Below are positions 1 through 64,000 of a stretch of 64,000 bases of DNA, piece by piece (within the stretch, counting starts at the first letter, position 1; every line of letters starts with the position of its first letter). Source of the DNA: Candidatus Sumerlaeota bacterium (lineage in GTDB: Bacteria; Sumerlaeota; Sumerlaeia; Sumerlaeales; Sumerlaeaceae); contig JADFCV010000001.1 of assembly GCA_017161655.1 (NCBI GenBank), positions 1-64,000 of the forward strand. Direction: 5' to 3'. Under the pieces are notes generated by a model, which saw nothing but the letters and a program-made list of their open reading frames with translations, was not told the DNA's origin and made no database searches. Position numbers and translations under genes: made by a program.

Positions 1-154
1 ATCGGGAAATCGTAGAACCTTTTCCAAGGACGCGCGGGTGTAGAAAAAACATGGCCACTCGTCCGCGGTGCGGTTGAATTTCCTTCTGGGAAAACGCGGG
101 ATAGTAGGTCCTCACCTTCGCTTCCTCAGATGAATCCATAGCGGAGGTGTTTCC

Positions 155-979
155 ATGCGTGAGTGGCAAGGTGCTGCTTCCCGTGTTTCTGTTCAGGCTG
201 TCGTTCTTTCGTATGCTATCTTATTAACATGTTTTCCTCCAACTGTCTTGGCCCAAGCGAGTCTTCCATTCTCTGAAACATTTGATTACGCTACGGGCAA
301 TTTAGTCGGGCAAGGGAGTGGTCTCTCTGTTTGGACACGGACCGGTGCTCAAACAGCCGCTCCGATTCAAATCAGCGCAGGTTCCCTGAGCTATGCAGGG
401 TTGCCTGCGCCAGTGGGTGGCAAGGTCATGCTCGCCAACGGATCGAACTACGAAGACGCCGGTCTGGACCTAGAGTCGCAGACAACCGGCACGGTCTATG
501 CATCTTTCATTGTGAATGTTATCAATCCGGGGACGACCACAGGGGATGCGTTTTTTCACTTTTCAAGCGCTGGCACAGGGGCAACGGATTACCACGCTCT
601 TGTTTACGCCAAACGTGGAAGCACGGCCAGCAAGGTGCAATTAGGCATTCGCAACGCCGCCACAGATACCACTCAGTACGCGCCAGGTGAGTACGATGTT
701 GGTGTTCCTATCCTTCTTGTGGTTGGCTATACTTTCGGGCCGGGCGCCAACGACGACGTTGCTTCACTCTGGATCAATCCTGCAGTGGGTACACAGAACC
801 CTCCTGCACCTACTGTCCAGGCTGGGACAAACTCGGAGTTGTCGTCCGTGGGGCGTCTCTGCCTTCGACAGGGCCAATCAAGTACCAGCCTCAATCTGCA
901 ACTCGATGAAATTCGTGTTTCGAGGTTTTGGTCTGACGTGACCCTCCCTGTGGCTCTGACGAGCTGGGTGCTCGAATAA
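155..979 (+). CDS. Secreted LamG-like protein, paralogue of the gene at 2003
   Basis: Unrecognised exported protein of 274 residues. A hydrophobic stretch near residues 13-33 ending in VLAQA looks like a cleavable signal peptide, so the mature protein is probably periplasmic or surface exposed. The mature part is rich in Gly, Ser, Thr and Asn, with a beta-sandwich look (SETFDYATGNLVGQG at the start, LDEIRVSRFW near the end). This is the pattern of concanavalin/LamG-like domains that open on a 'F.Y..G.L.GQ' strand. The ATG is supported by a GGAGGT ribosome site ending about 8 bases upstream. It aligns along its whole length with the protein encoded at 2003. It ends in LPVALTSWVLE, a tail matching that of the FAD protein at 11069, possibly a sorting or anchoring signal (inference). 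No catalytic motif is visible. Confidence 0.8.
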   Translation: MREWQGAASRVSVQAVVLSYAILLTCFPPTVLAQASLPFSETFDYATGNLVGQGSGLSVWTRTGAQTAAPIQISAGSLSYAGLPAPVGGKVMLANGSNYEDAGLDLESQTTGTVYASFIVNVINPGTTTGDAFFHFSSAGTGATDYHALVYAKRGSTASKVQLGIRNAATDTTQYAPGEYDVGVPILLVVGYTFGPGANDDVASLWINPAVGTQNPPAPTVQAGTNSELSSVGRLCLRQGQSSTSLNLQLDEIRVSRFWSDVTLPVALTSWVLE

Positions 980-1112
980 TCAATGCAGAACACCGTTGGG
1001 CTGAGGCTATTCAGCGCTTGCCATTCATCGTTTCCTCTCATCTGTTTGTGGTCCTGCTTGCCCTTACTAGCGAGCGAACGACTTTCGCGAGATTGAGTTT
1101 TTGCGAGACTTG

Positions 1113-1736
1113 ATGAACAATCCGGAAATGGATCGACACACAAAGATGACCGCCTCCACCGCTAAGGCAACATTCGAAGGTGTCGGAGAGGAAACTCTCT
1201 TCGCTGTGCTGGATGAACTGGAAAAACTAGGTGTCCGCGTCTGGGTTCACGGCGGATGGGCCATCGATGCCCTCACGGGGACGAGCCGGCCCCACAAGGA
1301 TATTGATCTTTTGGCTGATGAAAAAGACAGACCACGGCTGCGTGAAGCATTTGCCGCCAGCATCACGGACGAAACCTCCCATAAAGTGGAGTTTTCATTT
1401 CACGGAGTTCCAGTAGAGGTCACCTTTTTTCGCAAGCTATGGAATGGCTCGCTAATCACGGTGACGCCGCGCGTTGTGGTGTTGTGGAGCCACGACAGTT
1501 TCGGGGACAGACATGCCCCTCTCGGTAACCGCTCAATTCCTGTCGTCGGAGTGGGGACATTATATGCTGAGGTCGCAAATCGGACAAAAAAGAAAAAAGA
1601 GATGCTCGAAAAAAACTCTCGCGATCTTCAGCGTTTGCAACCCCTGTTGACCGAGAGCATCGAGAAGGCCGCGCAGAAGCACTTTCCCCGTCCTAACACT
1701 TTTTGGAATCGCCTGAGACTTTACCTTGGGATGTAG
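1113..1736 (+). CDS. Nucleotidyltransferase-fold protein (ANT(2'')/Lnu-like)
   Basis: About 207 residues from ATG 1113; the track starts at an upstream TTG (1101), and ATG 1128 is also possible because no start has a clear ribosome site. HGGWAIDALTG followed by HKDIDLL is the signature of the small nucleotidyltransferases that include aminoglycoside-2''-adenylyltransferase and lincosamide nucleotidyltransferases. The Gly-Gly binds the nucleotide and the Asp-x-Asp pair binds metal. The family moves a nucleotide from NTP onto a small hydroxylated acceptor, and the acceptor here cannot be told. The C-terminal third is Lys-rich (RTKKKKEM). It is a stand-alone gene between two paralogous secreted-protein genes on the same strand. 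A drug-resistance role should not be assumed, since most chromosomal members are uncharacterised. Confidence 0.75.
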   Translation: MNNPEMDRHTKMTASTAKATFEGVGEETLFAVLDELEKLGVRVWVHGGWAIDALTGTSRPHKDIDLLADEKDRPRLREAFAASITDETSHKVEFSFHGVPVEVTFFRKLWNGSLITVTPRVVVLWSHDSFGDRHAPLGNRSIPVVGVGTLYAEVANRTKKKKEMLEKNSRDLQRLQPLLTESIEKAAQKHFPRPNTFWNRLRLYLGM

Positions 1737-2002
1737 AGTCCAAGGAACTTCTGCTGTTCGCCGATCAAATGTTCTTTCTTAATTCAATAAATGGTTAAGA
1801 TTTTCACCGATGGTCCGCCTCTGGTCCGAAATGGCACTGTTGGCGCGAAATAGGCTTGCGTGCATCTTCGCTCAGTTGCTAGGTGAGGTAGCAAGTATCG
1901 CCACTTTCTCATTAGGTAAGAAAACAAAGCAGAAGCTTCTGAGTTCTTTTATTTCCTACCTTATCGAGAAGCCGGCGGACAACATGTGTGAGAGGTGGCG
2001 TG

Positions 2003-2812
2003 ATGGCGGCACTTACAACACGCAAGCGTGTGGGCCTTCTTGCAGTTTGTTTGTTCTCCGCTGGCCTTATGAGCAGTCTGGTTTTTGCTCAGCAAGCGTT
2101 GCCTTGGTACGAGCCGTTTGGTTACGTGCCGGGGAACCTTGTGGGGCAAGGTGGCTGGTCTCAAACGGGAACTGGCACAAGTGCGCCCATCCAGGTTCAA
2201 TCGGGTTCGCTTAGCTATAGCGGCCTGCCGGTTGGTTCTGGCGGCCGGATAACACTGGGTAACGGCAGCAATTATCAGGACGCCGGCTGCGACGTAGCTG
2301 GCCACGGTTCTGGAACTATCTATGCGTCCTTCATTCTCAATGTCCTAAACCCTGGCAATACGACGGGCGATTACTTTTTTCATTTCTCCAGTGCCGGAGC
2401 AGCGGCTCAGGACTTCCGCGCACGCATTTTTGTGCGGCAGGGGAGCAGCGGAGCTAAATTTCAACTCGGCCTCGCGAACCTCACGACTGACACTCCCCAG
2501 TGGCTTGCAACACAGTTCGACGTTGGAACCCCGCTCTTTGTTGCGGTGGCTTACGCTTTCAGTGGCGACGTGAACGATGATATGACGTATCTCTGGATCA
2601 ACCCGCCGCTTGGCCTCACAACTCCGCCCGTCCCCGATGTTTCGAAAGCCGCCCTGCAGGACCTCACGACGCTCGGGCGCGTTGGAGTCCGCCAGGGGTC
2701 CGGCGATACCTTGCTTGCTCTCGAAGTCGACGAGCTTCGTGTGGGAACGAGCTGGGCTGAAGTGACGCCGGCAGCATCCCCGTCTTCAGTTTGCGACTGG
2801 GCCCCCTACTAA
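2003..2812 (+). CDS. Secreted LamG-like protein, paralogue of the gene at 155
   Basis: 269 residues from ATG 2003. The track begins at a GTG 15 bases earlier, but AGAGGTGG lies just before ATG 2003 and sets the start there. The signal peptide runs to about residue 28 (LLAVCLFSAGLMSSLVFAQ). The mature chain follows the protein at 155 almost segment by segment: PWYEPFGYVPGNLVGQGG, GTIYASFILNVLNPG, FHFSSAGAAAQDF, YLWINPPLG and LEVDELRVG. The two are clear tandem paralogues. The C-terminus departs from its sibling: instead of a LPVALTSWVLE-type tail it ends in a Cys-containing stretch (SSVCDWAPY). Function is unknown; it is probably exported and possibly a binding or matrix protein. Confidence 0.8.
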   Translation: MAALTTRKRVGLLAVCLFSAGLMSSLVFAQQALPWYEPFGYVPGNLVGQGGWSQTGTGTSAPIQVQSGSLSYSGLPVGSGGRITLGNGSNYQDAGCDVAGHGSGTIYASFILNVLNPGNTTGDYFFHFSSAGAAAQDFRARIFVRQGSSGAKFQLGLANLTTDTPQWLATQFDVGTPLFVAVAYAFSGDVNDDMTYLWINPPLGLTTPPVPDVSKAALQDLTTLGRVGVRQGSGDTLLALEVDELRVGTSWAEVTPAASPSSVCDWAPY

Positions 2813-3109
2813 AAAACTCGAAACGTACCGTTTCCAACCCTTCCACCATGCGAGGTCGCGAGAAGACGGCGGTGGAGAAGGCAAGAACGCATTTGCCAGC
2901 TCTGAGTGAGGTTGGAGCTTGCAGGAGATTTTTCGGCCGCGTCACAGAGATTCTGCAGCTTCTCATAAGGCGCGAAGAGTGTGTAGTTCTGCCTGTCTTC
3001 AGTGTTCCCACAGGGTGAAGGGGGCTATTCAAAGTGTGTCGGCTTGAGAAAAACGTTGCCACCAGAGCTACGTCCTCTTACATGCGGCACGGAGCTGGAG
3101 TGGAAAACA

Positions 3110-4252
3110 TTGTCTATTTCCATTGCGTTGGACATAAGTACTGTCACGCCACAGCGCACCGGCATTGGCACGGTCACGGCTGAGCTTGCTGCGCGGTTAC
3201 CATTTGTCTCACCAGAGCACGAGTTCCTCTACGTTTTTCACTCGTTTCGGCAGCCCCTCCCGCGTTTTCCCCTGCTGGCGCGCCGCAAGGTTACGATGCT
3301 TCGTCGCCGCATTCCCGGCCCCCTTCTGCTCTCCGGCTGGCATTGGGCCGATTTTCCCCCTGTGGAGATTCTCGCCCCGCGAGCAGCTCTGTGGCACGCG
3401 CCCGGCATGTTTATTCCGCCGTCCCGACATGTGCCAATTGTTGCAACAATTCACGATCTATTTTTTCTCGACGCTCCCCATGCAGCCGAGAAATCACGCT
3501 GGGGGGATAGTTATTTCTCGAAGACCTTGCCCCGGCGTCTTCGGCACGTCTCGCATATCATCGTGCCATCGTCGCTTTCGGCCCACCAGCTTCGCCGACA
3601 CTTCGGTCCATATCTCGCACATTTATCGGAACACGTGCACGTGATACCGTGGGGTGTTGGACCTCGCTATTTTCTCCGTCGTTTTGCATCCGATAGGATA
3701 GTGCTGCAAAGGTTTGGACTTGAGCCTCCCTACTTACTCACCATTGGGGGGAACGTACCACGAAAGAACATGGGGACCCTTCTCGAAGCGCATCGTCTTC
3801 TCGGCGCAGAGTACGGGCTGAATATGCCCCTTATTTGCGTGGGGGCAACGCCGCCACATCGGGCCGGCCTGCATTCCTCCGGTGCGTGTGTGTACAGGCT
3901 GCCCTACGTTTCTCGCCACGAGCTTGGAATAATCATGCGCAATGCCGCGGTTTATGTGTCAGCTTCGCTGATGGAAGGGTTTGGATTGCCTCAACTCGAA
4001 GCTATGGCCGCTGGCGTTCCTGTGGTGTCCACGGCCGAATGCGGCGTATTCGAGTTCACCGGGCAGGGGAGCGCTTGCTTGGTTTCCGACGTAAGTGCTT
4101 TGTCACTAGCAGCGGCTTTAGCGCGTGTGCTCACCGACGATGCCCTTCGCGTCCAATTCGCAACAAAAGGTCGTGAAGCAGCTGCCCGCTTGACTTGGCG
4201 CCGTACAGCCATGGAAACTCTTGCCGTCTATGAAAAGACGCTCAAAGACTGA
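3110..4252 (+). CDS. GT4-type (GT-B fold) glycosyltransferase
   Basis: About 380 residues from TTG 3110, which follows GGAG with suitable spacing and opens on SISIALDISTVTPQRTGIG, a typical start for this family. The track extends to a GTG at 3002, but the extra 36 residues look non-coding. The C-terminal half carries the donor-site signature: LTIGGNVPRKNM, then SASLMEGFGLPQLEAMAAG.PVV with the two Glu of the E-x7-E motif. The family uses nucleotide-sugar donors to build polysaccharide or glycolipid at the inner face of the membrane; the sugar and acceptor are not predictable. Its last 23 bases overlap the start of the downstream histidine kinase, so the two are probably co-transcribed and translationally coupled. 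Confidence 0.88.
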   Translation: MSISIALDISTVTPQRTGIGTVTAELAARLPFVSPEHEFLYVFHSFRQPLPRFPLLARRKVTMLRRRIPGPLLLSGWHWADFPPVEILAPRAALWHAPGMFIPPSRHVPIVATIHDLFFLDAPHAAEKSRWGDSYFSKTLPRRLRHVSHIIVPSSLSAHQLRRHFGPYLAHLSEHVHVIPWGVGPRYFLRRFASDRIVLQRFGLEPPYLLTIGGNVPRKNMGTLLEAHRLLGAEYGLNMPLICVGATPPHRAGLHSSGACVYRLPYVSRHELGIIMRNAAVYVSASLMEGFGLPQLEAMAAGVPVVSTAECGVFEFTGQGSACLVSDVSALSLAAALARVLTDDALRVQFATKGREAAARLTWRRTAMETLAVYEKTLKD

Positions 4253-6107
4253 TAAAGTCTCGCGCGAGGTCTCGCCAGAGACCTCGTCAGAACGACAACC
4301 CCGTGCACCAACAGTGCGCAGTCTTGCTGACAGCTCAACGACCCAGCAGCTTAACCACAGGATGCTTCAGCTCCAGGCCCTCTACCGCGTGACTGTGGCA
4401 ATGACCTCCACGATGAAGCCGACAGAGATCATGCGGCTTGTTCTCGACGAAGTGGTGCGCTGGACCGCGGCGGATGGTGCTGTTCTTTACATTCTGGATT
4501 CAGCCACAAACGTGCTCGAGCCGAAATTGTGGCGCGGAACAACCCCTTCGCTCGAGCGCATCGATCTCCTGGAGAGCGACAACCTCTTGGTGGAGGTTGT
4601 ACGTACGGGGCAGCTGCGCCAGTGCCACGAAGGTGAGTCTAGTGGCTTAGAAGCTCGGGACAAGACGTCATGCCGACTTTCCATTCCCCTTGTGGCAGGG
4701 GACGAAACCCTCGGCGCTATTGATATTTTTGCCCGGCGGCAACAGTCGTTCGATCCCGACACGCGTGAGTTTCTTTCCACTCTCGCCTCGCTGGCAGCAC
4801 AGGTCCTCCGCAACGCTGTGACCCATGAGGAACTTGAGCAGCACTACCGCGAAATCTCGCTTCTTTACGAAATCCAGCAAGAAATGGCTTCCACGCTGGA
4901 TTATAATAGCGTCCTGAAGCTGATCGTCCATCGGACGAAGCAGATTTTTGACGCTGCAGAGTGCACCATTCGGCTGCTCGAGGAGCGAAATGGGCGCCTC
5001 TTCATTCGAGTTGTGGCGTCAAGCGGAGAGCAGTTCATTGGCCCCGAAGCCGTGCCATTCGAGGAGAGTCACGTGGACCACCCCGTGATCGGCGGGGAAA
5101 TGATCTACATGGAAGACGTGCGCGTGGATCCCCAGTTCCGTTGGCGCGATGAGGCCGCGCGTGCTGGGGTTGTCTCGATGATCTGTGCACCACTGGTGGC
5201 GCGCCGCCGTACCATCGGGACGATCCGACTCTACACTGCTGAACGTCGAGAGTTCGATCTTTCAGAGAGAAAGATTCTTCTAGCCATTGCCGGCATGGCA
5301 GCGCAGGCGATCGAAAATGCCCGCCTTTACAGGCAAATCGAGGAGCAAAACCGCCAGCTACTTGAATCTTATGATGCGCTGCGCCGCACACAAAAAGAAC
5401 TCCTGCGCAAGGAGCGCCTTGCTGCGCTGGGAGAAATGGCTGCGACGGTGGCCCATGAAATCCGCAATCCGTTGACGAGCGTCCGCGGATTCGCGCAACG
5501 CATCCAGCGCCGCGCCTCAGTGTTAGGTGATCCCAAGGTCGCAGAATACACTGCGATCATTATGGAGGAAGTCGATCGCCTCAACAAATTCATCAAGGAT
5601 GTTCTCGATTTCGCGCGGCACGCAAAACCCACGTTCGAGCTGGCGAATTTCAACGCAATTGTGGCCGAAGTGCTCACCATGGTTCGCGACGAATTCGAGC
5701 GCAAAGAAGTCACCCTTGTGCCCGATCTGGACATGGATTTGCCGCCGACCGTGTGCGACCGGATGCAAATGCGCCAAATGCTTCTTAATTTGTTACAGAA
5801 CGCACGTTCCGCGGTGCGACGCGGCGGAATGGTGGTGGTGCGGACCCAGAATACGGGAAGGTATATTCGCCTGCGTATCATTGACAACGGCCACGGAATC
5901 CCGCGCGACGTGCTCCCCAAAATCTGGTCTCCTTTTTTCACGACCAAGACTCATGGCACCGGGCTTGGTCTGGCACTTGTTCAACGCATCGTGGATGATC
6001 ACCGCGGTCGCATCTTTATCCGCAGTCGCGAAGGCTGTGGGACCATCGTGAACGTTCAGTTTCCTTTTGTTCAATCTGAAGAGGAGCTGTTGAGCTGGAG
6101 TGGCTGA
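4230..6107 (+). CDS. Soluble sensor histidine kinase with two GAF domains
   Basis: About 625 residues from ATG 4230; a TTG nine bases earlier is also open. No membrane segment is seen, so it is a cytosolic sensor. Order: a Ser/Thr-rich leader, GAF 1 (about 50-200), GAF 2 (about 212-370), a coiled coil (370-400), a dimerisation domain with the phospho-acceptor His near residue 410 in AATVAHEIRNPLTSVRGF, then the ATPase domain with the N box (LLNLLQNARSAV), G1 (DNGHGI) and G2 (GTGLGLALVQRI). The H-box context is like NtrB/AtoS kinases, whose partners are often sigma-54 activators. No response regulator is adjacent. It overlaps the upstream glycosyltransferase gene, which hints that exopolysaccharide production could be an output (inference). 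Confidence 0.93.
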   Translation: MKRRSKTDKVSREVSPETSSERQPRAPTVRSLADSSTTQQLNHRMLQLQALYRVTVAMTSTMKPTEIMRLVLDEVVRWTAADGAVLYILDSATNVLEPKLWRGTTPSLERIDLLESDNLLVEVVRTGQLRQCHEGESSGLEARDKTSCRLSIPLVAGDETLGAIDIFARRQQSFDPDTREFLSTLASLAAQVLRNAVTHEELEQHYREISLLYEIQQEMASTLDYNSVLKLIVHRTKQIFDAAECTIRLLEERNGRLFIRVVASSGEQFIGPEAVPFEESHVDHPVIGGEMIYMEDVRVDPQFRWRDEAARAGVVSMICAPLVARRRTIGTIRLYTAERREFDLSERKILLAIAGMAAQAIENARLYRQIEEQNRQLLESYDALRRTQKELLRKERLAALGEMAATVAHEIRNPLTSVRGFAQRIQRRASVLGDPKVAEYTAIIMEEVDRLNKFIKDVLDFARHAKPTFELANFNAIVAEVLTMVRDEFERKEVTLVPDLDMDLPPTVCDRMQMRQMLLNLLQNARSAVRRGGMVVVRTQNTGRYIRLRIIDNGHGIPRDVLPKIWSPFFTTKTHGTGLGLALVQRIVDDHRGRIFIRSREGCGTIVNVQFPFVQSEEELLSWSG

Positions 6108-6186
6108 TGGGAACGCTCCTTTGCCCCTCACAATCGGCTGCGAACAATTTTACCCACGTGTGGTATCTAGCGCCGGATTTGTGGCT

Positions 6187-6216
6187 CTGGCGGCTCTTGT
6201 AAACCGCCGGTCTTTT
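6187..6216 (+). terminator. Putative intrinsic terminator after the GAF kinase
   Basis: CTGGCGG pairs with CCGCCGG (one G-U wobble) around a 10-base loop and is followed by TCTTTT. The position, 80 bases after the kinase stop and about 50 before rpsT, suits separation of the two transcripts. Confidence 0.55.
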
Positions 6217-6263
6217 ATGCTTCGCCACACGCAAAAAAGCAAAAACAGAGAAGGTGAACTGCC

Positions 6264-6539
6264 TTGCCAAACAAGAAATCTGCAAAGAAGCGCATGCGCC
6301 AAAACAAGAAGCGCGAAGCTCGCAATCGCGCCGCGAAATCCACGATGAAATCATTCATCAAGAAAAGCGTGGCGCTCATGGCTGCTGGGGAAACGGACGC
6401 TGCCACGAACATGGTGAGGGAAACTCAAAGCCTCATTGGTCGGCTCTGGAAACGGGGTATTGTCCACAAAAACAAGATGCGCCGCTTGCAGTCGAAGATC
6501 ATGAAAAAACTCAGCGCGGCGCAAAAAGCCTCCGCGTAA
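6264..6539 (+). CDS. rpsT: 30S ribosomal protein S20
   Basis: 91 residues, the usual length for S20, and very basic (MPNKKSAKKRMRQNKKRE at the N-terminus; RRLQSKIMKKLSAAQKA near the end). S20 binds 16S rRNA helices early in 30S assembly. The start is a TTG with AAGGTGA 7-8 bases upstream; a TTG or other weak start on rpsT is common and tied to autoregulation in other bacteria, so it is probably genuine. A longer ORF in another frame (6254-6874) overlaps it; only that frame's distal part, after the S20 stop, is likely coding. Confidence 0.95.
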   Translation: MPNKKSAKKRMRQNKKREARNRAAKSTMKSFIKKSVALMAAGETDAATNMVRETQSLIGRLWKRGIVHKNKMRRLQSKIMKKLSAAQKASA

Positions 6540-6580
6540 TTGCTCTTGCTTTTAGGACAGGAGCGCGCCTCAATATCAGC

Positions 6581-6874
6581 GTGTTGAACTCGCGAAAAAA
6601 AATCATTTTGTTAGGTACTGCCGCAACAATGTTTGCGGCTCTGCTTTTTTCTGGTTGCCTGTGGCGCCCCAAAATGCCCGTGGATCCGATGACCGTCGGT
6701 GCGGGTGATCGCTGTTACATCGAGAAGGAACAGCTTGTGCACGCCGATCAGCTCTACAGCCAGATGGGATCGTTGGACCTTGTGGCGCGCTATCTGCGTG
6801 AGCAAGACCAGTGGCGCCCATGCGAGGTCAACGAAGCAATCTACCGTCTGAGGAAGATTCACGATTTGCCATAA
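6581..6874 (+). CDS. Small putative lipoprotein
   Basis: Unrecognised. The ORF track starts this frame inside rpsT, but a lipoprotein signal begins after the rpsT stop, so I place the start at GTG 6581 (a TTG follows at 6584). The predicted product is about 97 residues: LNSRKKIILLGTAATM as the basic and hydrophobic part, then a lipobox-like LLFSGC with the acylated Cys. The mature part has about 70 residues and no known motif (DQLYSQMGSLDLVARYLREQ may be helical). No good ribosome site precedes 6581, so the exact start is uncertain. It probably travels with the next gene, 16 bases downstream. Confidence 0.55.
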   Translation: MLNSRKKIILLGTAATMFAALLFSGCLWRPKMPVDPMTVGAGDRCYIEKEQLVHADQLYSQMGSLDLVARYLREQDQWRPCEVNEAIYRLRKIHDLP

Positions 6875-6890
6875 GGGAGGCGGGGCTAAA

Positions 6891-7367
6891 ATGAGCGGAG
6901 AGCGAAGCCAGAAGCTTTTCATCATTCTCGTGCTATCATGTTGTGCGCTCAGCATCGGTGCTTGGGCTGGCGGCAGTTGGTTGGATCCATGCGTCCCGGA
7001 AGAAATGCACTGGGGGCCAAAACAGTGGCGCGACTATATCTGCAAAGGCCAGCAGGCAGTACACGATGCTTATGCCAAAGCCATGGAAGCTGAAAATCAG
7101 CGCCGGGAATCCGTATTGCGTCGCGTCAGTGTCATAAGACCACAGAAAGACGCCTTTGGCGATCCCATGTACGCTACCTATGGACCCCGCGCTTACGTAG
7201 GGACCCCAAACTACGTGGGGCCGCGCTACGCGAGCAGTTTTGAGCGGTCAGGTCGCAGCCTGCATTTTCAGACCTCTGCGCGCGTGAGTGATCCATCCGT
7301 GTATGTGCCAGGCGCGCCAGCCCGAAGTGATGTAGTTCTCAAGCCGACTGCAGCTCGGCCTTACTGA
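6891..7367 (+). CDS. Small secreted Tyr/Pro-rich protein of unknown function
   Basis: 158 residues, not recognised. The N-terminus LFIILVLSCCALSIGAWAGG is a signal peptide or anchor. A GGGAGGCGGGG stretch lies just before the ATG. After the signal comes a short region with two Cys (DPCVPEEMHW, DYICKGQQ), a charged helical stretch (about 60-90), and a low-complexity C-terminal half rich in Tyr, Gly, Pro and Ser (YATYGPRAYVGTPNYVGPRY). The latter is like disordered or matrix-associated segments. It follows a small lipoprotein gene on the same strand, and both may form an envelope-related pair (inference). Confidence 0.65.
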   Translation: MSGERSQKLFIILVLSCCALSIGAWAGGSWLDPCVPEEMHWGPKQWRDYICKGQQAVHDAYAKAMEAENQRRESVLRRVSVIRPQKDAFGDPMYATYGPRAYVGTPNYVGPRYASSFERSGRSLHFQTSARVSDPSVYVPGAPARSDVVLKPTAARPY

Positions 7368-7677
7368 GCGGGGCAAACCTACAACCTTTATCGAACGAAG
7401 CCCGTCATAACTTTCCGGGTTCTGCAGTTTTGCAATGAGAATCGACTCCGGCGAATCACGCCTCTCATCTTACGCACACCCCGTTCTTCGTCCGAAAGAT
7501 CGGCTGACCCATGGTCGCAACCATAACCCCAAAACATATCAGGGCAGAAGTCGTGGGGGGATTGATTGACCAGCGAGGTGCGAAGTCTGCTCTACGGAGT
7601 CATTCTGAAAAGCAAATCGCCGGTTGATGCTCTCATGCACATCAACCGGCGATAAGACATCAGGAAAACGAGGATGA
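7368..7677. other. Convergent intergenic region, 310 bases
   Basis: Between the small secreted protein (plus) and rplY (minus). The only clear element is the rplY terminator hairpin at 7604-7653. Short ORFs here are fragments with no family resemblance. Confidence 0.6.
7604..7653 (-). terminator. Intrinsic terminator of rplY
   Basis: A perfect 14-bp inverted repeat (ATCGCCGGTTGATG and its complement) spans 7616-7653 around a 10-base loop. Read on the minus strand it is followed by the T-rich TTGCTTTTC, the layout of a Rho-independent terminator for rplY. Confidence 0.8.
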
Positions 7678-8337
7678 CTACTCTTCGCCCTCTTCTTCCT
7701 CCGCTTTCTTGCGACCGATGACTTCAGGTTGAGCCATTTCTTCTTCCGCGGCTGCCGGCGTGGGCTCAACGTAATCCTTTGGCGGCAGAATGCTGAAGAG
7801 CACTTCCTCGGGGTCCGTAATGAGTTTCAAGCCGGCAGGCAGTTTCAGGTCTCCAGCGTGGAAAGCGTGGTTGATCTTCAAATTTGTGAGATCCGCTTCA
7901 ATCGACTTCGGCAACATGTCGGGACGGCAACGCACCTCAACGATGTGCCGGTGCGTTTCAAGGATACCACCTTCGCGGACACCAATGGGCACGCCCACAT
8001 GGTGAACAGGCACTTCGAAGTCCGCTTCGATATCCAAACGAACCTGGTAGAGGTCCACATGCAGGATGCGACGGGTCACCGGGTCGCGCTGGATTTCACG
8101 AATGACGGCGAGCCGCTCTTCCGTGCTTTGGCCGTTGGTAGGCACGAGAGCAAACATGGCGCTCGTTCCAGCGCTTTGAAGGACGAGATTAAACTCATGC
8201 GCATCCAGGGCGACTTTTTCAGGCTCGATGCCAGGGCCATAGATGACAGCGGGGATCTTCCCATTCGCACGCAGCTTCCTGTTTGGTCCTTTACCTGTTG
8301 CCGCGCGCGGCTCAAACTTGATTGTTACGCGTTCCAT
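7678..8337 (-). CDS. rplY: 50S ribosomal protein L25, CTC-type long form
   Basis: 219 residues from the ATG at 8337, preceded by GAGAGGCG; the 28 residues upstream in the track are not L25-like. The N-terminal L25 domain (about 1-95; RAATGKGPNRKLRANGKIPAVIYG) binds 5S rRNA. The C-terminal TL5/CTC domain (about 100-190; VPVHHVGVPIGVREGGILE) is the beta-barrel extension found in most bacteria outside the enterics. The protein ends in an acidic tail (KKAEEEEGEE), also common in long forms. It is monocistronic, without the usual neighbours prs or pth, and is followed by a strong terminator. Confidence 0.95.
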   Translation of the reverse strand: MERVTIKFEPRAATGKGPNRKLRANGKIPAVIYGPGIEPEKVALDAHEFNLVLQSAGTSAMFALVPTNGQSTEERLAVIREIQRDPVTRRILHVDLYQVRLDIEADFEVPVHHVGVPIGVREGGILETHRHIVEVRCRPDMLPKSIEADLTNLKINHAFHAGDLKLPAGLKLITDPEEVLFSILPPKDYVEPTPAAAEEEMAQPEVIGRKKAEEEEGEE

Positions 8338-8868
8338 CTTAACGCCTCTCGTGAAAAGAGTACCTGTTGATTCAGCTGGCCGAGCTCTGCCCGCCCAAAG
8401 CTGAACGCAGGCCGTGGCCAAGTACGTTTCTTCGGCCCTGGTTATTCGTTTTTTCCCAGGTGCGGAAATCGTACCGCCTAGTAATGCCCTCTACGGAGTT
8501 CGGGTAGGCGTGACGCCCAAAAGCTTAGTGTGCCAAAACTGTATCACGCAGCACCAATAGCCCCGCTCAGTTCAAAAAGTCGTAGGGTCAGGTGCAGCTT
8601 TTTCTTGCTGCCGACTACGTCGTGATCAGTTGCAACGTGCCATCTGTGCGGCTTGCAACTGTTGTCGGGTATTCGGCGTGACGCACTAACACCGTACTTC
8701 CGCCCCCGAGTGTTTCATATGGGAACACATCAAAAACTCGGTTTCTATTCCCTGTTTTTCGAATGATTGATAAAATTGCACTTAAGACCATCTAAACGAA
8801 GCGGCATCCGCTTTGCATTCCTGCGTCTCAGAAACATTTAGCACATTTTGGTAAGGAGGTTCACTCAC
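8338..8868. other. Divergent intergenic region, rplY/groES
   Basis: 531 bases without a convincing ORF. It should hold the promoters of rplY (minus) and groESL (plus). Visible elements are a 9-bp dyad at 8627-8661 and an A/T-rich stretch near 8760-8790. A full CIRCE operator (the usual HrcA site before groES) was looked for and is not present. No tRNA or known RNA was recognised. Confidence 0.6.
8627..8661. repeat. 9-bp perfect dyad upstream of groES
   Basis: CAGTTGCAA, 17 bases, then TTGCAACTG: a perfect inverted repeat about 210 bases before the groES start. It has no T-run, so it is more like an operator or a small hairpin than a terminator. Its function is unknown. Confidence 0.4.
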
Positions 8869-9165
8869 ATGCCGGTTCGTCCGCTGCATGACCGTGTGCT
8901 AGTAAAGCGCGCGGAAGAAGTAGAGCAGAAATCAGCTGCGGGAATTATCATCCCAGATACGGCAAAAGAGAAGCCGCAGCGGGGAACAGTGGTCGCTGTC
9001 GGAGAAGGCAAAAAAGACGATAGCGGCAAACGGATCCCGCTGGATGTGAAGGTGGGTGACGAAGTTCTGTTCGGCAAATACGCCGGAACAGAGGTCAAGA
9101 TTGACGGTGAAGAATACCTCATCATGCACGAGAGCGACATTCTTGCCATTATTGAGAAAAAGTAA
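8869..9165 (+). CDS. groES: Co-chaperonin GroES
   Basis: 98 residues from ATG 8869, with a strong AAGGAGG site upstream; the track's extra seven residues are dropped. [17 protein letters not shown], then [18 protein letters not shown] (the mobile loop that docks onto GroEL), and the [16 protein letters not shown] end are all standard. GroES caps the GroEL ring and encloses the folding chamber. groEL follows after 59 bases with its own ribosome site, giving the normal bicistronic operon. Heat-shock control is expected from the family, but no CIRCE operator is visible upstream. Confidence 0.97.
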
Positions 9166-9206
9166 AGATCGCGTCTCGTGCTCAAGCTAACAATTTAAAA
9201 CCTTGA

Positions 9207-10847
<1,641 letters not shown>

Positions 10848-10894
10848 TCCCTCATTGTCGGCGCGTTACGCTCAGTTTTCGCACCGCAAAAGCG

Positions 10895-10936
10895 GAGCTC
10901 CAGTTCGAAGCCTCGAACTGGAGCTCTTTTCTTTTG
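10895..10936 (+). terminator. Intrinsic terminator of groESL
   Basis: A perfect 14-bp stem (GAGCTCCAGTTCGA / TCGAACTGGAGCTC) with an AGCC loop is followed directly by TTTTCTTTTG. It is a textbook Rho-independent terminator 47 bases after the groEL stop. Confidence 0.92.
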
Positions 10937-11068
10937 CTTGGTTCTGCTTTCCATTGAAAGAGTCTTGACGGTTGCTTCGGAAAAAACGTCCTCCTGAAAA
11001 ACTCCTCCATGATTTTTTTGCGCAATTCATTATAGGAATAAATAAACTCTTACGCGGGAGGGTGCGCT

Positions 11069-13627
11069 TTGCGACCTCTGCCAGCATTCAAGCGTCCGAC
11101 GTTATCCACCCTAGCAGTGGGGAAGCAAAACTCACGCGGGTTCCAGCTTTTCGTCTTAATGGTGCTACTTATGACTGGAGTGACAAGCATGAGCCTGTCC
11201 GCGCAGCAACTCGCTTATGACATCGTCATTGTCGGAGGGTCATTCAGTGCACCGGCCGCAGCTTTGGCTGCATCGCGGACAAATCCCAATGCTCAGATTC
11301 TTTTAGTGGAGCCAACGGATTGGCTCGGCGGACAAGCTACGTCCCAGGGTGTTGCAGCCATAGATAATGCGTGGCATGATCCAGGCGCCACTCTGATGCG
11401 CACTCAGCCCACTCTCTATTATCCGGCAGACTACCTCGATTTTCTCAATCGCCTGAAGAATGTTCCTCCTGAAGCTCCAGGCGAGGGTTTCGCGCCCAAT
11501 GGTTCCTGCTGGGTCTCGCGCGAAGCCTTCGATCCCCGCACGGCCGTCTGGGTTCTCGACCAAATGCTGGCAGAAACAACAAACGTCACCGTCATGCGGA
11601 TGACAGTGGTGAAACGCGTACAAACGGCCCCTGTTTCGGATGATTTCGGGAATGCCCTGCGAATCACTAGTATGACCCTTATTCAGAGAACCCCAAAGCC
11701 AGGCTATCAGCCACACTCAAAGCTTCTCTCTCAGGAGATTACAGATTGGTATTCACCCAGTGAATCATCGGATTTTTCGAAATCACTGTACGACGTCATT
11801 CCTCGTGATCCGCAAAAGGGGTTTGTGGTCATTGATGCATCCGAAACAGGCGATGTGATCGTGCTTTCAGGGGCAGTTTATACAGTGGGGCGCGAACAGA
11901 CGACCGAAGAAATGGCGGAGGACGGAACACCCCCAGCCTGCAACGAAACTGGGAGCCAGGCAACGGTCTTTCCCTTCTGCATGACGGACAATCCAACAAC
12001 TCACTCAGAGGATGAACTAAAATCACCGTGGCCAGACTTTGACAGCTATTATGCCACCCAAAGCTCAACCTACTTCTCGTTCGGATCCTACACGTACAAC
12101 CGTATTTGGACCTATCGCCGCCTGAAAAACACAGGACCGCTTTGGAGCTTCGACAGCGTGAACCTCGGCGACGTCTCGATGCAAAACTGGTATCCCGGCA
12201 ACGACTATCCTTACGGATCAATCTACAAAACGAAGAGCCAATGCGCTGCGGAGGCCGCCAATTGGCAGGGCGGTTTAGACCTTACCCACGTTGCCCAGGC
12301 CGAAAAACACGCAGTGGCCTGGTACTTCTATATGAAAGAGCGCCGGACGACAACTTGGGATACACGCATGCCCCACGGCACAACGGATCCGCTCAACATG
12401 ATGGGGACAGGCCACGGACTCTCCAAGTTCCCCTATATTCGGTGCTGCCGCCGCATTATCGGTCTGGACAATTTCCGTCTCACAAGCCGGTACCTGGTGA
12501 ACACGGCTGCGGCAAATTACAACGGTGGCACGTCGTGGCGTTTCTACGATTCTGTCGGCATCGGTAACTATGCGGTCGATGTTCATCCGACAAAGAATAG
12601 CAGTGGAATTTCGCCCTCGTTCAGCAAGGCCGCTCCATTTTACATCCCTTATCGCGCTTTAGGTTCCACAAACGTGAGGAATTTGCTCGCGGGCGGTAAA
12701 GGCATTGCTACCACCTACATCACAAACGCATGTTATCGTCTGCATCCCATCGAGTGGGTCATCGGGAGCGCAGGCGGCACCGCAGCCGGTATGATGAGCG
12801 CGCAGGGGCTATCGAACCTTGATTTGCTCGACACGCCGACTCTGCGTCAGCTGCAAGCCAACGTCCGCACAAACTCGCCTATTCATTGGGCTGCATTCGA
12901 CTCCGATCCGTATCCTCGAAACAATGGCGATCTCATTGTGAACAACCTGAATCCTATTCAGGACGGAGTCCCATTCCGCGTGGAAGTTTATCATCATCGC
13001 GCCGTTCGGGCAAAAGTTTACATAGATGGTAATTTTGTTGGGGAGACGACAACAAAGGCGAATGGGCGCTTAGTTCTCAACAATGTGCTTGCACCGTCTT
13101 CTGCGGTTTCCTTCGTGGCTTATTGCTATGATGCCGCTGGAAATTTGCTCGACACCATCATCCTGGGGCCTGACTCCACTGATTTCTCAATCGTGGACGA
13201 CAGCGACCCGCAGCGCTTCAGCTTGTCGGGCTCATGGACAACGGGGACAGCCCAGCCAAATAAGTACGGAACCTCGTACCGCTACTCCTGGGGATACAAC
13301 CAGCCAAGTACCGCCACGTGGAAGCTTTACATTCCTATCCCCGGTATTTACGAACTGTACCTCTGGTACCCCGAGTCCTCGAACCGCGCTACGGACGCAC
13401 CTTTTACAGTCTACCATGCACAAGGCACGACAACGATACGTGTTAATCAGCAGATCAACGGCGGCCGGTGGGTTCTGCTTGGGCAATTCCGCTTCCGTGG
13501 GGACGGCACGGACAAAGTGGTCTTGAGTAACGCCATCAGCGATACATCAAAACTCGTCGTAGCAGATGCCGTGAAGACCGTATTTGTAGACGTGCCAGCG
13601 CGGGTAAGCCATTGGGAGCTTGAATAA
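11069..13627 (+). CDS. Secreted FAD-dependent oxidoreductase with golvesin-like domain
   Basis: 852 residues. It starts at TTG 11069 behind GGGAGG; the signal peptide is long, with the hydrophobic core near residues 28-45 (FVLMVLLMTGVTSM) ending SLSAQQ. The Rossmann motif DIVIVGGSFSAPAAALAA and LLVEPTDWLGGQ place it in the FAD_oxidored group. A second family motif lies near 540-590 (FYIPYRALGS.NVRNLLAGG and GSAGGTAAGMMSAQG). The last ~140 residues (YSWGYNQPSTATWKLYIP, YELYLWYPES) resemble the golvesin/xanthan-lyase type beta domain found on surface proteins. Substrate and electron acceptor are unknown. The tail VPARVSHWELE matches that of the protein at 155. It is monocistronic. Confidence 0.85.
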   Translation: MRPLPAFKRPTLSTLAVGKQNSRGFQLFVLMVLLMTGVTSMSLSAQQLAYDIVIVGGSFSAPAAALAASRTNPNAQILLVEPTDWLGGQATSQGVAAIDNAWHDPGATLMRTQPTLYYPADYLDFLNRLKNVPPEAPGEGFAPNGSCWVSREAFDPRTAVWVLDQMLAETTNVTVMRMTVVKRVQTAPVSDDFGNALRITSMTLIQRTPKPGYQPHSKLLSQEITDWYSPSESSDFSKSLYDVIPRDPQKGFVVIDASETGDVIVLSGAVYTVGREQTTEEMAEDGTPPACNETGSQATVFPFCMTDNPTTHSEDELKSPWPDFDSYYATQSSTYFSFGSYTYNRIWTYRRLKNTGPLWSFDSVNLGDVSMQNWYPGNDYPYGSIYKTKSQCAAEAANWQGGLDLTHVAQAEKHAVAWYFYMKERRTTTWDTRMPHGTTDPLNMMGTGHGLSKFPYIRCCRRIIGLDNFRLTSRYLVNTAAANYNGGTSWRFYDSVGIGNYAVDVHPTKNSSGISPSFSKAAPFYIPYRALGSTNVRNLLAGGKGIATTYITNACYRLHPIEWVIGSAGGTAAGMMSAQGLSNLDLLDTPTLRQLQANVRTNSPIHWAAFDSDPYPRNNGDLIVNNLNPIQDGVPFRVEVYHHRAVRAKVYIDGNFVGETTTKANGRLVLNNVLAPSSAVSFVAYCYDAAGNLLDTIILGPDSTDFSIVDDSDPQRFSLSGSWTTGTAQPNKYGTSYRYSWGYNQPSTATWKLYIPIPGIYELYLWYPESSNRATDAPFTVYHAQGTTTIRVNQQINGGRWVLLGQFRFRGDGTDKVVLSNAISDTSKLVVADAVKTVFVDVPARVSHWELE

Positions 13628-13784
13628 GGCTAGTTTAGTTATGTGCGAGCTCGTGCACACTGGCACTGGCTTTTGCTGTCTGATCGAAGGCAACTCAGTC
13701 ATGCTCAGGAAACAAGCAGGCAGTCTCCATTCCGCAAGAGCATGAAAGGTGGACTCTCTCAGTGACGACAGTCCCAGTTTTGTG

Positions 13785-14765
13785 CTATTCGACGTCGCCG
13801 ATGCACTTATCGTAGAACTCGACGATTTGATCGCGTTTTTCCCCGGCACGCCAAGCGATTGCGGCACGAGGATGTTGGTTGAACTGGCCAGTAATCATGT
13901 ATGGGGGAGACGGCCCCCAGTCGAGCTCCTTCGACAGCGGCACAAAGTACTTTTCCAAGAGTTGCCAAACCGGCCGAATCTTAAATTTTGGATTGCGGAG
14001 GAAGCCCAGCAATAATTCCATCGGGCAGTTTCCTGCGCCCCGCCCGAGACCTGCCATGGTGGCGTCAAGACGATTCGCGCCCGCAATGATGGCCTCGATC
14101 GTGTTCGCAAAAGCTAGCTGCTGATTATTGTGAGCGTGGATACCGACTTCTTTGCCTGTTCCTTCGAGTGCCTTGCGGTAACGATCAACAAGCATGCGCA
14201 CCTGTTCCGTATAAAGAGAGCCGTAGCTATCGACAACAACGACGGTTGAAACCGGTGTCTCTGCGAGAATTTCGAGAGCCTGGTCAATCTCTGCATCCTT
14301 CACGACGGAAATAGCCATGATGTTGCACGTTGTCTCGTAGCCTTTGTCGTGGGCGTCCTTGATCATGTCCACCGCTTCTGCAAGCTGATGCACGTAGCAG
14401 GCCACGCGGATCATGTCGAGTACGCTCTTCTCTTTTGGCAGAATATCCGTCTTATAGTCGGTCTTCCCGGCGTCAGCCATGGCGGCAAGTTTCAGAGGTG
14501 TGTTGTTCTCGCCGACGATTCGACGAATATCGTCCTCGTCACAATACTTCCAGGCCCCATAGCTATCTTGAGCAAAAATGCGTTTCGACGCCTTGTAGCC
14601 GATCTCCATGTAGTCGATCCCGGCTTCCACGCAGGTTTGATAAACTGCGCGCACCATCGCGTCGTCGAATTGGTGATTGTTCATGAGACCACCGTCGCGG
14701 ATCGTACAATCAAGCACCTTAATCTCCGGACGGTATGTAATCCAAGGGGCCTTTTCGTGTGACAT
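13785..14765 (-). CDS. DRE-TIM metallolyase/aldolase domain protein
   Basis: 326 residues from the ATG at 14765, which follows GGAGCAAAATC; the track adds 24 unlikely residues. LDCTIRDGGLMNNH is the DRE-TIM active-site strand (the 'RD' pair), HAHNNQQLAFAN supplies the His-x-His metal ligands, and GLGRGAGNCPMELLLG closes the barrel. The family includes HMG-CoA lyase, 4-hydroxy-2-oxovalerate aldolase and alpha-isopropylmalate/homocitrate synthases, all making or breaking C-C bonds next to a carbonyl with a divalent metal. This shorter 'aldolase catalytic domain' branch is usually unassigned and often lies near sugar-modification genes. The DUF5009 gene lies upstream on the same strand, 118 bases away. 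Confidence 0.85.
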   Translation of the reverse strand: MSHEKAPWITYRPEIKVLDCTIRDGGLMNNHQFDDAMVRAVYQTCVEAGIDYMEIGYKASKRIFAQDSYGAWKYCDEDDIRRIVGENNTPLKLAAMADAGKTDYKTDILPKEKSVLDMIRVACYVHQLAEAVDMIKDAHDKGYETTCNIMAISVVKDAEIDQALEILAETPVSTVVVVDSYGSLYTEQVRMLVDRYRKALEGTGKEVGIHAHNNQQLAFANTIEAIIAGANRLDATMAGLGRGAGNCPMELLLGFLRNPKFKIRPVWQLLEKYFVPLSKELDWGPSPPYMITGQFNQHPRAAIAWRAGEKRDQIVEFYDKCIGDVE

Positions 14766-14883
14766 AAGATTTTGCTCCGTTCTCGCCTTTGCTGCAAGGC
14801 ATCGGGTTTGAATGCAACAATATGAACGGCTGCGCATTTTATGCGCAATAGCCTTCTCCTGCGCTTAATCTATCCCGACGAAT

Positions 14884-16311
14884 TCATGTTCTCCAATAAA
14901 TCTTCAAGCGCGTGAACTGGGCAACGACCCACGCCAACAGCAAGGTGAGAAGAAAACCCCGAAGCGTACCGAGCCACGGACCTGGCGTGATTTTTTCCAA
15001 GACTGGCCCCACTCCAGTCAGATTGAGTACCGGCTCGATTAAGTTTCCCATTCCTACGTAGGCAATCATGGGATTCTGGCCATTCGCCACAAGCAGATGT
15101 GTGCCAAAGCGCACTTTCCATAGATCGAGCAGAATCGTGAATGTGACAACGAGGAAAAGGGCGAGCCCTGTCGTCACAAAGAAATAGCTCATCGTATTAG
15201 GGTCTTTCTTAATCCCACCTTCGTAAGGCTCAAAGGCCAGACCGAGAAGCAGCCAGTAGGTTCCCCATCGTATCAGGGTTCGCAAAAACCTTTCTGTCTC
15301 GCAACCCGGAGTGCGGACAATCCATAGAGCAGCAATCGTTAGCACCACACTTGCTACGACTGTTGCGCCAATCCACCGTCCTTTGAGTCCTACGAGCTCG
15401 ACGAGAGTCAGCAGAACGCCGATGCCTGCCAACAGAGCGTAACGGTTTCGGGACCAGGTCAGTTTCTCGTTTTCTCCCTTTTGCCGTAGCCACTCGAGCA
15501 TGAAATCCCCCGCGATACTTCCCGGGATGACAATAAAGAGATAATGGGTGTAATCTAGGTGCCAGACTTTCGGCACAGACACGAGATCGCTGATCCATTT
15601 GACCCACCCTTCAGATCCTCCCGCCAAACGGTGAGCCAGAACAAAACCCAGTATGCCAAGTCTCAACAAGTGGTTCGTCCGTGTGAAAATCCATGCAAGC
15701 GAACCGAAGACAGCCGACACCGTGAGAAGCATCAGAATGATGTTTGAGCGATAAAGGCTAAAACTCGCTGGTTCGCTTTTGTACTGAAAACGGCTCACGA
15801 GCCAGATGGCTGCGCCCCATCCAAACACGCGGATCGCCCAATGCCAGGCTTTTGGAAGAGATTCTGGCAGGCGCATCATCATCGGAAAGAGGAGGCCAAA
15901 GCCCACCAACGCGTACACCCATCGCAGCCAGTCCGGGTCCGTCTTGAGGTTGAACGGCGAGAAATGGGGCTGATAAATGGCAAAGACGAACAACAGAAAC
16001 CCGCGCTTGAAAACTATTCCCATAGCCTGAATCTGTGAGAGTCCTTTTTCCATCCGACGCTGAAGGGCAAAGGGGATTGCTGCACCGAGGCAGAAGAGGA
16101 AAAAAGGAAACACCAGATCCACCCACGTGATCCCTGGGATCGATGGGTCAAATTTGTGATTTGGCGGCGGAACCTGGCAGTGGTACATCCAGGATGGGAG
16201 GATGCCATACGGCACGGCCCCCGACAGAACCATTGTGAGGATTGCAAATCCGCGCAGGGCATCAAGTGCAGCGAAGCGCGCAACGGGTTTCGAGAGGGAT
16301 GGAGCTGTCAT
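14884..16311 (-). CDS. DUF5009/HGSNAT-like membrane acyltransferase
   Basis: 475 residues with about ten to twelve membrane helices. The N-terminus ALDALRGFAILTMVLSG and GITWVDLVFPFFLFCLGAAIPF are the hallmarks of the heparan-alpha-glucosaminide N-acetyltransferase/NagX group, also called DUF5009 (COG4299). Members are thought to carry an acetyl group from cytosolic acetyl-CoA across the membrane onto an amino sugar or glycan. The C-terminal NGQNPMIAYVGMGNLIEPVL is also family-typical. It is likely an inner-membrane protein modifying envelope or imported sugars. The substrate is not evident from neighbours, which are an aldolase-like gene downstream and a divergent aminotransferase. Confidence 0.87.
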   Translation of the reverse strand: MTAPSLSKPVARFAALDALRGFAILTMVLSGAVPYGILPSWMYHCQVPPPNHKFDPSIPGITWVDLVFPFFLFCLGAAIPFALQRRMEKGLSQIQAMGIVFKRGFLLFVFAIYQPHFSPFNLKTDPDWLRWVYALVGFGLLFPMMMRLPESLPKAWHWAIRVFGWGAAIWLVSRFQYKSEPASFSLYRSNIILMLLTVSAVFGSLAWIFTRTNHLLRLGILGFVLAHRLAGGSEGWVKWISDLVSVPKVWHLDYTHYLFIVIPGSIAGDFMLEWLRQKGENEKLTWSRNRYALLAGIGVLLTLVELVGLKGRWIGATVVASVVLTIAALWIVRTPGCETERFLRTLIRWGTYWLLLGLAFEPYEGGIKKDPNTMSYFFVTTGLALFLVVTFTILLDLWKVRFGTHLLVANGQNPMIAYVGMGNLIEPVLNLTGVGPVLEKITPGPWLGTLRGFLLTLLLAWVVAQFTRLKIYWRT

Positions 16312-16574
16312 AACGAACCTAAATGGATCTACGACAACATTCTTGTTTCAAGCCCCAATTTTTCTTTGTAGAAACTGCTCCGCTTATCAACTTTCAGGTC
16401 TTCTTCCACCCATAATGCTGAACCGCTACCCCTCTGTTTCTTCCTGTCGCCTGGCGTCCAAGCTTTCGTCGGGATTGCGCGAAGTCCGCGTGCGAGTGCC
16501 CATGCTTTGTCTTGCTTTCGCCTTTTTGCCGTCTCCACCATGCCGACAAGATCAAGTTTGCAGAAGGTGACGCA

Positions 16575-17699
16575 ATGTCGGAGAGAAACTATCCTCTAGC
16601 TGATCGCGTGGCAAATCTCGATGCGAGCGGCATCCGTAAGGTGTTTGATCTCGCCGCGACCATGAAAGATCCGATAAACTTGTCGATTGGTCAGCCTGAT
16701 TTCGATGTTCCAGACCCAATCAAGGAAGCCGCTATTGAGGCTATCCGCCGGGGGCAAAACAAGTACACACAAACACAGGGCATCGCTGAGTTACGAGAAG
16801 CCATCGCCGCCGATTTACGCCGGGAATTTGGCTGGTCTGAGGTGCCCCCTATTCTCGTCACAAGCGGAGTATCTGGTGCTCTCATGCTTGCGTTCTTTGT
16901 CCTCGTCAATCCAGGCGATGAAGTGATCATCCTGGATCCCTATTTTGTCATGTATCTCCATCAGGTACGGCTTGCGGGTGGCGTGCCGATACTGATCGAC
17001 ACGTATCCAGATTTTCGGCCACCCCTTGACAAGATTGAAGCCGCGATCACACCGCGCACAAAACTTTTGGTGGTGAACAGTCCCGGGAATCCCAGCGGAG
17101 CAATCTATACGCGAGAAGAACTCGAGGCCATCGCAGACATCGCGCGCAGGCATAATCTTCTCGTGATTTCTGACGAGATTTACAATTTGTTCTGCTACGA
17201 CGCTCCTTTTGTGAGTCTTGCCGAACTTTATGAGAACACAATTCTCATGCGCGGTTTTTCGAAGAGCTACGCCATGACGGGATGGCGCATGGCTTATGTC
17301 ACCGGGCCTAAACCGATCATCGACAAGATGACCACCTTGCAACAGTACAGTTTCGTTTGTGCTCCAAGCATGGCCCAGGCCGCAGGACCGGTAGCTTTGC
17401 GCACCGATATGTCCGAACAGGTCGCTGCGTACAAACGTAAGCGCGACATGGTGTACGAAGCGCTGTGCGACACGTTTGGACTCGTCAAGCCTGCAGGAGC
17501 CTTCTATGCCTTCGTTCCTGCTCCAAAGGGAATGACAGCGACAGAGTTTGTAACCAAGGCCATCCAGAACAACGTTCTTGTCATTCCTGGGAATGTCTTC
17601 TCAGAGCGCGACACACATTTTCGAATCTCCTATGCCACAGCAGATGAAAAGCTCGCTCAAGGACTGGAGATCCTTAACAAGTTAGCGAAGTCGCTCTGA
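16575..17699 (+). CDS. PLP-dependent aminotransferase, class I/II
   Basis: 374 residues from ATG 16575, preceded by AGAAGGTGA; the 21 upstream residues of the track are not family-like. Motifs in order: INLSIGQPDFDVP, YTQTQGIAELREAI, NSPGNPSGAIY (binding the PLP ring), VISDEIYNLFCYD, and the Schiff-base Lys in RGFSKSYAMTGWRMAY; an Arg near the end (HFRISYATADE) would hold the substrate carboxylate. It belongs to the aspartate-aminotransferase fold, gamma subgroup, a cytosolic enzyme exchanging amino and keto groups. Asp, aromatic or Ala specificity cannot be decided. The gene is monocistronic. Confidence 0.92.
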   Translation: MSERNYPLADRVANLDASGIRKVFDLAATMKDPINLSIGQPDFDVPDPIKEAAIEAIRRGQNKYTQTQGIAELREAIAADLRREFGWSEVPPILVTSGVSGALMLAFFVLVNPGDEVIILDPYFVMYLHQVRLAGGVPILIDTYPDFRPPLDKIEAAITPRTKLLVVNSPGNPSGAIYTREELEAIADIARRHNLLVISDEIYNLFCYDAPFVSLAELYENTILMRGFSKSYAMTGWRMAYVTGPKPIIDKMTTLQQYSFVCAPSMAQAAGPVALRTDMSEQVAAYKRKRDMVYEALCDTFGLVKPAGAFYAFVPAPKGMTATEFVTKAIQNNVLVIPGNVFSERDTHFRISYATADEKLAQGLEILNKLAKSL

Positions 17700-17853
17700 G
17701 TGGTGAGTTTGACCGCCGTGGGGGCATCCACCGCTCAGGTTCTGGGGCCATCGACAACGATAGTTTTCTTTGCGGCACCGAGACTAGCAATCACGCATCT
17801 GCGGACTCATCACAACCTCGTTGGTGTTCGCAGCGCGGGAATGAAGTGTGCGA

Positions 17854-18279
17854 TTATGGCTCAGGCTCATCAGGTGGGGTCTGAGCCTTTTCAGCTCTCA
17901 CGGTTTCATCGCTTGTGTCTGTCTTGTTTAGCTTGGCCTTTGCGCGCTTGGCTCGCTTGAGCTTCTGACGTCGGATTCGTTCGATTTTCAGCTCGTGCTC
18001 GCTCTTCTTGCCCAGGAGCATGGCCTCAATTTTCTCAGCCAGAATGCGTCGAGCAAAGAAACGATTCAAAGCTTGAGAACGCTCTCGCTGACACTTGACC
18101 TCTATTCCCGTCGGCAAGTGGCGGAGATAAACGCAGGTGGCCGTCTTATTGACATTCTGTCCCCCGTGTCCTCCGGAGCGGACGAACTTCTCCAGAAGGT
18201 CCTCCTCGCGGATTCCTAGCTGTGTCATCTTCGCGCGCAAAGCATTCTCTTTTTCCTCGCTAACGCCAAACTGCCCCAT
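17854..18279 (-). CDS. Short GGQ peptide-release factor-like protein (ArfB-like)
   Basis: About 141 residues from the ATG at 18279, with AGAGGG roughly ten bases upstream; an in-frame ATG at 18300 is less well supported, and the track start at 18471 would overlap the divergent gene. RSGGHGGQNVNKTATCVYLRH carries the GGQ motif that triggers peptidyl-tRNA hydrolysis, and the stop-codon-reading domain of RF1/RF2 is absent. A long basic C-terminal tail (RIRRQKLKRAKRAKAKLNK) resembles the ArfB (YaeJ) tail, which enters the empty mRNA channel of stalled ribosomes. The likely role is stop-codon-independent ribosome rescue; the family also includes uncharacterised 'release factor-like' proteins. Confidence 0.82.
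   Translation of the reverse strand: MGQFGVSEEKENALRAKMTQLGIREEDLLEKFVRSGGHGGQNVNKTATCVYLRHLPTGIEVKCQRERSQALNRFFARRILAEKIEAMLLGKKSEHELKIERIRRQKLKRAKRAKAKLNKTDTSDETVRAEKAQTPPDEPEP
17863..17890 (+). terminator. Putative terminator after the aminotransferase
   Basis: AGGCTCA and TGAGCCT form a 7-bp stem with a 12-base loop, followed by TTTTC on the plus strand. It sits inside the 3' end of the convergent release-factor-like gene, about 165 bases after the aminotransferase stop. It is modest in strength. Confidence 0.4.
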
Positions 18280-18369
18280 TGTCTGTGGTCCCTCTCTCAT
18301 GACCAGCGATTGGAAATCACTTGCCGACACAGATTCAAAACGAGAAAAGGTTAGTTGGGGTGATCCAGA

Positions 18370-20016
18370 ATGTGCAAGCAGACGAAGATAACGATTGTCA
18401 GCTTCGTGGGGATCCTTTTGGCGGCCATCATGTTCGCACGTCCCGTTGCGGCTGACTCTCTGGCCGGGCATACACCGAGTTCTGTCTCAAACGGAGGCGT
18501 AAGGAAGCCAGCTGTCGCCGGGGCGTTTTATCCAGCCGAACGCGCCGAGCTAGCCGGGTTGGTTGACCAGTTGCTTGCTCATTCTCATGTCCAGACTACC
18601 ACATCGCGACTCAGAGCGCTCGTCGCACCGCATGCTGGTTACCCTTATTCTGGACCGGTGGCAGCAACTGCCTACGCAGCTATCACAACCACGCAGCCAA
18701 AGCGTGTGATGATCCTGGCACCGAGTCACTACGCCGAATTCGAGGGTGTCGCCGTGACACCGGCACACTATGAAACTCCTCTAGGCCAAGTGGAACTTGA
18801 TCCCTTGTGCGATAGATTAGCCGCCTCACCGCCATTTGCTTACCGTCCACGTGCCCGCGTTCATGTTCCGCATTGGCAGAAGAGCAGCACGAGAGACGAT
18901 CTTCGTCCCGACACTTTTGAGCACTCGATTGAGGTGCAGTTGCCTTTTCTCCAGCGCGTCCTGGGAAAGTTCACCCTTGTGCCCCTGCTCTGTGGAGAGG
19001 TGAATCCTGCGCTGGTTGCAGAGGCGTTGGCGCCGCACATTGATGACCAAACACTCGTCATAGCAAGCTCAGATTTGAGCCACTATTACCCTTATGAGGT
19101 CGCATGTCGCTTAGACTCCGAGTGCGTGGCAGCAATTTGCTCCCTCGACACGCGGCGTATGGAAAAACAGGAAGCTTGTGGCAAAGTCCCAATCATGGTG
19201 GTGATGGAACTCGCAAAGCGATTGGGATGGCAGCCCGTTCTCCTCGACTACCGCAACAGTGGCGACACAGCCGGCGACAAGGCACGAGTTGTTGGGTATG
19301 CAGCAATAGCCTTTTATGAGCAAATTGGCACACAAGCTGCAACACGGGCCAATGAGAAGGAACCGAAAGGAGGTGGCGAACATGGGGTAGCTCCAGAATT
19401 CGATCCAAAGCCAACAAGGGGTGAGCACTCAGAGACGTCAGGAGCACTGACGCAGGAAGAAGGGGCTTTTCTCGTGCGTCTGGCACGTGCAGCGCTCGAA
19501 GAAGCTGTCCGCAATCGCAAGCGTCTACGTGTGGACCCCACGACAGTTCCGGCTTCGCTCAGGGTTCCCAAGGGTTGTTTCGTCACACTCACGAAACACG
19601 GCGATTTGCGGGGCTGCATCGGCCACATCTTCCCTCAAGAACCTCTTTGTTTAGCGGTGATTGACAACGCGTGGTCCGCCGCGCTTGAGGATCCACGTTT
19701 TTCCCCTGTGGCTCCATACGAGCTGCCAAGCATTGAAGTGGAAGTGAGTGTGCTCACGGTTCCTAAACCGCTTCCTTTCACGTCACCTGAAGATCTCCTC
19801 GCGAAGTTGCGACCCTATCGCGACGGCGTCGTTTTAAAAATCGGCCCTGCTATGGCCACGTTTTTGCCTCAGGTGTGGGAGCAGCTTCCAGACAAGGTAT
19901 CTTTCCTCGCCCATCTTAGCAGAAAAGCCGGGTGTTTGCCTGATGCTTGGCGGGGACCCAATGTGTCGGTGATGACTTATGAAGTGCAAGCCTTCCACGA
20001 AGGCTCGCACAATTGA
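18370..20016 (+). CDS. Exported Memo-AMMECR1 fusion (AmmeMemoRadiSam B+A)
   Basis: 548 residues. Residues 7-29 (VSFVGILLAAIMFARPVAAD) look like a cleavable signal peptide. The Memo domain (about 44-318) keeps the three residues that bind metal in human MEMO1: His88 in VAPHAGYPYSG, His120 in LAPSHYAEF and Cys270 in EACGKVP. A charged linker (320-357) leads to an AMMECR1 domain (358-548) with the invariant LRGCIGH. In bacteria these two domains and a radical SAM enzyme co-occur as the AmmeMemoRadiSam system, whose reaction is not established. Fusion of the two is known; an export signal on it is unusual. It shares a transcription unit with the next two genes, and the spermidine-synthase-like gene starts 16 bases after its stop. 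Confidence 0.9.
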   Translation: MCKQTKITIVSFVGILLAAIMFARPVAADSLAGHTPSSVSNGGVRKPAVAGAFYPAERAELAGLVDQLLAHSHVQTTTSRLRALVAPHAGYPYSGPVAATAYAAITTTQPKRVMILAPSHYAEFEGVAVTPAHYETPLGQVELDPLCDRLAASPPFAYRPRARVHVPHWQKSSTRDDLRPDTFEHSIEVQLPFLQRVLGKFTLVPLLCGEVNPALVAEALAPHIDDQTLVIASSDLSHYYPYEVACRLDSECVAAICSLDTRRMEKQEACGKVPIMVVMELAKRLGWQPVLLDYRNSGDTAGDKARVVGYAAIAFYEQIGTQAATRANEKEPKGGGEHGVAPEFDPKPTRGEHSETSGALTQEEGAFLVRLARAALEEAVRNRKRLRVDPTTVPASLRVPKGCFVTLTKHGDLRGCIGHIFPQEPLCLAVIDNAWSAALEDPRFSPVAPYELPSIEVEVSVLTVPKPLPFTSPEDLLAKLRPYRDGVVLKIGPAMATFLPQVWEQLPDKVSFLAHLSRKAGCLPDAWRGPNVSVMTYEVQAFHEGSHN

Positions 20017-20032
20017 CAAGAATTCACTGACC

Positions 20033-22240
20033 ATGGAGCGGCTGCCTTATCTGCTTGGCCAAAAGCAAAGCGGGGTTGCGCGTTTGCTGAGGCTGAGAAT
20101 TCTCGCTCTTGGGCTAACGGCTCCGTGTGTTCAATTTGCACTGCTACGTGAACTCATGGGGGCTTACGGGGGCAACGAGTATCTTGTTGGCCTTGCTCTG
20201 GCAAGTTGGCTTCTCTTTGGTGGCCTGGCGAGTTTGCTTGCACGGTGGCGTCCGCCAGGCGAGCTCATTCCCTCGCCGCTGGAACGGTGGTTGTGGGCGG
20301 CGATGGCATGGGCGCCCCTTCTTAGCATCCTTGCATTGCGGTGGGCTAGGCATCGCCTCTTTCTCACCGGCGCTGGTCTTGGCCTCTCAACGCAGCTTGC
20401 CGTAACGGCTTTTGCTCAGCTCCCGTTCTGTTCACTGAGTGCTTATCTTCTCGTACGCAACGCACAAAGACTCGCACTGGACAAAAAGGAATTTGGCATT
20501 GGCCAAAGCTACCTCTGGGATGCTATCGGGAGTTTAGCGGGAGGGGCGCTGTTTGCCCTGGTTCTTTCACCACTTTTGGGGCACTTGCAGATAGCCGGAG
20601 TTGTCGCTGCGGTGCTAACAGCTTTTGCGCTCCCTGTGCCATTCGAACGTTTCCCTGCAACTTTTCAAAGGCTTCTCGGGTGGGGTGCCCTTGGTGGTTT
20701 GTCTCTCATCGCAGGCTTGCTCGGCGAGCGCCTATCTTTAGGATGGCTGATTCCGGCTGGCCACCTTGTTTTTGAAGCTCGCTCGCCTTACGGACAAATC
20801 GTTGTCAGTGAACTTGGCGGGCAGCGCACGTATCTGCGTAACGGAGCCCCACTGTTTTCCACCGATACTCCAGAAATCGTTGAGCAGTTCGTTCACCTGC
20901 CAATGCTTTTGCACTCGTCGCCCAAGCAGGTCCTCGTGGTTGGAGCGCCACGCCGGGAAGTCTGGCAGGCAATCCAGCAGCACCACGTCATTGAGGTCAC
21001 ATTTGTCCAGCCGGATCCAGCGCTCGATAAGGCGCTTCGGGCGTGTGGAGATTTCGCGAGCGATCCCAACGTGCGCGTGATTTGCGACGATGCCCGTCGT
21101 TTTCTTTCAGTCAATCCGCCGCTTTACGATGTTGTCCTGGTGGACGAAGGACTGCCTACGACTCTTCTCGCTAATCGCTATTTTACCCGCGAGTTCGCTC
21201 GCCTTGCCCGGAGTGCTTTGAAACCTGGCGGACTCATTGCGCTCCCTCTTGGCGAGTACACCGATTATTTTGATCAACCGCGAGCTCAGCTCATTGCCTC
21301 AGTCTGCCGGGCCTTCGAATCGGAATTCCCCCACGTGCGCTTACTCGCTGCCGACTATGTGACGCTAGTGGCAGCTCAGCATTCTCTCGCGGCCGATCTG
21401 TCGAGCCAATTCGAACAAAGAGCTCCCCGCACAGCGTATGTGCGTCCCACCTACATCGCCGCGACGGTTGCTGCTCCCGACCGGATCGCTTCGCTCAACC
21501 GCGTGCGGTCCATGCCAGCACTGATGAACTCGGACTCGTTTCCCATAGCCAGTCGCTTTGTTTTGCAGAGATGGATGAATGAGTATGGTTCCCATGTCGG
21601 GGTTGTCGAAACGTGTCTGATTGTGGCTGTCCTCGTTTTTGTTTTGCGGATGAGACGAGTTCAATGGCCGGTCTTCATCGCCGGATTTAGTGCGTCCGGA
21701 CTGGAGTATGTTGCCCTCGCCATGGTTCAAACTTTTGCAGGCACTCTGTATTATCTATCCACCTTTTTCATCACCCTCTTTATGGCTGGTCTCGCGGTGG
21801 GAGTGATTTGGGCCCAACGGCTGCAAGCACGACCTAAGGTTATTGTACGCGCTATCCTGACGTTTGCATGCTTGGCCGCCGCACAGGGTCTTTTTATTCT
21901 CGAGGTGCCTGATCTGCCCCATGTTTTGAACCGCATAGCGCTGCCGATTCCAGGCATCCAGCTTTGGTTCATTGCGAGTGTCTTTGGTCTGTTGTTACTT
22001 GCGCAGGGAGCTCTCACCGCAATCGTCTTCGCGCTTTGCAGCAGAGTGGAAGAGATCGATCTAGCCCAGCGCACCTCGCGACTCTATGCAGCCGATTTTG
22101 TCGGAGGTGCGTTGGGGGCGGGGCTCTTCGCTATCTTTTTGGTCCCCACTCTTGGCATGGTGGTTCCATCTGTAGTCTGTGCTTTGTTCCTGCTGGTTGC
22201 CTCCTTAGGTCCCAGTTCCCGACGCGGCCGCCACGGCTAG
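20033..22240 (+). CDS. Polytopic membrane protein with spermidine-synthase-like domain
   Basis: 735 residues from ATG 20033; the track start at 19979 overlaps the upstream gene. About seven membrane helices (18-230) precede a soluble methyltransferase-fold domain (about 245-500; PYGQIVVSELGGQRTYLRNG, VRVICDDARRFL, YDVVLVDEG), followed by about six more helices (540-735). This is the 'fused membrane/spermidine synthase' architecture. The Gly-rich loop that binds decarboxylated AdoMet in true spermidine synthases (GGGDG) is replaced by VVGAPRREVW, and the usual D-x-x-D-P after the central strand reads VDEGLP. Polyamine synthesis is therefore doubtful, and a different reaction or a binding role is more likely. 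It sits between the two AmmeMemoRadiSam genes, which suggests joint function at the membrane (inference). Confidence 0.85.
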   Translation: MERLPYLLGQKQSGVARLLRLRILALGLTAPCVQFALLRELMGAYGGNEYLVGLALASWLLFGGLASLLARWRPPGELIPSPLERWLWAAMAWAPLLSILALRWARHRLFLTGAGLGLSTQLAVTAFAQLPFCSLSAYLLVRNAQRLALDKKEFGIGQSYLWDAIGSLAGGALFALVLSPLLGHLQIAGVVAAVLTAFALPVPFERFPATFQRLLGWGALGGLSLIAGLLGERLSLGWLIPAGHLVFEARSPYGQIVVSELGGQRTYLRNGAPLFSTDTPEIVEQFVHLPMLLHSSPKQVLVVGAPRREVWQAIQQHHVIEVTFVQPDPALDKALRACGDFASDPNVRVICDDARRFLSVNPPLYDVVLVDEGLPTTLLANRYFTREFARLARSALKPGGLIALPLGEYTDYFDQPRAQLIASVCRAFESEFPHVRLLAADYVTLVAAQHSLAADLSSQFEQRAPRTAYVRPTYIAATVAAPDRIASLNRVRSMPALMNSDSFPIASRFVLQRWMNEYGSHVGVVETCLIVAVLVFVLRMRRVQWPVFIAGFSASGLEYVALAMVQTFAGTLYYLSTFFITLFMAGLAVGVIWAQRLQARPKVIVRAILTFACLAAAQGLFILEVPDLPHVLNRIALPIPGIQLWFIASVFGLLLLAQGALTAIVFALCSRVEEIDLAQRTSRLYAADFVGGALGAGLFAIFLVPTLGMVVPSVVCALFLLVASLGPSSRRGRHG

Positions 22241-22299
22241 GGGAAAACTGACGTGAAAAGTCATGCTGCTTTGTAAAATGACTTTGTGAGTGAGTTTCA

Positions 22300-23613
22300 A
22301 TGGACGAGCGGGAAAGCGACAAGCTTGAGGAAAGGTCTGATAACCTTCTCATATCGCGTCGCGACCTGCTGCGCCTGGGGCTCGCGGGCGGAGTCGCTTG
22401 TTTATCCGGCGCATGTTGGGCGTGGCTTTTTGGCTCAGAAGCGATCACCGATGCCACAAAAGACAATCCCGGTGTTTTCAAGAAAGGCGCGCCGGATGAC
22501 CGCACGTTCGAAGCCTGGAGGCAACGAGGCTGGGTGCGCGAGGGCATGCACTACCGCAAGGACGGGTCAACGGTGCAATGCTCGATTTGCCCTAATCGAT
22601 GCGTCCTTGAGCCTGGTGATCGCAGCCACTGTCGCACACGTATCAATCGCGATGGCACGCTTTTCACGCTCGCGTACAGCAATCCCTGCTCTTTCCACGT
22701 CGATCCTGTTGAGAAAAAACCTCTCTTTCATTTTCTTCCAGGAACACGCACCTTCTCACTCGCTATTGCAGGCTGCGTGTTGCGGTGCATGAACTGCCAG
22801 AATTGGGAGATCTCTCAGAAACGTCCCGAAGATACCAAAAAAGCAGAGGGTCCTGAGATTCGGATGCGCCCGGGCGCGCCACCACCGGCAAGCTTAGATG
22901 ACCTGGCGCGACTTACCATGACGCCAGAAGATGTGGTTGCGTTGGCAAAAGCAACCAGCTCTCCTTCTATTTCGTATACCTACTCCGAACCCATCGCCTG
23001 GTACGAATTCACCTACGACACGGCGAAGAAAGCACGGGAGGCCGGTCTCAAAAACATTCTTGTCACGAGTGGCTACATTCGCACTGAGCCACTTCGCGAG
23101 GTAGCGCGCTACATCGACGCCGCGCATGTGGATCTCAAAGGTTTTGACGAAGCGACCTACATGAAACTGAACGCCGGTCATCTTCAACCGGTGCTCGATG
23201 CAATTCGAACCTTGCGGGATCAGGGCGTATGGGTCGAAGTCATCAATCTCATCGTTCCCACTTATACGGACAACCTTCTCACAATCCGTCGAATGTGTGA
23301 GTGGCTTGCGCGAGAGGTGGATCCCAACGTCCCACTTCACTTTTCCCGTTTCCACCCAGCGCATCGGTTAACCCATCTCCCGCCGACCCCCATTGGCACC
23401 CTCGAACGCGCTCGCGGCGAAGCTCGCGCTGCCGGGTTACGCTTTGTTTACATCGGCAATGTGACGGGAATCTCAGATGCTGGGACGACTTTCTGCCCGA
23501 ACTGCCACAAAGCAGTCATTGAGCGTGACGTGTTCGCTGTGACGACAATGCGCCTGCGCGATGGTCGCTGCGAGTTTTGTCAGACACCGATCCCCGGCGT
23601 ATGGAAGGCGTAG
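22300..23613 (+). CDS. amrS: AmmeMemoRadiSam radical SAM enzyme with Tat-like signal
   Basis: 437 residues, longer than usual for the family because of an N-terminal extension. ISRRDLLRLGLAGGVACLSG (residues 18-37) is a twin-arginine-type signal; LSGAC at its end might even be a lipobox. The enzyme proper starts near residue 75: a Cys set CSICPNRC..(C) at 94-111, VEKKPLFHFLPG, and the radical SAM cluster Cys159-x3-Cys163-x2-Cys166 in AGCVLRCMNCQNWEISQ. A C-terminal CPNC/CEFC pair (399-427) can form a zinc ribbon. Radical SAM enzymes bind a 4Fe-4S cluster, which fits Tat export of a folded protein. It lies 59 bases after the membrane-protein gene. Reaction and substrate of this family are unknown. 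Confidence 0.9.
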   Translation: MDERESDKLEERSDNLLISRRDLLRLGLAGGVACLSGACWAWLFGSEAITDATKDNPGVFKKGAPDDRTFEAWRQRGWVREGMHYRKDGSTVQCSICPNRCVLEPGDRSHCRTRINRDGTLFTLAYSNPCSFHVDPVEKKPLFHFLPGTRTFSLAIAGCVLRCMNCQNWEISQKRPEDTKKAEGPEIRMRPGAPPPASLDDLARLTMTPEDVVALAKATSSPSISYTYSEPIAWYEFTYDTAKKAREAGLKNILVTSGYIRTEPLREVARYIDAAHVDLKGFDEATYMKLNAGHLQPVLDAIRTLRDQGVWVEVINLIVPTYTDNLLTIRRMCEWLAREVDPNVPLHFSRFHPAHRLTHLPPTPIGTLERARGEARAAGLRFVYIGNVTGISDAGTTFCPNCHKAVIERDVFAVTTMRLRDGRCEFCQTPIPGVWKA

Positions 23614-23748
23614 GCTCTCGCCAGTGTTTCTCTCTTCGTGAATGCGCCAACTTCTTGCTTGCCGCGTACTTTTGAAACATTAGCCTGCTCCACGGAATGT
23701 GCGAGGTCATGTTCCGATCCCGCACTCGATGCTTAGGAGAAATGCGTT

Positions 23749-24879
23749 ATGTTCAAACGCGTCTTGGTCACAGGAGGAGCTGGTTTTATCGGCTCCCACA
23801 TGGTAGATCTACTTATTGAACGTGGCTACAAAGTCCGTGTGTTTGATAACCTTGAGCCTCAAGTCCATGGTCAGCGAGAAACACCTCCCGATTACTTGAA
23901 CAAAGAAGCGGAGTTTGTTCGCGGCGACGTGCGCGATCGTGATGCCTTGAAGAAAGCGTTAGAAGGCGTGGATGCCGTCGTGCATGACGCAGCGATGGTG
24001 GGAGTGGGGCAATCGCAATACCAGATTTTGCGCTATACTGACGTCAACACGACGGGCACCGCTAACCTTCTCGATCTCATCATCAACGAATGTCGGCATG
24101 TCGAGCGGCTACTCGTTGCGAGTTCGATGAGCATCTATGGGGAAGGGGCGTACCGCCGCCCATCGGACGGCAAAATCGTCTACCCTGTGCTTCGTCCAGA
24201 GGAGCAACTCGAACGCCACGATTTCGATGTGCATGACCCTGAGACTCATGAAATCCTGGAGGCGGTGCCTACCCCCGAAACGAAACCGCTTTACTGCACC
24301 TCAGTGTACGCGCTTAACAAGAAAGATCAGGAGGAGTACACGATCGTTGTCGGCCGTGCTCATCGGCTGTCGGTGGTCGCATGCCGCTACTTCAATGTCT
24401 ATGGTCCACGTCAATCACTGTCTAATCCCTACACTGGTGCGGCTGCCATTTTCTTATCACGGATAAAGAACGGGAATCCGCCGCTCATTTATGAAGATGG
24501 AAAACAAGTTCGAGATTTTATCTGTGTGCGCGACATCGTCGAAGCCAAACTGTTCCTGCTGGAAAACCCAAAAGCGAATCTTGAGCCTTACAACATCTGT
24601 ACGGGGCAGCCGACGTCCATCCTTGACCTTGCCCGCCTTCTCGCGAAATTGAACGGCCGGGAAGACCTTGAACCATTGGTCACCAGAAGATTCCGCGCCG
24701 GCGACATTCGCCATTGTTATGGTGATCCGAGCAAAATCAATGCGCTGGGCTGGAAAGCTCGGATCTCGCTCGAAGAGGGACTGCAAGACCTCGTGGCGTG
24801 GTCTGCAAGCGTCGAAGCTGTGGACAAGGTTGAGGAGGCGCATCGCGAATTAGAGCAGCGTGGTCTTGTACGCGGGTAA
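23749..24879 (+). CDS. NAD-dependent nucleotide-sugar epimerase/dehydratase (extended SDR)
   Basis: 376 residues with TAGGAGAA before the ATG. VLVTGGAGFIGSHMVDLLIERG is the NAD-binding Gly motif; the catalytic triad appears as Ser (VASSMSIYGEG) and Tyr-x3-Lys (SVYALNKKDQ). VVACRYFNVYGPRQ and NPYTGAAAIFLSRI are typical of UDP-glucose/UDP-galacturonate 4-epimerases and related enzymes. An insertion around residues 140-180 with an acidic stretch is longer than in GalE. It is likely a cytosolic enzyme supplying a modified sugar nucleotide for envelope glycans. No other sugar genes are adjacent, so the exact sugar is open. Confidence 0.88.
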   Translation: MFKRVLVTGGAGFIGSHMVDLLIERGYKVRVFDNLEPQVHGQRETPPDYLNKEAEFVRGDVRDRDALKKALEGVDAVVHDAAMVGVGQSQYQILRYTDVNTTGTANLLDLIINECRHVERLLVASSMSIYGEGAYRRPSDGKIVYPVLRPEEQLERHDFDVHDPETHEILEAVPTPETKPLYCTSVYALNKKDQEEYTIVVGRAHRLSVVACRYFNVYGPRQSLSNPYTGAAAIFLSRIKNGNPPLIYEDGKQVRDFICVRDIVEAKLFLLENPKANLEPYNICTGQPTSILDLARLLAKLNGREDLEPLVTRRFRAGDIRHCYGDPSKINALGWKARISLEEGLQDLVAWSASVEAVDKVEEAHRELEQRGLVRG

Positions 24880-24885
24880 AGCTCG

Positions 24886-24911
24886 GCTGTTCTGGTCCCG
24901 TAGGGAACAGC
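24886..24911. repeat. Short inverted repeat between epimerase and nuoH
   Basis: GCTGTTC and GAACAGC (7 bp) around a 12-base loop that can itself fold (TCCC-GTA-GGGA). No T-run follows, so a terminator role is uncertain. Confidence 0.3.
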
Positions 24912-24965
24912 GATGCAGCTAGTCAATCGATTGCACTCTGGAGAAATGGAATAAGAGGCACGAGA

Positions 24966-26177
24966 ATGGGCACGCCTTTAGTGACAGAACACACAAGTCC
25001 CGCAATGGATTTAGCCGTGGCAGTGCAGCAGTTCCTGGGCACACCCCACACTCTTTTCTCCATCCGAGTTTGGCCCGGAATGCAAATTCCCGATGCTGTG
25101 GCTGCAGCGATTGCCATCCTGATCGGTTTTGCAGTGGTGCTCGCCTTTGTGAGTCTCTCGGTCATGATTCTCGTTTACCTCGAGCGCAAGGTGGCGGGGC
25201 ATATTCAAAGCCGCCTCGGTCCCATGCGGGTTGGCTGGCACGGGATTCTGCAGAGCGTCGCCGATGGACTAAAACTCTTTGTAAAGGAAGACATTGTTCC
25301 GGCGCAGGCTCATAAACTTCTTTTTTCGCTTGCCCCCACTCTCGTGCTGCTTGGCGCAATCGTTCCCTTTGTAGCGTTGCCATTTGCGGACAAGCTTGTC
25401 GTGGCAAACATGGATCTCGCAGTCTTCTTTGTGTTGGCTTTTACTTCTGTGGAAGTCATCGGAGTGGTCATGGCGGGTTGGGCGCCGAACTCTAAGTGGT
25501 CCCTCTACGGAGGAATGCGCCTTGCCGCCCAAATGATGAGTTACGAGATCCCGCTCGGCATCAGTGCCCTCGTCGTAGTCACTTTAGCCGGTTCTCTGAA
25601 CTTTGGAGACATTGCGCAGCAGCAACGCGCTCTTCCGTTTGCGCTGGTATCGCCATGGGGATTTTTCGCCTTCTTTATTTTCTACATAGCTGGACTTGCC
25701 AGTGCCAAGCGTGCTCCTTTTGATCTCCCCGAAGCCGAAAGCGAACTCGTGAGCGGCTTCCATACCGAGTACAGCGGTATGCGTTTCGCGTTTTTCTTCC
25801 TTGCTGAGTATGCCGTGATGGTGCTTCTCAGTGCCACGGCTTCGATCCTTTTTCTCGGTGGGTGGAATTTCCCTCTCGATGCGACGGGACGGCCGTTTCT
25901 GGGCGCAGCACAGCTTCTAGCCAAGGTTTCCGTTCTTCTGTTTGTCATGCTATGGCTTCGCTGGACGTTGCCGCGTGTCCGCATTGATCAGGTCATGTTT
26001 GCTTGCTTGAAGGTTCTACTTCCGTTCTCCCTTGTGTGCTTACTCGGCGCCACCGTCGAGGTTCTTTTGCGCAACCACCTTGCGATGTGGACGCTGTTTG
26101 CGGTGCTTGTCAGCGTCTCCTACGTGCTTGCTCGTGGCTCAGAAAGTTTTAACGGCAAGAGAGTAAGTCGCGCGTAA
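24966..26177 (+). CDS. nuoH: NADH-quinone oxidoreductase subunit H
   Basis: 403 residues, about eight to nine membrane helices, full length. YLERKVAGHIQSRLGPMRVGWHGILQSVADGLKLF-type loops, GGMRLAAQMMSYEIPLGI and APFDLPEAESELVSGFHTEYSG are the invariant quinone-site segments of NuoH/ND1, including the acidic residues lining the quinone tunnel. The subunit anchors the peripheral arm of complex I to the membrane arm. A GTG/ATG-rich leader of about 45 residues precedes the first helix pair. No other nuo gene is present nearby, so the complex is split across the genome or this is a solitary copy; the related HycD/Ech subunits are less similar by eye. Confidence 0.93.
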   Translation: MGTPLVTEHTSPAMDLAVAVQQFLGTPHTLFSIRVWPGMQIPDAVAAAIAILIGFAVVLAFVSLSVMILVYLERKVAGHIQSRLGPMRVGWHGILQSVADGLKLFVKEDIVPAQAHKLLFSLAPTLVLLGAIVPFVALPFADKLVVANMDLAVFFVLAFTSVEVIGVVMAGWAPNSKWSLYGGMRLAAQMMSYEIPLGISALVVVTLAGSLNFGDIAQQQRALPFALVSPWGFFAFFIFYIAGLASAKRAPFDLPEAESELVSGFHTEYSGMRFAFFFLAEYAVMVLLSATASILFLGGWNFPLDATGRPFLGAAQLLAKVSVLLFVMLWLRWTLPRVRIDQVMFACLKVLLPFSLVCLLGATVEVLLRNHLAMWTLFAVLVSVSYVLARGSESFNGKRVSRA

Positions 26178-26217
26178 CATTCCCGCTTCTTGCGGATCTT
26201 CTGTCTCACTTGTCCTC

Positions 26218-26248
26218 TTGCAGAAAAGGCACGGGGGTGTGGTAAATT
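26218..26248 (+). promoter_or_regulatory. Candidate promoter of the second Memo gene
   Basis: TTGCAG and TAAATT, 19 bases apart, end 38 bases before the ATG at 26287. The match is partial and the spacing is long; it is offered only as a candidate. Confidence 0.25.
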
Positions 26249-26286
26249 ATTCTTAGAAAGCAACGTGAGCGCAGGGAGGTGTGCGT

Positions 26287-27126
26287 ATGTTGACAACGGA
26301 CGTTCGTCCTGCAGTCAACGCGGGCCGTTATGGTTTTTATCCCTCCGACCCCGTGGAATTGCGCCAGCTGCTCGAGCGTTTCTTTGCCAGAGCAGTGGTG
26401 CCAACTGAGATCGCCCCAATCGCCTTGGTTTCGCCTCATGCGGGGTACATTTATAGTGGTCCAACGGCTGCGCACGCGTATAAGCTTCTCGTAGGAAGAA
26501 CGATTGAGCGAGCTATTGTTTTAGCTCCGAGTCATTACGCTGCCTTCCCTGGCGCTAGCATTTTCCCGGGCCGGGCCTTTGCTACACCGCTTGGCGACGT
26601 TCCCCTGGACCGGAAATTCATCGAGGAGCTCCTGGGAAACCATGGTCACTTTGATTTTTATCCTGATGCGGAGCGCCGAGAGCATTCTCTGGAGGTTCAA
26701 CTCCCTTTTCTCCAGTACGTCTTGAAACAGTTTGAGTTAGTCCCCATCGTGATGTATGATCGCTCGCTTTCGAATTGTAAGCGAATTGCTAACAGCTTAA
26801 TTGAGACCATGGCGAAATACCCAAAAGCGACGATCATTGTCGCGAGTTCGGATTTATATCATGGGCCAGGAGCTGAGCGAGCTTATCGTGAGAGCGAGAA
26901 TACCGCACGTGCGATCGCCAGCTTGGATCCAGTGGATTTTGCAACAGGAATTGAGAGCGGAGAATATATGGCTTGTGGCGCTGGCCCCATCACCACCGCA
27001 ATGCTTCTTGCCCGAGCCCTCGGCGCGGAAAAAGGCACGGTGCTTTCCCTTTCCACGAGCTACGACGCCCATCCCATGAGCGAGGACTACGTGGTGGGGT
27101 ACACAGCGGTGGCCTATTACCGTTGA
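26287..27126 (+). CDS. Memo family protein (AmmeMemoRadiSam system protein B)
   Basis: 279 residues from ATG 26287, chosen because AGGGAGG is well spaced to it and too close to the GTG at 26281. It has no signal peptide, so it is cytosolic, unlike the fusion at 18370. The MEMO1 metal triad is kept: His51 (VSPHAGYIYSG), His83 (LAPSHYAAF) and Cys230 (YMACGAGP). EHSLEVQLPFLQYV and VASSDLYH are further family signatures. No AMMECR1 or radical SAM gene is adjacent; the other system genes lie 3 kb upstream. It could be a paralogue serving a separate role, or a partner of the exported set. Human MEMO1 binds iron/copper and acts in redox signalling; the bacterial function is unknown. Confidence 0.9.
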   Translation: MLTTDVRPAVNAGRYGFYPSDPVELRQLLERFFARAVVPTEIAPIALVSPHAGYIYSGPTAAHAYKLLVGRTIERAIVLAPSHYAAFPGASIFPGRAFATPLGDVPLDRKFIEELLGNHGHFDFYPDAERREHSLEVQLPFLQYVLKQFELVPIVMYDRSLSNCKRIANSLIETMAKYPKATIIVASSDLYHGPGAERAYRESENTARAIASLDPVDFATGIESGEYMACGAGPITTAMLLARALGAEKGTVLSLSTSYDAHPMSEDYVVGYTAVAYYR

Positions 27127-27234
27127 TTTGCCAGCGCACGTGCAATTTTTTGTGGACACACACTTGCACTTGAAGCGGTGTAAGTAGAACGGAAAAAACA
27201 GTCGCTCAACGTGCGTCTCACGATAGCTTCGGGG

Positions 27235-27262
27235 TTGACGCCACGAGAGTGTGGAGTATGTT
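27235..27262 (+). promoter_or_regulatory. Candidate sigma-70-type promoter of the SPOR/TPR operon
   Basis: TTGACG, a 16-base spacer and TATGTT lie 74 bases upstream of the TTG start at 27336. The -35 box is near consensus and the -10 box matches four of six bases. Confidence 0.45.
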
Positions 27263-27335
27263 TTTGTACAAGTGCCTGAAACATGAAAGGGCCGCCTTCC
27301 GCGGGTAAACACCGACGATTAAGGAGAGTGGGACA

Positions 27336-30053
27336 TTGAAGCCGCTGATTCGAGCAATAATGCTGGGGACCGTTGTTTCACTTGCTTTTATTCTGATGGC
27401 TGCCAAGAGCCCCGACGAAATTCCTGGTGGCGGAGCTGGCGAGGTAAAGGTGCGCGTGGCGTCTAACCTGAAGGAGAAAGATGCAACGCAGCTTCAGCGC
27501 TACCTTCAGGCCGATGGCTATGGCTCAGGAACTTCCATCGAATTAGCAGTCGACGCCCTGGGCAACTACAGCGTGCTTATTGGGCCACTGGAAAGCGAAG
27601 CCCAGGCCAATGCTCTCATAAAAGATCTCCAGGAGTCCGGTTATCAGCCGGAAGGTATTGTTCAGGCTGAAGGTGTTTCCGAAAAAGTCGTGAGTCGTGC
27701 CGAGGCAGGGCGAGTGTTCCGAGTGGCGGTAGGTGAGTTTCCTGATCGCCGCCAAGCCGAAGGACTGCAGCAAACTCTCATGGCAGATGATTATGCCGGT
27801 GTGGACATTATCGAGGAAGGGGGCACGTTCAAAGTCGTCATTGGCGCATTTCCCACAGAGCGTGATGCCGAGAAATTACTGAACCAGCTGCGCAATGATG
27901 GTTACTCGTTTGCGAAGACCATTGAGACCCGCGAGACAGCTCCAGCTCGACGGGCAGCCATAGAGGAACGAGAGGTGGCTTTGCCGGCGGAAGCCCAAAA
28001 GCTCAGTCCCGAGGAACAGGAGAAAGCCAAGGAGCTGATTCGTATGCGTGAGCGGGCCAGCGCTGGGCTTGCTTCAGCTGACGAAATTGTTCAGTTGCGC
28101 GAAGACTTGAAGAGGCTGCGCAGCGAAGTGGCGCAGGTCGTCAAGCTTGTGACAACGAACGAGCAAGCGAATCGTGAGCGTCAGCGCAAAATACGTCCAA
28201 TCCAGGAAAAGTTTAATAACGCATTGCTCGCTAAGAACTTGCAGGCTGCAGAAGCCGCGTTGGAAGAACTCCGTGCTATTGACCCGAACGATCCCTCCTT
28301 GGCATTTTACATTGCCCAATTGAACACCCTCCGAGCTGGACCGTCGGCAGAGGGACAGAAAACCGAAGAACAAAAGCGCATTCAGCAATTGCTCAACGAG
28401 GCCAAAGCTTCTATCGCGGCAAATCGCCTCGAAGATGCGCGAGTTGCACTTATCTCCATTAAGACGATCGATCCTGCCCATCCTGAAGCGCAGAAGCTCT
28501 TACGCGAGGTTAATGAAAAGCTTCAGAAGGCCGCGCCCGTGGCTGCGGGGGGGACTTCAGCGGCGGGAAAACAAATGCTTATCTTTTACGCTGGTGGTGC
28601 CGTACTCCTTGTGCTGGTTGTTGGCTTAGGTGGGTACGTGTTTGTCACGAGTCGCCGCGAAAAAAGAATTTTAGAAGAAGTGCAACATCTTGCTGCCAGC
28701 GGTTCTCGGCCTGAGGCGGAAGTTGCTAAAGCTGACAAAGTGGAAGGGAAAAAGGCACCTGCGGAGAAACCCAAAAGAGGAGCGGAACGGAAAGTCGAGC
28801 CACCTGCTGCTCCAGCACTGGGGAGTGTACCCAGCGCCTTGTCTGGAGCGGGGGCACTTGGAACCTCTATTCTCCAACAGGTGGCAACAGCTCAGCCGGA
28901 ACCAGAAGAAGAGCCTGTCACGACATCTGCACCGGAGATCTTCAAACCAGAGGTCGCAGAAGGTGAAGTTATTCAGGAGGCACGTCCAGCCGGTGAGGCC
29001 GATGTGCTTGTGCTAGGTGATTTAGTGGGAGAAGGGGCGCCTTCCTCAGCCACGGCGGCTGCCTCTGAGGCGCAAGGCGAGCTTAAATTGCCGGACCTCG
29101 ATATTCCTCTCCCGGGCCTCGAAGAGACGCAAACCGCTGTCCCTGCAAGTGAGAGTGAGCCGTCACCGCTCAACCTTGATGCGATATCCAGCGTGAATCT
29201 GGAAGAGCTAATCAGCGGAGCACCGAAAGAGGCAACACCCCCACCCTTGGCCACACCTAGCGTAACCCCGATGATGTCAACGGTCTCCGTGAATGACGAG
29301 ACAACCGTTGGTCCCAGTGAATCAGGAAGCTCATCAGTAACCGAGAAACCAACCGCTGAGGTCTCTGCGGCACCACCGCAGGCTGCAGCGAGCGAGGCTC
29401 TTGCTGGCGCGCCAGGGCTGGAGCCTACAACAAAGCTCCCCGCGGTGGAAGCCTCCGCGTCCCCACGGACAGGTGACGACGGGAAAAAGATCATTTTCGA
29501 ACAAACTTTCGATGACGAGGAGCCTGGCACCCAGCCGCGTGGTTGGCAGGGTGAGTATGACTATGCCACACTTGTTGTGGACAATAGCTCTCCAGCCCCG
29601 GGCTCCAAGGCATGTCTCAAATTTGAGAAGCGAACAGGTTCAGGAAGCGCTCATTACGTCTGTCATTTCCCGAAGGCCACAGGGCTAATTGTGGTGGAGT
29701 TTGATATTCGCTGCGACGAGAAGAACAAGTATCTGCTCGGCTTCTATATCGAAAAGGACGAAGACTTCAAGCAATCAGTCCACACAATCATCCATCGGCT
29801 CGATTCGCGCTCACAACCGACTTTGCGCGTGCAAGGCGAACCGGTGCCTTACGACCTCGGCACGTGGCGCCACGTCAAGTACGAGCTCAATCTCTTGGCC
29901 GGCACCACAACCGCTTACGTTGACGGGCAGGAAGTGATTCGCGACGCAAAGTTGGCTTCCAACTACGGCTATGTCAACACGCTTTCCATCCGTGACAATT
30001 TGGCGACAACTGGTGTGCTTTATCTTGATAACATCAAGATCTACCAGGCCTGA
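27336..30053 (+). CDS. SPOR-domain membrane protein with C-terminal LamG-like domain
   Basis: 905 residues from a TTG behind AAGGAGAG. Order: an N-terminal signal or anchor (5-23); two SPOR-like repeats (36-105, 127-195; VFRVAVGEFPDRRQAEGL and FKVVIGAFPTERDAEKL), a fold that binds denuded peptidoglycan; a helical, coiled-coil/TPR-like part (215-400); one membrane helix (414-437) followed by SRREKR; a long Ala/Pro/Glu/Thr-rich disordered part (450-710); and a beta-sandwich domain (about 715-905; KIIFEQTFDDEEPG to LYLDNIKIYQA) like concanavalin/LamG folds. The positive charges after the helix suggest the C-terminal half is cytosolic, with the SPOR repeats in the periplasm. The giant TPR gene follows after 85 bases, so the two may work together (inference). 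Confidence 0.8.
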   Translation: MKPLIRAIMLGTVVSLAFILMAAKSPDEIPGGGAGEVKVRVASNLKEKDATQLQRYLQADGYGSGTSIELAVDALGNYSVLIGPLESEAQANALIKDLQESGYQPEGIVQAEGVSEKVVSRAEAGRVFRVAVGEFPDRRQAEGLQQTLMADDYAGVDIIEEGGTFKVVIGAFPTERDAEKLLNQLRNDGYSFAKTIETRETAPARRAAIEEREVALPAEAQKLSPEEQEKAKELIRMRERASAGLASADEIVQLREDLKRLRSEVAQVVKLVTTNEQANRERQRKIRPIQEKFNNALLAKNLQAAEAALEELRAIDPNDPSLAFYIAQLNTLRAGPSAEGQKTEEQKRIQQLLNEAKASIAANRLEDARVALISIKTIDPAHPEAQKLLREVNEKLQKAAPVAAGGTSAAGKQMLIFYAGGAVLLVLVVGLGGYVFVTSRREKRILEEVQHLAASGSRPEAEVAKADKVEGKKAPAEKPKRGAERKVEPPAAPALGSVPSALSGAGALGTSILQQVATAQPEPEEEPVTTSAPEIFKPEVAEGEVIQEARPAGEADVLVLGDLVGEGAPSSATAAASEAQGELKLPDLDIPLPGLEETQTAVPASESEPSPLNLDAISSVNLEELISGAPKEATPPPLATPSVTPMMSTVSVNDETTVGPSESGSSSVTEKPTAEVSAAPPQAAASEALAGAPGLEPTTKLPAVEASASPRTGDDGKKIIFEQTFDDEEPGTQPRGWQGEYDYATLVVDNSSPAPGSKACLKFEKRTGSGSAHYVCHFPKATGLIVVEFDIRCDEKNKYLLGFYIEKDEDFKQSVHTIIHRLDSRSQPTLRVQGEPVPYDLGTWRHVKYELNLLAGTTTAYVDGQEVIRDAKLASNYGYVNTLSIRDNLATTGVLYLDNIKIYQA

Positions 30054-30138
30054 GAATCATCGGCAGATGAAAAGCGTGAGGACGTGTCCCGCTTTTTCTG
30101 GTGTGAATAGCTATGTTTCTCGATAAAAGAAGGAGCCT

Positions 30139-33100
30139 ATGGACGTTCAAGCAGCGACAGGTCTCATCGAGCAAGTGAATGAACAGATAGACCCGGTCGC
30201 TTTGCTGGAGCGAATAGGATATGCTACCGACAAGATTCAGGCTGTCGGGGCAACAGTGAAAGCGTTTTGTCCTATCCATAAGGACACTCGCTTTCGCTCC
30301 CTTCTCATTGATGCAAAGAAAAAAACGTTCAAGTGCACAACCAAGACGTGTGCGGGCTACAATGGCGGCTCGCTCGTCGAACTCTATGCCCACGTTCGCG
30401 ACATTCCACCACTGGCGGCTGCCACGGAACTTGTTCGGTTGTTCCAACTTGAGATCGATACTTCTCAACTCGATCAGGTGGCTTTGTCTTTTCTCGACGA
30501 GGCCGAACGGGCCTTCGTGGACCACGATCATGAGAGAGCAGAGAAGGCAGCGCGTCAGGCACTTCAGTTCCGCTCCGATCTTATGGAGGCTCGCCTGCTC
30601 CTTGCCAATATTCTTGCAGCAAAGGGCGAGTCGGCTCAGGCGTGCGACGAGTTTATTGCTGTTGCCGAGAACTATCTCAGCCAGGGACAGTACGAGGACG
30701 CGGATCGTGTCCTTGAGCGTGCCTCGATGGATTTTCCAGAAAACGAGGACCTTTTGCTTCTCAAGGTCCACAGTGCGGAACTACAGGGCAATCTCGATCG
30801 TGCAGAGAAGCTCCTACTCGATTTGGCAGCGCGTCGCGAGTCTGCCGGCCGTGCCGCAGAAAACGTCGGCGTTCTCGAAAAACTTGTCGCTCTTTTTCCT
30901 GATAAGTTAGAATATCTCGAAAAGCTTGCTGAAACCCTCTTGGCACGCCGAGAGTTCGACCGGGCGATCACCACACTCAACAATCTCGTCTTCCGTTACT
31001 CAAAGAATGGACAACACGGAGACGTCCTGCGGGTCGTAGAAAAAGCTGCAGAGATTAGGCGCCCCGAAGCTGGTGTGCAGTCCGTCTATGTGGATTCGCT
31101 CGTCGCTCTTGGAGAGTATGAAAAAGCTCGCTCCGCCCTCCATGAGCTTGTCCTCCTTTACATCGAGAACACGATGTTTTTTGAGGCAATGCAGGCAGCG
31201 CGACGTTGGCTGGAGGTTGAACCAGATTCGCCTGAAGTTCACGAATGGTTAGGTCTGATCTGGCAGGAGCAATCCAATGGCCCCGAGGCAGCCCGAGAGT
31301 TCCGGGAAGCTGCTCAGGCAGCTCGCCAACGAGGTGAACTGGAACGAGCCATTGAACTCCTGGGACAAGCCCGCTTCAATGATCCCGAAAACGTCGAGTT
31401 GCGCTGGGACCTCGTTTCGCTCCTTCGTGAACTCGGACAAAGCGATCAGGCTTTTGAAGAACTTTGTAGCCTTGCCGATTTCTTATTTGCACTGGGCGAC
31501 AAGGCCGGCGGCGAGCGCGCCGTCCTTCAAGCGCTGGAAATTCGCCCTCTGACTGCGACACGGTTGGAGTTGGCACCGCTCCTTGCGAAGCATGGTTGTG
31601 CGGATTCTGCGGCTCGGCTTTATCTTGAGGCAGCTCAAGAATGCGAGGACATCGACGATATTCCCGGTGCCGTCGCCTGCTACCAAAGCTATCTCGAACT
31701 TGTCCCGACAGACACCCAGGCAAAACTACGCTATGCTGAGCTTCTTTGGGAGTCGGATTTAATTCGGCTTGCTACCCAGGTGTCGTTAGAGGTGCTAAAC
31801 GAAGCAGAGAACGAGGAGCGCAACAAAATCGCAAAGCGGCTTCTCCCGCGCATCGTCGAGCATCCACCAACGGATCCCCTTGTCCTTCGACGCTTCACCG
31901 AGATCGCTTTGGCGGTGCAAGCCATGGATCTCTTGCCGGGCCTGGCAAAGGTCTTGTCAGGAGTTTGGCCCGAGGATGATCCAGCCTCTCTCGCGGAGTT
32001 TTTCTCTCAGCTTGTCGCTTCTGTGCCAGATGACATCGAACTGATTGAAGAATCAGCGGTATGGCACCAAAAAGCAGGAAATCAGGCAGAGGCCGTGGCA
32101 GCGAATTTGCGTATCGCTGACTTGGCTGAGCAAAAAGGCGATTTACGCAAAGCCCTCACCCATCTGGCCGTTGCGCTCGAGGTCGAACCAGATCGCGAAG
32201 ACCTCGTTAAACGTCGCGCTGATATTCTTGAACGCTTAGACGACCCCGAGCTTGCTCGAGCCGCTCACCGCGATTATTTGGCCCTGCTCGAAAAACGTGG
32301 AAATGCTTCTGAGCTGATCAATGAGTTTCGGCGCTATTTGGACAAATGGCCGGATGATTTGGCAATTCGTCACAAGCTCGCTGATGCGCTCGAACAATCA
32401 GGGAACATTGCCGATGCCGTTTCAGAGCTGAAACAGATCTTACTGGTGAAGCGGCAGCAAGCCGAGTTCGAAGAGCAGCGGTCACTTCTCGAACATTTGT
32501 GCCGGCTGGCACCAGAGCAGTCAGAACTGCGCCTGGAACTAGGAGACGTTCTATCCTTACTCGACGAAAAAGAGCAGGCCCTCCGCGTTTACGAAGAGGT
32601 GGCCGACCATGCTTTGAAGACCAGCGACCTTGATCTGGCGGAACAATCCTTGCGGAAAGCTATGGAGCTCGCTCCGGGCGAAGAACGTCTGCTTCGTTTG
32701 GGTGTGGAGATTGCGCATCGCCGCGGAGATTCCGCTAGGGTGGAGCAGCTTGCAAACCAGCTGGCTGAACTTGGAGCGCCGGACCTCCTCGTGTCCCATT
32801 TCCGGGATCAGGCTAAGGCAGCTTTAGCAGAAAAAGCTTACGAGGTAGCTGGCAAGTATGTCGAGAAGTGGCTCTCCGTGGAGCCTGAGTCTATCGAGGC
32901 ATTGGAGATTGCCGCGGAGATTGCTGAGCAAAAAAAAGATATTTCCTCAGCTGCTCAGCACTTACTGAGATTGTCAGGGCTATTGGCGGCCAAGCACGAC
33001 TTGGATTCCGCCATTGAAAGGTTGCGCCGGGCCGAGCACCTCGTTCCGCAAGACGCGCCGGTGAAGGAAAAACTACTCGATCTTCTCATCACCTCAGGCA

Positions 33101-36100
33101 GAAATGATGAAGCAGCCGAGGTCGCTCGGAGACTCGTTGAGTTGGCGCGCGCCAATGATGACGAAGTTCAAGTAGTTCGCTGGCTTGACCAGCTCACGCA
33201 GTTGCAACCAGAGGATCCGGCCGTCCTCTGGGAAAAGGCCAAGGCACTTTACAAAGCCGAGGGAGCCGAGGCTGCCCTACCCGTCTATCTGCAAGCATTG
33301 GAAAACTTCGAGCGCCGCGGAGATTTCGATGCGTCGGTAAGCCTTCTTAGGGAACTGATTGATTTCTATCCAGCAGAGATCGCTCTGCGAGAGAAGTTCG
33401 CGGACCTCCTTGAAAAAGCTGGGCACCGAGCTGAAGCCAAGCAGGCACTCATAGAGCTAGCGCATAGTTATCGCGATGAGCAGCTTGACCCACTCCGAGC
33501 CATTCTCTTTTTCGGTCGAGCAACAGCACTGATTCCGTCGCCTAACGATGCCCCGGTGTTCGAGGAGTTAGCGGGACTCTACCTCGCAACAAAACAGGAG
33601 GATTTTGCCGCGGGGGCACTGCGTGAGGCCGCTCAGCTTTATGAGGCCGCTGGCGATTTGAATCGTGCCCTAGCAGCTCAGAAGCGACTGTGCGAACTTC
33701 CTGGAGCAGGAGTGCCTGACTGGAAAAAGCTGGCCGAGCTGTACGAGAGCACAAATCAAATTGGGAATGCTCTGGCATCGTACAAGCATGCGTACGAATT
33801 GGCTGAGCACGCATCCGCCATCACGCGTGATGAACGGGTATATCTTTGCGAGCGGATTCTCACACACGACCCACAAAACATCGAGTTCTTGATTGGTTTG
33901 TTAGAACTACTACCGCCTGAAACTGCCGCTAAGCGCTCGCTAGAATGGTTAGCTGTCCACGGCGGATCAGTCGAGTCGGCCACAAGAGTTAAGATACTCG
34001 AGACAACCAAACGGCTTGCCCCAAAGAATCTTGAAGTGCGGTTGGCGCTAGCGGCAGCCTGGCGTGAGCAAGGGGATGATGAAAAGCTTGCGGAGGAGCT
34101 GATAGGGATCTGTGAAACAGCCTCTGGCAAGGAGGCGAGTCGAGTACGCAAGGACGCCCTTGAGGAGCTCAAGAAGCTTCCGCGCACGCCTCAGCTTAGC
34201 CTGAAGCTTGCGTCCCTCATGGCGGACACTGGGGACACTGAGTACGCCGTCGGGTGCTACACGCAAGTGGCTGAAGAGCTCATCGCCGCAGGGGAGTGGA
34301 AAACGGCGCTTCAAGCTCTCGAAAATGCGATGGCACTTGATCCTGCCGCCCTGGCAGCGCCGCTCATCGCGAAGCTCTATCGAGCTTCAGGGGGAGATGC
34401 AACGGTCCGTGCTCTCGCTGATCGCGCGTTCGATGCAGCCCTTCTGGCCCGAAGCCGAACGCGCGCACTCGTCCTCGGCTCGGCTCTTCTCGAGTTTGCC
34501 CCTCTAGAGACTGCTTTTAGCCTGCTTGAACGAGTCAATCAAAAATCGGGGGCAGCTTTTCTCACGGCTTTGTCAGGTTCTTATCTTGATTGGCTTATCG
34601 AGCAGAAACGCCAGCAAGATGCTGAGGCTGTGCTTGAGAAAATTCTCTCACTTGCAGGCAACGCCCCCGACACCTGGTACCTAGCAGCTCAAGTTTATCG
34701 CAAGCTCGGCCAGAGTGAAAAAGCGGCTCAGGCATCCTTGCAAGCCGCTCGCTTATTTGCTCAGGCTGGTGCGGTTACAGAGGAAGAGAATTGCTATCGC
34801 GAGGTTCTCGAGGTAATCCCCGACGACATTCCTACCCTGGAAACGCTGGTCGGATTCTATGAACGCGAACGTCGCAAACCAGATGTCATCGACCTCGTCA
34901 AGCGGCTGGTCGAATTGACACTTGCGAAGAACGATCCTGTAGCAGCCGCAAAATGGATCAAGAAATACCTCGAGTACGATCCAGGAAACATCGAGTTTCG
35001 CGAGAAGCTTCCCGAGCAACTGATTAAAGCCGGCAGGGGAGAAGAGGCGCTCGAAGCGTTCTTTGAGCTGGCTAGAATGCTGGATTCGCTCAGGTTTACA
35101 GACCGAGCCATTGCAGTGTACGAGCGCATTCTTATGCTCGATCCGGAAAACGAGCGAGCTCTGAGTGCGTTGGTTGAGCTCGACGAAAAAACAAACAATC
35201 TGGAACGCGCTCTGAAATATGTCAGGCAGCTAGCCCAGCAAAGAATGCGACAGAATCAGCTCCAGGGTGCTGCTGAGACTCTGAAATCATTTGCCGACCG
35301 CCATCCGGATTTTCTCCCCGCCTATGATGCACTGTTATCATACGCGCAAGAAGCAGGGGATGAGCGTCTGGAGGTGCATGCCCTCCGGACCCTTGGTTAT
35401 CAGGCCGCGAAAAACTCTGATTTTGCGCGTGCAGTGGAAATCTTCGAAAGGCTTGTGACACTACGTCCTGCAGACAAAGAAGCCCTCCAAATGCTTCTCG
35501 ACTGTTGTGCAAGCGCCAAGCTCACCAAGAAGGCTGCGGATGCGGCACAACGCCTGTTTGATCTCGCAGTTGAGGAGGGTAATCCAGCTCGAATTCGCGA
35601 GGCTGCGCTCACGGTTCTCGCTTTCGACGATAAGCGTGCTGCTGTGCGCAAGCGTCTGGCAGCGACGCTGGCGGAATTAGGGCAGGTCGAAGAAGCCACA
35701 CGACAGTGGTGGTTAGCTTCCGATGTCTTTCTGGGAGAAAAGAATTACCCCGAGGCCATCTCGTGTGTCGAGGCCATCACCCAAGTTTCTCCTCAGCATA
35801 CTGAGGCGTGGAAGCGGCTAGCCGAACTCTCGTCCTTAATTGGCGACGAGGATGCGGCACGCGATGCGCTTGTCCATCTCGCCAACGCTCTTATTGATAA
35901 GGGAGAGAGTGAAGAGGCATGCCGTGTTCTTGACAGGATTCTCGAGCACGGCGAACCCGATCCAGTGATCCGCGAGCGCGCTCTTGAGGTTTATCGTCGG
36001 TGCGGCATCCGAGCTGAAATCCTTCCTGAAATTGTCTGGTTAGCTCACTATTACCTCAACCGTCGGAACTTGCCAAAAGCAGAAGAACTTGTTCGGGAGG

Positions 36101-37950
36101 GACTCGAGATCGATCCTGACGATCTCACTCTCCTCGAGTGCCGAGCTGAAATTGCGCGTCGCCTCGGCAAAAGAGAAGAGGTGTTGTTCCGTCTGCGCGA
36201 TCTTGCGGAACGTTATATTCAACTGGGGGACAAGCACAAAGCTACGGCCATGCTCTCTGAGCTCGTTGCCGAAGATCCTACACTTTGGGATGTGCGTGTG
36301 AAGCTGGCCAATCTTTACGAAGAGCTCGACCAACTACCGCGCGCACAAGAAGAATACCTGGAAATTGTTCGCACGAAACTCGAACAGCAGGAGATTGAGG
36401 AAGCGCGTGAAATTGCCGAACAGGCACTTAGTGGACACTGTGCAGGGACAGAGTTTCGAGCTCGACTTGCTGAATTGTTTGCCTCCTACCGAGCATTTGA
36501 AATAGCTAGTCGTTATCTCATCCAATGTGCTAAGGAAGCCGAAGCCCATGAGCATGACGAGCGGGCTATCCACTTCTTGCAGCGGGCCGTAGAAATCCGT
36601 CCAAAGTGGATTGACGCTTATGAAGCTCTTGCAGATGTTTGCACAAGAGCCAACCGTCCTGTCGAGGCTCTGGCTGCGCTCGAGCGACTGTCTGATCTTT
36701 TGTTCGATCAAAAGCGATTGCGCGAGGCTGTGGATGTGCTCAAGCGCAGAATCCAATTGGCTCCCAAAGAGACTGAGCCGCGACGCCAATTGATCGACCT
36801 TCTCGAAGTTCTGGGTGAACGAGAGGCTCGAATCCAGCAGCTCCAGGAGTTCGCGGATCTGCTCATTACCCGCGGAGAAATCGAAGAAGCTGTCGAGGTT
36901 TATAAACAACTCACTCTTCTTGAACCAGATGAGCCCGTACTTTTGAACCGTTATCTCGAGCTTTTTGCCCAAATAGGGAACGAACTCGAAGTGCTGCCAG
37001 ACTACCAACGTTTGGCGGATCTTTATATTAAGAAAGGGCTCTTCCAGGAAGCCACGCGCACTTTCGAACGGATCCTCTCCATTGACCGCCGACAACGAGA
37101 TGTCCGCGAAAAGTTTATCCAGTTTCTTCAGAGTGCAGGACAGCGCAGTCGTGCCATCGCAGAAATGGTCAAGCTGGCCGATTTGTGCATGAGCACCGGA
37201 CATTATACCGATGCCGTACGCTGGCTGGCGAATGCTAATGCTCTCAATCCGTCAGATTTGAACGTCCTCGAATCACTCGCAGAAGCGTATGCTCGCGCCG
37301 GCAACGCCAATGCGGCCGCAGAACACTTTTATAAGTTGGCCCGAGCTTGCCGTGAGACAGATCCATGGCGTGCTGTGGCTGCCTGTCGCCGAACAGTTGA
37401 GTTGGTCCCAGATCATCGTCCAACGCGCGAAATCTATAGCGAACTTTTGATGAAGGTAGGGGAGCGAGCTGAAGCCGCAGCCAACGCTCTTGCACTGGCC
37501 GATCTCTATCGTAGCGCCGGGGAAATAGAGCTGGCTAATGAGCAGGAGAGGCTAGCCAAGCAATACGAGCCAGAGACAATCGAGTCCCTTACGAAAAAGG
37601 TTGAGCAGGAAAACCTCGAGCCGGCACAGCGCTACGAGTATGTGGTCAGGCTTGGCGATTTACTGTATCAGGCTGGTGATGTTGATCGGGCTATCGACTG
37701 TTATCGCAAGGCGCGAGAAATTGACAATTCTAACCCAGAGCTTATTCGCAAGTACGTTAACGCACTGCTTCAGATCGCACCCGAACACGAGGCCATCGCT
37801 GACCTCATCGAGTTGGCTCGTTCTTACGAAGGCCGCGGTGCTGCGCTCCGCGCCCTCGAAACGTATGAGATGATTCTGAAGATAGATGCTAAAAATCCCG
37901 TCGCCAAAGCGGGGCGGACTCGGATGCGGAAAATAACAAACACGGAGTGA
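30139..37950 (+). CDS. Giant TPR protein with N-terminal DnaG-type zinc finger
   Basis: 2,603 residues with AAGGAG before the ATG. Residues 8-105 resemble the CHC2 zinc-binding domain of DnaG primase: DPVALLERIGY, then FCPIHKDTRF (Cys44, His47), FKCTTKTCAGYNGGSLVELY (Cys66, Cys71). The second Cys pair is spaced Cys-x4-Cys rather than Cys-x2-Cys. The rest, about 2,490 residues, is an unbroken run of roughly 70 tetratricopeptide-like helix pairs (AxxxYxxALxxxP patterns such as RAIAVYERILMLDPENERAL), very acidic and Ala/Glu/Leu-rich. No primase catalytic domain, signal peptide or membrane helix is seen, so it is a cytosolic scaffold that may touch nucleic acid or zinc. It lies downstream of the SPOR/LamG gene on the same strand. 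Its last codons overlap the terminator of the convergent ribosomal operon. Confidence 0.88.
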   Translation: MDVQAATGLIEQVNEQIDPVALLERIGYATDKIQAVGATVKAFCPIHKDTRFRSLLIDAKKKTFKCTTKTCAGYNGGSLVELYAHVRDIPPLAAATELVRLFQLEIDTSQLDQVALSFLDEAERAFVDHDHERAEKAARQALQFRSDLMEARLLLANILAAKGESAQACDEFIAVAENYLSQGQYEDADRVLERASMDFPENEDLLLLKVHSAELQGNLDRAEKLLLDLAARRESAGRAAENVGVLEKLVALFPDKLEYLEKLAETLLARREFDRAITTLNNLVFRYSKNGQHGDVLRVVEKAAEIRRPEAGVQSVYVDSLVALGEYEKARSALHELVLLYIENTMFFEAMQAARRWLEVEPDSPEVHEWLGLIWQEQSNGPEAAREFREAAQAARQRGELERAIELLGQARFNDPENVELRWDLVSLLRELGQSDQAFEELCSLADFLFALGDKAGGERAVLQALEIRPLTATRLELAPLLAKHGCADSAARLYLEAAQECEDIDDIPGAVACYQSYLELVPTDTQAKLRYAELLWESDLIRLATQVSLEVLNEAENEERNKIAKRLLPRIVEHPPTDPLVLRRFTEIALAVQAMDLLPGLAKVLSGVWPEDDPASLAEFFSQLVASVPDDIELIEESAVWHQKAGNQAEAVAANLRIADLAEQKGDLRKALTHLAVALEVEPDREDLVKRRADILERLDDPELARAAHRDYLALLEKRGNASELINEFRRYLDKWPDDLAIRHKLADALEQSGNIADAVSELKQILLVKRQQAEFEEQRSLLEHLCRLAPEQSELRLELGDVLSLLDEKEQALRVYEEVADHALKTSDLDLAEQSLRKAMELAPGEERLLRLGVEIAHRRGDSARVEQLANQLAELGAPDLLVSHFRDQAKAALAEKAYEVAGKYVEKWLSVEPESIEALEIAAEIAEQKKDISSAAQHLLRLSGLLAAKHDLDSAIERLRRAEHLVPQDAPVKEKLLDLLITSGRNDEAAEVARRLVELARANDDEVQVVRWLDQLTQLQPEDPAVLWEKAKALYKAEGAEAALPVYLQALENFERRGDFDASVSLLRELIDFYPAEIALREKFADLLEKAGHRAEAKQALIELAHSYRDEQLDPLRAILFFGRATALIPSPNDAPVFEELAGLYLATKQEDFAAGALREAAQLYEAAGDLNRALAAQKRLCELPGAGVPDWKKLAELYESTNQIGNALASYKHAYELAEHASAITRDERVYLCERILTHDPQNIEFLIGLLELLPPETAAKRSLEWLAVHGGSVESATRVKILETTKRLAPKNLEVRLALAAAWREQGDDEKLAEELIGICETASGKEASRVRKDALEELKKLPRTPQLSLKLASLMADTGDTEYAVGCYTQVAEELIAAGEWKTALQALENAMALDPAALAAPLIAKLYRASGGDATVRALADRAFDAALLARSRTRALVLGSALLEFAPLETAFSLLERVNQKSGAAFLTALSGSYLDWLIEQKRQQDAEAVLEKILSLAGNAPDTWYLAAQVYRKLGQSEKAAQASLQAARLFAQAGAVTEEENCYREVLEVIPDDIPTLETLVGFYERERRKPDVIDLVKRLVELTLAKNDPVAAAKWIKKYLEYDPGNIEFREKLPEQLIKAGRGEEALEAFFELARMLDSLRFTDRAIAVYERILMLDPENERALSALVELDEKTNNLERALKYVRQLAQQRMRQNQLQGAAETLKSFADRHPDFLPAYDALLSYAQEAGDERLEVHALRTLGYQAAKNSDFARAVEIFERLVTLRPADKEALQMLLDCCASAKLTKKAADAAQRLFDLAVEEGNPARIREAALTVLAFDDKRAAVRKRLAATLAELGQVEEATRQWWLASDVFLGEKNYPEAISCVEAITQVSPQHTEAWKRLAELSSLIGDEDAARDALVHLANALIDKGESEEACRVLDRILEHGEPDPVIRERALEVYRRCGIRAEILPEIVWLAHYYLNRRNLPKAEELVREGLEIDPDDLTLLECRAEIARRLGKREEVLFRLRDLAERYIQLGDKHKATAMLSELVAEDPTLWDVRVKLANLYEELDQLPRAQEEYLEIVRTKLEQQEIEEAREIAEQALSGHCAGTEFRARLAELFASYRAFEIASRYLIQCAKEAEAHEHDERAIHFLQRAVEIRPKWIDAYEALADVCTRANRPVEALAALERLSDLLFDQKRLREAVDVLKRRIQLAPKETEPRRQLIDLLEVLGEREARIQQLQEFADLLITRGEIEEAVEVYKQLTLLEPDEPVLLNRYLELFAQIGNELEVLPDYQRLADLYIKKGLFQEATRTFERILSIDRRQRDVREKFIQFLQSAGQRSRAIAEMVKLADLCMSTGHYTDAVRWLANANALNPSDLNVLESLAEAYARAGNANAAAEHFYKLARACRETDPWRAVAACRRTVELVPDHRPTREIYSELLMKVGERAEAAANALALADLYRSAGEIELANEQERLAKQYEPETIESLTKKVEQENLEPAQRYEYVVRLGDLLYQAGDVDRAIDCYRKAREIDNSNPELIRKYVNALLQIAPEHEAIADLIELARSYEGRGAALRALETYEMILKIDAKNPVAKAGRTRMRKITNTE

Positions 37951-37973
37951 GCGTTTTTCGGCTCACTCCGTGT
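37928..37973 (-). terminator. Intrinsic terminator of the alpha operon, inside the TPR gene end
   Basis: A perfect 13-bp inverted repeat (ACACGGAGTGAGC / GCTCACTCCGTGT) surrounds GTTTTTCG at 37940-37973. On the minus strand it is followed by TTTGTTATTTTCC, so it terminates the operon ending in rplQ. The stem includes the stop codon of the convergent TPR gene, and the T-tract template is its last sense codons. On the plus strand no T-run follows. Confidence 0.85.
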
Positions 37974-38009
37974 GAATGCAGACTCGGGAAATTCCGGGGA
38001 ACGCCCCTG

Positions 38010-38483
38010 CTACGCTTCTGCAGTAGGCTGGGCTTTTTCCCGTGAACGTTTGCGGCTTGTACGTCCTTTTTTCGGCTCATCAACTTCGGGGATGATCACA
38101 GGCCGATCCACAAACTCAATGTAGGCCATCGGCGCTCCATCGCCCATGCGTCGTCCACACTTCACCACACGGGTGTAACCTCCAGCGCGTTCCATACAGC
38201 GCGGAGCAATGGTGTCGAACAGCCGCTTTGTGGCTTCTTTATCCTGCAAGTAGGAAAATGCAAGGCGGCGCTTCGCAAGGGTTATTCCTGCAGGATCAGC
38301 CGCTTTGATTCCGTCCTTTGCGATGGTCACCAACCGCTCAACAAATTGGCGGAGTTGCTTTGCTTTGGCTTCGGTCGTTTTAATGATTTCATGTTGAATG
38401 AGAGCAATGGCAAGGTTGCGCATAAGGGCCTTGCGGTGCTCCGTCGTACGGTTCAATCTCGAACGATGACGTCTGTGTCGCAT
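38010..38483 (-). CDS. rplQ: 50S ribosomal protein L17
   Basis: 157 residues. MRHRRHRSRLNRTTEHRKALMRNLAIALI is the L17 start, followed by LAKRRLAFSYLQDKEATKRLF and GGYTRVVKCGRRMGDGAPMAYIEFV. L17 sits at the peptide-exit side of the 50S subunit. A Lys/Arg-rich C-terminal extension of about 25 residues (PKKGRTSRKRSREKAQP) goes beyond the enteric form. It is the last gene of the alpha operon, 22 bases after rpoA, with AGGGAAAG before the ATG. Confidence 0.97.
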   Translation of the reverse strand: MRHRRHRSRLNRTTEHRKALMRNLAIALIQHEIIKTTEAKAKQLRQFVERLVTIAKDGIKAADPAGITLAKRRLAFSYLQDKEATKRLFDTIAPRCMERAGGYTRVVKCGRRMGDGAPMAYIEFVDRPVIIPEVDEPKKGRTSRKRSREKAQPTAEA

Positions 38484-38505
38484 GGCAGTCTTTCCCTAAC
38501 TCCAC

Positions 38506-39570
38506 TTATTTCTTCAAGGCTTCGAGCTTCTCAGGCGGGAAAATCCCCACTGGCAGCCCCGTCTCTGGATCAATTTCCATATTGAAGCGCAATCCCATTT
38601 CTTTGAGAATGCTCTTGATCTCGTTCAGCGACTTCCGACCGAAGTTCCGGTACTTCAGCATTTCGCTTTCGGTCTTTTGAATGAGGTCGCGAATCGTCTT
38701 GATTCCAGCATGTTCGAGGCAATTGTAACTCCGAACGCTGAGCTCAAGTTCCTCAATCGACTTGTCGAGCTTTTCTTGGAGTTCTCGGATTGCTTCCTCG
38801 ATTTCTTTCTCCTCTTCCTCCGCAGCTCGCTCGGCGGCCTCATCCTCGGAGGAAATGAAGTAAGACATGTGGTCCTTGAGAAGCTTTGCTGCACAACTCA
38901 AGGCATCCTCGGGTTTTACGGTTCCGTTGGTAGTGATCTCTAGGATCAGACGATCATAGTCGGTCCGACGCGCATAACGCGTAGCTTCCACCACATAGCG
39001 CACGTTGATGATTGGCGAGAAAGCCGCGTCCAAGACAATCGTTCCGAATTTTGCGAGTTCCGGATACTCCTGTTTCAGCTCTTGCGAACCCACATAGCCA
39101 CGCCCGACTCGTACGTAGCACTCCATTTGCAACTGAGCGTTTTTGCTCAGAGTGGCGATGGGCTGTTCGGGATTGACAATTTCGACGTCAGCATTGGGTT
39201 CAAAATCACCCGCCGTCACAATCTTGGGCCCAGAACTTTCGCTGCGCGGTCCGCTTACGTCCAAACGGAGAACGGCTTCTCCCTTGGAGCGCAGTGTCTT
39301 CAGACGAATGTTTTTCAAGTTGAGAAGGATATCCAGAATATCCTCCTTCACGCCCTCGATGACATCGAACTCATGCGGTTTCCCAGGGATGTTCACCGCC
39401 ACAATTGCAGCTCCTGGTATGGAGCTCAAAAGAATTCGCCGCAAAGAGTTCCCTATCGTGGTTCCAAAACCGCGCTCGAAGGGGCCAGCGATAAACCGAC
39501 CAAACGTCGGAGACAAAGACTCTTCGTCAACCTTTACCTCGCAACCCTTGATCAGAGGTTTGAATTCCAT
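38506..39570 (-). CDS. rpoA: RNA polymerase alpha subunit
   Basis: 354 residues from the ATG at 39570 behind TAGGAGAAA; the nine upstream residues in the track are not family-like. The N-terminal assembly domain (GPFERGFGTTIGNSLRRILLSSIPG) dimerises and nucleates core enzyme. The C-terminal domain (SIEELELSVRSYNCLEHAGI, LKYRNFGRKSLNEIK) binds UP elements and activators. The linker contains a long acidic coiled stretch (AAERAAEEEEKEIEEAIREL), longer than in E. coli. Its position between rpsD and rplQ is the conserved alpha-operon order. Confidence 0.98.
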   Translation of the reverse strand: MEFKPLIKGCEVKVDEESLSPTFGRFIAGPFERGFGTTIGNSLRRILLSSIPGAAIVAVNIPGKPHEFDVIEGVKEDILDILLNLKNIRLKTLRSKGEAVLRLDVSGPRSESSGPKIVTAGDFEPNADVEIVNPEQPIATLSKNAQLQMECYVRVGRGYVGSQELKQEYPELAKFGTIVLDAAFSPIINVRYVVEATRYARRTDYDRLILEITTNGTVKPEDALSCAAKLLKDHMSYFISSEDEAAERAAEEEEKEIEEAIRELQEKLDKSIEELELSVRSYNCLEHAGIKTIRDLIQKTESEMLKYRNFGRKSLNEIKSILKEMGLRFNMEIDPETGLPVGIFPPEKLEALKK

Positions 39571-39672
39571 AGCACCGTTTCTCCTATTTTGCGCCACTCA
39601 CTTCGATCGTTAATTCCGTCTTCGCAAAACCACACTCTTGCAAGTTGTGGCATGCTATTCAGCACAGCTCAA

Positions 39673-40302
39673 TTACTTAGAGTAGAGTTCGACGATGCGC
39701 TGCTCGTTGATCGGCGTCGGAATATCTTCTCGCGATGGAACAGCCAACAACCGCCCTGTCAGTCGCTCGGGATTCCATTCAAGCCACGGCAGTAAACCAC
39801 CACGCTGTTGAGCCGCTTCCACATTGTCGCGCATGATTTTGAACTCGCGAGCTTGCTCAGCAATAGAAATCTCTTGGCCGGGTTTCACAAGGTAAGAAGG
39901 AATGTTTACTCGCCGTCCGTCTACGAGGATGTGACCGTGGCGCACAAATTGCCGGGCCTGCGAGCGGGAGCTGGCAATGCCCAGCCGATAAACGAGATTA
40001 TCAAGCCGGCGCTCGAGCAATTGGAGAAGAACGGTACCGGTCACGCCGCGCATCCGTTCAGCCATGGCAAAGTAGCGCCGGAACTGACGCTCAAGCACCC
40101 CGTAGATTCGCTTGGCCTTTTGTTTTTCGCGCAGCTGGAGCCCGTAGGTGGAGAGCTTTGCCCGGTTTTGCCCGTGCTGACCAGGCGCATAATTGCGCCG
40201 CTCGATCGCGCACTTCGATGTGACGCAACGTTCCCCCTTCAGGAAGAGCTTCGTCCCCTCACGCCGGCACAACCGGCATCGTGCATCGAGATAACGTCCC
40301 AC
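39673..40302 (-). CDS. rpsD: 30S ribosomal protein S4, zinc-binding (C+) form
   Basis: 209 residues. It has the N-terminal Cys set Cys9-x2-Cys12 ... Cys26-x4-Cys31 that binds zinc in the C+ form of S4, then [25 protein letters not shown], and the S4 RNA-binding domain ([28 protein letters not shown]). S4 is a primary 16S rRNA binder that organises the 5' domain, and in several bacteria it represses its own operon. It is separated from rpsK by an unusual small membrane-protein ORF. Confidence 0.98.
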
Positions 40303-40430
40303 TTCGCCTTCTATCCTTTCCTCTTCAGTTTTTTAGATGTTCTCACAGAAGATTGAAGGTCGGTTTACGATGCCGCAGTACGTGGGGCACTGCGTCGTGC
40401 AAGGAAGGCACATCTTCTTCCCGACCCCAA

Positions 40431-40706
40431 TCAGCTTTTATTCGACGATTTCTGGTCGAATCGCCGTAAAAAAAGCAAACTTGCTATCAAAACAAAGGCA
40501 CCGAAACCGAGCATACACCACGGAGCGATGCCAAATTCATTCGTTCTCACGCACCATGTCGCCATCAAGAGAAGGGCTACGGTGACAAGGGTTGTTCGTT
40601 GCCATTGACGAAGCCGATGTTGGCGGAAGTAAAGACGAGCGATGATGGTAACCATGATGAGAATGATAACCGGCCACACACCACCTTCGGCTCCCGCACT
40701 ATCCAT
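40431..40706 (-). CDS. Small membrane protein inside the ribosomal operon
   Basis: 91 residues, not recognised. Two to three hydrophobic helices (VWPVIILIMVTIIARLYF; TLVTVALLLMATWCV; IAPWCMLGFGAFVLIASLLFL) with basic ends (RQHRLRQWQR; RRFDQKSSNKS). AGGA lies about ten bases before the ATG. It sits on the coding strand between rpsK (49 bases upstream) and rpsD (about 130 bases downstream), where other bacteria have no gene. The length and hydrophobic pattern make chance unlikely, but without homologues the call is tentative. Confidence 0.55.
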   Translation of the reverse strand: MDSAGAEGGVWPVIILIMVTIIARLYFRQHRLRQWQRTTLVTVALLLMATWCVRTNEFGIAPWCMLGFGAFVLIASLLFLRRFDQKSSNKS

Positions 40707-40755
40707 CGACTCTGTTTCCTAAATCTCTCATCAGCCCTGTCACCGCTGGTGGCCG

Positions 40756-41166
40756 TCACACGCGGCGACGTTTCGGTGGGCGACAACCGTTGTGCGGAAT
40801 TGGGGTGACATCCTTAATGAGGGTAATGGTCAATCCCACTGCTTGCAGGCTCCGAATAGCAGCATCACGCCCGCTACCTGGTCCTTTCACGTAAACCTTC
40901 ACTGTCCGCACGCCATGCTCCATGGCCTTACGTGCCGCTTGCTCAGCAGCGAGCTGGGCCGCAAATGGTGTACTCTTGCGCGAGCCTTTGAAACCAGACG
41001 TTCCACTCGATGCCCACGCAATCGTGTTCCCAGCCTCATCGCTAATGTTAACAATGGTGTTGTTAAAAGTGGCCAGGATATGTGCGACAGCGTTCGCAAT
41101 ATTCTTGCGAGCTTTTTTCTTAACCTTTGTTGCGGCGCTTGCCGCTTTCGTTTTTTTCTCAGCCAT
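40756..41166 (-). CDS. rpsK: 30S ribosomal protein S11
   Basis: 136 residues with an Ala/Lys-rich N-terminal arm. [23 protein letters not shown]-type core, [41 protein letters not shown] and the basic end [11 protein letters not shown] are all standard. S11 lies on the 30S platform near the E site. It follows rpsM by six bases on the same strand, with AAGG before the ATG. Confidence 0.98.
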
Positions 41167-41172
41167 AGTGCC

Positions 41173-41550
41173 TTACTTCGATTCTTTCTTTCTCACACCT
41201 ACTGTTTTCCGTGGTCCTTTGCGGGTACGTGCATTGGTTCGTGTGCGCTGCCCACGCACCGGCAAACCTTTACGGTGACGGAGGCCCCGATAACATCCGA
41301 TATCCATCAAACGCTTGATGTTCAGCGTAATCTCGCGGCGAAGGTCACCTTCCACTTTGTAATTGTTTGTAATGATGGCATTGAGCTTGCTGACCTCTGC
41401 TTCGGTCAGATCGCGCACGCGAGTGTCGGGGTTGACATTTGCCTGCGCGAGAACCTCACGTGCCGTCGTCAGGCCAATGCCAAAAATGTAAGTCAGCGCA
41501 ATCTCTACGCGCTTATCTCTCGGAATATCTACTCCGGCGATTCGTGCCAT
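41173..41550 (-). CDS. rpsM: 30S ribosomal protein S13
   Basis: 125 residues: [26 protein letters not shown] at the start, [19 protein letters not shown] in the helix-turn part, and a Lys/Arg-rich tail ([15 protein letters not shown]) that reaches the A- and P-site tRNAs. S13 contacts 50S through bridges B1a/B1b. It is the third gene of the alpha operon. A 143-base leader separates it from rpmJ. Confidence 0.98.
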
Positions 41551-41693
41551 ATCCTATTGCCTCTCGTGCCTCGCCCATTTTTTTGAGCGATGGCTTTTGT
41601 TTTACTCCTCGGCTTAATCTCTGGGGACTGCTCCCCTCAACTTTCAACTATGCCGTACGAACGCGCATGGCGTAAGAAGAGTACGCCGAAACG

Positions 41694-41807
41694 TTAGCCC
41701 TGTCGCTGCTTATGCTTGGGATTTTCGCAAATAACGCGCAAGACCCCTTTGCGACGAATCATTTTGCACTTCTTGCAAATCAATTTTACCGATGGTCTGA
41801 CCTTCAT
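41694..41807 (-). CDS. rpmJ: 50S ribosomal protein L36 (missed by the ORF track)
   Basis: 37 codons, below the track's length cut. Translating the minus strand from the ATG at 41807 gives [20 protein letters not shown] and, at the end, [13 protein letters not shown], a full L36. The Cys-x2-Cys ... Cys-x4-His set is the zinc-binding form. GGAAGAA precedes the ATG. The position after infA and before rpsM is the conserved one. Confidence 0.97.
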
Positions 41808-41860
41808 GGCAATTCTTCCAACCTAGAAAATAGGAGTCTGGCACAGCTTAAGTGCCGCAA

Positions 41861-42076
41861 TTACTTGAATCGATAAATAATGCGACCCCTGTTGAGGTCA
41901 TACGGCGACAATTCCACAGTCACCTTATCACCAGGCAAAATCCGGATATAATGCATACGCATTTTCCCCGAGATATGGGCTAAAATTTTCATCCCGTTTT
42001 CGAGCTCAACTCGAAACATGCAGTTCGGCAAAGGCTCGATCACCGTACCCTGTAATTCGATTCCTTTTTCGCCCAT
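41861..42076 (-). CDS. infA: Translation initiation factor IF-1
   Basis: 71 residues from the ATG at 42076 ([20 protein letters not shown]), matching the family's usual 71-72. The OB fold then reads [30 protein letters not shown] and ends [12 protein letters not shown]-1 blocks the A site during initiation. The track extends upstream by a Lys/Arg-rich stretch ([15 protein letters not shown]) to 42160; a basic extension of this type could be real, since ATG 42076 lacks a clear ribosome site, but the family argues for the shorter form. It heads the operon; map, adk and secY, often upstream, are absent here. Confidence 0.95.
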
Positions 42077-42193
42077 ACTTTGCGCTGGTCGTTCTTGACG
42101 ATTTTTTTTCTTAACTGGTCTTGGTTTATTTTGTCTCACAAGTGTATAAAACCCGCGCAAGTCTACACGGACCTTCGGAAATCATTCATTCAC

Positions 42194-42916
42194 TCAAAAT
42201 TCCCAGCTAAACTTTCCTTTTTCCTCCACGTGGCGGATTTGATCCTCGAGCGCTTCGATTGTGAAACGGACCTTCTCATTATTGGTCGGGTAGTAGCCTT
42301 TCAAGATCAGAATCTGGCGCTCGAGGAGCTTTTTTCGTAACTCACGAGCCTTTTCATCGTTCACGCTGCGCATGCGCTCCGAGAATCTGATGTGCTCTGC
42401 AAGAGCCCGTTGCTGATTGAGAAAAATCTCCCGCTGCTTTTCAAGGCGCTCCTCAAGCGGCAGCGACAAATCCGCCACTTCATCCTTGGCCGTCTCAACC
42501 TGTGGTGCCGGTGTGCCTGTGGGGATAGGTGTCGGTGTGGGAAGGACCACAACACGCGGAGGTGGCGGCACGTAACGGTGCCACTCCAGGCGTTTCATGA
42601 TCGCCCGAGCCTCTTCTTTACCGACGACAGTTTCCGTCGTCACAATATCAGCGAGCCAAAACAGCGATGTTCCCTCAGATTCCGCGCGAACAATCTGGTG
42701 GCGATCGTAGTCATATTCAAAACTGCCGCTGCGCCATCGAACCCGCAATGGCCGACTCCACGTTGTCGCCGTCTGTTCCACAGAAACATTGAAAAGTGCA
42801 GTACCATCTTGCGTGAGCGCATGATCAGCGTACGCGACCGGCCGCCCACCCACGTTTATCAGAAAGACCAGCAGCCCCACGCTTTTACTCAAAATTCTCG
42901 ATGCTTGCCTACTCAT
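42194..42916 (-). CDS. Secreted coiled-coil protein of unknown function
   Basis: 240 residues from the ATG at 42916, with GAGGAG 12 bases upstream; the 18 upstream residues in the track are dropped. Signal peptide (RILSKSVGLLVFLINVGG) with cleavage likely after AYA. Next comes a beta-rich part (WSRPLRVRWRSGSFEYDYDRHQIV), then a Pro/Thr-rich linker (LPTPTPIPTGTPAPQ), then an acidic/basic coiled coil to the C-terminus (LEERLEKQREIFLNQQRALAE). No family recognised. It lies upstream of infA on the same strand with a 117-base gap; co-transcription is possible but not shown. Confidence 0.7.
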   Translation of the reverse strand: MSRQASRILSKSVGLLVFLINVGGRPVAYADHALTQDGTALFNVSVEQTATTWSRPLRVRWRSGSFEYDYDRHQIVRAESEGTSLFWLADIVTTETVVGKEEARAIMKRLEWHRYVPPPPRVVVLPTPTPIPTGTPAPQVETAKDEVADLSLPLEERLEKQREIFLNQQRALAEHIRFSERMRSVNDEKARELRKKLLERQILILKGYYPTNNEKVRFTIEALEDQIRHVEEKGKFSWEF

Positions 42917-43008
42917 TTTGGGGGTTAACTCCTCAATGCTCCACCCATGGCACCTCTCATACATTTCCACGCTTGCGAAAAACTCTTTTTCTGCGGATCC
43001 CTATGGGC

Positions 43009-43014
43009 TATAAA
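43009..43014 (+). promoter_or_regulatory. Candidate -10 box before the GT-C gene
   Basis: TATAAA lies 34 bases before the ATG at 43049 in the divergent spacer. No good -35 hexamer sits at standard spacing, so this is weak. Confidence 0.25.
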
Positions 43015-43048
43015 TTCTCTCGCATCTCGTCACCGGCTACCATAAACA

Positions 43049-44998
43049 ATGCTTTCTATGTTAAAGCTACGCCATTATGTGGTCGCGCTGCTTCTGTTTG
43101 TAATGGCATTTGTCCTGCGTGTCTATAATTTCCGCAACGCTGAACTTCCTGGGTTTCCAGAAATCATCGCCACGCTCGATGCCTTGTTGCCGTTCAGTGA
43201 ATATGTGCGCACAGACCAGATCGATCTTTGTCCGCCTGTCTACTACGCACTTCTCAAACCCATAACCTTGGCAGGGACTCCTCTTTGGCTGATGCGCCTG
43301 CCCTCGCTTCTTATGGGCGCACTTTCATCACCAATCTTGTATATACTTTTTCGCCATTTCGCAGGGGGGAGTGCTTCGTTTTTGGCGGGCCTTTTGCTCG
43401 CTCTGTCCCCCCTTCACGTCTTTTATTCCCAGCAAGCAGAACCGCTAGTCATTGCTGCTCTTGTTATCTTGATAACGTTTTTTGTTTTTCTTCGAATGCG
43501 TGAAGAGTACACACTTCGTCTCTGGCTGATTTATGATGCTCTCTTGCTAATTCTCATGCACCTGCACCGCGAGGCGGCATTTGTTGCTTTCGCGTTTTTG
43601 GTTTTGCACGTCGTACGCCTTTGGTGGCTTCGGGCCACCTTGTCTCGCTTACGCTGGCACCACTTACCCCCTTTGGCTATAGTGTTTTTCCATCACTTTC
43701 TTGTCGCAGTGATTTCTCTTCCTTGGCTGGCAATCATGCCAACAAAGGCTGCGTGGTATGAACCGCGGCCGCAATGGTCAGAGCTCGTGAGTGTCTTTAC
43801 GCGGACACTCATGCTGGGTCTCAGCATACCGTTGCAGACTTCCTGGTTGGTCATTTTTGCCATCTTTTACTTAGCGCTGATCCCCGCGATCGTCCACGTT
43901 TTGCGCCGTCCCAGCGGATCAGTCAAAAGCGCCCTTCTCGCTACCGCTATGATCGTGGTTTTGCCTTTTCTGTGGAGTCAAACTGGGCGCACGCGTTTCG
44001 CGCCACTCTCGACTCCAGTACTAGCCCTGCCCCTGGCATATCTTGCCCTGGGAAGCTTACTGGTCCACAGCCGCCTCCTGGTGCGCTTGCCGGCGATTGG
44101 CATCATCTCAGGAACCATGCTGATGGGGATTGTGGCACAGAATCGCGAGCCGAATACGCCGCCCTATGCAAAAGTTGCCGAAGCGATAGAACGCGACGCA
44201 CCGCCCCGAGCACTCGTTGTGACATGGCCAGATTTTGCGGACCGCATGAGCCGTTATTTTCTCGGCGACCGCTATCAGATCGTCACCGCTAGTGAGTTCT
44301 ACGAAAAATGGGCGGAAGTGCCACAAGATCAGGTCATCTATTTTGCAAACTATCAGTTCCCGTGGCGTGAGGCGCAGCCCTACACAGTCTGGGGGGCTCT
44401 CACCCAGTTTGCCGAGGCAAGACTGCTATTCCGCGACCGTCTCAATCTCGCGGCTGCAGCCCGCCACCTCGACATGGTGAGTATGCGTCTCTGGTATGAT
44501 GACCCTGAAACGTTGAACATTGTGGATAGGCCAACCACCAATACGCTCTTTCTTTTTGTGCCTCATGATCGCATCTTCCGAAGACCAGAGTTCGAGACAG
44601 ATTTGCCTGCGCTCCAGTATGAAACGAATGGTCGCCGATGCGTGTGGTTGACTCGCTCGCAAGTCTCTCTTGTATTGCCAGTCTCTTTGGAACCAGGTCG
44701 GTATGTGATAAGGTTGCACGCTTCTCCCGATTTCCTATGCCCAGATTCTGGCGAGGCGATGGATCGCCGGGTCAATGTTGTGATGCGGGTGGGAGACCAA
44801 CAGCGCCAGACACTCATCGAAGACGAAAGTTTTCTGGATCTGCCGCTTGAGGTCGAAGAAGAAATCAAAGCAGTGAATCTTGTGCTAGGAGTTGACCGGA
44901 CCGATACGGTCAAGTGTCCAGCTCAGCTCGTGATAGCGCTGAAGATCTATTCCATTGCCGTTGAAATGGTCTCCGATCGTTCTTCTGGGGAGAACTGA
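43049..44998 (+). CDS. GT-C type (family 39-like) membrane glycosyltransferase
   Basis: 649 residues with ten or so membrane helices in the first 380 residues, then a soluble periplasmic domain of about 270. The short loop after helix 1 holds acidic residues (NAELPGFPEI, then RTDQIDLCPPVYYALLKP), and RLPSLLMGALSSPILYILFRHF plus ALSPLHVFYSQQAEPL recall PMT/ArnT-like enzymes. These take sugars from polyprenyl-phosphate carriers on the outer side of the inner membrane. The classical Asp-Glu pair is not clear, so the call rests mostly on topology. The C-terminal domain (YVIRLHASPDFLCPDSGEAM) is not recognised. It converges with the FHA kinase gene, 50 bases apart. Confidence 0.78.
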   Translation: MLSMLKLRHYVVALLLFVMAFVLRVYNFRNAELPGFPEIIATLDALLPFSEYVRTDQIDLCPPVYYALLKPITLAGTPLWLMRLPSLLMGALSSPILYILFRHFAGGSASFLAGLLLALSPLHVFYSQQAEPLVIAALVILITFFVFLRMREEYTLRLWLIYDALLLILMHLHREAAFVAFAFLVLHVVRLWWLRATLSRLRWHHLPPLAIVFFHHFLVAVISLPWLAIMPTKAAWYEPRPQWSELVSVFTRTLMLGLSIPLQTSWLVIFAIFYLALIPAIVHVLRRPSGSVKSALLATAMIVVLPFLWSQTGRTRFAPLSTPVLALPLAYLALGSLLVHSRLLVRLPAIGIISGTMLMGIVAQNREPNTPPYAKVAEAIERDAPPRALVVTWPDFADRMSRYFLGDRYQIVTASEFYEKWAEVPQDQVIYFANYQFPWREAQPYTVWGALTQFAEARLLFRDRLNLAAAARHLDMVSMRLWYDDPETLNIVDRPTTNTLFLFVPHDRIFRRPEFETDLPALQYETNGRRCVWLTRSQVSLVLPVSLEPGRYVIRLHASPDFLCPDSGEAMDRRVNVVMRVGDQQRQTLIEDESFLDLPLEVEEEIKAVNLVLGVDRTDTVKCPAQLVIALKIYSIAVEMVSDRSSGEN

Positions 44999-45048
44999 GT
45001 CTTCTCTGGCAAAGGCGAGTCACGCTCCCAGCAAAGCGCCAGACTCGT

Positions 45049-46773
45049 TTATCGAGTCTTCGGAGTATCGCTACTCTTTGTGACGTTATCATCGAGATCG
45101 AATGCTATCTCTTTTGCTGGCGGGGGAAGCGCGATAGTGAACGTTGTCCCTTGGCCCTCGATGGATTCCACGCTTATTGTGCCCCCCATGTCCTCAATGT
45201 ACTTCTTCGTCATGGCTAATCCAAGGCCGGTGCCTTTGGACCCTTTGGTGGTAAAGAAAGGCTGGAAGATACGCGGAAGCTTGTCAGGTGGGATGCCTTT
45301 TCCGTTATCTTTCACGCGCAGGTAAACCACATCCTTTTCGCAAGACGTACTAATGACAATCTTGCCACCTGTACCTTCGAAAGCATCTACCGCATTTGTC
45401 AGCAGATTGAGCAGGCTTTTGCAGAGTCCGTTGGGATCGATCCGTCGGAGGGGCAGATCTTTTGCAAGTTGTAACTCGATTTCTACCCCCGACTCCACTG
45501 CATCTTTTTCAAATGAGCGAACAGTGTCCAATACGACCTCGTTCACCGAGGTTTCCACCAACTCTGGTTTCGTCTGACGGGAAAAATCGAGCATCTCTTG
45601 CGTGAGCTGCTGCATGCGCTCGATCCCGCGTTTCACAATAGGCCAGAAGGTTTCTATATCCTCCATGCTACGCTTTGACACCGCAAGATCGAGAAGCTCA
45701 ATGCCGCCTCGCGCAAGCTGAAGGATGTTCTTAATATTGTGAGCCAGCCCGGCAATTGTTTGTCCCACTGCTGCCAGGCGCTCGTTCTTGATGCTTTCTT
45801 GTAACAAATTAGCATTTTCGATAGATATGGCAAGATCATTTGCCAATGATGCAAGGAACGCCAGATCGTCTTCCGTAAACGTGTGAACTTGCTCACGACT
45901 GTCCACGAAAATAATGCCATGCACGTTCTTTTTTGAAACCATTGGCACACACATCGTGGAGCGAATGTCGTGCGCGATGATGGATTCGCTTCCAGAGAAT
46001 CTCGAATCTATACTTGCGTCGCGGCTCAGGATAGCAACTTGCTCCCGCATAGCCTTGTCGACGATTGTCTTGCTGATTGCCAGCTCACTGGACGAGCTCG
46101 GGTTTCGGAAGCGAACGACCTGCGGCTGGAGTGGTGCGCCCGGCGCATCAATCGTAAGGATCACACCGCGGTCGGCTGGGAGGCATTCAAAGATTAAGTC
46201 CATCGCGCGCTCGAGCATTTCCAACGTGCTCGTACTTGTACGAATGATTTCGTTTAGTTCGTACAAAGCTAACAGCCGCTCGTTTGCACGTCTTAGGGCC
46301 GCAAGATCCACGCCCACTTCCGGCAGAAAGTGTGTCGGCAGGGGCGTGGCTTCCACGCTTAGCTGAGCCGAAAGGATTGTGCTTGAGCTGTCTTCGTCAG
46401 CCAGCAGGTTAATCCCACTCGACGAAAGCGGGGTCGGCGTCGTGCCCTCTTTCGCCTGACGCTCGCGGTCTTCCGGGGAAAGATAAGAGAAGACAAAATC
46501 AGCTCTTCCAAGTGTCAGAACATCACCTTCGGCGAGGGGCCTTGGCGCCGCAATACGCTCGCCATTCACAAAGGTTCCATTGCTCGAGTTCAGGTCGGTG
46601 ACAACCCACCGCGTGCCGATGAGTTCTAATTTTGCGTGAAAGCGCGATACCGACTCCAGTAAGAGAGAAATATCATTGTTCGGGTGCCGGCCAATCGTAA
46701 CGACGCGGCCCTGCAATTCGAAGGGCTTATCTCCCAGGTTCAGTTCTTTGCTCGGATATAGATACGCAGCCAT
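45049..46773 (-). CDS. FHA-GAF sensor histidine kinase
   Basis: 574 residues, no membrane helix. Residues 10-98 are an FHA domain with the phosphothreonine-binding set (VTIGRHPNNDI; SVSRFHAKL; LNSSNGTFVNGERI). A Pro/Ser/Thr linker (100-150) and a short helix lead to a GAF domain (about 165-325; DRGVILTIDAPGAP, STMCVPMVSKKNVHGIIFVD). Then come the H box with His345 in TIAGLAHNIKNILQL, the N box (LLNLLTNAVDAF), G1 (DNGKGIP) and G2 (GTGLGLAMTKKYI). This set is known from cytosolic kinases that read Ser/Thr phosphorylation of a partner. No Ser/Thr kinase or response regulator is close by. It is downstream of the tRNA-Gln gene on the same strand. Confidence 0.93.
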   Translation of the reverse strand: MAAYLYPSKELNLGDKPFELQGRVVTIGRHPNNDISLLLESVSRFHAKLELIGTRWVVTDLNSSNGTFVNGERIAAPRPLAEGDVLTLGRADFVFSYLSPEDRERQAKEGTTPTPLSSSGINLLADEDSSSTILSAQLSVEATPLPTHFLPEVGVDLAALRRANERLLALYELNEIIRTSTSTLEMLERAMDLIFECLPADRGVILTIDAPGAPLQPQVVRFRNPSSSSELAISKTIVDKAMREQVAILSRDASIDSRFSGSESIIAHDIRSTMCVPMVSKKNVHGIIFVDSREQVHTFTEDDLAFLASLANDLAISIENANLLQESIKNERLAAVGQTIAGLAHNIKNILQLARGGIELLDLAVSKRSMEDIETFWPIVKRGIERMQQLTQEMLDFSRQTKPELVETSVNEVVLDTVRSFEKDAVESGVEIELQLAKDLPLRRIDPNGLCKSLLNLLTNAVDAFEGTGGKIVISTSCEKDVVYLRVKDNGKGIPPDKLPRIFQPFFTTKGSKGTGLGLAMTKKYIEDMGGTISVESIEGQGTTFTIALPPPAKEIAFDLDDNVTKSSDTPKTR

Positions 46774-46927
46774 CCGTCAACTTTCTGCTCTGATTGCTAC
46801 GATGCGAAGCGCGATCATGGCAACATCATAATTGATGCATGATCCAGGATGTCTCAATCGGGGTGAGGAGATAACCAAAGGAGCGTTGAAAGGGTCCTCC
46901 CTGTTTCTCAGGCTCCCAAAAGCGAAT

Positions 46928-47003
46928 TGGCAGGCGAGCTAGGATTCGAACCTAGAACCCTCTGATCCAGAGTCAGATGCGCTGCCAATTGCGCCACTCG
47001 CCT
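46928..47003 (-). tRNA. tRNA-Gln (CTG anticodon), CCA encoded
   Basis: On the minus strand: acceptor AGGCGAG pairs with CTCGCCT, then U8-G9. D arm GCGC-AATTGGCA-GCGC, anticodon arm TCTGA-CTCTGGA-TCAGA with anticodon CTG (reads CAG), variable GGGTT, T arm CTAGG-TTCGAAT-CCTAG, discriminator G and encoded CCA. The weak A1-U72 pair and G73 fit glutamine identity. Confidence 0.95.
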
Positions 47004-47033
47004 GCGCTCGTCGCCTAGTCTGCGACTCCATTT

Positions 47034-47039
47034 TTTATA
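47034..47039 (-). promoter_or_regulatory. Candidate -10 box of the tRNA-Gln gene
   Basis: TATAAA on the minus strand lies 30 bases before the mature tRNA 5' end, in the gap after the ABC gene. The -35 region is not convincing. Confidence 0.3.
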
Positions 47040-47073
47040 CTCTTCTTCGCGTTTCCCTATTCGCGGCAGGTCC

Positions 47074-48330
47074 CTAGCTTCGGCTCCGCATTTGCGGCTG
47101 AACTTCGATTTGTGCCGGCTCCCATTTGAGCTCTGCCCTTGTGCAGTAGGCCCTTCCAGAAAAACGCGGATTGGGATTTTTCACCGCAAAGGTGTACATG
47201 TGCACGAGAGCGTCGTGGATTGTTACCTTTGCAACAGTACGCACCCCGAAGGTAAGGTAGTACGTTCCGTCGTAGAGGAGAAGCTCAGGGAATGTGATGC
47301 GAATAAGATGTCGTCCCCGGCTGAGTTTAAACGGGCCGTAGCGGTGATGTGTTGATGCTTTCACCACCGTGCGATTTGGCAGGTCGAACTGAAAGACGAT
47401 ACACAAATCGTCCATGTCTTTACTGGCCTCCACGACACATTCGAGAACCGCTGTGTCTCCAGTCGCGAACAAATGTCGCGTCCGGCCCTCCGCATCGGTC
47501 AACCTTACTTCGCGGATAACGGCATCGCCTGTGCCGAAACGCAAACTTGGTACAAGAGCTACCAGATCAAGAGGGAGGTTCAAAGGCGCATCGCCTGCAA
47601 GTCGGCGCACTACAAAATCCGCATATTGCTTACTCACTTCGGCGGCTTCGCCTGCCGCCTGAATCTTCCCATCATGAATCCAGAGAGCGTGTCGACACAC
47701 AGATTCTGCTTGAGCCGGTACATGAGAAACAAAAAGCAATGTCTTTCCAGCGCGTTTAAACTCCTCTATCCGTTCGAGACATTTCCACTGAAAGTAGCCA
47801 TCACCCACCGCCAGCGCTTCATCCACCACGAGAATGTCTAGATCGGCATGGACAGCGATGGAAAAGCCGAGCCGCAGCATCATTCCCCACGAGTAATGCT
47901 TCACAGGCGTATGGATAAATTCTCCTAACTCTGCAAAGTCGAGAATTGCATCCAAGCGCCTGTGGATTTCTTTGCGCGACAGCCCAAGCAATGTTCCATT
48001 GAGGAAGACGTTCTCCAAGCCGGTCAACTCCTCGTGAAAGCCGGATGTCAGCTCGATGAGTCCTCCTGCACGTCCTTTGACAATGATGTTTCCTGAGGTA
48101 GGACGGGTGACACCGCAGACCAACCTGAGCAGCGTTGTTTTGCCACAGCCATTCACGCCAAGCAACGCCCACGACTCGCCGTCCGCGATTTCAAAAGAAA
48201 TGTCGCGTAGAACTTCGTGGTAACGGGGGGTCACGATTGCCCCGACACGCTTCAGCAACCTCTTCAAGCCGCTGGCAGAGTCCGACGGCTCTATGCGGAA
48301 GGCTTTTGAAACTCTTTCGAACCTTATCAT
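47074..48330 (-). CDS. Wzt/TagH-like ABC transporter ATPase with C-terminal cargo domain
   Basis: 418 residues from the ATG at 48330 behind CAGGAGAG; the track adds ten residues. Walker A is GVNGCGKTTLL, Walker B is ILVVDEALAVGD, followed by the His switch (LLFVSH). The signature loop reads YSWGMMLRLG where relatives have YSSGMRLRLG, so it departs from the LSGGQ-type consensus in a way shared by polysaccharide exporters. GLIELTSGFHEELTGLENVFLNG is typical of the O-antigen/teichoic acid export ATPases. Residues 260-410 are a beta-sandwich like the Wzt carbohydrate-binding domain that recognises the glycan end cap. The matching permease is not in the window. Confidence 0.88.
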   Translation of the reverse strand: MIRFERVSKAFRIEPSDSASGLKRLLKRVGAIVTPRYHEVLRDISFEIADGESWALLGVNGCGKTTLLRLVCGVTRPTSGNIIVKGRAGGLIELTSGFHEELTGLENVFLNGTLLGLSRKEIHRRLDAILDFAELGEFIHTPVKHYSWGMMLRLGFSIAVHADLDILVVDEALAVGDGYFQWKCLERIEEFKRAGKTLLFVSHVPAQAESVCRHALWIHDGKIQAAGEAAEVSKQYADFVVRRLAGDAPLNLPLDLVALVPSLRFGTGDAVIREVRLTDAEGRTRHLFATGDTAVLECVVEASKDMDDLCIVFQFDLPNRTVVKASTHHRYGPFKLSRGRHLIRITFPELLLYDGTYYLTFGVRTVAKVTIHDALVHMYTFAVKNPNPRFSGRAYCTRAELKWEPAQIEVQPQMRSRS

Positions 48331-48534
48331 TGCTCTCCTGAGACACAAGGGCTTGAACATAGTGCAGAGACAAGAGCGGAATCGTGGGCTGATGGTCTAT
48401 TTTCCTTGTGGCCCATATTGCGAAGTACGTGTTCAAAGCACGAAGAGATCGGTTTTCCTCACAAACGAGGGCGAGCTCCTCTTGTCAGTGCTTTCAGCTT
48501 GCGGCAGCATCTTGCACAAACGATTGCTAAAAAC

Positions 48535-49536
48535 ATGCTGATTTATGAAAGGCCAAAATGGGAGCTTGAGCATCCTTCTGTGGTGGCTGTCGGTGTTTTC
48601 GATGGACTCCACCGTGGACACCAAGCTCTTCTCTCGCGAGTTATCGAGATTGCGCATCAGCGCCAGCTTCAGTCAGGAATTCTCACTTTTAGCGAACATC
48701 CGTTAACGGTGCTTGCTCCACCTTTCGCACCGAAGCGCCTCCTGTATCCTGATCGCAAACGCCAACTATTAAGGCGTTCGGGGCTCGATGCTCTGGTTTG
48801 TCTCACGTTTACTCGTGAGTTTTCCCAGCTGTCACCGGAGCAATTTGTCGAAGAGATGCTCGTTCGGCGAGCCCGTATCAGAGCCATCGTTTGTGGCGAA
48901 GATTTTTGCTTCGGAGCAGAGGGCAAGGGAACCGTAGCAACTCTTCAGTCCATGGGGCAGCGTTTTGGCTTTGACGTCGAGGTGATTCCACCTGTGGTCC
49001 ACAAGAACATGTTCGTGCGCTCGACGATGATACGCGATCTTCTGTACACAGGCGACGTTATGACCGCAGCCGATCTGCTCACCCGTCCCCACGAACTACG
49101 AGGAATTGTCATCCGAGGGGCAGGTCGAGGTCGCACCCTTGGTTTCCCTACTGCCAATCTCGAAGTGAATCCCGCTTATGCTGTGCCAGCTCGCGGTGTA
49201 TATCTGTGTGTTGGCTACCTTCCCGCCACAGACAATATCCTCCCTGCCCTTGTGAACATCGGGTTCAATCCTACCTTTGGGAGCGAACGCCTTTCGCTTG
49301 AAGCTCATCTTGTTGACTTCGAAGGGAACATCGTTGGCGCAGATCTCTATCTCTTTTTCCTTCTTCGCCTCCGCGACGAAATCCGGTTCTCAAGTGTTGA
49401 AGCGCTCATCCAGCAAATCCGCCGAGACAAAGAAACAGGGCTCGCGTACTATCAGTCGGAAGAACTTGCACCGTACGTCGAAATCGTGTCGTCACTAGTG
49501 AGCGATCGCGATATGAGCAGGGATATCACCCTCTAG
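48535..49536 (+). CDS. ribF: Bifunctional riboflavin kinase/FAD synthetase
   Basis: 333 residues from ATG 48535; the 43 upstream residues of the track overlap the divergent promoter region and are not family-like. The N-terminal FAD synthetase part has VGVFDGLHRGHQALL (the H-x-G-H nucleotidyl-transfer site), VCGEDFCFGAEGKG and VRSTMIRDLL. The C-terminal flavokinase part has GRGRTLGFPTANLE, PARGVYLCVG, NIGFNPTFG and EAHLVDFEG. It turns riboflavin into FMN and then FAD. It is divergent from the ABC gene and overlaps the 3' end of the next, convergent gene by 4 bases. Confidence 0.96.
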   Translation: MLIYERPKWELEHPSVVAVGVFDGLHRGHQALLSRVIEIAHQRQLQSGILTFSEHPLTVLAPPFAPKRLLYPDRKRQLLRRSGLDALVCLTFTREFSQLSPEQFVEEMLVRRARIRAIVCGEDFCFGAEGKGTVATLQSMGQRFGFDVEVIPPVVHKNMFVRSTMIRDLLYTGDVMTAADLLTRPHELRGIVIRGAGRGRTLGFPTANLEVNPAYAVPARGVYLCVGYLPATDNILPALVNIGFNPTFGSERLSLEAHLVDFEGNIVGADLYLFFLLRLRDEIRFSSVEALIQQIRRDKETGLAYYQSEELAPYVEIVSSLVSDRDMSRDITL

Positions 49537-50630
49537 TGCCGCCGACGCACTGGCGTACTCTTCTTCCCGCCAGACTGCTTGCGCGAAGCTTTTGATTCTT
49601 TGGCAGAGGGATGTTTGTTTCTTTCCGCAGCGTCTCCGAGATCTTCCCCTTCGCTCTTTATCGCTGCATCATCGGGTTTGCGCGAAATGTCCGTGTCCAG
49701 AACCAGCGTGGCTGGACCGTCGACAGCGTTTTCCACGGTGCCTTTATAGAGTACCTCCCCTTCGCTGTTAGCCGGTGCTGTTTCTTCTTTCGATGAACGT
49801 CGGCGGATCGTAAAATCTCCCTTTTCTCCCCATGAGAGCACGACATTGGTTTTGTCTGCTGATAACCTTGTCACGACCTCTGGCGGCAGTGGTAAGAAAC
49901 GTGCTGTCCTGAGGATGTTTTGCGGGGAATCCGCACGCAGAGAGAAATAAACGAGCGCGAGCTTCTCGTCATGCGAACACAGGGCGAGACCTCCGGTTCC
50001 CTCGCGGATGGCCGGCTGTCCGATCACGTCGAAGGTTTGCCACTTTTTCTCCTGCATCCAGCTTCTGAAAGCGTCCACGGCAGCCGTGAAACGTTGGCAA
50101 AACTCGACGCGGAAGTATTCTTCTTCGCGATTGGGCACTGGTCCCAAGACAATGGGAAAGAGGCATGTGCGTCCAATTGAAGCGTTGCTCACAGAGAAAG
50201 AAGAGTCGCGGTCGCTATAACTTACGTCGAATTCCCAGCTTCCCTGGCCTTTCACAGAATAGATTTCCAGAAGGTATCCGCGTAAGGATTGGGCATCCAC
50301 GTAGAAAAAACCGCTTGCTCGTTCTCCCATGAAGGACTCGCACATAACCCAGCGATTGTCGAGCCACGTGAGGTCTGCGGGTTCCGGACGTACCTGGGGG
50401 ACTTCGACTTTCCCCACTGAGCGCGCCGATGCGTCAAAAATCTTCATGCGGAGAACCCCGACCTGCCCCAGCGTTTCCCATTCCACATTCGCCGCGAGCT
50501 TGCCGTCAGGGCATGGTTCCATCTTGGGGAGAAGTTGATCCACTGCATGCCCCTCGGTAGGCACCAGCCCCAGTAACACCGTGGTTGCAGCTAGCTTGAC
50601 AAACGACAGCATCTGCTTGCTGGGCCGCAT
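49533..50630 (-). CDS. Secreted protein of unknown function with basic tail
   Basis: 365 residues, not recognised. Signal peptide (LSFVKLAATTVLLGLVPTEGHA). The mature part is mixed alpha/beta, with repeated Trp and Tyr and strand-like segments (LTWLDNRWVMCESFMG, SGFFYVDAQSLRGYLLEIYS) that recall a WD/beta-propeller-like 'value readout' style without a clear match. The last 60 residues are disordered and basic (PSAKESKASRKQSGGKKSTPVRRRH), suited to binding acidic polymers or peptidoglycan. The stop overlaps the ribF end by 4 bases, tail to tail. The next gene upstream on the same strand is also a secreted unknown. Confidence 0.72.
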   Translation of the reverse strand: MRPSKQMLSFVKLAATTVLLGLVPTEGHAVDQLLPKMEPCPDGKLAANVEWETLGQVGVLRMKIFDASARSVGKVEVPQVRPEPADLTWLDNRWVMCESFMGERASGFFYVDAQSLRGYLLEIYSVKGQGSWEFDVSYSDRDSSFSVSNASIGRTCLFPIVLGPVPNREEEYFRVEFCQRFTAAVDAFRSWMQEKKWQTFDVIGQPAIREGTGGLALCSHDEKLALVYFSLRADSPQNILRTARFLPLPPEVVTRLSADKTNVVLSWGEKGDFTIRRRSSKEETAPANSEGEVLYKGTVENAVDGPATLVLDTDISRKPDDAAIKSEGEDLGDAAERNKHPSAKESKASRKQSGGKKSTPVRRRH

Positions 50631-50778
50631 TGTTGTGCCCTCACAATGGACTGGTCACTTGTTGCGCTTGGGACGTCGTGGCTTTCCCCGCGAAGGTAAC
50701 CCATGAACGCCTTCCCGCCTCCCCCCAATCCTGCGGCGGCGTGGCGTCAAGCCAAGAGCTCAAGTTCCTACGTCTGTG

Positions 50779-51651
50779 CTACTCTTGGCCTGCGGGCAAT
50801 TTCACTGTAACTTTGTGCTCGATAGGAACCCCCTCAAACTCAAACGCTGTGTTTTCCAGGGTCGGCGTAGTGATGGGAGCATCCTCTTTTGGCGCCAGTC
50901 TCACACCGATTGCAAACACATCGTAGCGTTGCGGTTCCAGATCGCAAAACACAAAGCGCCCGGGGGAATTTAGAGTTGGTGTGTGGGGCTCATAAATGTC
51001 GCCGTTTTTCCCACGCAGTTTCAACATGACGGGGAAATCCACTATTTCACCGTTCTCTTTGACAGCGATCACGGTGGCTGATTGGTCCACCCCAAGCGGC
51101 ATGTCTCCAAAATCCACAGCCGGCGGCCGCACAAAGCGATTCTCGATGATATAGGCGTCTCCAATACGGCCATTTTGGATCGGTAGCCCTTTCGCGGCAT
51201 TCTCCCGAATAACGTCGATCAAGGCCTTCACTTGTTCTGGAGTGCGCTTGCGCAGCTTTTCCATACTTTCGGGTCCGGGGTTGGCCATTTCTGGCCTAAA
51301 TTTCGCGGTAGGATCATAAACCAGAGCAAAATTCCCTGGCTTCATCTCCAGGTAAAATCTGCCCTCTTCATCCACCTCAGCCGCTGTTTCAGCCATCGCG
51401 CGAACTTTCTCCATCGTGTTCTCGTGAGGCAGCTCTTTCAGGCGTTCTTGAAAGATAAAATACACCACACCGCCACCGATGGTGGTGTAGTCATCGCGGA
51501 CAAATCTTCCACCGACAATCGTCAGCTCCGGCGCTTTTTTAACCTCCTCAGTCTTTGAGGTCTCTTTCTGTGCCTGCGATGACTCTTGTGCCATTCCAAA
51601 GCAACTGAACGCACAGAGTGTTAGTACGAGGAAAACTCTCGAGTGAAACAT
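50779..51651 (-). CDS. Secreted protein of unknown function
   Basis: 290 residues with GGAAGGGAG before the ATG. Signal peptide to about residue 21 (VFLVLTLCAFSCFGMAQ); a short charged linker (SSQAQKETSKTEEVKKAPE) is followed by beta-rich sequence. TIVGGRFVRDDYTTIGGGVVYFIFQ and EVDEEGRFYLEMKPGNFALVYDP look like the Ig-like carboxypeptidase-regulatory or 'transthyretin-like' folds on surface proteins. A second such part near 190-290 (FPVMLKLRGKNGDIYEPHT, GRFVFCDLEPQRYDVFAIG) repeats the pattern. No enzyme motif. It may pair with the downstream secreted protein (149 bases away). Confidence 0.7.
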   Translation of the reverse strand: MFHSRVFLVLTLCAFSCFGMAQESSQAQKETSKTEEVKKAPELTIVGGRFVRDDYTTIGGGVVYFIFQERLKELPHENTMEKVRAMAETAAEVDEEGRFYLEMKPGNFALVYDPTAKFRPEMANPGPESMEKLRKRTPEQVKALIDVIRENAAKGLPIQNGRIGDAYIIENRFVRPPAVDFGDMPLGVDQSATVIAVKENGEIVDFPVMLKLRGKNGDIYEPHTPTLNSPGRFVFCDLEPQRYDVFAIGVRLAPKEDAPITTPTLENTAFEFEGVPIEHKVTVKLPAGQE

Positions 51652-51914
51652 CGTCGTGTCGCTCCCTTCCTGTCTAATTTGGGAACATTGTGATAAACTC
51701 GGTAGCGCATGTTACTGCAGAGCAAAGCGCATGCCGTTCGATCCTTGTCGTGCGCCATCCAAAGATACGATGGACAGAACTTGGCAACAATGCAAGCGCA
51801 TAGTTCCGGAAACCAGGAGTCGGGCTATGGGCAGTTGAGTTTTTCAGAATATGCCAGGGATGCCGCATTCCCGCCCGGCGCTCTCTCGAACGCATTCGAA
51901 TTGAACAGTTTGTC
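51652..51914. other. Intergenic region before the secreted-protein pair
   Basis: 263 bases, both flanking genes on the minus strand. It should contain the promoter for the gene at 50779; I see no hairpin with a T-run and no RNA gene. Short ORFs here look like noise. Confidence 0.5.
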
Positions 51915-52610
51915 TTACCTGAGGTTTCGCAGCCGGTAATCGCCTGGAGGAAAGTCGATACGGAGGCACATCTCCGAAATGCGCGACACGATACGTGGCC
52001 CGATTTGCGCGCGTAGTTCTTCAAGGGAGCGATTTGTGGTGATAATCGTAGGAAGATCATTCTCATAACGCCCGTTAATGAGGACGTACAGCCGGTCCAT
52101 CACGTACTCGCTGACTTTTTCCGCGCCTAGATCGTCGAGCACAAGCAGATCTGTTTCCACGGCCTCGTCAATGATAGCAGCCTCGTCCACATCTGTAGGT
52201 GCGTTCATTGTGCGCCGCAGCTCCAAAAATAGCTCGGGAACGTTCCAATACAGGCCGCGATGGCCTTTGGCGATAATGTCCTTCAAAATCGCCACCGCAA
52301 TGTGCGTTTTCCCCGTGCCCTCCTTTCCATAAAGCAAAAGGCCTTTCGTAGGCTGATTGGGGGCTTTGACTCGAAAAGTTCGCACAAAGTTCTTCGCAAA
52401 CTCGACGATTTCCTTGTGGCGCGGATCAATGGCGCGAAATTCATCGAGGGTCTTCGTGAAAAAGCGATGAGGAATTTGCGCTGCGCGGTACGCTTCTTCA
52501 AGACGAGCCTGGGCCTGGCACTCGCACGCTATGGCGCCTTTGTCCGTGAGAATGTAACCCCATCCCTCACACTTCGGGCAAACAGTCTGTTTCTTCTCCC
52601 TTTTTTTCAT
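51915..52610 (-). CDS. DnaC/DnaI-like AAA+ ATPase (putative helicase loader)
   Basis: 231 residues. The N-terminus has a small zinc-binding set, CPKCEGWGY and CECQ, as in DnaI/DnaC-like loaders. The AAA+ core follows: Walker A LLLYGKEGTGKTHIAVAIL, Walker B LLVLDDLGAEKVSEYV, sensor 1 PTIITTNRSLEEL, and the arginine finger region GPRIVSRISEMC. Such proteins load the replicative helicase DnaB onto DNA; IstB transposition helpers share the fold but come with IstA, which is absent. The gene overlaps the preceding DnaD-like gene by 44 bases, so the pair is translationally coupled and probably acts together in primosome assembly. Confidence 0.88.
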   Translation of the reverse strand: MKKREKKQTVCPKCEGWGYILTDKGAIACECQAQARLEEAYRAAQIPHRFFTKTLDEFRAIDPRHKEIVEFAKNFVRTFRVKAPNQPTKGLLLYGKEGTGKTHIAVAILKDIIAKGHRGLYWNVPELFLELRRTMNAPTDVDEAAIIDEAVETDLLVLDDLGAEKVSEYVMDRLYVLINGRYENDLPTIITTNRSLEELRAQIGPRIVSRISEMCLRIDFPPGDYRLRNLR

Positions 52611-53241
52611 CCAGTTTCCTCTTCTGGCGGATGAGTTCTCGCATGATCCACGCTAACGAGTGAATCTCGTTTTTTGCAGCGCGCCGAAACGTCTGTCGTA
52701 TCATTTCTATGGGGAAACGTTGGCGAATCAAACGCAGCTCGTCCAGTACGAAGGTGTTCATTTTCATTCCGATAGTGTTAAGGTAAAGGTCGACAACCTC
52801 TTTGAGCAACATGTCGTCGGAGTCGTCTTTTTCTTCTTCATCTTCTGAATGTGCGTAACGGAAGTAGTGACCTTCAGAAGCAAAGAGCTCTGGATGAAGG
52901 GCGCGAACTTCGTCGGGCGAGCGCGGCGTGGAAAGAGGGGTTTTGATTTTGAAAAACGCTTCTTCCTCGTCAGTTTCCGGCAGAAAACACGCAAGAATGC
53001 CCAGCTTCTGCAGAACCTTCGCTAACTTGCGGGCAAGGACCGGGGTGAGACCACATCTTTCTGCAAGGTCTACCAGCGAGATTTGAACGATTCCCGGCAC
53101 AGGGTTTAACGCACAATCGAGCTCGACGATTTTCTTAAAGATGCTCCAGGTGCCTGGATTTCTCCCTTTTTCTGCGAGAAATTGCGGCATACCGCTGAAT
53201 TCAAGCCATAAGGGTGACCACGCCTTCACCTCATGTCGCAT
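52567..53241 (-). CDS. DnaD-like replication initiation protein
   Basis: 224 residues. A winged-helix-like N-terminal half (NPGTWSIFKKIVELDCALN, VDLAERCGLTPVLARKLAKVLQKLGIL) is followed by an acidic linker (SEDEEEKDDSDDM). The C-terminal domain LLKEVVDLYLNTIGMKM and ALRRAAKNEIHSLAWIM-type pattern (FRRAAKNEIHSLAWIMREL) match the DnaD/DnaB domain that binds single-strand and supercoiled DNA. In Firmicutes DnaD works with DnaB and the loader DnaI at oriC and at restart sites. Adjacency to a DnaI/DnaC-like gene supports the same role. The domain similarity is read by eye. Confidence 0.72.
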   Translation of the reverse strand: MRHEVKAWSPLWLEFSGMPQFLAEKGRNPGTWSIFKKIVELDCALNPVPGIVQISLVDLAERCGLTPVLARKLAKVLQKLGILACFLPETDEEEAFFKIKTPLSTPRSPDEVRALHPELFASEGHYFRYAHSEDEEEKDDSDDMLLKEVVDLYLNTIGMKMNTFVLDELRLIRQRFPIEMIRQTFRRAAKNEIHSLAWIMRELIRQKRKLDEKKGEETDCLPEV

Positions 53242-53297
53242 GGCAATTTCCGCCCGCCCTCACTTGGTTTCACGTTTCTGAATGCTCCAGGTCACGT

Positions 53298-54407
53298 TCA
53301 GATGGCTGTTTGTTCGATGGTCTTCAGATCACGTATTTTCACGTCGCGCGGATAACTACCCATCACGCGCAAATACGTGGCCAGCCCCTTAAGTTCCTGG
53401 AGTGCTTCGTGAACGGGTTCATCTTTCACATGACCTTCAAGGTCCACAAAGAAGAAGTAGTCCCACGCTTTTTTGCGCGACGGACGGCTCTCGATAGTAG
53501 AGAGGTTAATGTTTCGTTTCTTGAATGGATAAAGAAGATCGAACAGAGCGCCGGGTCTGTCCTTGATCGAGAACATTATACTCGTCTTATCGCGCCCCGT
53601 TGGTGCCGCCTCTTGTTTGCCGATTACAAGAAAGCGCGTCATATTATCCTTCATGTCTTCGATATTCGCAGCAACGATGGGGAGATTGTATTTCCGGGCT
53701 GCGATCTCGCTTCCGATAGCTGCAGCGTAGTCCCGATCTTTTGCCATCTCGACGCCCTTAACCGTAGAGCTAACCTCGATCAACTGGACGCCGGGTAAGT
53801 TTTCTTTTAGCCACACCGAGCATTGCTGGAACGGCTCAGCTTTGGAGTAAATGGTTTTGATGCGCTCCAGAGGATTTCGCGAGATCAGGTTGTGATGGAT
53901 GTGGAGATAGATCTCGGAGCAGATGAGGAGTTCGTAGTCGAGAAAGAGATCGAGCGTCGTGTGAATCACTCCGCCTGTCGAGTTTTCGATCGGCACTACG
54001 CCGTAATCCACCCAATCGCGGTCCACTGCAAAAAAGATATCCTCAACCGAGGCGTACGGTTGGTAGGCCACGGAGTTGCCGAACTCTGTCAAAGCGGCGA
54101 GATGCGAGTAGGTTGCCTCTGGGCCCAGATAAGCAACCGTGGGCGGTTTCTCCGCCGCGAGGCAGCCGGACATAATCTCGACGAAAACCTTGCGAAGCGC
54201 GTCCTGTGGGAAATCGTTCTTACTTGCAGCAAGCACGTTCTCGAGGACCCGCTTCTGACGTGCTGGATCGAAAAACTTCTGCTGACCGTGTTCGAGCTTA
54301 GCCCTTCCGATTTCACGTGCCAACCTCGCTCGTTTGTCGAGGAGCTCCACGAGTTCGCGGTCTAGCGAATCAATCTCGTTGCGAATTTGCTCGATTGTTT
54401 TGTTCAT
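53298..54407 (-). CDS. pheA: Chorismate mutase/prephenate dehydratase (P-protein)
   Basis: 369 residues in three domains. An AroQ chorismate mutase (1-90; MNKTIEQIRNEIDSLDRELVELL; KRARLAREIGRAK). A prephenate dehydratase (95-275; VAYLGPEATYSHLAAL; PIENSTGGVIHTTLDLF; NMTRFLVIG, whose Thr-Arg-Phe is catalytic). A C-terminal ACT domain (280-360; SIKDRPGALFDLLYPF and STIESRPSR) that senses phenylalanine for feedback inhibition. It makes phenylpyruvate from chorismate in two steps. It is monocistronic or downstream-linked to the cupin gene at 54430, 22 bases away on the same strand. Confidence 0.97.
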   Translation of the reverse strand: MNKTIEQIRNEIDSLDRELVELLDKRARLAREIGRAKLEHGQQKFFDPARQKRVLENVLAASKNDFPQDALRKVFVEIMSGCLAAEKPPTVAYLGPEATYSHLAALTEFGNSVAYQPYASVEDIFFAVDRDWVDYGVVPIENSTGGVIHTTLDLFLDYELLICSEIYLHIHHNLISRNPLERIKTIYSKAEPFQQCSVWLKENLPGVQLIEVSSTVKGVEMAKDRDYAAAIGSEIAARKYNLPIVAANIEDMKDNMTRFLVIGKQEAAPTGRDKTSIMFSIKDRPGALFDLLYPFKKRNINLSTIESRPSRKKAWDYFFFVDLEGHVKDEPVHEALQELKGLATYLRVMGSYPRDVKIRDLKTIEQTAI

Positions 54408-54429
54408 AGCCGTTCACACCTGGCTTGGG

Positions 54430-54897
54430 TTAGCCATCTTTTCTCGACCAGTCATAGGGAATCGCGTCACCATGCGGCGGCAGGCGATACTCATCGGGAT
54501 TCGCGTGATTGTAGGGCTCTGTGACCGTATTGACAACAATGGCCTCATGCTCTGAGATGCATTTGAAACCATGATAAACGCCGGGAGGAATCTGAATCAA
54601 CATGGGATTGAAGTCCCCGATAAAGAACTCGTTGATGAGTCCTTTCGTCGGTGAGTTTTCCCGCGCGTCGTAAAGCACGACCTTCATCATTCCGCGCACG
54701 CACACGAAGTGATCTGTCTGCAGCTTGTGATAATGCCACGCTTTCACCACTCCGGGGTAAGCCGTGGTCATGTAAACCTGCCCAAATTTTAGGAAAATCT
54801 CGTCGTCCACTCGCAGCATTTCCATCACCCGCCCGCGCTCATCCGCATGAATCCGCAATGGCTTGAGCCGAACTCCTTCGATCAACGTTTGAGGCAT
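54430..54897 (-). CDS. RmlC-like cupin (dTDP-4-dehydrorhamnose 3,5-epimerase family)
   Basis: 155 residues, a little shorter than RmlC (about 180). AAGGAACA lies before the ATG. KPLRIHADERGRVMEM is the RmlC opening; KAWHYHKLQTDHFVCVRGMMKVVLYD holds the His of the catalytic His-Asp pair; PPGVYHGFKCIS is the second cupin motif, and NTVTEPYNHANPDEYRLPP the C-terminal part. The family epimerises keto-sugar nucleotides for envelope glycans. The short length and lack of rmlA/B/D nearby mean the exact substrate is open. It lies directly upstream of pheA on the same strand. Confidence 0.82.
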   Translation of the reverse strand: MPQTLIEGVRLKPLRIHADERGRVMEMLRVDDEIFLKFGQVYMTTAYPGVVKAWHYHKLQTDHFVCVRGMMKVVLYDARENSPTKGLINEFFIGDFNPMLIQIPPGVYHGFKCISEHEAIVVNTVTEPYNHANPDEYRLPPHGDAIPYDWSRKDG

Positions 54898-55029
54898 TTG
54901 TGTTCCTTTTTGGATGCTAAAATTCTCTCAACGCGCATTGGCTTTCTGTAACAACAACTTTTCCGTTGTCTTTCGCAAAGGTGCAAAAGCAACTAAACAA
55001 GTATTCTTTACCCACGAGGAGAGCAAAGT

Positions 55030-56082
55030 ATGGCCCGCAACGAAAACGCTGATAAGATGGATCAATCGCGTGCAAAAGCGCTCGAAATGGCCCTCTCGCA
55101 GATCGAGCGTAGCTACGGCAAGGGCGCCATCATGCGCATGGGAGAGCACAGCGTGGAGCAAGGAATCCAGGTAATCCCGACTGGCTCCATTAGCCTCGAT
55201 TGTGCATTGGGAATTTGGGGCGTTCCTCGCGGTCGCATCGTTGAAATCTTTGGGCCTGAAAGCTCCGGAAAAACCACGCTGGCTCTTCACGTGGTGGCAA
55301 ATGCGCAAAAAATGGGAGGAGTGGCGGCCTACATTGATGCCGAGCATGCTATGGACCCCGTGTATTGCCGCAAACTTGGTGTCAACGTCGACGAGCTGCT
55401 CATCTCCCAGCCAGATACGGGGGAACAGGCGCTGGATATTGTTGAAACACTTGTTCGTTCGAATGCCGTAGACGTCATCGTCGTCGATTCTGTGGCGGCA
55501 CTTGTGCCCAAAGCGGAAATCGATGGGGAGATGGGGGATAGCTTCGTTGGGCTTCAAGCGCGCCTCATGTCTCAGGCGCTTCGAAAGCTTACCGCAGCTA
55601 TCAGTAAGAGTAAGACGTGCGTTATTTTCATCAATCAGATCCGCGAAAAAATCGGTGTCATGTTTGGAAACCCCGAAACCACGACGGGTGGACGCGCGTT
55701 GAAGTTCTACGCTTCCATTCGGATTGATATCCGCCGTATCGGGGCAATTAAGGAAGGACCAGAGAACGTCGGGAACCGTTGCCGAGCAAAGGTCGTCAAG
55801 AACAAGCTCGCGCCGCCATTCAAAGAGGCAGAGTTCGACATCATGTTCGGCGAAGGAATCTCGCGCGAGGGCGATCTGATCGATCTCGGTGTAAGTGCCA
55901 AACTCGTGGAAAAAAGTGGGGCATGGTTCTCTTTCGAGGGCGAACGCATCGGCCAGGGCAGGGAGAATGCCAAACAGTTCCTGAAGGAGCATCCCGACGT
56001 CGCCGAGCGCCTCGAACGAGCGATCAAGGAACGCATTAATCCAGAGATGCTTCCATCAGCCGCCGATACAGCAGCCGAGTAA
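55030..56082 (+). CDS. recA: Recombinase RecA
   Basis: 350 residues, preceded by [24 protein letters not shown] is Walker [22 protein letters not shown] covers Walker B and DNA loop L1, [29 protein letters not shown] is loop L2. RecA coats single-strand DNA, drives homologous pairing and triggers LexA autocleavage. The C-terminus is short (AADTAAE) but not truncated. No recX or lexA is adjacent. A small dyad at 54954-54969 upstream might be an operator, but it does not match known LexA boxes. Confidence 0.98.
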
Positions 56083-56431
56083 ATTGGCAACTAGCTCCTC
56101 ACTTCGGCGTTTTCGTCTGACATGCTCTCGAGCGCGCACGAGCGTCAATTGGGATGAAAAGGAGCCCATCACGTTGTCCCAATTCTAACCTTGCCGTTCG
56201 GCGGTGATGCTTTCTCTCAGCGTAGGGTGCCTGAAGGCCATTCTCCGATAAGGCGAAAGCTCTCACCAAAGATCAAAGGCTTCTTGCCTTAGAAGGCTTG
56301 GCAGTGTGTCGCAAGCTCTCGCAAATGGAAGCGCGACGCTTCACTGAGTGTAGCTTACGTAAAGACCGAGTGTTCCTCTCGCGTTGCTGCTCGATGAGAA
56401 ACAGGTTGGTAAGCTCCGGCGTCCAGAAAGC
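56083..56431. other. Convergent intergenic region, recA/apt
   Basis: 349 bases with no family-like ORF. Small hairpins such as AAGGC-TTCTT-GCCTT near 56280 are present, but no strong stem plus T-run marks a terminator for either gene. I recognise no RNA gene here. Confidence 0.5.
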
Positions 56432-56944
56432 TCAGTAGGAAATGAGCGCGTGAAATGGCACGCCGTTCAACTTCTCACGACCGTTCAAGAATGTTAGCTC
56501 AATAATTGTGACGGCTTCGTGAATTGTTCCGCCTGAGCTCCGCACAAGCCGACAGGCTGCTGCAAGAGTTCCGCCGGTGGCTATGACATCGTCGAGAACG
56601 ACAACCTTATCGTCCGACGTGATCGCATCCTGGTGGATCTCAACGCTATCTGTGCCGTATTCCAGTTCATACGTTTCGCGAAAAGTTGCGGCGGGCAGCT
56701 TTCCCACTTTGCGGACCGGCACAATCCCAGCTCCAATTGCGTAAGCCAGTGCCGCCCCAAAGATGAAACCGCGCGATTCAATGGCCACCACTTGCGTGAT
56801 GCCTTGATTTTTGTAGCGAGCGGCGAGTTCATCAATTGCCGCACGGAATGCTTCAGGAGATTTCAAGAGGGGCGTGATGTCTTTGAAAATAATCCCAGGC
56901 TTGGGGAAATCAGGGATGTCTCGAATGTAAGCTTTCAGATCCAT
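56432..56944 (-). CDS. apt: Adenine phosphoribosyltransferase
   Basis: 170 residues from the ATG at 56944 (MDLKAYIRDIPDFPKPGIIF), the usual start and length of the family; an ATG at 56962 is the alternative. ESRGFIFGAALAYAIGAG and the PRPP-binding VVVLDDVIATGGTLAAA are intact. The enzyme converts adenine and PRPP into AMP for purine salvage in the cytosol. It is on the minus strand 114 bases downstream of the dehydrogenase gene... the order being the zinc dehydrogenase at higher coordinates first, then apt, so co-transcription is possible. Confidence 0.96.
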   Translation of the reverse strand: MDLKAYIRDIPDFPKPGIIFKDITPLLKSPEAFRAAIDELAARYKNQGITQVVAIESRGFIFGAALAYAIGAGIVPVRKVGKLPAATFRETYELEYGTDSVEIHQDAITSDDKVVVLDDVIATGGTLAAACRLVRSSGGTIHEAVTIIELTFLNGREKLNGVPFHALISY

Positions 56945-57058
56945 GATCGAGTCGTTGTCCATATCTCTAGAAATCGCTATCAAAGAGTCCAACCGTCCAT
57001 GCACCACAGCGGGAGCCACACCCGGATGTCAACCTTTGAACAGCGGTCGGCGGTGGGG

Positions 57059-58105
57059 CTAGCAGACGGTAGTGTTCGTCACAAGGACGATTTTGCCAAA
57101 ATTCTCTCGGTTCTCCATACGCGCCTGAGCGTCCCGAGCTTTTTCGAGCAAGAATGTCGAATCAATGACAGGTGTGATCTTTTTGGCTCCAGCGAGCCGG
57201 ATGACAGTGTCCAGCTCCTCTCGAAAACCCATGTACGAACCAATGAGCGCGATCTGTTTCGCATAGAGCGACCGCACACTCACTTGGGCCTCCATGCCCG
57301 TGGTGGCAGCGCAGTTCAAAAGGCGGCCCCCTCGCCTTAAAACCGCAATACTCTTTTCCCACACGCCCGGCCCAACCGGATCTATAACCAGATCTACGCC
57401 CTGACCATTGGTGAGGTGCTGAACATGCTCCACAAGGTCGTCGCGATCATAATTGATCGTGCCATCAACTCCCAGCTCCCGACGAGCGCGTTGCAGCTTG
57501 TGGTCGCTGGCTGAGGTCGTAATAACAAATGCTCCCGCTAACTTTGCCAACTGGATCGCTGCCATTCCAACACCGCTGCCGCACGCATGGATCAAAACTG
57601 TTTGCCCAGGTTTCAACTTCCCACAGGAAAAAAGCATGTGGTGAGCTGTCAGAAATACCAGGGGAAGAGCTGCCCACTGTTCGTAATCAAGGGTCCGCGG
57701 AACGGGGATGACGTGACGTGCGGCCGCGACCGTAAATTCGGCGTAACCGCCCTGGACTTGAAAGCCAAAAATCTTGTATTCCGGGCAATAGGAGTCGCGC
57801 CCGGCCAGACACTGGGGGCATCGGCCACAACCCTGCCCAGGGGCAATGATGACTCTATCCCCCACGCGCAATCCCTCAACGTCCGGCCCCAGTTCCGCCA
57901 CAATTCCGCAAACGTCGCATCCAGATATGTGAGGCATTGGGATCGGGACGTTAAATGCTCCCCGTCGTGCCCAAATGTCGAGATGGTTCAAGGCGCACGC
58001 TTTCACCTGGACAAGAACCTCGCCCAGCCCAGGCACTGGGCAGGGCAAATCTTTGACAACAAGCTTGTCAACCCCGCCGGTTTCCTCAAAAACAACAGCC
58101 TTCAT
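57059..58105 (-). CDS. Zinc-type alcohol dehydrogenase/quinone reductase (MDR family)
   Basis: 348 residues. MKAVVFEETGGVDKLVVKDL opens the GroES-like part; CALNHLDIWARRG and HISGCDVCGIV are catalytic-domain motifs. CGRCPQCLAGRDSYC is the four-Cys structural zinc loop. ACGSGVGMAAIQLAKLAGA binds NAD(P). The catalytic zinc position, usually Cys in the 'NHLD' segment, is Asn here, as in many quinone-reductase-like members that lack catalytic zinc. The substrate is unknown; crotonyl-CoA-reductase-like and simple alcohol oxidoreductases share this look. AAAGGGGA lies before the ATG. DUF2203 lies 24 bases upstream on the same strand, so the two probably form an operon. Confidence 0.88.
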   Translation of the reverse strand: MKAVVFEETGGVDKLVVKDLPCPVPGLGEVLVQVKACALNHLDIWARRGAFNVPIPMPHISGCDVCGIVAELGPDVEGLRVGDRVIIAPGQGCGRCPQCLAGRDSYCPEYKIFGFQVQGGYAEFTVAAARHVIPVPRTLDYEQWAALPLVFLTAHHMLFSCGKLKPGQTVLIHACGSGVGMAAIQLAKLAGAFVITTSASDHKLQRARRELGVDGTINYDRDDLVEHVQHLTNGQGVDLVIDPVGPGVWEKSIAVLRRGGRLLNCAATTGMEAQVSVRSLYAKQIALIGSYMGFREELDTVIRLAGAKKITPVIDSTFLLEKARDAQARMENRENFGKIVLVTNTTVC

Positions 58106-58129
58106 GCGTATCCCCTTTCAGATGAGATG

Positions 58130-58528
58130 TTACAGTGGTCGCCTGCCAGCATATCCTTCGTCAAGTCCGTGGTAAAACTGCACCTCGTAACCATCATCCA
58201 GTTCGTAGCAAAGATAAACCTCTTCGCCATTGTGCAGCGCCGGGAAATCCACCAGTCCGCGTCTCAAATCACGAACAACAATACCCCTGCTTTCTATTTC
58301 GCGGATGAGGTTGCCAATCATATCCTCGGCCTCGCGACGCGATAGCTGGGCGGCAAATTGTCCGAACTCCCATCCCTTCCCGTTACCATTGCCCCCTGCT
58401 TTTTTCCAACCTGGGTAATTGTAGCCTAGCAACGCATGAATTTTCCGGAAGTTCTCCCGGAGCCACGGAATCAACGAATTAGCTTCTTCGGTGCTGAAAT
58501 GTTTTTCAAAGTGCCACATCGCTGACAT
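58130..58528 (-). CDS. DUF2203 family protein
   Basis: 132 residues with TAAGG before the ATG. KHFSTEEANSLIPWLRENFRKI at the start and GIVVRDLRRGLVDFPALHNGEEVYLCYELDD near the end, closing with YHGLDEGYAGRRPL, are the DUF2203 hallmarks (the end is 'WH..D.GF.GR.P' in relatives). A Gly/Asn-rich insertion (KKAGGNGNGKGWEFG) sits in the middle. It is a small cytosolic protein, alpha-helical then beta, with no known activity. It lies directly upstream of the zinc dehydrogenase gene (24 bases). Confidence 0.87.
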   Translation of the reverse strand: MSAMWHFEKHFSTEEANSLIPWLRENFRKIHALLGYNYPGWKKAGGNGNGKGWEFGQFAAQLSRREAEDMIGNLIREIESRGIVVRDLRRGLVDFPALHNGEEVYLCYELDDGYEVQFYHGLDEGYAGRRPL

Positions 58529-58618
58529 GGACCTTACACCTACCTGCTAGCAGTAACCCTTGGCAAAGAAAATTCATAAAGATTGACACAGGGCGCTGCC
58601 TGGAGAGCAAAATGCTAC

Positions 58619-58909
58619 ATGAGCCGTAAATGTTCCAACTGTGGGGCTGAAGTCCACCCCAATGCCCAACTCTATGTTTTGCGGATCGAACTTTACGCCA
58701 AGGCCGAACCGCTTGAGTTGACCATCGACGATCTTCTCGCGGACCACACAGCTCAGATTGAAAAACTCATCGAAGAAATGGAGGTACTTGACGCCGAAGA
58801 AGCTACGGACGAGGTTTACGAAGCCTACGCCTTTGAGCTTTGCGCAAAGTGCCGACGTCGGATCCACCGGATGTTGAAACAACGAGCACGAGCGCACAAG
58901 GTCGAATGA
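58619..58909 (+). CDS. Small zinc-finger protein of unknown function
   Basis: 96 residues from ATG 58619, with GGAGAG upstream; the longer frame from 58583 adds 12 residues. RKCSNCGAEV and ELCAKCRRRIH form a Cys4-type zinc site that brackets the chain; between them lies an acidic helical segment (IEKLIEEMEVLDAEEATDEV). The C-terminus is Arg/Lys rich (MLKQRARAHKVE). The layout suits a small nucleic-acid- or protein-binding factor. It lies 90 bases upstream of the Gfo/Idh/MocA gene on the same strand and may be co-transcribed. Not recognised as a named family. Confidence 0.7.
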   Translation: MSRKCSNCGAEVHPNAQLYVLRIELYAKAEPLELTIDDLLADHTAQIEKLIEEMEVLDAEEATDEVYEAYAFELCAKCRRRIHRMLKQRARAHKVE

Positions 58910-58999
58910 CGAGGCGTATAACAATCACGCTTGACGCGCGAGTGTGCCGCTGGCGCTCTAGCAAAGTCAGCTTACAAATTCTGCCGATTTGGATACCGA

Positions 59000-59971
59000 A
59001 TGCCTAAGATTCGCGTCGGGGTTGTGGGTGTGGGCCATTTGGGCCAGCACCATGCCCGGGTTTACGCGGAATTAGAAAATTGCGAATTGGTGGGCGTTGC
59101 CGATGTCGACGCCCGGGCAGCTCAGAAGATCGCCAAGCAGTACAAGACGTCTGCTTTCACCGACTATCGCGATCTGCTCGGACGCGTTGATGCGTGCAGT
59201 ATTGTTGTGCCCACCGTGCTTCACTATGAGATCGCGCGAGACTTTCTCGAGCACGGGGTTCATGTTCTAGTCGAAAAACCGATTACATCCAGTGTGGAGC
59301 AAGCACAGGACCTCATCAATATCGCGCGTGACAAACAGCGCATTCTGCAGGTCGGGCACATAGAACGCTTCAATACCGCCATCATGCGGCTGAAGCAAAT
59401 TGTCCGCAACCCAGCTTTTATCGAAGCCCATCGGCTCGGCCCCTACGATCCGCGCGTGAAAGATGTCGGGGTCGTTCTCGATCTTATGATTCATGACCTC
59501 GATATCATTCTCCAGCTAGTCAATGCTCCTGCCACCTACATTGAGGCGGCTGGCGTTGGGATTTACGGCACGCAAGAGGATATTGCCAATGCCCGGATCC
59601 ATTTTGAGAACGGCTGTATAGCGAACTTGACGGCTAGCCGCGTAACTCCTGTTCGCAAGCGCAAGATTCGCGTCTTTCAACGCAATGCCTATATTTCGAT
59701 CGACTATATTGAGCAAGACGTAGAAATCTACCGCCGCATTTATAACCCTGATGCTCCCCCTGGAGTGCCAAAAGTCACCATTGTTCGTACCAAGGAAACG
59801 CTCAAAAAGCAAGAACCTCTCAAGCTAGAGCTCCAGCATTTCCTGGAATGTGTAGAACGTGGCACGGAACCGATGGTAAAGGGGGAGCATGCGCGCGATG
59901 CACTTGGTCTTGCTGTTGAAATTACAAGACTTGTTCACGAGCGCTTGGGAAAATACTTTAGCGATTACTGA
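59000..59971 (+). CDS. Gfo/Idh/MocA oxidoreductase next to lpxB (GnnA-like candidate)
   Basis: 323 residues from ATG 59000; the track adds 23. VGVVGVGHLGQHHARVYAEL is the NAD(P)-binding motif, VLVEKPITSSVEQAQDLI holds the conserved Glu-Lys-Pro, and LDLMIHDLDIIL supplies the catalytic-domain His. The family oxidises or reduces sugar rings on nucleotide sugars. It precedes lpxB by 18 bases. An oxidoreductase of this family beside lpxB recalls GnnA, which oxidises UDP-GlcNAc at C3 so that GnnB can aminate it for a diamino lipid A. No GnnB-type aminotransferase is present here, so the assignment is only a candidate. Confidence 0.85.
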   Translation: MPKIRVGVVGVGHLGQHHARVYAELENCELVGVADVDARAAQKIAKQYKTSAFTDYRDLLGRVDACSIVVPTVLHYEIARDFLEHGVHVLVEKPITSSVEQAQDLINIARDKQRILQVGHIERFNTAIMRLKQIVRNPAFIEAHRLGPYDPRVKDVGVVLDLMIHDLDIILQLVNAPATYIEAAGVGIYGTQEDIANARIHFENGCIANLTASRVTPVRKRKIRVFQRNAYISIDYIEQDVEIYRRIYNPDAPPGVPKVTIVRTKETLKKQEPLKLELQHFLECVERGTEPMVKGEHARDALGLAVEITRLVHERLGKYFSDY

Positions 59972-59989
59972 GCACGAGCGCGCATTCCC

Positions 59990-61162
59990 ATGCCTAAGCT
60001 GAATCCCAGACCGCCAAAACTTATGTTTGTCGCCGGGGAAAACTCAGGCGATCAACATGCTTCACGCTTGATCTCAGCTCTGAAGACTCAAGTGCCATAC
60101 TTGGAATGCTTAGGCTATGGCGGTAAGGCAATGGAGGCAGCGGGAATGCGTCTCGATTTCGATCTGGCCACCGGGCTGCCCATCATCGGTATCACCCAGG
60201 CGCTCTACCATTATCCGCAGCTCAAGAATCTGTTCCGGCGAGCCTGTGACCTGCTTGTTTCCGAGCGACCAGATGCCCTCGTGTTGGTGGATTACCCTGG
60301 CTTCAACCTTCGTCTGGCGCAAGAGGCTGCAAAACGCGAAATTCCAGTTATCTACTACATAGCTCCTCAAGTGTGGGCGTGGCATCGCTCTCGCATCCAC
60401 CTGATCAAACGAGCGGTTTCTTTGTTGCTTGTTATTTTCCCCTTTGAAGAACGGTTGTTTCGAGCAGAAGGCATCGAAACATACTACGTAGGGCATCCCT
60501 TGCTGGATGCTCCTCCGCCTTCTCGTCAGCGTTCAGAAATTTGTGAGATTCTAGGTTTTTCGCCAGATCATTTCCTCATTGGTCTCCTGCCTGGTAGCCG
60601 AAAATCGGAGCTCGCGTATCACCTGGAGCCTATGCTGGAGGCAGCCGAAAGGATTTCAAAAGAGGTTCCCAACGCAGCGTTTGTCATTCCCCGAGCGCAC
60701 ACCGTAGACGATCAAATACTGCAGCAGGCTGTCAGAACTCATCCCACGCTCCCTTTAGCAGTTGCTACACAAGACCATGTTTCTGTCCGGGCTGCCATGG
60801 ACTTCGCGATATGCAAAAGCGGGACGTCGACGCTGGAATTAGCCCTGGCGGGTGTGCCTCAGGTGGTGATTTATCGTGTCTCCACCCCCACTTATTGGTT
60901 TGCACGTGCGGTTGTCCGAACTCGCTGGATTAGCCTTGTGAACATTGTCGCGCAAAAAGAGGTGGTTCCGGAACTTCTGCAGCATCATGTGAATGGTCCT
61001 GAGATTGCCTCGTGCGTGGTCCACTTGCTGAAATCTCCTGAACACCTCGCCAGAATGCGAACTGAGTATGGGATAATCAGAGAGTCCTTTGGGGAACCGG
61101 GGTGTGCCCAGCGTGCTGCGAGTCGGGTCCTGGAGTTCCTCGAAGCGCGAAGGAACGCGTAG
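59990..61162 (+). CDS. lpxB: Lipid-A-disaccharide synthase
   Basis: 390 residues, full length. VAGENSGDQHASRLISALK (the GE.SGD motif), CLGYGGKAMEAAGM, LVDYPGFNLRLAQEA, YYIAPQVWAWHRSRI, YVGHPLLDAPPP, LPGSRKSEL and AICKSGTSTLELALAGVPQVVIYR are all diagnostic of LpxB. It joins UDP-2,3-diacylglucosamine and lipid X to give the disaccharide core of lipid A, on the cytosolic face of the inner membrane. It confirms an LPS-type outer membrane. It is downstream of a Gfo/Idh/MocA gene by 18 bases; lpxA, lpxD and fabZ are not in the window. Confidence 0.97.
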   Translation: MPKLNPRPPKLMFVAGENSGDQHASRLISALKTQVPYLECLGYGGKAMEAAGMRLDFDLATGLPIIGITQALYHYPQLKNLFRRACDLLVSERPDALVLVDYPGFNLRLAQEAAKREIPVIYYIAPQVWAWHRSRIHLIKRAVSLLLVIFPFEERLFRAEGIETYYVGHPLLDAPPPSRQRSEICEILGFSPDHFLIGLLPGSRKSELAYHLEPMLEAAERISKEVPNAAFVIPRAHTVDDQILQQAVRTHPTLPLAVATQDHVSVRAAMDFAICKSGTSTLELALAGVPQVVIYRVSTPTYWFARAVVRTRWISLVNIVAQKEVVPELLQHHVNGPEIASCVVHLLKSPEHLARMRTEYGIIRESFGEPGCAQRAASRVLEFLEARRNA

Positions 61163-61182
61163 TCGCATTGGGTGCATAAGCT

Positions 61183-61306
61183 GGGACAGCCTAAACCCGG
61201 CACGCCTCCGGACACACGACCAGACGTCCTTATGGCTGCTCCCGTCAGGGCCTGACCAGGTTCGGACCGAACCGTCGTCCGAGGCGCACCGGGATTACGC
61301 TGTCCC
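61183..61306 (-). ncRNA. ffs: Signal recognition particle RNA (small bacterial type)
   Basis: On the minus strand the 5' end GGGACAGC pairs with GCTGTCCC at the 3' end (span about 124 bases). The apical part reads CCTGGTCAGGCCCTGACGGG then AGCAGCC, matching the Ffh-binding helix 8 pattern GGUCAGG...GGAAGCAGCC. The terminal loop is TGAC, a URRC-class tetraloop in place of GGAA. There is no Alu domain. Exact ends are inferred from the pairing. Confidence 0.9.
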
Positions 61307-61348
61307 CGCGTTCATCAATTACTTGGCCAATTTAGCCCTATTCAGGCG

Positions 61349-61371
61349 TGGGCGTCTGTCGCCCATTGTTT
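61349..61371 (+). terminator. Possible terminator of lpxB
   Basis: TGGGCG-TCTGT-CGCCCA, a 6-bp GC-rich stem with a 5-base loop, is followed by TTGTTT on the plus strand. It lies 187 bases after lpxB and just upstream (minus-strand sense) of the SRP RNA gene, so it could also be part of that promoter region. Confidence 0.35.
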
Positions 61372-61465
61372 CTGCCCCGCCGGGGTGGAATCATTTCTTG
61401 AGGTCTGGCTCTTCGACAGCCGTTGACACCCGCAAAAGCTACCCGTTGCGGCCACTGCCGTGTTT

Positions 61466-62929
61466 CTAGTGTTCTTCGACGTCGCAGGGCTTACTAGCCT
61501 CCAACCGCACGACTAAGACATTGTCCTGAGCTAGCTCCAGGAAAAGGTGAATCCCCATAATCTTGCATAGGGCTTGGGTCACTGTCAGGCCAAGTCCGCT
61601 GTGCTGACGGTCGGAACGGGCGGGGTCCTTCCGCCAAAATGGTTGGCACATATTTTCAAGATCCTCTGCCGTCAGATCCGGCGCTTGATTACGGACTTCG
61701 ATCCAGATTTTCTGATTTTCTGCTTCGAAAATCTTTAGCTGGATCTCTGTTTCTTCTGGGGCGTATTCGACAGCATTGCTGAGAATATTGCGGATGATCC
61801 CTCGAAAGAGGTCTTTGTTGGCGAGAATCTTAAATTGGTCGCTGGGGCAATCGTCCAGCCACGAGAATTTGATTCCCCGCACTTCTGCCACCTTGGCAAG
61901 TTTTCTGAGCTCTTCGTCGATAATCTTCCGGCAATTTACGGGATGAACAGGTGGGGGAGTCGCAGCGTCTCCCTTTCGTGCAAGTTCGAGCAGAGTGTCC
62001 ACGAGGGCTTGAGCCTCACCAACAGAGCCTAGTGCTTGTTCGAGAGAAGTTTTCACGAGTGCCAAATCTTCAGGCCAGCATGCCGCTACTTCCAGTGTGG
62101 TCCGGAGCTCTGCCAGAGGGGTGCGAAGCTCGTGCGCAACATCGCTCGTGTAACGGCGTTCGCGCTCGATTGCCGAACGCAATCGCGCGAAAAGCTGCTC
62201 CAGCCGTTCCGCGATCGGTACCAGCTCCCTTGGTAATGTTGGCGTAGTGAGCTGGTAGTCGAGGTCATCCGGCCCTAGCTTTTCCATTTTCTGGGCTAGG
62301 GCCAAGAGAGGAGCAAGTCCGAGCCGAACGACAAGCATGAGTGCGGCAGCGCCGCCAACAGCGACGAGGAGGCTCCCGAAGGCCAGTGAGGCTGCAATCA
62401 TCGCAAGGGCTTGGTCGAGAGTCTCGCGTTCTCGAGCCACTACAACGCAAACTCTCCCTGCGGCGGTGCCCGACGTTGGCCGCCCATCTGTTTCATCTTC
62501 GTCCAATGTGGGCCACCCGCATATTCTCACAGCTCGGCCACGTCGCCCGTCTGGCAACCGAATGTCTTTCACTGCATAATTGCGGTGTTTGTGCTTTGGC
62601 TTCGTCACAAGCTCGCGTAAGCCAAGCGACTTGGATTTTTCCACAAGCTGGCCCGCGGAATCTCGAATTTCGAAGTACTCCGCGTGGGGCGAAGGAAGAA
62701 ATTCGGGCATACTCTCATCGGAGTATTCGAGTTCAAGTCTCCCGTCAGCCTCTATTCGAACTGCGGACAGCAGGGTGCGTGCTTTCGTTCGCAGACCGAG
62801 GTCAAAAGTACGCGTCAGATTCTGGCGGACTACCCGATAGGTCACATAGCCACTCGTGATGCCTAACACAAGCAGGACGCCGCACGCCAACACAACCAGT
62901 CGCCGTTGGATGGACGGGCGTTTATTCAT
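61466..62929 (-). CDS. Membrane sensor histidine kinase
   Basis: 487 residues. TM1 (10-32), a periplasmic sensor of about 140 residues (EYFEIRDSAGQLVEKSKSL and GRRGRAVRICGWP with a His/Lys-rich KPKHKHRNY), TM2 (about 172-202), HAMP, then the H box TSDVAHELRTPLAELRTTLEV, the N box (IIRNILSNAVEYA) and a G2-type box (HSGLGLTVTQAL). The G1 box is degenerate: EVRNQAPDL replaces the usual DNG-G, so ATP binding may be altered. The pattern is that of metal/antimicrobial-type two-component kinases (QseC/CusS style). Its start overlaps the response regulator stop by 4 bases. Confidence 0.92.
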   Translation of the reverse strand: MNKRPSIQRRLVVLACGVLLVLGITSGYVTYRVVRQNLTRTFDLGLRTKARTLLSAVRIEADGRLELEYSDESMPEFLPSPHAEYFEIRDSAGQLVEKSKSLGLRELVTKPKHKHRNYAVKDIRLPDGRRGRAVRICGWPTLDEDETDGRPTSGTAAGRVCVVVARERETLDQALAMIAASLAFGSLLVAVGGAAALMLVVRLGLAPLLALAQKMEKLGPDDLDYQLTTPTLPRELVPIAERLEQLFARLRSAIERERRYTSDVAHELRTPLAELRTTLEVAACWPEDLALVKTSLEQALGSVGEAQALVDTLLELARKGDAATPPPVHPVNCRKIIDEELRKLAKVAEVRGIKFSWLDDCPSDQFKILANKDLFRGIIRNILSNAVEYAPEETEIQLKIFEAENQKIWIEVRNQAPDLTAEDLENMCQPFWRKDPARSDRQHSGLGLTVTQALCKIMGIHLFLELAQDNVLVVRLEASKPCDVEEH

Positions 62930-63624
62930 TCCTGCGTGTCTCCAAACATTTCGGCTGCCTCTGTGAGGATGTAGCCTAATCCACGCCGCGTTTGGATAAG
63001 CGAGGGGCGCCCCGGACGGTCAATCTTCTTGCGCAGCAAACAAATAGCCGATTCTACGGCATTGCTAGCCAGCGCAAAACGATCTTCGTAGAGCGCTTCT
63101 TCGAGTTGCGCTCGCGAAACCACACGGTCTCTGTGAAAAGCAAGATATTCCAGGATGGCGAACTCACGTGCGGTGAGGTTCGCAGGTTCGCCGTCCACAT
63201 ACGCCACACGCCCGGCGGTGTCCACCGTGAGTGGCCCAACGACAATTCTTGGAGAGCGAGTTCCGAATCTGCGACGTGTGAGCGCCTGGAGGCGAGCCAC
63301 TAGCTCTTCAAATGAAAACGGCTTGACCAGATAATCGTCGGCTCCGCTCCGTAGCCCCTCTATCCTTTGCTCCACCGTGTCCCGTGCACTCAGAATCAAC
63401 ACATTTGTGTCACATTTTTCTGCTCGAAGCCGTCGCAGCACGGACAGCCCGTCAAGTTTCGGCAACATTAAATCGAGGATAATAATATCGAAAGATTGGG
63501 TCGAGGCCAAGCGGTAACCTTCTTCTCCATCGGCGGCAGTCACCAACGTATAGCCAAGCCGCCGCAAGCCGTGCCCTAAAGCTTCTCGAAGTCTTCGTGA
63601 ATCTTCAATAAGCAGAATCTTCAT
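62926..63624 (-). CDS. OmpR/PhoB-type response regulator
   Basis: 232 residues. The receiver (1-118) has the phospho-acceptor Asp51 in DIIILDLMLPKLDG, the acidic pair near the start (IEDSRR) and Lys in DDYLVKPFSFEELVARL. The winged-helix DNA-binding domain (130-225; LTAREFAILEYLAFHRDRVVSRAQLEEALY; LIQTRRGLGYILTEA) is OmpR-like. It is translationally coupled by 4-base ATGA overlaps to the small membrane protein upstream and the kinase downstream. The regulon is unknown; it probably includes this operon. Confidence 0.95.
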   Translation of the reverse strand: MKILLIEDSRRLREALGHGLRRLGYTLVTAADGEEGYRLASTQSFDIIILDLMLPKLDGLSVLRRLRAEKCDTNVLILSARDTVEQRIEGLRSGADDYLVKPFSFEELVARLQALTRRRFGTRSPRIVVGPLTVDTAGRVAYVDGEPANLTAREFAILEYLAFHRDRVVSRAQLEEALYEDRFALASNAVESAICLLRKKIDRPGRPSLIQTRRGLGYILTEAAEMFGDTQE

Positions 63625-63989
63625 TCTTCACCTGAAGCATCGAGGGCAGGAACATACCCCTCATCTTTAGCCCTGGGGGGTCCCTTTTTGGCCTTTTTCA
63701 GCCCGCGATCATAGTCCAGAAGTTTACGCAAAATGGGATAGCGTTCGAATTTGGCTTCCCAATACTGTGCTTGGTAGGACGTGTCCCGGAATAATGAGCC
63801 GGAGCCAAATCCGTCCTCAATGGGGCGTACCCAGAAAAAGTACCAACTGAAGAGCAACCAGCACGACAATGCTATTCCCAGGATGGCAGGCTTCGGCTTT
63901 CCTTTCCAGAGAAACCACAGCGTCACGACAGTTGCTCCAACAAGCAAGAGTGCCCCTACGCTTGCGAGCACGAGCGAGTCAAAAATCAT
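63621..63989 (-). CDS. Small membrane protein coupled to the two-component operon
   Basis: 122 residues, not recognised. Two helices (LVLASVGALLLVGATVVTLWFL; AILGIALSCWLLFSWYFFWV) and a basic tail (RGLKKAKKGPPRAKDEG). The C-terminal half has many aromatic residues (TSYQAQYWEAKFERYPIL). Its stop overlaps the response regulator start by 4 bases (ATGA), so it is co-expressed with that pair and may be an accessory sensor or a target. The start lies 11 bases from the window edge and looks complete (GGAACTTTC before ATG), so more genes of the operon may precede it. Confidence 0.72.
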   Translation of the reverse strand: MIFDSLVLASVGALLLVGATVVTLWFLWKGKPKPAILGIALSCWLLFSWYFFWVRPIEDGFGSGSLFRDTSYQAQYWEAKFERYPILRKLLDYDRGLKKAKKGPPRAKDEGYVPALDASGEE

Positions 63990-64000
63990 GAAAGTTCCGA

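Follow-up and report, generated by a model that had tools for sequence, protein, structure and literature searches.

A membrane protein within an AmmeMemoRadiSam locus

The window, i.e. the whole 64,000-nucleotide stretch of Candidatus Sumerlaeota DNA analysed here, carries a gene for a membrane protein with a spermidine-synthase-like domain (20033..22240, + strand) between two genes of an AmmeMemoRadiSam system. In this analysis we coined the name SpdL for it. The open frame spans 19979-22240, and the internal ATG at 20033 is the likely start. Upstream lies a gene in which Memo (TIGR04336/PF01875) is fused to AMMECR1 (TIGR04335/PF01871), assigned by profiles (18370..20016, +), with an N-terminal signal sequence, MCKQTKITIVSFVGILLAAIMFARPVAADS, recognised by inspection. 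Downstream follows the AmmeMemoRadiSam radical SAM enzyme (rSAM; TIGR04337; 22300..23613, +), assigned by profile match and bearing a Tat-type N-terminus. A sequence-only reading of this DNA had given gaps of 16 and 59 bases on the two sides of SpdL, and these figures are right, with the Memo-AMMECR1 gene reaching to 20016 and the rSAM gene beginning at 22300. The neighbours of SpdL exceed the cut-offs of TIGR04336, TIGR04335 and TIGR04337, which places the locus in AmmeMemoRadiSam. SpdL itself matched PF01564 with 44.5 bits over residues 302-421, and NF037959 ("fused MFS/spermidine synthase") with 40.7 bits, barely passing the cut-off of 40. A further spermidine-synthase-like frame of about 1000 aa, with partial similarity to SpdL, was noticed in the same genome (G000:C9:589764-590726; L002, L003).

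Downstream of rSAM, positions 23749-27126 of the window and L046:4264-7707 hold an epimerase-like gene, a NuoH-like membrane protein, recognised by inspection, and a second Memo with no signal, which in the window lies at 26281..27126 (+) and was assigned by its match to TIGR04336. Gene sizes and order in this part look kept in the relative G005.

SpdL is a 7TM-Rossmann-7TM membrane protein

ORF translation, profile matches, hydropathy and an AF2 model were combined to describe SpdL, which is a membrane protein of 14 helices with a Rossmann domain in the middle. Hydropathy averaged over about 60 relatives displayed a soluble domain flanked on each side by seven membrane segments, and the AF2 model (pLDDT 90.8, pTM 0.91) contains 14 long helices matching these segments. 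The N-terminal 7-TM half (residues 36-255; 20084..20743, +) carries conserved RE..GGNE and Y..D..G motifs, and the C-terminal half (residues 541-743; 21599..22207, +) is homologous to it (hhalign probability 98.4, E 5e-15). When a 7-TM half was submitted alone to Foldseek, only weak and mostly MFS-type matches were returned (best E 0.3), i.e. no significant solved relative was found by this search. The domain between the halves (approximately residues 262-510; 20762..21508, +) has a spermidine-synthase fold, as indicated by PF01564 and by the Foldseek match of the soluble domain to 1uir (E 8e-12, TMt 0.72).

According to the positive-inside rule, the N-terminus was inside in 56/56 SpdL sequences. 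Since seven spans precede the Rossmann domain, this domain is placed outside the membrane, an arrangement that assumes TM7 and TM8 to be real membrane spans. The Rossmann domain is thus predicted to be extracytoplasmic and probably faces the outside of the cell.

Linkage of SpdL to the AmmeMemoRadiSam genes

The sequence-only reading had proposed a survey for conserved linkage of this membrane family with Memo, AMMECR1 and radical SAM genes, with random scatter as the opposite outcome. We searched 84,980 species genomes, with incomplete MAGs making up most of those surveyed, and kept the best 80 loci; the query was rSAM rather than SpdL, so that a bias towards SpdL was removed. SpdL was present in the same locus for 48 of these best 80, most commonly in the order of the window (Memo-AMMECR1 / SpdL / rSAM). 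The SpdL-bearing loci came from Verrucomicrobiota, Planctomycetota, Desulfobacterota, Bacteroidota, Nitrospirota, Zixibacteria, Chloroflexota, Acidobacteriota, Omnitrophota and one archaeon. Among the 32 genomes of this set with no SpdL at the rSAM locus, about 21 had a nearly full-length SpdL at another site. A correlation was also seen between SpdL and rSAM in their pairwise distances (r=0.68, against at most 0.15 in 2000 permutations). The linkage is strongly conserved across phyla, and random scatter was not seen.

SpdL appears to follow the putatively exported form of the system

The rSAM of the window has the sequence features of a Tat substrate, namely a twin-arginine motif and a hydrophobic stretch after it (SRRDLLRLGLAGGVACL; the motif is SRRDLL, 22354..22371, +), in a genome that encodes TatC (G000:C9:557883). 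At the surveyed loci, the rSAM N-termini show a Tat-like [RK]R motif and then a hydrophobic stretch, or Sec-like segments, where Tat calls were made by a home-made rule rather than a trained predictor. The Memo-AMMECR1 homologues at SpdL/rSAM loci carry Sec or lipoprotein signals, with lipoboxes in several, and the only AMMECR1 in the window's genome is the signal-bearing one. The radical SAM cluster motif is intact in the window (CVLRCMNC, CxxxCxxC; 22774..22797, +) and in 86/87 rSAM sequences altogether. The sole exception, L041:3535-4704 (-), reads CNFRWKFC, where Trp replaces the middle Cys.

For the relation between export signals and SpdL, two sets that mix signal-bearing and signal-less rSAM were used, the archaea and one Bacteroidota order. 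A TIGR04337 hit over the cut-off was found in 85 archaeal genomes, and 11 of them have a Tat-type rSAM, often beside a signal-less paralogue; a handful of truncated hits whose N-terminus could not be read were scored as having no signal. SpdL was present in 11/11 archaeal genomes with a Tat-type rSAM versus 2/74 of the remainder, the two being G103 and G156, in the latter of which a second rSAM is cut by the contig end. In the Bacteroidota order, 33/61 genomes have a Tat-type rSAM and SpdL occurs in 32/33 of these (not in G306), and in 0/28 genomes with only signal-less rSAM. Fisher tests that ignore kinship gave p values of 3.7e-12 for archaea, 1.5e-16 for Bacteroidota and 2e-33 combined. The same pattern is visible in the window's own family: G000, G001, G004 and G005 have a Tat-type rSAM together with SpdL, and G002, G003 and G006 have only the signal-less rSAM paralogue and no SpdL (for G006, we accepted the short start codon as real after comparison with its relatives). 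The window's genome itself also encodes a second, signal-less rSAM (G000:C11:271508).

Some genomes depart from this pattern. A signal was present and SpdL was not found in G306 and L105/G076, and L123/G087 has a Sec signal and no SpdL. SpdL was present with no signal-bearing rSAM found in G103, and with an unclear rSAM signal in L067, L122 and L125. In addition, L080 and L115, from genomes with no SpdL, combine a signal-less rSAM with an adjacent Memo-AMMECR1 that seems to bear a signal peptide.

We rejected SpdL as a partner of rSAM in general, because it is nearly absent from genomes in which every rSAM lacks a signal. What SpdL appears to track, as judged from these sequence patterns, is the exported form of the system and not rSAM as such, a point absent from the sequence-only reading. 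This restriction is surprising, since AdoMet and a strong reductant for such enzymes are made inside cells.

It might be argued that the Tat-like N-termini serve as membrane anchors, or that their hydrophobic stretches arose by chance, with the system on the cytoplasmic side and SpdL merely a linked membrane protein. The signal calls are indeed heuristic and some SpdL loci have no clear rSAM signal. However, a hydrophobic stretch follows the RR/KR motif in nearly all linked cases, Memo-AMMECR1 bears signals of its own with lipoboxes in several, the N-in topology with seven TM segments ahead of the Rossmann domain is uniform, and the archaeal and bacterial sets concur, so we regard a cytoplasmic system as very unlikely. 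By comparison, the sequence data give good support for, and make it probable in our judgement, that the locus encodes an exported, extracytoplasmic AmmeMemoRadiSam module with SpdL as its dedicated partner.

Ligand loops in the family and in the window's clade

The sequence-only reading had also called attention to two altered loops, and both exist. In the window SpdL, the degenerate sequence VVGAPRREVW (residues 320-329; 20936..20965, +) aligns to IGGGDGAML of E. coli SpeE in place of a GGGDGG loop. At the DxxDP loop the protein reads DEGLP, with L-P (residues 392-393; 21152..21157, +), which lies within the SpdL family motif xPxTLxxNRYFT, replacing the catalytic D-P; E. coli SpeE has TDP here. 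The claim that this is not an ordinary spermidine synthase was borne out by the loop residues together with the gene linkage, and we rejected that function on both grounds.

Among 63 SpdL relatives, the Gly-rich loop is usually [SG]GGxxG, and the acid of GGGDGG is absent in nearly all; L042 and L058 are examples with an intact loop. Of the 63, 55 retain the ribose-binding acid that follows beta-2 (VELD) and 62 the later Asp (DGR/DAR). The window's clade consists of three sequences (WIN, L046 and L049), which have lost both the Gly loop and the beta-2 acid and have retained the Tat-type rSAM. From these alignments, the nucleoside pocket seems to be kept in most relatives and eroded in the window's clade. 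The missing AdoMet loop therefore holds for the window protein but fails as a family trait, as most linked relatives keep a [SG]GGxxG-type loop; its loss is, judging by the relatives, a late change confined to the window's clade, and we rejected it as the key feature of the family. With such an eroded pocket, the Rossmann domain of this clade may be purely structural or may bind something else, which makes the window's own SpdL the weakest case for a role in AdoMet supply.

The retained residues could also suit an enzyme rather than a carrier. SpdL would then be an outward-facing transferase in an extracytoplasmic module, acting with an aminopropyl or other AdoMet-derived group on a substrate shared with rSAM and Memo. 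The spermidine-synthase fold, the two widely kept acids (DGR/DAR, VELD) and the DP retained in part of the family agree with this. On the other hand, many members have E, P, S, G or L at the catalytic DP, T.Q.NRFYT stands in place of the GPxESLF region of SpeE, the GGGDGG acid is gone family-wide, and an AdoMet-type donor would be needed outside here too. We consider a transferase unlikely.

Candidate electron carriers

When neighbouring genes were clustered blindly, DsbD_2 proteins formed a same-strand cluster in 7 loci from several phyla; larger clusters, other than the three core genes, had members on both strands and lay far from rSAM. FMN_bind/Fer4_5 proteins occur near rSAM in 4 loci, and small cytochrome-b-like proteins, with weak Pfam matches, in 2. 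In 9 Bacteroidota loci (L059, L060, L069, L070, L082, L091, L097, L104 and L108), SpdL has a 3-TM domain fused at its N-terminus, in which three His are invariant, with 13 residues between two of them; this domain had no Pfam match over the cut-off, and the 13-residue His spacing recurs in the small protein of L052. Among these loci, L059 comes from a cultured organism, Mangrovibacterium marinum DSM 28823. The DsbD_2, FMN_bind/Fer4_5, cytochrome-b-like and fused His domains are putative transmembrane electron carriers, and their presence would fit a supply of electrons to the outer side.

The fused His domain, like the pocket erosion in the window's clade, would also fit SpdL as a scaffold in the membrane or a conduit for electrons, on which the exported rSAM and Memo-AMMECR1 dock, with the Rossmann domain as a non-catalytic docking surface. 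Against this stand the strong conservation of nucleoside-pocket residues in most members, the two homologous TM halves, a typical carrier layout, and the lack of any obvious motif for a redox cofactor in the window SpdL itself. A scaffold or conduit appears improbable to us, to about the same degree as the transferase.

A proposed extracytoplasmic module

Our preferred reading is an exported module in which an AdoMet-type ligand is supplied or handled by SpdL. In this model, rSAM would exit the cell via Tat and Memo-AMMECR1 via Sec, the latter as a lipoprotein in some lineages. SpdL, with two homologous 7-TM halves that are weakly MFS-like, would be the dedicated membrane partner of both. Most likely it would move AdoMet across the membrane, or exchange AdoMet against 5'-deoxyadenosine/methionine, and its outward-facing Rossmann domain would pass the ligand to the exported rSAM. 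Transmembrane carriers, which in several lineages are encoded close by or as a fusion with SpdL, would provide the electrons. Taken singly, the role of SpdL as AdoMet carrier or presenter is a proposal that we infer and rate at or slightly below even, and the exported module and the supply role, taken jointly, are about evenly poised. The full scheme, i.e. radical-SAM chemistry outside the membrane in bacteria and archaea that is fuelled by an AdoMet-delivering SpdL and transmembrane electron carriers, is put forward tentatively.

To our knowledge, the radical-SAM enzymes characterised so far act in compartments where AdoMet and low-potential electrons are provided, and a search of the literature available to us found no exported or periplasmic radical SAM enzyme. 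If the module is outside, AdoMet and reductant must both be brought to it through the membrane, and for the former SpdL is the candidate. Memo and AMMECR1 are linked to human disease genes, and a review of MEMO1 mentions neither radical SAM nor AMMECR1. An exported form, if true, would narrow the function of Memo/AMMECR1, as molecules found only in the cytoplasm, e.g. RNA, could not then be the substrate of this form. Exported and cytosolic paralogues in one genome make the question open to direct test.

Comparison with known systems

The association of Memo, Ammecr1 and rSAM was already known as Memo-Ammecr1 systems (Burroughs et al. 2019, as cited in PMC7159879). The window locus shares with AmmeMemoRadiSam (TIGR04335/04336/04337) all three components, adjacent and above curated cut-offs, but adds a Tat-type signal on rSAM, a secretion signal on Memo-AMMECR1 and SpdL as a fourth gene. 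The NF037959 fused MFS/spermidine synthases resemble SpdL in having membrane helices and a spermidine-synthase domain, whereas SpdL has this domain between two 7TM halves, the motif T.Q.NRFYT, and a tight co-occurrence with the exported rSAM. NF002956/PRK03612, the 7-TM plus spermidine-synthase "polyamine aminopropyltransferase", has local similarity to SpdL (97.7 bits), far below its cut-off of 472, and its model length of 522 leaves no room for a second 7-TM half. With soluble SpeE (PF01564; 1uir and E. coli SpeE), SpdL shares the fold and the Asp of the DDG/DGR motif, but the window SpdL has the Gly loop, the beta-2 acid and the catalytic D-P altered and its domain set among membrane helices.
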